A stretch of 30,175 nucleotides of DNA from Saccoglossus kowalevskii (lineage: Eukaryota; Hemichordata; Enteropneusta; Harrimaniidae): positions 197,945 through 228,119 of the forward strand of contig NW_003139324.1 of assembly GCF_000003605.2 (NCBI RefSeq), read 5' to 3'. Shown in pieces: positions 1 through 30,175 of this stretch. The notes below the pieces were generated by a model that was given only the letters and a program-made list of their open reading frames with translations, was not told the origin of the DNA and did not search any database. Position numbers and translations under genes: made by a program. How positions within the stretch are numbered: the stretch's first letter is position 1; each line of letters opens with the position of its first letter.

Positions 1-156
1 AGCGGGAGGGTCGTCATCCTGCGCATGCGGGGAATTGAGTCCCAAGGACGATAATAACACACGCTAAAAACGCAAAGGTTCATGGGTAGACGCTTGTTTG
101 TAAACAATGACATGTTATGGCCATCTGACACATGCGCAGGTGACGACTCCCCCGCT
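1..156. mobile_element. Short inverted-repeat element (MITE-like), possibly cut by the window edge
   Basis: Bases 1-29 and 129-156 are imperfect inverted repeats. Both read AGCGGG, a few purines, TCGTCA, then CCTGCGCATG when each is read inward from its own end. About 100 bp lie between the arms. The left flank is outside the window, so a target duplication cannot be tested. The left arm contains TGCGCATGCG (20-29), a good match to the NRF1 consensus. It could be a MITE or a palindromic regulatory block. Confidence 0.5.
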
Positions 157-220
157 TTAAATAGTGCATGAGTTCCATATTGTTTCGAATAATTTCCTTA
201 TCAACTTACGAGCTCGGACG

Positions 221-228
221 TGACGTCA
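221..228. promoter_or_regulatory. Perfect CRE palindrome TGACGTCA
   Basis: The 8-bp palindrome TGACGTCA is the consensus site for CREB/ATF factors. It sits in the intron before the last GH1 exon. One 8-bp match can occur by chance, so function is only a possibility. Confidence 0.3.
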
Positions 229-441
229 GTGTACCTCATCTATACTCATTATGCGACATTATTCAAATTTGACCAAACGAACCACGCACTTTCACTTTGC
301 GATTTTCTTTTAGCTTTTTGGCGGCCCTTTTTTGGATTTAAAAATAGGTAAAATGCGTGCATTCATAATTCATAAACTATTTCGGGCACCACAAGTCAAA
401 AAGCCAATCACATAGCTCATGAAATTCCTTTTCTAAAAGTG

Positions 442-789
442 AGGGGGGCAAGGGTTATTTTCGTTCAACGTAATTGAAATATTTTTTGTTCGTACGTAAA
501 TTGAAAAAATAAATTCCGTAATTCTGTAATCACAGGCTAGACGTACAATATAATCAATCAAATATTTTGTTCGTACACTGTAAAAATGCGTAATTGTTCT
601 CGGTACGTACAAGAATTTACATTCAAATAAAAAAATCGTAAAGAATAATCCAGGGAAATTACATTTTCGAAACTGTAAAACGACTAGATGACGCTATTCA
701 CTGCAAATTTCAATTCTCACTGTAAACTGTAAAAACGTCTTTTTTCCGTGTAAATTGTAAATTTCCCGTAAAACTGTACCCTTGCCCCT
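442..789. mobile_element. 348-bp MITE with 9-bp target-site duplication
   Basis: The direct repeat CTAAAAGTG occurs at 433-441 and again at 790-798 and is identical in both copies. Just inside are inverted ends: the left end reads AGGGGGGCAAGGGT and the right end, reverse-complemented, reads AGGGGCAAGGGTACAG (a 2-bp indel). The interior is AT-rich, repeats CTGTAA-type words, and has no ORF, so this is a non-autonomous DNA transposon. A 9-bp duplication fits Mutator-like or Merlin-type elements, but the superfamily is inferred. It lies in the last intron of the GH1 gene. Confidence 0.8.
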
Positions 790-868
790 CTAAAAGTGTG
801 TTAGTCGCGGCCATGTATAAAACATAAACGGTGGAAGAAATTAAATTCGTTTGCCTTTATATTTACAG

Positions 869-2028
869 CACAGAAACTGGATCGCGTGGACGTGAGAGGG
901 TATACGGTCTGGTCGTTGATGGACAGCTTTGAATGGATGCATATGTACTCGGTTCGTTATGGGTTGTTTTACGTCAACCTAACCGATCCAGTGAGAACCA
1001 GAATGCCCCGGGCATCGGCGGAAAAATATGCGCAGATAATACAGACCAATGGATTCGTGAAACCGTCAAGGCGCGATGTTACCAAGCAACAAATAGCCCC
1101 GGAAGTAGTTAACGCTTCAATGCCACTGCAAACAAATCGAGGACCCTGGACGAAGGAAGACGATACTCAGGCTGGCGATAGAAGCGCCTCGCAACTGGTT
1201 ACCGTCTCCGTCCCTGGCGTGGAACGCATTCACCCACGGCCACCAATACCTAACATAACCGAGACGGTCTCACCACATTCTCCTCGGCAGGGGTTCTGGG
1301 AGAAAAAAGAAGCCGACGCCCCGAAATACGATTTGCTGAAAGTGGAAAAATCACCGGAGTCTCAAGAAGCACCTGTCTTAGGCCATCAGCCGATAAAGAA
1401 CGTCTTACCAAATTTCCCGAAGCCGAATAAGTATGATGGCAGACCAGCGCCAAAACCACAATCAACATTTTGGAATAAACCAGTCGACACCCTCTCAGAA
1501 ATGCAACACGCTCGACCATCATCCACAATGCAAAACGTTCGGCCAGTGGTCAACAGTATGCCGCCAATATCGCAAAATGTTCAGCTACGAAAGCAAAATA
1601 TACAGTCGCCTGTAGATAATATTCGCCTTCCAATACAGAATGTTCAACAGCCACTAGTGCAGAATGTCTTACCACAAATGGAAGAAGTTCGTCCACTGAC
1701 GAAAGTTGATCTGTCAAAGCCTGTAGATGTCCGAACACCATACGTGCCGGGTGGTCAGTGGCCAGACCGGGCACAGGACGTCCCTAAGACTCGCTTCGTC
1801 GACACCAAGTCTCCACAAAGTGCCGAGTCTCCCAAACCAGTTTACTGGGGAAAACCCCCAAGTCTCAGTGCAATGGAACATGAGAGTAAGCCATTATTTG
1901 TGGACACTCCTCGACTGACTATAGGACGCCCACCGATACGCAACGTCCAAGTCAAAGCGGAAAATGTGCAGGTCGGAATAAGCAAATGGGACGCCAATAA
2001 GCGAAGGATGGATCGGACAAGTTTATAA
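869..2028 (+). CDS. Glycoside hydrolase family 1 (Klotho/lactase/beta-glucosidase-like), last exon with long repeat-rich tail
   Basis: This is the 3'-terminal coding exon of a GH1 (TIM-barrel beta-glycosidase) gene; earlier exons lie left of the window. The exon follows a good acceptor (tttatatttacag, ending at 868); AG at 872-873 is an alternative. The first ~65 residues match the GH1 C-terminus: VRGYTVWSLMDSFEW, then YGLFYV, PRASAEKYAQII and NGF. The FEW motif corresponds to the conserved Glu-Trp that contacts the glycone in GH1 enzymes. The nucleophile motif (T/N)ENG would be in an earlier exon. After NGFVKPS the frame stays open for another ~320 residues rich in Pro, Gln, Asn and Val, with no transmembrane segment, until TAA at 2026-2028. 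The tail has recurring QNV-type words (KNVLP, QNVRP, QNVQL, QNIQS, DNIRL, QNVQQ, QNVLP, RNVQV, ENVQV) and aromatic words (FWEKK, FWNKP, YWGKP). Klotho-type proteins usually end in a membrane helix and short tail, so this end is odd. Family assignment is firm; the tail's function is unknown. Confidence 0.88.
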
Positions 2029-2960
2029 GATATAATTTCGCCTTGGGCATTGGGATGGTTCGCGCACCATTAGACATTCGTTGGCAAAACGGTGGTGTGT
2101 GTGGAAGGGAGTCGACACTGAACATTTTGAACAAAAAAATACAGAAAATATTAGAGAAACCACATTTATATAAAAAATGCATTTATGATTTGATAGAGAA
2201 AGGCAAAAACAAAATGTCAGCTACGTCGTCTTCGAAAAAATGGTTCGAAACAAAAATGAAAAATTATTTGTACACCTATCTTACCGGCAAGTTGTTAATG
2301 GCCAACCCATAAAGACGCCATCATTTTATTTTCACCCCCACCGTACTTATATATGTTGTTTGAAGCATTGCTGTTGTGAATTTGATTCTTTGTATAGTGT
2401 CTCGAAAGTCGTGTTTTTTTATGAGATGGGTACACGATGTGCTCAGATAATATGCATGTAGCAGGTGAAGCTGACCTCGACAAGTTGGCATCGGGGCTGA
2501 AAGTTACGGGTAAAACAGAAATGTTAGATTTAGTAGAGTGTATGTGATTGTGAATCGGCGTATGAACTTTGCTACACGCGTGTTTTATATCAATGTACAA
2601 TGATTCAGCATTGACCGTAGTTGACCAGATATGGATAGAATATAATAAGCAAACGACGTCGACGTTTAAATATAATGCATGATATTAATATGAATATGCG
2701 ACGTTGCTATGTGAGTGTGACATCTGGGGGGAGATTAGTACACTATGTTGTTATAATTCTTCAATAAGATCCTCGCACTCAATCATGAGAACAATAACAT
2801 AATATCTGTTCGTGGTTCATATACTAGTAGCTAGCTATTGTGGTATAAATACATGTGTAATGTTTCAATGGGATACTTATTAGTTTGGTTTGTAAATATT
2901 TTAAATAAGTTATTGTCAATTTGAAACTCATTGTATTAAAATAAAATAAATGATGTTTCA
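2029..2960 (+). other. Probable 3' UTR and polyadenylation signal of the GH1 gene
   Basis: No further coding signal is visible after the TAA. ATTAAA (2935-2940) and two overlapping AATAAA hexamers (2940-2945, 2945-2950) form the first strong poly(A) cluster, giving a 3' UTR of about 0.9 kb. Short open frames here are in AT-rich, non-conserved sequence. Confidence 0.5.
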
Positions 2961-3835
2961 ATTTAAGAGTTGAGAGGAAACATCAACAAACAAACCGACA
3001 GCGTGGATCGGTAATCACAATCCTTGTGACACCAAATGTTGTTGTTGGATTATTTTTTTTTAAATCTTGGCGCTAGAAATTGTTTATAAATGGAAGAATG
3101 TTCTATGTACTCTGTCTTAAAAAAGCATTTTTTATATAATTTTTGGCCTATTTTTTTCAAAATAATGTTTTTCACTACACTGCAGAATGGTGATCGCTGT
3201 AGACTAAATACCCCAATGAACAATAATATATAATTTTTTTTACTATTCTTCGCCAAATTACGGGTACAATCTGTTTTGACAGTTCAATCTTGTTGGGGCA
3301 TCTTAGATGGACAATAACTGATGTTCATATATTAGTGACCCAACTTCATTTTTGAAATTTGAACTTTTTTGAAATGTTTTATGGGACCTTCGAAAGATTG
3401 TTTTTTTCTTTCAGTTTATAGTACTTAGGTTTATACATCTTATCCGTTTGGCCATGTGGTCGAAAGCGAGTTAGTTTATACATTTCTTCAAAACAAGCGT
3501 CATTTGAAATATGATAGAATAAATAAACAAAACAACTTGAATACAGATACATCAGGTATACTAGTAAATAAGACAATTTGTTTTACTAAAGACTATTGTT
3601 TCGAAGACGTTAAACTAAACTACTGAGTGTAGAAACAAACATGTCTTCACTGCTATCTTCTTTCATAGAAAGATTATTCTGGTAAATTATTTCGTGGGTA
3701 GTTTGGCCGTCTCCATAGTAACCTGGAAATGTTTTGCTCATTAACCTCGTAAATGTATTCCAACATCACGAATAATGCTCCAGTCGTGATTTCCGCGGCA
3801 ACAATCAGTTGGTAAAGCGCTTATGGGACCATAAA

Positions 3836-3981
3836 ACTGTCATCCATTGTTCGGGAAATTAGAATATTCAGATTAGCAGCAGGCTATTTTTATCAACCAA
3901 TCAACATCACTGTCATCCATTGTTCGGGAAATTAGAATATTCAGATTAGCAGCAGGCTATTTTTATCAACCAATCAACGTC
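3836..3981. repeat. 73-bp tandem duplication, two copies
   Basis: Two adjacent copies (3836-3908 and 3909-3981) start ACTGTCATCCATTGTTCGGG and are almost identical; the visible change is CATC versus CGTC near the end. A third copy begins at 3982 with ACTGTCA and then diverges. The near identity suggests a recent duplication. Confidence 0.92.
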
Positions 3982-4032
3982 ACTGTCACCCACTGACTGT
4001 ACGAGTTAAATCAAGTCAACATTTCCAGAATA

Positions 4033-4239
4033 CTGTAAAAGGATTAATTATTCACTGGGTTTTAATTTTGCTTATTTCGCTGACTGGGAAATGCGCTAAA
4101 TTAAAACCCAGTGAATATGTTATATTTAGCATAGAACACATTATCTAAATGATAAAACCGTGAATTTTAAACCCACTGAATATGCCTGAAATGGTAAATC
4201 AGCGAAATTTAAACCCAGTGAAAATTAGTCATTTTACAG
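4033..4239. mobile_element. Tc1/mariner-type MITE flanked by TA
   Basis: The left end TA-CTGTAAAAGGATTAA and the right end (reverse-complemented) TA-CTGTAAAATGACTAA are inverted repeats. They continue inward through TTCACTGGGTTT and a CGCTGA word, about 45 bp per side with small differences. Both ends abut TA (4031-4032 and 4240-4241), the target duplication of Tc1/mariner elements. Inside, the word AAACCCAGTGAA or a close variant occurs four times (near 4054 inverted; 4101, 4168 and 4209 direct), so the element contains internal subrepeats of about 45-60 bp. There is no transposase ORF. Confidence 0.78.
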
Positions 4240-4532
4240 TAGTGTGGAGAGAGCTGAAGAATCTACGAAATAGAAGGAAGGTAACCAGGCTACTAAAAAG
4301 AAATAACAATTCCATTCAGAAATAAATACAAAATAGTAGTCAATCGTGACAAGAAGAAAACTCATTTCATAAGAACTCTAAATGCATGCAGTTAGGCAAT
4401 ATTGTCCAAAAATACTAAATGCAATAATATTTGTCAAATTTTGACCTGAAGCACAATTCCTCTATGATAAAGAAATAATATACTGCAATGGAAATTAATT
4501 TATTGAACTGACAGCACCATAATTGAACACAC

Positions 4533-4667
4533 CTGTAAGTTATATATGCCCGTGCAGTACAGCAAAACCGGGGTCTCCACCGAGGAGCTTCTTTCTGAGT
4601 TCACTTCAAAAGGCTGTGTACACAGGAACTTGAACTGTGATGGCGCCAGACTTATGAACACAGACTT
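4533..4667 (-). other. Exon-like island, 135 bp, unidentified
   Basis: On the minus strand this segment is preceded by a pyrimidine-containing tract ending in CCCAG and followed by CAG|GTGTGT. It is open for 45 codons in phase 0-0 and is clearly richer in GC than its surroundings. The plus strand is also open across most of it, so coding sense is ambiguous. I do not recognise the peptide (it contains QFKFLCTQPF and VLLYCTGIYNLQ). It could be an isolated exon, an exapted repeat, or chance. Confidence 0.2.
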
Positions 4668-6852
4668 CTGGGATTTTAATTTCAATGAAAAAAGAAATAT
4701 GCACAATTGATATAGATTATCATAGATAAGCCTTTAGAGAGCCTTTAAAACTTGGTGAAACAAGAACATAGTGTTAGTATTCAGAATAACGTATTTACAT
4801 GGAGTAATGGCACGAGCGAGTCTGGTATATGCAAATTATAATCCAGATATTCTTCTTTCAGGCGTTAATGCCTTAATTTTCGTATTTTCGGTAAAAAAAT
4901 TAATACTTTGAACGCAAATATTTCATAGATTTCATGATTACGTGTCTTATTTGGTTCTCGTGTAAACGTATTTTGTCACGTGTAGTCAAAAATAATATTT
5001 CGACTACTTGGAACAAACACACCGCTAACCGTTTTTATTTTCTGTATTGAAAGCCATGTTTAACTTCTTCCAGAAACCCGCTAGACTGGTAAACACATTT
5101 TAATCTTTTTTTCTAACGCGCAGCATATTATATCGCTTTAAAATTGGATTAGTAGAATGAGTCGGTTCCTACTCCGTGTCTCCAATTATTTCATTTTGGT
5201 AGAAACATCGTCTCTCTACTGTGCTCTAAATATTTGTTTAGTAGATGTATTACACTTGATCAGTCTAATTCCTTGTCTTGAATACGTCACTTTAGCACTG
5301 CGTTGTGAGTGGCATGGGCAACCATTACAAAGTATGTGTCGTGTGTTTGAACATAAACTCGCGGTCCGATAATTGCACAAACAATGAATTTCAGTTTTTG
5401 TGGTATTTTTTATACTCGAGCTTAAGTTTCACAGATAATTGCGCCACAGAGAATACAAACAAGGTCTTTACATATTTCAGTGAGGTTGGATAGGAAATCG
5501 GTCAAAGCACGCCGCTAAGTTGTAGTAAAGGAATAACATCTTTCCAGATAGTATTAGTATAATCATGACATTTTTTGTTTAAATTTCTATATGAACAGTT
5601 CTTTCAATAGTAAATATTTAATATTTGAAATAAAAATTCAAACAAATAAATAAATGTTCAAATTAAGCAGACATCATACTGGCTAACTTGGTAAAATTGT
5701 TATGTTGAGGACAGTTTGTAAACAACACAATGATAAATAAAGCATTGTTTTATTTTTAAAAGTATTTCGTTAAAGATTTTAAAAACAATTGAAGACAAGT
5801 TCCTCCAAATGGCAACTATTACGGTATTGAAAGACAACCTGTTCTCGAAACTGAATATATTATGGTACGTGATAATTTCTTGTCGTTAGAGGGCGCCACA
5901 CATCAGAAATCGTGATTACATGTTGGAACATGTATCAACATGAGGCAAGGATAAAGATTAAACCGGTATGAATTGAAAAACTCTTCTAATGCCAATGGTA
6001 TCGCAGGCGGAGCAGCTATATTATGTTGTGAATAAATTATCGTTTCATCTGAAATGAATTTGTAACAACCGCGGTTCTGTACTAAAAACTAGACTGCTTC
6101 CAAAACGAACTTGTCTGTTTCTCAGATATGGTCAAATCAAAATAATGACAAGTTTTTTTAAACGTCAACTTTCTCGTACAATTTGAATTTCAGTGGTTAT
6201 TGACTAAACAAAATGGTATGGCATAATAACACAATTGATTGAGACAAATCGAGTGAAATAATTAAAAAAATCAGAACTGAAAACGATTGAAGTAATATTT
6301 AAGGTACACTAAACTGATGAAAAATATGAAAGCAATAAACTTGAAACTTGCGAGTAATTAAAAAAAAATCAAACTTAAAAAATATCTAACTTCAGTAAAA
6401 AAACAAACATAGCCCTAGCAAGGTAGTCCAGCAGTGACAACAGTTCGTATCTAAATCTGTCCGTCTACAACTAATGTTTTAGTATTAGTCAACAGCGGGT
6501 GAAGTTTTTTGATTTACTGTTAAACGGTAAAATAATATGCATAAATGCTCATTTCAGCGGTGATTTTCATATACTACAATGAATACACTAAAAATATTGC
6601 AAAAGAACCTCCCCATAAGACACTTTATGTCACCGGGAAAATGTGTGTCCTTGCCACAGGAAATAATGTCTATAAAACATTCATGGCTTGATGACATTTA
6701 CTGTATATGACGTTGAAAGAAGTACGAGGACTAACCATAGTTGGCCATAGTTTTTGAGTCAAGTTATGAGATGGTGTTATTTGCGCAAGCCGGTAGGACT
6801 TTAGAAGGCAAAATATGTGGGTCGCTCGCATAGAGTTGTGGGTAATCTTGTG

Positions 6853-6898
6853 TTCGGGCATGCGCATATCCATATCAAATATGGCGGCATGTGTAGGG
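6853..6898 (+). promoter_or_regulatory. Candidate CNOT10 promoter with NRF1 and YY1 sites
   Basis: GGGCATGCGCAT (about 6856-6867) resembles an NRF1 site, and AATATGGCGGC (about 6879-6889) matches the YY1 consensus AANATGGCGGC. NRF1 and YY1 sites near the start site without a TATA box are typical of housekeeping promoters. An E-box CACGTG follows at 7100-7105. The segment ends about 480 bp before the CNOT10 start codon, and a strong 3' splice site at 7239 (tttctttccatctttccag) suggests a 5' UTR intron between them. The exact start site is not known. Confidence 0.45.
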
Positions 6899-7375
6899 TT
6901 TGGTCTGCTGTGAGGTGTAAAACCGGGCCAATTTCAATCTTTTTGAAGCTTTAATAGACGAAGTTGTTCCTGGTTGGAGAACGAATGTGACATTAATTAC
7001 GTAACGTCGTTGTTTTTTTCGAGTGTCTGTAAAAAATATCGGAAACTGGCAAGAAGTTCGCGAAGCTGACCTTCGGTACTCCGATGTTGTGAAGTGAGCC
7101 ACGTGAACTGAGCCTGTATATCTTATTGCACCTAGGACAGTTTGGTGTGTTAAGAGCTACGTTGAATCTCTGAGGTATTTTCTTCCCTTTGCCACGCGTC
7201 CGTTTTTTTTCTTGAACGTATTTCTTTCCATCTTTCCAGCATTGTTTTGCTTCAATGTTGACAAACTGAACATTGCGTCACACAGCTACAAGTACAGAGT
7301 ACTATAGAAACCGTTTACCCAACTAGATATTTAGTTAGTGTGTTGTTAATAATTTTTATCCGTGAGTTTGTCACT

Positions 7376-7660
7376 ATGGCTGATTTGGGAGACACAAAAG
7401 ACAAAGAACAGAATGTGGCGTCGACCTCTGCATCACCAATACCAGCAGTGACTGATCAAGAGAAGGAATTATCCAAAGAGTGCATCCACGATTTTGAGTC
7501 GAGGCAGTTCCTGCAATGTCTGGTGAAACTGAACAATCTGGCATCTTTGCGACCGACAGATTTCAAAGTGACACTCAATAAAGTAGTTGCGGATTTCCAC
7601 CAATCTTGCTGTACCAGAACAGATGAATTGAGAAAATCATTGCATAAAGTCTGTCAGCAG
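7376..7660 (+). CDS. CNOT10: CNOT10, CCR4-NOT complex subunit 10, first coding exon
   Basis: CNOT10 is a TPR-type scaffold that, with CNOT11, docks on the N-terminus of CNOT1 in the CCR4-NOT deadenylase complex. This exon encodes the N-terminal 95 residues. An acidic, Ser-rich leader is followed by VTDQEKELSKE, which matches the vertebrate start of the domain (ITDQEKELS). A pattern of helical spacing follows, with CLVKLNNLASLRPTDFKVTL and DELRKSLHKVCQQ aligning along their length to the known family from memory. The ATG at 7376 has a good Kozak context (A at -3, G at +4); an open stretch upstream in frame lacks an ATG. The exon ends CAGCAG|GTGGGT at 7660/7661 in phase 0. No downstream CNOT10 exon is recognised in the remaining 22.5 kb, so the gene is partial here. 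Identification is good but rests on remembered alignment. Confidence 0.85.
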
Positions 7661-7878
7661 GTGGGTACAACTTAAATTTAGCTTGCACCATAAAACCAGT
7701 CTGCTTGATATTACCATGGAACTACTACATGGTTTGTAGTTCCATGATATGACAAGTGATTGCTTGGTGTCAAATATACAAATTACTGATTGACCTGATT
7801 TGTTTATTGAGCTCATCATAGGTCGTATTCTACATTCTAAAGCACATACCGTCATACGCATGTCACAGAATCACCTGT
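7661..7878 (+). other. Start of CNOT10 intron 1
   Basis: AT-rich sequence follows the GTGGGT donor. Nothing coding is visible before the foldback element begins. The palindromic pair GGAACTACTACATGG / TTGTAGTTCCATG around 7718-7746 can form a small hairpin. Confidence 0.4.
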
Positions 7879-7887
7879 CTAGCAATA

Positions 7888-10411
7888 GGGTAAGGCTAAT
7901 TGAAGAATCAATGAATCAAGAATTAACGAATCAAGAATTGTGCAATAACTATTTTTAATTGCTATTTTATTTGCAAGAAATAGCGTTTTTTGTTTTTCAA
8001 AAATTAAGAATAAGGATATCCAAGAAATTTCATTCATGCATGCTAGCCTTAGCTCTCACACTTAATGATTTACGTTGGTAAAATTCGAATCAAAAACTGT
8101 CAATTACAAAATGTTTTCCTTCACGGAATGCTCATAGTCCAGCAAGGGCAGTAGACCAAAGTGTTGGATCAGTGATACATTCTGCTTTGGAAGATTCAAG
8201 AAATAATATTCGTAGTAAATATACACACAAACTAGATACTGCGCCATTATATCTATATTTAATTTCTTCACCGATTTGACACGTACTGGATATTCTCGGG
8301 GCGAACATCCGGGCATTTTCACCGCATTGCAACCATCACAAAAACTCTCAGAAAACGGTACTTCGGGATGCTTATTGCGACTCCCCTGAACAGTGTAACA
8401 AGATTACCCCCTGCATGTATAACGCATTTGATTGTTCAGAATTACTTCAAAGTTGAGTTCCTGTTGTTTTCTCAAATTTTCACCGGCTTTTCGCTCGACG
8501 TTCCGTGTTCCCCAGAAGCGCGCACAGAGTCCAAAGAAATACGTGGTACAGTGGTGCGCATCTTAGCAACGTGGATATTGAGAAAGCGGTAAGCGTGTAC
8601 ATGAGAGTTGTAAACAATATTTATCAGCGCCGCCACCAATGAATTGCATAAGATCGCGTGGTGGCAGATATATTCGAAGAAATACAGCTAAAACAAAGCC
8701 AAAATAAACTGTGCCAGCGATAGATTTCGCGAATGAAAGAACAAAATCAAAGGCGCCGACCACGCGCGTTGAAAATAAATAGAACGCACCTGCATCTTTC
8801 ACTCACGCAAATGCACACACATGCTATTCCATATATTGAAAACGTTGGCAACGGAAGGGACAAGTTGAAATCATCTTTGTATTAACACAACTTGAAAGCA
8901 ACAGTCTCACACTGAATGTATGTTTATCAATTATCAAACTAAACATTCAATGAAGCGGACTGCGACGGTTAAGACAAAAAGACAAGGCTAAGACGAAAAG
9001 CGTGTGACAGTACGATTATGCTTGTCTACTACACGCCTGGGAACTACACGTTCAAGTATCCAACTTACCAATACAAAACATGATTATTAGTATCAGCAAT
9101 AATGTCTAGTACTGCCCGGGTAATTGCGTATTACTAGTTGAAATCAGACATATCCCTGTACAAGATTTTTTAAACAATGTCTCAAATTTCCAAAAGAATA
9201 TTCAAATAAGTTTGGATGAATATGAATTGAATATCCATCTTTTGAAAAATCAGCTAAACAGTTTACCACCACGATTGTGGTGAATTGGCGAGTTATCAAT
9301 GAAGACGACCGGACGTCTCCGGTCATGAGCTGGCTGGTTCGAATTTATCCACTTTTACAGTGATGAATATTGCATTCGAGTTGAGTTACTAGTATTTGCA
9401 AGCCTGATTAACATTTTTCTTGTGATGTTTTTCGTCAATGTATTAAATATAAGTGCGTTGGGAAATAGCATAATTATATTGCGTGAGTGAAAGATGCTGG
9501 TAAGACTGTGTCACAATGAGTTCTATTTATTTCCAATGCGCGTGGTCGGCGCTCTGATTGCGTTTATTTTGTATTTTTACTGGGCTGAGTTTTTTTGTTA
9601 TGTCTCGCAACTGAGCGTCCAAGCTGACCTTGTTTTGGCTGTAGAACTCTGCCCGGAAAATTGAGACATGTGTATGACACAGCACATTCCATTTTCAGAC
9701 ACACCGCGTACCAGACTTCTCGTTCGCGGACATTATTTACCACCTCATCATTATTTTAAATATTATAGAATTTTTATGTAATGTTTTGAAAAATCTTTAT
9801 AAATAGTTAAAATACAGAAATAACCCACATTTTTCATGAACATATTGAACATTTTGCTTGATCAAGCGTTGTATTTGGCTCTTCTGTTTCGCCCGTCCGG
9901 AATGTTCTGCTTTCGCTGACTAATGGCAGGTTTTTCAAAATCGTCGAAAAAAACACAAGAATTAGTAGAAATGTTCCTGTTTTGGGCGGATTATTGGTAG
10001 AGAATGTCTTTATTACAAAACTTTTGAAAAACCGTGAGTTTTAGCCTCAGTTATTTTTTTATCGGCAAATTTGGTTGCACAACTTCCCTCTATCATATAC
10101 ACCCAGCGACACCGATGCCAGCTGGTTGTGGGCGTCACGTCACGTCTTGCCTTCTGCTCTGAGCATTCCGTGATTGACAGTTTTAGATTCGATTTAAACC
10201 AACGTAAATCATTAAGTGTGAGAGCTGAGGCTAGCATGCATGAACGACATTTCTTGGATATCCTTATTCTTAATTTTTGAAAAACAACAAACGCTATTTC
10301 TTGCAAATAAAACAGCAATTAAAAATAGTCATTGCACAATTCGTAAATCGCTGATTCATTGATTCTTGAATCTTGATTCGTTGATTCTTGATTCTTCATT
10401 TAGCCTTACCC
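7888..10411. mobile_element. 2.5-kb foldback / long-TIR DNA transposon with 9-bp target duplication
   Basis: CTAGCAATA occurs identically at 7879-7887 and 10412-10420. The inner ends are inverted: GGGTAAGGCTAATTGAAG on the left and, reverse-complemented, GGGTAAGGCTAAATGAAG on the right. Inverted similarity runs for about 220 bp (7888-8110 against 10190-10411) with high identity. It is less clear in the middle of the arms, then strong again near the centre (8741-8810 against 9481-9570, with an ~18-bp insertion in the right arm). The element is thus a large stem-loop with arms of about 0.9 kb and a loop of about 0.67 kb. No transposase motif is visible, so it is non-autonomous. Long TIRs plus a 9-bp duplication favour a Mutator-like origin; this is inference. 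It lies in the presumed first intron of CNOT10. Confidence 0.85.
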
Positions 10412-10420
10412 CTAGCAATA

Positions 10421-11038
10421 ATGAGTTTTAATTAAAACCACAGCTGCAGTGTTGTGTTTACAAAAGTGAGCTATGTTTTTGCACTTTTCAAAGAAAAAAT
10501 CCTGCCTCTCAAGCTATCCAAAACATCCAAATCACGATTTTTCTTTTAACAATAGAATTGAGAAAGGGATGAATTGTATTTGCCATGCAAGTCTATGAAG
10601 CAGCTCTCAAGACACTTTGAGATACCCGTAATGAACATTGTACGTGAGATCAAGCAATTCAAACCTCAAACAATTACGATTCTAGTGGAGATACTGAGAA
10701 CAAATCGAAATTGTAAAATTGGAGAAGCGATCAAGAAATGATGGTGTCTAGGGATTTGGTTGTAGTGATGATGGCTTTGCAGTCTGTACTAGTTGTTTTA
10801 GATGCGATTATTGTATTTGCTGTATCACTAATGCATCTCTAATGCATGTAGAAGTGCAGTAAACTAAAATTGTGCATTCATTGTGTACTGGGTCATTAAA
10901 GTATGACTTACTTTGGTCAAAGAATACAATTATAGAACAAAATTGGTAACTGTTAACACCCCAAAAATCTTGTATGAAAACAACCATGTAAACTCAAAGA
11001 AATGAAGCAACTGTTATTAGACTTATGGTTTGACATTT
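10421..11038. other. Non-coding stretch between foldback element and monomer repeats
   Basis: AT-rich sequence with no open frame of note and no motif I recognise. Confidence 0.5.
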
Positions 11039-12345
11039 GTGCGTCCATGCATGCGTCTGAGCCTGTATCTTAGGCGTGCCTGGACCAATCGTATTCAAAC
11101 TTCACACTTACATCATGCATAATATTATACATATGCACATCAATTTGTTTCACGATCTGATTTAAGATGGCAGAAGGTGGCCATTTTTGTGCTAAAAATC
11201 ATCAAAATCAAACATTTATGGATTAGACATTATGGGTTCCTGATGCATGTCATTTTATTTTTCAGATCGGATTCAAAATAGCTGACTGGCGGCCATTTTG
11301 TTTTAATGAATGCACTTCTAGAGCCATATCTCTGACATGCTTTGACTGATTATGTTCAAATTTTATATATACGTTATACATCATAGTATAAATATATGAA
11401 TGTATTCACAATGGCCGACCATTGGCCATTTTGTTTTAATTAATGCTGTTCCAGAGCAATATTTCTCAATATGGACAAGTACTTATTTGACGATCAGATA
11501 CAAGATGTCAATCATTTTAATGTCATAACCAAGCATCATCTTCTGGATCCATATCTCTGACATGTTTATGTTCCAACAATATTACTATAAACAAAACTAT
11601 ATATCTTAAATTTGATAACTAACGAGGACTGTGCCATGCATGGTTTGTTAGTCCCCGTTCGGACGTACATGTAGTCCGAAAACGGGGACTTGTGTTTTGC
11701 CCTGTCCGTCCGTCCGTCCGTGATCACCTGTATCTCGAACATGCATGGACCGATTAAGTTCAAACTTCACTCATACATCACACATTATATGGGACATATG
11801 CACATGCATTTTTTTCATGATCCGATTAACGATGGCCGAATAGCGGCCATTTTAAGGCCGAAAATGCATCAAAATCGCATTTTTTCACCATTCCGGACCT
11901 GGATCTCAGTTATGCATGGACGGATTTTGTTCAAATTTGGTACATACATTAAACATAATAGGACCTTGATGCACGTCTTTTTTTTTTGGGATCAAGTTCG
12001 AAATGGCCGACTGGCGGCCATTTTGTTTAAAGAATTCAGTTCTGGATTCCGTATCCAAGACATGTCTGGATTGATCAAGTTCAAACTTCACATACACATG
12101 GTACATCATGTCACAAATAGATATGTGCATTTGTTTCATGATCTGCTTAACAATAGCGGAATGATGGCCATTTTAAGGCCGAAAATGCATCAAAATCACG
12201 TATTTTCACAATTCCAGAAGCGGATCTCAGTCATGCATGGATGGATTTTGTTCAGATTTAGCACAATGTGTTGTACATATGCAGGTGCATTTCGGTCATG
12301 ATCTGCTTTGAATGTATATGTCACTCAAATATGAACGGAACGGGG
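11039..12345. repeat. Diverged monomer repeats with ATGGCC...GGCCAT core and a terminal hairpin
   Basis: A unit of roughly 150-170 bp recurs. It has a 'catg.atggac.gatt..gttcaaa.tt' segment, then a 'gatggccga..ggcggccatttt' segment. GGCCATTTT cores are seen near 11189, 11290, 11430, 11843, 12014 and 12164. Each core is a partial palindrome (ATGGCCG / CGGCCAT). At 11650-11690 a hairpin pairs AGTCCCCGTTCGGAC with GTCCGAAAACGGGGACT around a 9-nt loop, followed by (GTCC)n. A related GAACGGGGAC lies near 12336-12346, so 11650-12345 may be one transposable unit with GTCCCCGTTC ends. The 203-codon plus-strand frame at 11690-12301 is made entirely of these units. Confidence 0.75.
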
Positions 12346-13145
12346 ACGTGTCATTGACAATGACTTGTTCATCCCATAATTTTACAATATATTATTGCAT
12401 TATTGCATTGACTTAAATATATTTTTATTTTCGTGATTGGAAAGCTTAATTTGTTACTAATCTCTGAACACATTGGCTTTAAAAAACTCATTTAATAACC
12501 GCCGTAACAGTGTTTGCGTACTGTATAACTGAGAATAAAGCAATATGATTTTAGATTGTATGATAACGTGCCTTGTTATACAGTAACATCTACCACTAAG
12601 TGGCGTATGGCGGTAACCGAGGTAAAATTACGATTCTTATATTTGAATTTTGATTGTAGTAGCAATAGTATGACAACGACTTTGCATAAAATATATTTGA
12701 CATGTCACCTTGAAACTCTAATCACCCAACAGTGCGAACATATGAATCTGACACAATATTGACTTGGTGCATCTAAGGAATTGTGTTAAGACCGAGGATT
12801 TGAGTGAATTTTGTTATTCCTTGGTCAATGTGAAATTTACAATGGCCATTTTAGGCTCATCAGAAAAGTGTTCTTATCTGTTATTTGATGTGATTGTACA
12901 CTGGTGCCATTTCTTTAAAATGGGGAAAGTTATGGGACATTACATGCAGTATTCCTATATGGTGTGAATAATATTCATCAAATCTACAATAATTGACAAA
13001 TTGTTAGTTCTCTAAACTTAAAATAGATGCTCTACTTCTCAAAATAATAGCTTAAACACCAACACCACTGGATAAGTTCCAGTCTACTGATTAACGTTGA
13101 ATCACAGTGAAATGTTCTAAACGATACACCGCTATTAAATGCACA
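12346..13145. other. 3' flank of the CAP gene, including its probable 3' UTR (minus strand)
   Basis: No gene is recognised on the plus strand. On the minus strand, possible poly(A) signals for the CAP gene are ATTAAA at 12496-12491 and AATAAA at 12429-12424, implying a 3' UTR of about 0.65-0.72 kb if used. A TA-flanked hairpin lies at 12521-12583. Confidence 0.35.
12521..12583. mobile_element. 63-bp TA-flanked inverted-repeat element
   Basis: TA-CTGTATAAC (12519-12529) and GTTATACAG-TA (12575-12585) are perfect inverted repeats of 11 bp including the TA. The TACTGTA end resembles that of the 4033-4239 MITE, so this may be a tiny relative or an internal deletion product. Confidence 0.4.
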
Positions 13146-13252
13146 TTACACACTACAGCATGTGATGACCAATAAGATGGATACCAGTATGTTGGTGAAA
13201 TTGAGATTTAACACCAATGCAGCGGATGCGACATTTTCAGCCTTTGGTGTAG
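13146..13252 (-). CDS. CAP gene exon 12: hydrophobic C-terminus
   Basis: Residues 385-419 and TAA at 13148-13146. Small residues (ENVASAA) precede a hydrophobic end (ILVSILLVITCCSV) with no basic residues after it, which suits a GPI-attachment signal better than a membrane helix with a cytoplasmic tail. The acceptor follows a long pyrimidine tract. Confidence 0.8.
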
Positions 13253-16200
13253 CTATGAAAACAAAAGAAATACATTATTATTAAAAAGATGAGTCAGGAT
13301 TACTGTGTTAGTTACTGCTTATATCTGCAATGGATTCTGGGAGGACAACTTTACATTATGATATATTCTATCTTTGAACGATTCTAGAAGAGAATGAGAT
13401 GTACTTACATGTTGGTGATACAAGTTTCTCTTGTGCTTTCGTAGTTTTATCATGAGTTTCATCTTTAAGGCAGCATGGAAGTCACATATGAATCAAGGAA
13501 ACAAAGCATATGTTATTTATTGAGATCCGAAAAGTAGATACATACGTTTTAGTGTAGCTCGCCGTTTAATAACGCTTATTGAATGGGTATAACGTGATCC
13601 AATCTGCAACAAACTAGAATGCTAGAATACTATTTGGCAGTTTGAAGTAAGAAATCGCCCTTGAGGTTAGCGTGTCAATCATGATAAAACTTTCCTATCA
13701 GTTTTGCAAGAATGTCCACAAACAGATGGCATGCGAAAACATGCTGATAGGTTTCACAGAAGAAAATTAAATCAATTTCATAACGAAATAGAAAATAATG
13801 GGGGGGGGGTCGATCCTTAAAAATTTGGCCAAACATTGATATTTCTGTTTCTCCATGTGTTAACTTCAATCACAGTCTATATGGAACCTTTTCATGTTTG
13901 TAACAAGTACATTCAAGTTTCACTGTTTTTGGCAATTGATTCGGTGACAGCGCCAGATTTAAGAAATGCTTTATTTAACATACGGGATGATCTCAGCAAT
14001 GTAAATTGTTGTGGGAGATGTCCCAACATCCAACTATCTTGTTATATTTTTCATAGTCAAAATACTATAAATATTTAACTAAATGTTTCATGCAAGCTAT
14101 AGTGTGAAATATATTGTGAAAGGGAAATCAGCCTGAAATAGTTGCTAAACTAATTGGTTTACTGTATTCGCGAGTACATGATTGAGTATAGTGTGCTAAG
14201 TTACTGACACTGCCCTCTACGCCCCAGGTGCGTGATTAATAATGCAGATGAACCAGTTTGTAGTGGTTGGAGAACATGTGTTTATCAGTTACTGTTTCGA
14301 TATTTGATTTGAGATAAGGAAATTGTCCGAATAACTATTCCAACTTGCCAAAGGAGTTTTTCGATTTGGCTTGTCATAAAGGTCGTGCTAGTTTTGTTTA
14401 AAGCTATTTACTGACTAAACATGGCTGCCCCTACAGGGTTTGTCCGGACCCCACACAAAAAAAGTTCTCTAAATCTGTTCAAAACTTTTTGGATTTCGGC
14501 ATTCCCATGATGTATTCCTGGAGGAAAAGACAGTACACTGTCGCATCGACCTCCGCTGCCAGTCAGTCGATATTTTCGCTGTACTGTGTTTGTGCATACT
14601 TTGCAGTATCCTCGTAATAACCTCACATTATAATCAACTTACCTTTCTTATCTACATGGGTTTTCTCCGTACCTTTCACCTCCACATCGACATGTTCTGT
14701 AATTTCAACCATGACTGGTGTTGTTACTGGATTTTCTGTTATGATAAATAAACATTGAAAATAAACGGCGCAAACGCAAAAGATCTACTTTTTGAAGATG
14801 CAACAAGGACGAGAAAATGTAAATTTTAGTTTGACGATGCATAATGATAAATACATTGGACTGTGATTTACCATAAACTGAAAACGTTTTTCTTGTGGTT
14901 ATCATCTTATCACAGTTACCAAAACCGTAACCGTGATATTTTTAAAGATAATAGTATTTGACAATAGTTGTTCATGTTTTTATAACATGTATTCTCACCG
15001 CATAAATCGCCTGTAAAATCTTTAGTACATTCACACGTACATGTGGCGACATCCAAGTTACCTTCGTTCTGACAAATCTTACCACCACAGCAACTCTGCT
15101 CCTCCTCCCCTTCTGGCAACTGTTCTACACGAGAAAACAAACATCCCCATCCACATTAGAAATCTGAACCAATATGCGACAAATGGCAACTAACCTAGTA
15201 TCTTATAGCGGGCAGTGAGAGTGGGTAAGCGTTGAAAATATTCAATTTACGTTAAAAGTATAATCTCAATGTGACAACTGTTTCAAAAAGACGTCCAGGG
15301 AAAACAACATAATGATTTTACATGAAAGAGCTTCACACACGTAGCAGAATGCAATTTGCATTTGATGTCACACTTCATTTCCTAGATATTCAACTTTATG
15401 ATGCGAATTAGTTCAAATTTTCAGTGTGAATATTACGTATGTGTATCAAATAATAAAAAGATTAGAATGTTGTACACAAGATGTATAGATATTGTCATTT
15501 TGGTTGTTGAAAATAGAATGACACTTTGTAACCAGTATAAGCGACTCTTCTCGATAAATTGTGTAAACGAGAAAATCAAGATGGTGGACTACATAATACA
15601 CAGAGAATAAAATGGAATATAAAAACTTTCATTCTCCCACATCTTTCTACTGGAACCAATATGTTGTTTTCCCATTTCTGTAAAAAATGATGTGAATGTT
15701 CAATGTTGAGTTTCGTAATACACCATTACCGCAAGTAATTCGTAGTTCGGTGGTGACGTAAAATGGTGTACGGGTTCACTGGGTTCATATTGTTTTGATG
15801 AATGTTCCATCAACAAACAATAGTTGTTTAGAGATTTGTCACAGTCTACAAGACGAATTTACAATTGAAATATTTGAGCGACTTTGCTTACACCCTTTTC
15901 CGCCTTTTTACGACACAGAAATGTTTCATTGTTAGAGGACGCGTTTTGGAAGGTTATAATGTTGTTTTTATACTTACGGCATAGTCCACACATCAATGGA
16001 CATTTTGTAAGGACGTTTGAATGGTCCTCGTTGCACCAGTGTCTGTACCAACCGTTCCCACAATGGCGACTGGTGTCACTGCATGGTTCTGTGGATTGAA
16101 CGGCGTATGCATCAGTATTATACATCTATTACTGTAATTGGAATTTCAGAATACAATAATTTCTGGTATCTGCCTCGAATAACTATGCAAATCAGTACAC

Positions 16201-19200
16201 GGAGTCTAATAATTATGCTAATTTACAACGCTATTGGGTCCAGTTTGACTTATTTAAGCCACCAATAGATGAACATGAACAAAACAAAAACATCCTTTCA
16301 TCTGAAAGTATATTTTAGTATGCAAAATAAAATATGAATGATTCAAATTCTAGATTTGATTACGGACTGTATCATGTAACGTTGTGTGAACGAAACAATT
16401 TCAGCAGTTGTTATCAACGAGTTCCATCAAGACAGCAGTATTCCAGCCGATGATCTTCAAAATAGATCTCTTATACTCGATGGCCCATTGGTGTCACATT
16501 GTATGTTACCTCCTGCAACATAAACCTAATTCTAATTTAGCGGAACACAAATTTAATTGACAAAACTAAATTTTATTTTACAACACATTACTTTCTTTAA
16601 AGCTAATTTTTCAATTATTTTTTTTTTTGCTATGGTAATGTTTCATTTTTAAAAAACATTCTATGGCAATAGGAAGAATTGTTCAACGGTCTTTACCCTT
16701 TGTATTTTCTTGATAAAAAATGCCACTGCCTATGGTATCTGCCTGTGGTATCTTCCTGTGGTATCTTCCAACGCAATGTCATGGCTAAAAACAATCTGAT
16801 CATTCTCATTGTTTGACAACACAAATTTAAGCTTATGATAAAAGGACATAACATTTTTCACGCGTCTCCTACTAGCCCTGAATTATTGTCATTTCAAATA
16901 TCCAATATAAACCACATGTACCACACATGGCATAACATTTTGAGTCTGTAGTTACACTAATATAACAATGACAAAGTAGGTGTGGCAAATTTCCATAAGA
17001 GAACAATTTAATTCAGGTATTGTTCTGCATCCGACTAAGTATGGAACGAGCTCGTTAGTCCAAAGCGCTATCGATTATGAATATTTTAAATACGCTGCTG
17101 ATGGGGGGGGGGGGGAGATTAATGCAAATATATTGTCGTATGTAATTAATGTTACTATAACGTCACATTTTCTCAAATATTCGTTATATTATAACAGGAA
17201 GTATGTGTTTAGCAAATTCCGTAAAAAGGAGTCTCATATTACTTACTCAGGGCATATCATTACATAATTCATTATCGACATTGACAATAAAGCGAATTAT
17301 AAGTACAGTATGGTCAGTGTGAGACGGAAAGGAATGGGAAATAATGAATGTCACGTGACGCTGGGCCGCTGAAACAGGTTACGTCATCTTATCTCCAAAA
17401 AACATTTACACAGTTCATAATGCTTTTCTGATTATCATACAGCGGATTCAATGAAGACAATGAAAATTATGTTCGCAAATTTAAAAAGCCGCTACAGAGA
17501 GTATGAGCCAGAAATGTCGTGTTTTAATGAAATGAATACTGTGTTTAGTGTTGTTTTCTGTTACTTTGCGATAAAGAGCGTATTCCGGATACAGTGTTGC
17601 ATATGACGGTAAAGGGAACAGGAATGAGACTGACCAGGCGATCTTCATAGTTGCCGATGACGGACTAATAATGTTACATGTGACTCAGCACGAATTAATT
17701 TACTGGTTTTATTCGTGGCTTTTTTACAGTTTAAGAAAATGGCAAATTTGTGCCGGAAATGTCTGTCCATGCGCCGGCCCATAGCTAAATCGTGACAATG
17801 TTTTTTCTTTAAAATATTTTTTTTAACGTGACTAATAAATCTAATCTTTACAAAATTACAGTAACAATAATAATAATAATAATAATAATAATACCTCCAT
17901 TTCGCTATTTTTTTTATTTAATTTTAAATTTAAAAAGAAATAAATCGCCCAGACTGTGCCAGTCTAGAGGGTGGCAAATGGATATGATACGTTAATTCTG
18001 CATTTCAGACGAATGCCATTGTTGAAATAAACGCAATTCAACTTGAAAGAAATGGTCAATGCCATACCATTTTGTACACACGTTCCATATTAGCTTGTCA
18101 TTACGGAATGCCTATGCAGCTCAGGTCTGTGCTCTATGCAAGCAAGTCTGACTAGCCCGTTGATGCTTACGAATTTCTGTAAACATAGGCCAGTCAAGTG
18201 ATTAACAGGGCTCATTAGTATAGCCACACCTGAGGCAAGTGAATTAAGCCGTTAAGTTCACCTGAGCAAGTGATTCCAGTCCAGCCATCTGCGCATGTGC
18301 ATGTACATAAGTCTGTCCGTATACCACAATTTTCACACTTGATGTGGCAATCTGTGTGGAAAAAACAACAATCTTAGTATTCAACTCATCTTGGAAATGT
18401 ATTTTCAGTTACATCCATCATGCCTCATAAAACAATGTGGGAACGTTTATTTTACTCACCGCAGGTACTAAAGGGTTCATCGTGATGCTGACAATCCGGC
18501 ACTGCAAATGAGATGTATTACTATAATTAGTATTCATTAGGCAGTATAATCCGATTATTATGGGTTGACGTCTAGGAACCCCGAGATGGGTGGTAGAACA
18601 AATGTGAAAATTAGGTTTTCCTTCGCCACGTTTTGAGCTAGTTTCACCAGAAAAGTTTTACAATTCTATATTGATAAATTTGAAATGACGTTTGCGGGTT
18701 CTAAAACGTGAAGTTCGACGTGGTCTATTTATCATGTCACAAGGAAATGTACTTACTGCAGAGTCCTTCATGGCACCAACTTGGAGGTGGACAAGCTGAG
18801 CAGGCAACGCCACTTATGTAAGGTGCTGTATTTCGGTAGTTGCCCCTATTGTCAACGAGAATAACGAATACATTACATTATGGCAATGATGACTTTCGGT
18901 GGAAGTGCACATGGCATCAAATTACTACCGGTACAGTGACGGTTACATTGAGCGTAACGTAATAATATTATGATTGTTTTGTTGTTAGCACATCGCGATG
19001 TTTACATTTGGGCAACAGTGTGTTTGTTTATAGATAGGTAACAGCTTTATTACAACCGTGTAGAAAATTTTACATTTCTAATTTGGTGTTTAAAATGTAA
19101 TAAAGTTAATAATGAATAACTAAAAAAGTAAGTAGGCGAAAGTTGAGTAAATAAAAAATTAAAAAAGTGTGACTGAGTGTATTCTTTTGTTTGTTCATTT

Positions 19201-22200
19201 ACTGTTACTCAAGTACACATAGAGGGCTATAATAGTATTTTTATCTTTTGATTGTAAAATNNNNNNNNNNNNNNNNNNNNNNNNNNNNNNNNNNNNNNNN
19301 NNNNNNNNNNNNNNNNNNNNNNNNNNNNNNNNNNNNNNNNNNNNNNNNNNNNNNNNNNNNNNNNNNNNNNNNNNNNNNNNNNNNNNNNNNNNNNNNNNNN
19401 NNNNNNNNNNNNNNNNNNNNNNNNNNNNNNNNNNNNNNNNNNNNNNNNNNNNNNNNNNNNNNNNNNNNNNNNNNNNNNNNNNNNNNNNNNNNNNNNNNNN
19501 NNNNNNNNNNNNNNNNNNNNNNNNNNNNNNNNNNNNNNNNNNNNNNNNNNNNNNNNNNNNNNNNNNNNNNNNNNNNNNNNNNNNNNNNNNNNNNNNNNNN
19601 NNNNNNNNNNNNNNNNNNNNNNNNNNNNNNNNNNNNNNNNNNNNNNNNNNNNNNNNNNNNNNNNNNNNNNNNNNNNNNNNNNNNNNNNNNNNNNNNNNNN
19701 NNNNNNNNNNNNNNNNNNNNNNNNNNNNNNNNNNNNNNNNNNNNNNNNNNNNNNNNNNNNNNNNNNNNNNNNNNNNNNNNNNNNNNNNNNNNNNNNNNNN
19801 NNNNNNNNNNNNNNNNNNNNNNNNNNNNNNNNNNNNNNNNNNNNNNNNNNNNNNNNNNNNNNNNNNNNNNNNNNNNNNNNNNNNNNNNNNNNNNNNNNNN
19901 NNNNNNNNNNNNNNNNNNNNNNNNNNNNNNNNNNNNNNNNNNNNNNNNNNNNNNNNNNNNNNNNNNNNNNNNNNNNNNNNNNNNNNNNNNNNNNNNNNNN
20001 NNNNNNNNNNNNNNNNNNNNNNNNNNNNNNNNAAAAACCAGTGTTCGAACTAAAACGGTTATTGGCGCCCACGTTGCTGTACCTGCAACTACAATGCATT
20101 TGTCATAATCGCGCACTTTCAACGGGTGATTCTTGGTTGTAAAATCATAACACGGAACTCGCGTAGCATTGGGTGGATGCGCGTCTATACTGCAACAACA
20201 ACAACAACAACAACAACAGTTTCGAACATTATTGGATAAACGTTTCATTCTTTGTACAATACATTATATTGAAAAAGAGCTCTACCAGCCGAGACGCTGA
20301 ATTGTTTGAGTTACGGAAACATCGATTTACAAAATTGAACACGCCCATATTTTAGAAAAAATGCCCACTTTTGCGAAACAACTTCTACATTGTAACTCGA
20401 TGTTACTGCAAACATGCAACGGTAAACAAAAACAAACAACCTGTTTTGCCAACGTTACTTTAGATTTTGGTGGTAAGTGAAATTCCTGCTGCCGACTGCC
20501 AGTGTCATTGGTATTAGAACATGCAAATATTCTATACCCGCGACGTATCGACAATCAATCAATCAATGCAATCAACATACCATTTATTCACTTACATTAT
20601 AAGGACTCCCTTTGAACCAAACGGGTACGCGAGGCATCAACCTTTGGTGATTTTTTTTAAGAAGACAAACCCACCCCTTGAATCAAATCTACAAAAACAT
20701 ACCTTATTTCATAGTTGACACGAAATCACGTAGTTAATACTAGTACAATCGTCCAAAATCATGGTAAAAAGGGTCATTTGACCAATAAAAGAATGTGGTT
20801 CCTACTAGTGATCCCTGGTAAGAACGAAAAGTAAAAGCACAGGGGCTGTCACGTGGCACTCAAGAAGCCCATTCAAAGGATCGCGTCCAGACCGCGCTCA
20901 CTCTGAAAAAAAACATGGTGATACTACGCGACTATGACGGGAAGGGGGTAGTAGAAACCAGAGTGTATACATGACAATGTTAAGGTAAATGTGTAAACTC
21001 ACACCGTTTTTCTTATAACCGAACCTCAGATCGAACATGCCCGGCAAAGTGCCTGGATGACGTACGGCGATAGTTTTCATCATGAAAATGAAAACATTTG
21101 CACTCTTGTAAACATCACGCATAATATTATTTTACACTCGTTGTAACCGTCATCGTTGACTTAGCGAGTAGTAGTTTCGCTCCACTCAGGTGTTACTGGT
21201 AGTATAAAGGTCTGCACAGAGTACAGCAGTTATTTATTTGTATTCGTGTACATACGGTAGGTTTGAACAGGTCTACGGTTTGGCGTGTTATTTCCACTTC
21301 TCCGCTGTATGTTTTTGAACACATAGAAACTATTCACTTACGCAGGTCCGTAGTTGCACACCACCATATTATAGGCACCGCTATTGCTTGGACACTCAGC
21401 AACTCCACACCCTACTTCTTTAGAGCGTCCTGACACCACCTACATGTATTATAACGTGTATGATAGTCTCGTGTTGGAATGTTAACTCATTAGTTTTACT
21501 GAATCATAACGACGATCATGTCAAGTCACGCCGTTCATATTTTTGATATTTTTTTTTAGTCTGTTGCCAGTCAGTAAAAATGTAGCTTTTGGGTAATTTA
21601 CTATAGTAGTATTTTAAATGACGAACAACTAAACCACAGATAGAGTTGTCACGTCTACACTCAATATTTTAACATTGCAGAATCGATTTGTCGAGACCGA
21701 GATATTCACCATGGATCTTACCTGTGTGTAATGTCCACATTCCTTAGTGCATGTTATATTATCAAAATTATAGAATTCTTTTTCGGCAAACCACTGATCG
21801 AGGGCCGTCATTGCACTGAAAACATAAACGAAACATGTGTGAGTTGCGCCCTCCGGCGATCGCTACAGAAAACGCAATTGAGTTTCGTCAGCTGTCAATA
21901 TTTATTTTAAAGGATCGTGATTTAATGCCACTTCGTCGCTAATGCTACATTAAAATTAATATTGATTAATATTAAAATGTATATGAATTGTCTCTTACTT
22001 GAGGCCTGTGCCCTTTTTCATATTCTGGCCAATGATGGAATATGGTGGGTTTGATACTTCTGGTTGACCATGCTCCCAAACACATCTCTCGGCCCACGTC
22101 TGTGCCATATTGGCCAGCTCTTCGTGCCACATCTGATTAAAAATGCAGTAGAGGGGGAAATAGTTTCTCGAGAACCGATCAAGCAGACTTACTAAGCTGC

Positions 22201-25200
22201 ATATTAACTCAATATTCCGTTCAAATTGCGCCCCTAACACCGGAGCGCTTTTATGACGTAAACTGAATGGGTAAAACGAAGGCCATCGATGTCGTTTTGA
22301 TCCGTAGTTTACAATCAATAAAGAATTATGCTGAGTGACGAATGACTGTACAACAAAACATGGTGGTTGATTTGAAAGACATTGCTTTCACTCATATACG
22401 TCAATTTGACGTCATAGAAGCGCTACTCCACTAGAGGGCGCAACCACAGATAACAATTGTCTGTTATCTGTGGCGGGAAGTAATATGTTACTCGTAACTC
22501 CATATTGAATTTGGAAAGGATTGTGGGATAGAGGGGAGAGGGACTCGCATCTTATCCATAGAATCCTATGTTAAAAACAGCTTTTAGCTCTCCTGTTTTC
22601 AAGCAACGTGTTAAAAATTATGGTTATATTGTTGGACTTCCCAGTAATTTCACTGAGAAGATTGTTTTAAAGATTTTTTAGATTTTTTACAGTTTTTGGC
22701 AGCAAGCTATCTAACTGAAAACATCGATCTATCTTGCCTTGTTCAGATACAGAAAGCTGCCTAGTACTATGCAAATCAGATACGGACAAATGCCTAGTAA
22801 TATGCAAATCAGATACAGACAATTGCCCAGTACTATGCAAATCAGATACAGACAATACCTAGTACTATGTAAATCAGATACAGGCAAATGCCCATTACTA
22901 TGCAAATCAGATACAGGCAAATGCCTAGTACTATGCAAATCAGATACAGGCAAATGCCTAGTACTATGCAAATCAGATACAGACAAATGCCTAGTACTAT
23001 GCAAATCACATACAGGCAAATGCCTAGTACTATGCAAATCAGATACAGACAAATGCCTAGTACTGTGCAAATCAGATACAGAAAGCTACCTGGTACTACG
23101 CAAATCAGAAACGCAATACATAAAATTTGATTGCGTTTAAACCAGATTTCAACCCATAACTACAACAATAAAATTCATACTATTGTGATAGGTATTTTTG
23201 ATGGTTAAAAACCTTTCACTTAGGTAAGCGGGATTCGGTCGTTTCCACGCTAGGCTGTCAAAAGACACACACAAGCTTCGTTCATGTTCCCAAACGATTC
23301 TCTCCCAAGTCCCTGGTTTTCACCCGAGACAGCATTAAATCACTCTTTATTTCTTGTCACTCCTTAACCAATTACAATCAGTATAAGAGACTCCAAGGCC
23401 TTGCCTTCCAACAAACAACCAATCACATGAAAGTTTTACACATCATAATCAATTAATTACTCGTCAAACTATCTAGTAAAACACTACTATATATTGTCAA
23501 CACTAACTAATATTGATGGGGTAATAGTCTCGCACTAACATTCCACAAAGATACCGCCTTAGTTAGAATCGCAAACAAAATTGGTTTAGGATTACAGCTA
23601 CTGTATTGTATCTTAAAAACTGCAGAGTCATAAGATGTTTTTGGTTGATTTCGACCAGCTCGCCATCTGGTCTTGTCATTAACCTTTATCAGTATATGTT
23701 ATGGCAACCACTGTCAAACTGACTGAAATATAAATCATGACACTATAAAAGACAAAATAATTCTGACATTTTAACAGCTAAGTGTTATGTCTATACTATG
23801 TAGGGCAGACCATGTCGTGTCATACCATTAACTATATAGAGACAACAATATTAACGACGTATGGGTGCGATAGCAATTTATTATTATAAGTTAAAAAAAG
23901 ACAGGTTTAAGAATAATTGAGCTGACACCTTTGATGCGTGTTCAGTTTGGGGATTCAAGTTATTGAGAAAGTGTTATTTTTCCAAAGTTCCAGTCTAAGA
24001 CAGTACCATTGTTTATTTTCGACCCTGACCACTTGTGTAGCTGTATCAGGCTAAAATGCCGCCCACAGTAACTTAGGAACACGAGCGAATCCGATTAATG
24101 TCATCCACAGAAGTGCATGGTGAGCTTGGGCGATTCCGATTAATTCTGCCCTGCCATCAGTCAGTTCACAACACGAGCGAATCCGGTTATGAACTGTCTA
24201 TAGTAAGTTTGGCACACAAGCGAATTCGATTAAATTAAGAAAACGAGCGAATCCGATCATTACCATTCTCAGACAGTTCGGCACAGGAGCGATTACGGAA
24301 TCTGATTATTGCTGCGCTGATGCTGCCAACAGTAACTTCGGAACACGAACGAGCCCAACTGATTTCGCCCACAATAAGTTCGGAATACGAGCGAATCCGA
24401 TTAGTGTCGCCCAGTGATTTCGGAACACGAGCGAATCCGGCGCATGTTCATGCCTTCGAATACATCGCATAATCGTCTAAGTACAAATAAAGTAACCTCT
24501 AAGAGTGCAACTTAAGGATACGAGTCATCACTAAAAGTTCTGTTATATGGTGTCTATATGCCATAACACGTAGATATCGACAATAGACTTTATAATATAA
24601 CCGGGATCTTTGTTATCTCTAAAATATATCCAAAATTAACGTGGACAAATCAACAGCCGTTTTTTTTTCAGTCAAGGCAGTTTTGCTAATTTTATTTGAA
24701 CGGCTGAATGGTTTAATTGTACGTGATCAGCTGTCTCTCATAAATATATTCTGTAAACTGAGCACTACACGTTGAAATAAGTGTACATAGCAATGTCCGA
24801 GTATTGACAATTGTTGGGTTTTAAAGAGAGGAAAAATAATTGCGCGATGAGAAATGACACACATCCACCAATGGTATAATTATCTAAACAATTGAAATAT
24901 AGATAATCACAACATTACAGTCTTATGTAATTAAATAGTCTATTAGATGTTTGGAGAATCTATGGGTTTAAAACTAATTTCTTGTTCAATAAATTGTTTA
25001 TTTTTTTTACTGTTCGTTGTTTTTTAATGTACAACTGAAGACACGGATAAGACATGCAATACACTTACCATGGTCTGCATGTTGGAGGCCGGTGGCTCAA
25101 CCTGCCTTCTCAACTCATTGTGGCGATCAACGATCATCTGTATCTCATCGTCAGAGAATGGATGCCTTGACAGAATAGTTTGTCTTCGATCGCGAAGTAT

Positions 25201-25290
25201 CGTCTTTGAATCGGAATCCATTCCGGCTACACACAGCTGGAATAGTAGCGAAACTGACGCAATGAATATGAAAATCCGTGGTCCGGCCAT
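13146..25290 (-). CDS. CAP-superfamily secreted protein with EGF-like, ShKT and probable GPI-anchor modules (12 coding exons)
   Basis: Twelve exons join in frame with GT/AG borders: 25290-25069, 22132-21999, 21815-21722, 21439-21342, 18845-18757, 18501-18460, 18351-18262, 16088-15978, 15124-14999, 14735-14643, 13462-13409, 13252-13146. They total 1260 nt (419 residues plus stop). Order: signal peptide (1-23), CAP/SCP domain (about 50-183), Cys-rich hinge (184-226), EGF-like (227-256), ShKT (258-294), EGF-like (305-336), Thr/Lys/Glu/Val linker (337-390), hydrophobic C-terminus. CAP proteins (CRISP, GLIPR, PI16) are mostly secreted; some, such as GLIPR1L1, are GPI-anchored. The ATG at 25290 has a strong Kozak context. 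The CAP signature GHYTQVV is present, but its following Trp is Ser and the GEN Glu is Gln. Introns before exons 6-12 are all phase 1. The ShKT module lacks the Lys-Tyr pair of channel-blocking ShK peptides. The assembly gap at 19261-20032 falls in intron 4, where the reading frame continues cleanly from NYGPA to GNYR. Biological role is unknown. Confidence 0.9.
13409..13462 (-). CDS. CAP gene exon 11: linker
   Basis: A 54-nt phase 1-1 exon, residues 367-384. Polar ETHDKTTKAQEKL continues the stalk. Acceptor TGCCTTAAAG is modest, donor GTAAGT is strong. Phase agreement on both sides supports it. Confidence 0.75.
13463..14642 (-). other. CAP gene intron 10 (1180 bp)
   Basis: A 10-bp G-run lies at 13799-13808. 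A GC-richer patch near 14415-14615 is open on both strands for 30-70 codons but has no recognised domain. No needed exon is missing here. Confidence 0.7.
14643..14735 (-). CDS. CAP gene exon 10: linker
   Basis: A 93-nt phase 1-1 exon, residues 336-366. Thr/Val/Glu/Lys-rich and free of Cys (NPVTTPVMVEITEH...), likely an extended stalk. Acceptor ATAACAG, donor GTAAGT. Confidence 0.8.
14999..15124 (-). CDS. CAP gene exon 9: EGF-like module 2
   Basis: A 126-nt phase 1-1 exon, residues 294-335. An acidic GEEEQ run is followed by CCGGKICQNEGNLD and CTKDFTGDLC, an EGF-like fold with seven Cys. Donor GTGAGA. Confidence 0.9.
15125..15977 (-). other. CAP gene intron 8 (853 bp)
   Basis: AT-rich; nothing recognised. 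Confidence 0.7.
15978..16088 (-). CDS. CAP gene exon 8: ShKT module
   Basis: A 111-nt phase 1-1 exon, residues 257-293. Six Cys (259, 266, 275, 286, 290, 293) in ShKT spacing, with CSDTSRHC at the start and CPLMCGLC at the end. Donor GTAAGT. Confidence 0.92.
16727..16769. repeat. 14-bp tandem repeat, about three copies
   Basis: Consecutive copies of TGCCTGTGGTATCT with small changes (TATGG/TGTGG, TGCC/TTCC). Confidence 0.75.
17867..17893. repeat. (AAT)n microsatellite
   Basis: About nine AAT units in intron 7 of the CAP gene. Confidence 0.9.
18262..18351 (-). CDS. CAP gene exon 7: EGF-like module 1
   Basis: A 90-nt phase 1-1 exon, residues 227-256, with Cys at 228, 232, 235, 242, 244, 246 and 255 and the EGF ending CADGWTGITC. 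The donor GTGAAC is weak; a near-copy of this donor region occurs 32 bp downstream. Confidence 0.9.
18460..18501 (-). CDS. CAP gene exon 6: short hinge exon
   Basis: A 42-nt phase 1-1 exon, residues 213-226, with two Cys (PDCQHHDEPFSTC). Acceptor CATTTGCAG, donor GTGAGT. Confidence 0.85.
18757..18845 (-). CDS. CAP gene exon 5: Cys-rich hinge
   Basis: Residues 183-212. GNYRNTAPYISGVACSACP is the segment that follows CAP2 in many CAP proteins. Entry phase 2 matches exon 4 across the gap-containing intron. Donor GTAAGT, exit phase 1. Confidence 0.92.
19261..20032. other. Assembly gap, 772 N
   Basis: A run of N, so any frame that spans it is meaningless. It lies wholly within intron 4 of the CAP gene, because exon 4 (ends GC) and exon 5 (starts G) rebuild the conserved CAP2-hinge junction without it. 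Confidence 1.
20190..20219. repeat. (CAA)n microsatellite
   Basis: About ten CAA units (purely CAACAA...) just right of the gap. Confidence 0.9.
21342..21439 (-). CDS. CAP gene exon 4: end of CAP domain
   Basis: Residues 151-183 (last codon split). VVSGRSKEVGCGVAEC is the CAP1 continuation with Ser in place of the usual Trp, and VVCNYGP is the CAP2 motif. Donor GTAAGT, exit phase 2. Confidence 0.93.
21722..21815 (-). CDS. CAP gene exon 3: CAP domain with GHYTQ
   Basis: Residues 120-150. It includes WFAEKEFYNF with the tetrad Glu130, an N-glycosylation sequon NIT (138-140), and the CAP1 motif start CGHYTQ with His147. Acceptor TTTTCAG, donor GTAAGA, exit phase 0. Confidence 0.93.
21999..22132 (-). 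CDS. CAP gene exon 2: CAP domain
   Basis: Residues 75-119. MWHEELANMAQTWAERC is the conserved CAP helix. His95 (WEHG) is the first tetrad His. GQNM at 109-112 stands where the family has GEN. Acceptor TTTTTAATCAG, donor GTAAGA, exit phase 2. Confidence 0.92.
22407..22473. promoter_or_regulatory. CRE, CTCF-like site and perfect 12-bp hairpin in 67 bp
   Basis: TGACGTCA (22407-22414) is a perfect CRE. CCACTAGAGGGCGC (22428-22441) fits the CTCF core CCASYAGRKGGCRS at every position. CCACAGATAACA (22444-22455) and TGTTATCTGTGG (22462-22473) form a perfect 12-bp stem with a 6-nt loop; each arm holds a GATA word (AGATAA). Site presence is seen; function is inferred. Confidence 0.45.
22741..23110. 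repeat. 33-bp tandem array, 11 units, each with an octamer ATGCAAAT
   Basis: Octamer positions are 22769, 22802, 22835, 22867, 22900, 22933, 22966, 22999, 23032, 23065 and 23098: a 33-bp period with a single 32-bp step. Eight units carry the exact POU/Oct octamer ATGCAAAT; units 4, 10 and 11 differ by one base (ATGTAAAT, GTGCAAAT, ACGCAAAT). Each unit also has ATCAGATACAG and, in most, GCAAATGCCTAGTACT. Because 33 is a multiple of 3, several frames on both strands are open as 11-residue repeats; these are by-products. Confidence 0.95.
24060..24445. repeat. Degenerate array of ACGAGCGAATCCGATTA units
   Basis: The word ACACGAGCGAATCCGATTA or a variant appears about nine times (near 24078, 24127, 24171, 24216, 24240, 24280, 24342, 24384, 24425) at irregular spacing of roughly 25-60 bp. 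Many copies are preceded by AGTAAGTTCGGA. It is older or less homogenised than the octamer array in the same intron. Confidence 0.8.
25069..25290 (-). CDS. CAP gene exon 1: signal peptide and start of CAP domain
   Basis: Residues 1-74. It starts MAGPRIFIFI with a hydrophobic core through LCVAG, then a charged propeptide-like stretch with RDRR, then the CAP start HNELRR. The exon ends in phase 0 at ATG|GTAAGT. GTG-initiated frames 12 nt upstream are not needed. Confidence 0.9.
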
Positions 25291-25326
25291 CGTCTTGGAC
25301 ACCGATGTTCTCGGATAGTTTTAAAA

Positions 25327-25425
25327 CCTGTGAATGAAGTAGAAGTTATGTCTTGAAGGCGTTTAGTGATGTGGAAAACTGTGCGGTATTCATGTCTGCA
25401 GCTGGTTTATATATATAAATATACC
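25327..25425 (-). promoter_or_regulatory. 5' end of CAP gene: TATA-like promoter or 5' UTR splice acceptor
   Basis: Two readings are possible. A TATA-like TATATATATAAA lies at about 25420-25407 on the minus strand, about 120 bp before the ATG. Alternatively TTCTACTTCATTCACAG, ending near 25328, is a good 3' splice site 37 bp before the ATG, which would make an upstream 5' UTR exon necessary. The sequence alone does not decide. Confidence 0.35.
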
Positions 25426-26661
25426 ATGTGTCGTAGAAATGATGGATGGTGCCTGACATCTCGACGTCGTAAATAAATAAATAACTACGTTCACACGTAG
25501 TCGTTAGATTAGACCCAAACACGACCATAATGCATAATGAATAATATGTCCAAAACAAAATTTGTTTATTACATTGGTCGTTGTTACTGTGAACGAATAA
25601 TCAACCCAAACAAGCGATAGAGCTCACTGCCATTTGCAAACACAGCATCAATAGTTTGATAGTTCAAATGTAAGTTTACAATGGTGTAACTGATATAGTA
25701 ATAATATAATACGACATTTTCACATATGGGAAACTTGATACCATAATCACCCGGGTGTCATGTGATTTACTAACAGGAATGACAATCAGAGAGAGTTGTT
25801 GAGTGACACGTCTGGAATGGTTTGCATTTTTAGACAGATTAATTTGGGGCGTTTCCTACCAAAGACTTCTCATTTCATTGTTTAAGACTTAGATGAATGT
25901 ACGTCTCCAATTTGATCAGATGTCATACAGGCTCCATTTTTTTATAATTTTTTTTATTTATGTATTTTTTATTGCTATTTTTGTTTATTTAGAATATAGT
26001 TTGGTTTTACTTCATATATCGTATCTCGGTCGCCGTAACTACATCCGACTCAATGAAATTGAAAGTTTCGAGCAAATCACGCGTAAGAGTCAGCCAATCA
26101 GAGCACGGGTTACAAGTCCTCACAAAGTAACAAGAAGAGAAACAACAAACAACCTGAGGCACTCACCGATAACTCATCTAGCGGCGATGATCGTGTACCA
26201 ACTACAACAAGTACTTTCATTCGTTGTCTAATCTAACATGCAAGTAATTTTCGTTGAATATTTTCCAACCGGTATTTTTTGTGTGTGTAGGCTTAGGTTG
26301 AACGAGATACTCACCAAAAGCAGACACACGATTGCGGTTTCAGTTTCGTTAAAGATGTTTTGCTCGTGGGTATCACATTCTCATTTGTTATTTGATAAAT
26401 AATACTAGGTATCTCCTTGTTCTTCTAAAACTCAACTAATACAAAAAGTTTATGAAATTGTTTATTTTTGATGGTCTAAACTCTTGTTAATTGAATAAAT
26501 ATTTATTCCCTGTGATAAAAGATGCGTTTCTGCATTAATAACATCTTCCATCGTCCGAATCGCACAGTTTCGCTAAAGCTGGTCATTCATAACCGGCCAA
26601 CGAACCTGTGCGTGGTCGTGTTAGGAAAAGCTGTATTTCACTGTAGCTAAATTGAGTCATT

Positions 26662-26697
26662 TGATTGGGCGCGCCAAAGAGCTGGCGCCAGCAATCA
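26662..26697. promoter_or_regulatory. Palindromic E2F/CCAAT-like block
   Basis: TGATTGGGCGCGCCA, a 6-nt loop, then TGGCGCCAGCAATCA form an imperfect stem (12 of 15 paired). It contains GGCGCGCCAAA, the complement of the E2F consensus TTTGGCGCGCC, and ATTGG (a CCAAT box in reverse). It looks promoter-like, but no gene is recognised on either side. Confidence 0.3.
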
Positions 26698-28371
26698 GAG
26701 TTGCTGTATCATAAATGTGAAGAACGGAGAGCCCATCACAGATTAAAAAAATAGTGGCGTGTAGGCTTCATGCTGATTCACCGAGAGTCAAGAACAGAAA
26801 GTCTATATTTGTTGACACGTTTCGAAAATTTATTATTCCAACGTTGAAAATTGTTTGTGGGAATGTCTAAATATTTGTGCAAACTGTGTTTTAGTAAACT
26901 GACGAAACTGATAACATATCGCCTTGCCAGATTCGGTCTTCATTGCAACATAGTCTAAGGACTGTGTTTTTGAACAAACACGTCTTTCCCTCAGATACAG
27001 CGCTTTCTTTTGATGATCAGTAAGTTCGTTCAGAGAAAAATTTGTTTATTTGATTCCGCCATTTTAATATCACAAAGTAAGGCCAAAACAATTGTTTTGT
27101 TGCTATCAGTTTTTTTTAATTGGCCCAAATATTAAAAAACAATTTAAACAGTAAAAAAGTTTTTCCTCTAAAAATTAACGATCCCGGACCGTTGTTTGAT
27201 CCCCAGGGTCCCCAGGGGGAGATAAGTGGTGACTTTAAACCTCGGGTTGATTTGTATTTCTCTGAAAAAAAAATCCGACCGACCGACCAAATTTTTCAAT
27301 TTTCCGACTTGAGGGCAACATGAGTTTTTTGGTTTTTTTTTGGCATAATGCGCAGTTTCTTTCGTGAGTTCTGATTGGGTGATGCAAATGAGCCGAAATG
27401 AATCTTATAATCGTTTGAGGGCGTGCGACATACAGTAAATTGTAGTGAAATCTGCCAAGGGTTAAATGTTGAGGCTTCGACCGAATAAATAGTCCTTGGC
27501 TGGCGAAGATGAACATCTTCATGTGTTCTCAACAGTTTAAATAGATTGTTCTGCATGTGTGCATGTCTTTGCCATGAAATGCAAGATTAAAATACCAGTC
27601 CAATAAATGTAATGAATTGTAGACGATCAAAAATCACGATCCCAACTCCTGATACTGAACTGCAGAATTTCTCAGGTTCCAAGCTGTATACTGTCAATGT
27701 ATTCATTTGATGCAAGTTTTATATATGTATTTTAACATTTAGAAGTATTAATATTATATTGCACAATGACAGAGCGACATAAGAATCATTACTCTACCTG
27801 GTGATTGCAAGTGACTATAATGAATTCATGTTCTCCAATTTGCAATCAGAACTAGACATAATATCAGTTGCTGTCAGTACAAGAACCAATTTCTGTGTAA
27901 GTGGCATAGTTCTTCAGAATGTAAGAAGTATTCTCTTCGCACTGTCTTGTGTCTGTTGTTTATCTTGTCACCCAATCCTAGAAAGTATTACATAATTCTT
28001 TACAATTAATTAATGCCAGTAAAAGAAGTGACTAAATTAAGCTATGTAAAAGACAAAGAAGAAAAGAAAATCTGCATCAACAGGTGTTTTGAATGCTGCA
28101 TTGTTGTTACCATTCAGTGCATTCTTGTATTAAATAAATCCATTTCATTGCATTTGAAATCAATAATCACTACCTTTAGTTTTCCCAAAAGATTATCGCG
28201 AAATGTACATAAATGAAGTGGATGATTGGAATTCAAGAGTAATTTGATGACATAATCATACATTCAAATAATGTTGTAAAGTAATTGTGTTTGCATGACT
28301 TAGAAGCATCTTAGAATGTGTTGTGTTCGTTGTATCAGAAACTAACATTTCAAGTCGAGGGAACAGCTTAC

Positions 28372-28452
28372 CTGGTCTTACAAAATGAACTCAGAGGCTG
28401 ACCAAATCCAGTTGGTAAGATAGCAAGAACGTTTATACGATTATCGTTTATA
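28372..28452 (-). other. Possible non-coding first exon with TATAAA boxes and strong donor
   Basis: On the minus strand TATAAACG occurs twice (TATAAA at 28452-28447 and 28437-28432). They are followed by about 60 bp and then ACCAG|GTAAGC at 28372/28371. This could be a short 5' UTR exon of the CAP gene splicing to the acceptor near 25328. It is only a suggestion from signals. Confidence 0.2.
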
Positions 28453-29778
28453 CACCTAAAATAAATACTGGTATACGAAGTGCATAACTGCATAACGAAT
28501 ACAATAAATTGAATACATAAACATTTTTACAATCAAATTCATTGATCAATCATTCATTTGTTATTGTACTTCATAACGTACAAATTTCGAAATCTTTATT
28601 TTTATTAACATTTTCAGAAGTAATTACCGAATAAATAAAAAAAATCGTTATTAATTTCCACAAATAACAATAGCAAAATATGAAAATAAAAAAATATAAA
28701 AATAAAAAAAATACATAGGATTTTAATCAGATTGGTGCGTTTCTTAGTAGCAGATCGATTTTGTCACTTATGACCGTTCAGTGAAAATCAATTACGACTT
28801 TCACTGTCCAAGTTTGAAATAATCACCGAAATACGATTTTGTATTTATTATGTTGTTGAAATACAGCTTTAAAACGTCGGCGAAACCTGAAAAACTCGCC
28901 TCAACATTCCTGTGAGACATAAACAAAACCCATAACCATCGAACATTTCGCTATTAAACCATAATAGAAATGGCAAGAAAATGGCAAATGGAGCATGTGT
29001 TTCTTTTGGTTTACATATGTGTAAAAGTTTTTTCGACCTTGCTTGCTTTTATTATAGCTTACTTCCATATACCCACCATTTTGGGTCAACCATAAATGCC
29101 AAGAAGATTGAACACATAACAAGACGGAGTGACGTAAGCAAGGTATTCATCATACTTTAATTTTAATGAGCGTTAAATATTTACAAATAATAATCACATA
29201 TTAAGTATAGTTAATCTCATGAGTTGAAGTGCGTTTACAAATGTAAATACCATAGTTTTTTGTCAGAATCTCGTAAGCACGCCCGGCCGGCTTCGACCGC
29301 ACGACAACGAGATGCGAAATTCAGCAATCAGTTGCATTGCCAGCGCTGGACGTATGTTTAACCAACGGCCAGAATAATGGATCTTATGACCAAGACTGTC
29401 CCAGTGTACCTTGCTATATATCAGCAGTGTGATGCACGTCCGTCGACTATTATTAATAAAGAAACATCTGTTCCGAAGAGAGTGCTTCAAGTCTCTAACA
29501 CAAAAGACCCGAGAACAATGAAGATGGAATTACATATCTGCATGATTGTTTTAGAGCAGCCATAAAACCAAACCCCAGTTGACGACAATTAGAAATCGTG
29601 CACCTTATTCAACACTTGAACGTGGATATCACGTTACCCAAAATAGGTTTCCGGGATAAGGGTTCATTTTTCGATGTTTTTTACTCTCGAGAATAATTCG
29701 CTAGAGGGCGAGGTGTACCAAATACACACTGATCTACGGGTGCGGCCAAGGATCCAAGCCTCGAGGACACGGCTAATT

Positions 29779-30175
29779 GTAATAATAATCATCTTTATTG
29801 TTATCGTATCCTCTATGGGACTTTGACTGAAGAATACAATAAAGGTATAGCAATGAAAAAAAAAATTAAATGAGATTAAAAGAGTATAAAACAAAGGTAT
29901 TAATAAAATATAATAAATGAAAGTAAATGTTTTTATTCATTTTGAGGCAGCTGGTAGTACTTTTTTCAGGTTGTTCTCCCTGATTTTAAAACAATCATCT
30001 ATGTACTTAGCAATTTGAGGAGCAAATTTTTTACTACCATTGTTTAGTATTGCAACTATTTTTTCTTTGTCAGGAAGTTTTGGAGGTAGCATCAAATTTT
30101 TTAGAAGCTCATTTCTTTCTTTTTTATAGAGACCGCATTTAAGAAGGAAGTGCTCTTCATTTTCTATTTCGTTTA
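29779..30175 (-). mobile_element. Non-LTR retrotransposon 3' end
   Basis: The minus strand carries the C-terminus of a LINE reverse-transcriptase ORF, a short 3' UTR and an AATAAAGATGATTATTATTAC tail (to about 29779), the usual form of LINE 3' ends with short TTA repeats. The 5' part lies outside the window. The clade is not determined. Confidence 0.75.
29937..30175 (-). CDS. Reverse transcriptase C-terminus (non-LTR retrotransposon), partial
   Basis: About 78 residues up to the TGA at 29939-29937. ENEEHFLLKCGLYKKERNEL matches the conserved E-x-x-HFLL-x-C-x-x-Y-x-x-x-R segment (zf-RVT region) found after the RT domain of many LINE elements. The rest is Lys-rich. The frame is intact in the visible part, so the copy may be fairly young. 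It runs off the right edge. Confidence 0.75.
   Translation of the reverse strand, partial: NEIENEEHFLLKCGLYKKERNELLKNLMLPPKLPDKEKIVAILNNGSKKFAPQIAKYIDDCFKIRENNLKKVLPAASK

Follow-up and report, generated by a model that had tools for sequence, protein, structure and literature searches.

The window considered here is a stretch of 30,175 nucleotides from the hemichordate Saccoglossus kowalevskii (C3051:197945-228119), and near its beginning lies the last exon of a gene of the GH1 family (window 869-2028). This exon encodes 63 GH1 residues and then runs on for 322 more codons to a stop. It begins directly after an AG acceptor at 867-868, in phase 1 as in its paralogues, and the open frame that holds it (window 805-2028) carries the GH1 end and the tail together. 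A sequence-only reading of this DNA had proposed that a single open exon joins the end of a GH1 domain to a tail of about 320 codons, and this is confirmed, the other five frames over the tail being interrupted by 8-15 stops each. Residues 4-62 of the exon protein (P0001) match positions 396-453, and only these, of the 453 positions of Pfam family PF00232, with 60.2 bits against a cut-off of 22.6 (E 1.6e-16). A second Pfam candidate, DUF7285, was rejected: it matches residues 48-114, across the border between GH1 and tail, at E 0.017 and with 16.2 bits, below its cut-off of 27, and the tail alone is unmatched. The features of the exon and its flank are collected in Table 1.

Table 1. The tailed GH1 exon and its probable 3' UTR in window coordinates; tail residues are counted from the first codon after the GH1 segment.
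Feature	Position	Strand	Evidence
GH1 C-terminal segment (WSLMDSFEW ... NGFV)	869..1059	+	PF00232; acceptor phase; PDB matches of klotho-type GH1
Tail, 322 codons (1060-2025) and stop, same exon	1060..2028	+	open frame; no Cys
Module 1: WTK (tail 30) ... PIPNI (62)	1147..1257	+	motif counts against shuffles; alignment A2
Long internal repeat, copy 1 (tail 78-182)	1291..1605	+	aligned to 1753-1971
Module 2: FWEK (tail 79) ... PIKNV (111)	1294..1404	+	motif counts against shuffles; alignment A2
Module 3: FWNKPVDTLSEMQH (tail 137) ... PISQNV (169)	1468..1581	+	repeat alignment; alignment A2
Array of 7-residue units, mostly [QD]N[VI]....	1531..1701	+	dyad spacing; lag 14 and lag 7
Short module: GGQW ... 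RFVDT ... KSP.S.E	1750..1842	+	aligns with tail 78-103
Long internal repeat, copy 2 (tail 232-304)	1753..1971	+	repeat alignment; motif counts
Module 4: YWGKPPSLSAMEH (tail 262) ... PIRNV (292)	1843..1980	+	dyad spacing; alignment; motif counts
Probable 3' UTR; ATTAAA at 2935, AATAAA at 2945	2029..2950	+	pattern scan; UTR status inferred

Elsewhere in the window, a plus-strand frame at 7262-7675 resembles the first coding exon of what we take to be a CNOT10-like gene, with no Pfam match above cut-off, and a minus-strand frame at 21995-22387 resembles part of a CAP/CRISP domain at 14.9 bits, below the Pfam cut-off of 21.1. An open frame of 208 residues on the plus strand (11675-12301) contains internal repeats visible by eye (KMHQN..FS.F, SVMHG.ILF) and is perhaps a dispersed repeat. 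The minisatellite at 22743-23109 consists of 11.2 copies of a 33-base unit with 89% matches, and several frames across it are open; the long frames at 19261-20032 are artefacts of a run of 772 N. Outside the window, the mitochondrial contig of the genome (C4830, 17,037 bases) fits S. kowalevskii or a near relative. In its COX1, judged by conserved residues, ATA falls at Ile positions and the only AAA at a Lys position; AAA is frequent in other frames, with 16 AAA to 3 AAG in the longest. AGG is missing from COX1 and from the putative ND1, ND2, ND4, ND5, CYTB and COX2, COX1 is on the opposite strand, and ND2 comes before ND1. For S. kowalevskii, PMC3121625 describes AUA as Ile, AAA as Lys, no AGG, an inverted COX1 and a transposed ND1 or ND2.

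Compared with animal GH1 proteins of the klotho, lactase and cytosolic beta-glucosidase type (PF00232), the window exon has the same invariant E-W and N-G positions and the splice phase of its paralogues. It differs from them in its 322-residue repeat tail and in reading DSFEW..MY where GH1 usually has DNFEW..GY, with N and G replaced. E21 and W22 are invariant in all 12 rows of an alignment of GH1 C termini (A1), and this Glu-Trp pair belongs to the substrate-binding D.FEW motif. Among the 60 of 169 PDB matches listed, the best chains for the GH1 segment are 8in1 beta-glucosidase, klotho, beta-klotho and cytosolic beta-glucosidase, and none of the 60 extends beyond query residue 71. The best match, 8in1 (994 residues, two matched GH1 stretches; E 2.7e-27), is like the window exon up to query residue 67, where its best stretch ends, and leaves the tail unmatched. 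Klotho and beta-klotho (7ysu, 5vak and others) are alike over the GH1 C-terminal segment at E 6e-15 to 9e-15.

A search of the genome for GH1 returned at least 26 matches, comprising eight stop-free catalytic exons, two partial ones with internal stops, four smaller pieces and 12 C-terminal exons. All eight intact catalytic exons carry NEP and TE[NT]G; in GH1 the acid/base Glu lies in NEP and the nucleophile Glu in TENG. The window's contig carries four of the eight farther upstream, at 165-184 kb, and each of these is paired with a last exon. Read by eye, one splice phase is common to four paralogue donors (three on this contig and one on C2340) and 11 acceptors, and the N termini of the paralogues are hydrophobic in some cases and not in others. 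The window exon encodes 323 residues after NGF, compared with 1-45 after NGF or NGY in each of the other 11 C-terminal exons. The tail had been thought unusual for an animal GH1 protein, which fits both these short paralogue ends and the early end points of the PDB matches listed. Because an assembly gap directly in front of the window, a run of 8,911 N (C3051:189034-197944), hides the catalytic exon, the label "GH1 glycosidase" is taken from the C-terminal exon alone.

Over the tail, none of 5000 first-order Markov simulations stayed open. Its period-3 power of 4.34 is higher than in any of 2000 simulations (maximum 3.42) or any of 54 mostly non-coding windows (maximum 1.94), and lies near the values for two GH1 exons (4.96 and 6.99). 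Synonymous codon bias fails to single out the tail frame: its score is 0.014, whereas frame +1 scores 0.138 and one of the reverse frames 0.154; in 55 background windows this score has a mean of -0.080 and a maximum of 0.024. No strong splice donor was found within the tail, where the best candidate scores 1.73 on a hand-entered weight matrix that gives four paralogue donors 3.89-7.08. Judging from stop content and the period-3 signal the tail is coding, and it would presumably be translated. As read from the DNA, it is no reading-frame artefact but a genuine addition to a familiar enzyme family, and an uncommon one.

The tail is rich in proline (14.0%), as the sequence-only reading held; Gln (7.8%) and Asn (5.3%), which were named beside it, are outranked by Val at 10.2%, and Ser and Lys stand at 7.8% and 7.5%. 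Lys and Arg together number 46 against 33 Asp and Glu, Cys is absent, glycosylation sequons number two, and dibasic pairs are few. There is no hydrophobic anchor in the tail, whose best 19-residue hydropathy window reaches 0.21 before the frame stops; four of the six scorable paralogue tails, out of 11, end in hydrophobic stretches of 1.56-2.07 that look like GPI or membrane anchors. The charge-hydropathy index places the tail on the disordered side (0.403 against a boundary of 0.428), and its mean TOP-IDP is 0.22, compared with 0.05 in a GH1 exon. AlphaFold gave the tail alone a mean pLDDT of 47.8 and a pTM of 0.14, with no residue at 70 or above and no secondary structure, which is a weak test because it was run on one sequence. 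By the composition indices and AlphaFold, both weak guides, the tail is predicted to be an intrinsically disordered region.

In searches for relatives, no Pfam family matched the tail within an E limit of 1, known CBM profiles included, and NCBIfam and PDB sequences yielded no relative; a profile of the four-module alignment described below gave no match in PDB. The disordered repeat tails and linkers of other extracellular enzymes are likewise Pro-rich, free of Cys and furnished with repeated short motifs, but no sequence kinship to them was found in Pfam, NCBIfam or PDB. In the literature on tailed GH1 or klotho proteins, on invertebrates, on Saccoglossus and on acorn-worm mucus, the gene and its tail are absent among the matches listed.

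Within the tail, Trp occurs at residues 30, 80, 138, 234, 263 and 310, four times as W.K. The motif PI.N[VI] is found four times (at 62, 111, 191 and 292), in addition to PISQNV at 169, and the VDT words said to recur are present in three copies. None of 50,000 shuffles reaches four copies of PI.N[VI] and two of 20,000 reach three of VDT, for patterns that were chosen, as in all the motif counts given here, after inspecting the sequence. The positions of W.K and PI.N[VI] point to a repeating unit some 50 residues long, the module W.K ... PI.N[VI]. Four hand-picked module rows, aligned as A2, all keep W, K, P, I and N; the rows are 21-36% identical to the first. The PI.N[VI] motif and the order of the modules, like the gap that hides the catalytic exon, did not feature in the sequence-only reading. 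Its pair FWNKPVDTLSEMQH and YWGKPPSLSAMEH does align, but to share register the two need a gap of one residue.

The tail also contains a longer internal repeat. When residues 1-230 are compared with 231-322, the elements of tail 78-182 recur in unchanged order in 232-304. This alignment scores 75; with the second part shuffled the mean is 34, and in 2000 trials 75 is never attained. Taking the maximum over 22 split points, which allows for the choice of split, the best alignment scores 85, a value reached by one of 5000 whole shuffles (89) and none of 5000 local shuffles (maximum 82), with a Gumbel estimate of 2e-4. The best ungapped self-match of the tail is reached by six of 300 shuffles, and at the DNA level the exon has repeats of 14-22 bases that are 71-93% similar. 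A 57-residue period was discarded: when the best of 59 lags is taken, six of 3000 shuffles match it, which is not significant after correction.

An array of 7-residue units, multiplied copies of the module's last element, lies between modules 3 and 4, and two further units of this kind (RNVQVKA and ENVQVGI) belong to module 4. The earlier count of about nine QNV/QNI words at intervals of 8-11 residues did not hold: a strict count gives five, with ten N[VI] dyads in the tail against a shuffle mean of 2.4, and the spacing is 14, 7, 7, 7 and 8 in the core and 7 near the tail end. Taken over all of the tail, the 7-residue period is weak, with 115 of 3000 shuffles reaching lag 14 and 178 reaching lag 7. 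It stands out only in residues 151-232, a stretch chosen after the array had been seen, where none of 3000 shuffles equals the lag 14 signal and 15 equal that of lag 7. The expectation of disorder combined with internal repeats is borne out by the composition indices, AlphaFold, the motif counts and the repeat alignments.

The long repeat copies have a pS of 0.85, compared with a mean of 0.81 for random synonymous codons, of which 721 of 1000 sets lie at or below the observed value. Their pN is 0.44 against a mean of 0.50 for shuffled-codon alignments, and two of the 127 such alignments with at least 50 codons are as low; because shuffled-codon alignments also give low pN, this value alone is weak evidence. 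Units picked by motif have a pS of 0.82 and a pN of 0.35, and the contrast is smaller, 0.68 and 0.50, for those taken by register alone; the comparison of pN with pS is suggestive, but these controls weaken it. That synonymous sites are saturated and residues still match argues that the repeats are old and that the protein motif is what has lasted. The motifs of the tail have probably been kept at the protein level over a long time, and we infer that the tail is under selection.

The explanation we favour, and to which we attach even credence, is that this is the 3' end of a GH1-family gene in S. kowalevskii whose disordered tail of old repeats serves as a multivalent tether. Each module is proposed to be a short linear binding motif, and the flexible tail would keep the GH1 domain close to a matrix or some partner, both the tethering and the partner being guesses. 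The anatomy is what recommends a tether, because the tail is flexible, basic and without an anchor, and has several copies of one motif set; among the binding, matrix and crosslinking roles suggested earlier, a multivalent binding tether is our guess as to the best fit. A more specific proposal, on balance doubtful, is that a lineage-specific disordered scaffold tail, in which a 7-residue QNV array accompanies four or more W.K...PI.NV modules and whose motifs were kept until synonymous saturation, would make one GH1 copy a partner-recruited, multivalent enzyme or co-receptor.

The tail could instead be a weakly constrained extension, in which a stop was lost and downstream short-repeat sequence is now coding, translated and disordered, tolerated but of little function. 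We consider this unlikely, with real points in its favour. The tail is a single copy, having no other match below E 0.15 in its own genome (572 Mb), and has left no trace beside the paralogues, where tblastn on nine loci found nothing better than E 2.7 for remnants of the tail; the repeats are degenerate, and synonymous codon bias does not favour the tail frame. Set against these, the motifs match despite saturated synonymous sites, which is unexpected of a young or neutral sequence, and the frame is still open where the five others hold their stops. Four other genome matches to the tail, at E 0.15 to 1.8 from 10 candidates scored, bear on an origin in a transposon or minisatellite, which was rejected: these weak matches come from tandem arrays of contigs C2270 and C1648 that encode units resembling QNVTFPV or DNIGPAV, and they look unrelated.

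More improbable in our view is an orphan or alternative last exon, from which the tailed protein would be made rarely or never. Outside the gap, tblastn with four paralogue queries (L001, L002, L004 and L006) found no GH1 catalytic exon between the last upstream GH1 exon and the window exon, as expected of an orphan; yet the 8,911 N could contain one, and the acceptor, phase and GH1 end of the window exon appear intact. For an alternative exon there is a precedent at C2340:1065199-1065728 (L013 7199-7728), where a single GH1 catalytic exon precedes two complete last exons with 28 bases between them. Both have an acceptor and a stop of their own, and they share one phase. These are likely, from their arrangement, to be alternative last exons, and the second of them groups weakly with the window exon (81/88).

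A crosslinking matrix tail, in which transglutaminase joins Gln and Lys and so fixes the protein in mucus or extracellular matrix, strikes us as very doubtful. The 322 residues do include 25 Gln and 24 Lys and lack Cys, and there are two sites of the QxP-hydrophobic type that transglutaminase prefers; two, however, is all there are, and the invariant residues of the modules are W, K, P, I and N rather than Gln-Lys pairs. A membrane-anchored, klotho-like co-receptor end is scarcely credible, since the C-terminal transmembrane segment of the klotho family is absent from the window exon, which simply stops, even though klotho and beta-klotho are among the best PDB chains for the GH1 segment and the beta-klotho row (DGFEWQDAY) also deviates from DNFEW..GY where the window exon does.

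Animal GH1 proteins include both digestive enzymes and hormone co-receptors, the klothos. If the tether reading is true, a glycosidase domain would here have come to a binding role by another route, through a long disordered tail that carries motifs. The case would come from the hemichordates, which serve to infer early deuterostome biology.
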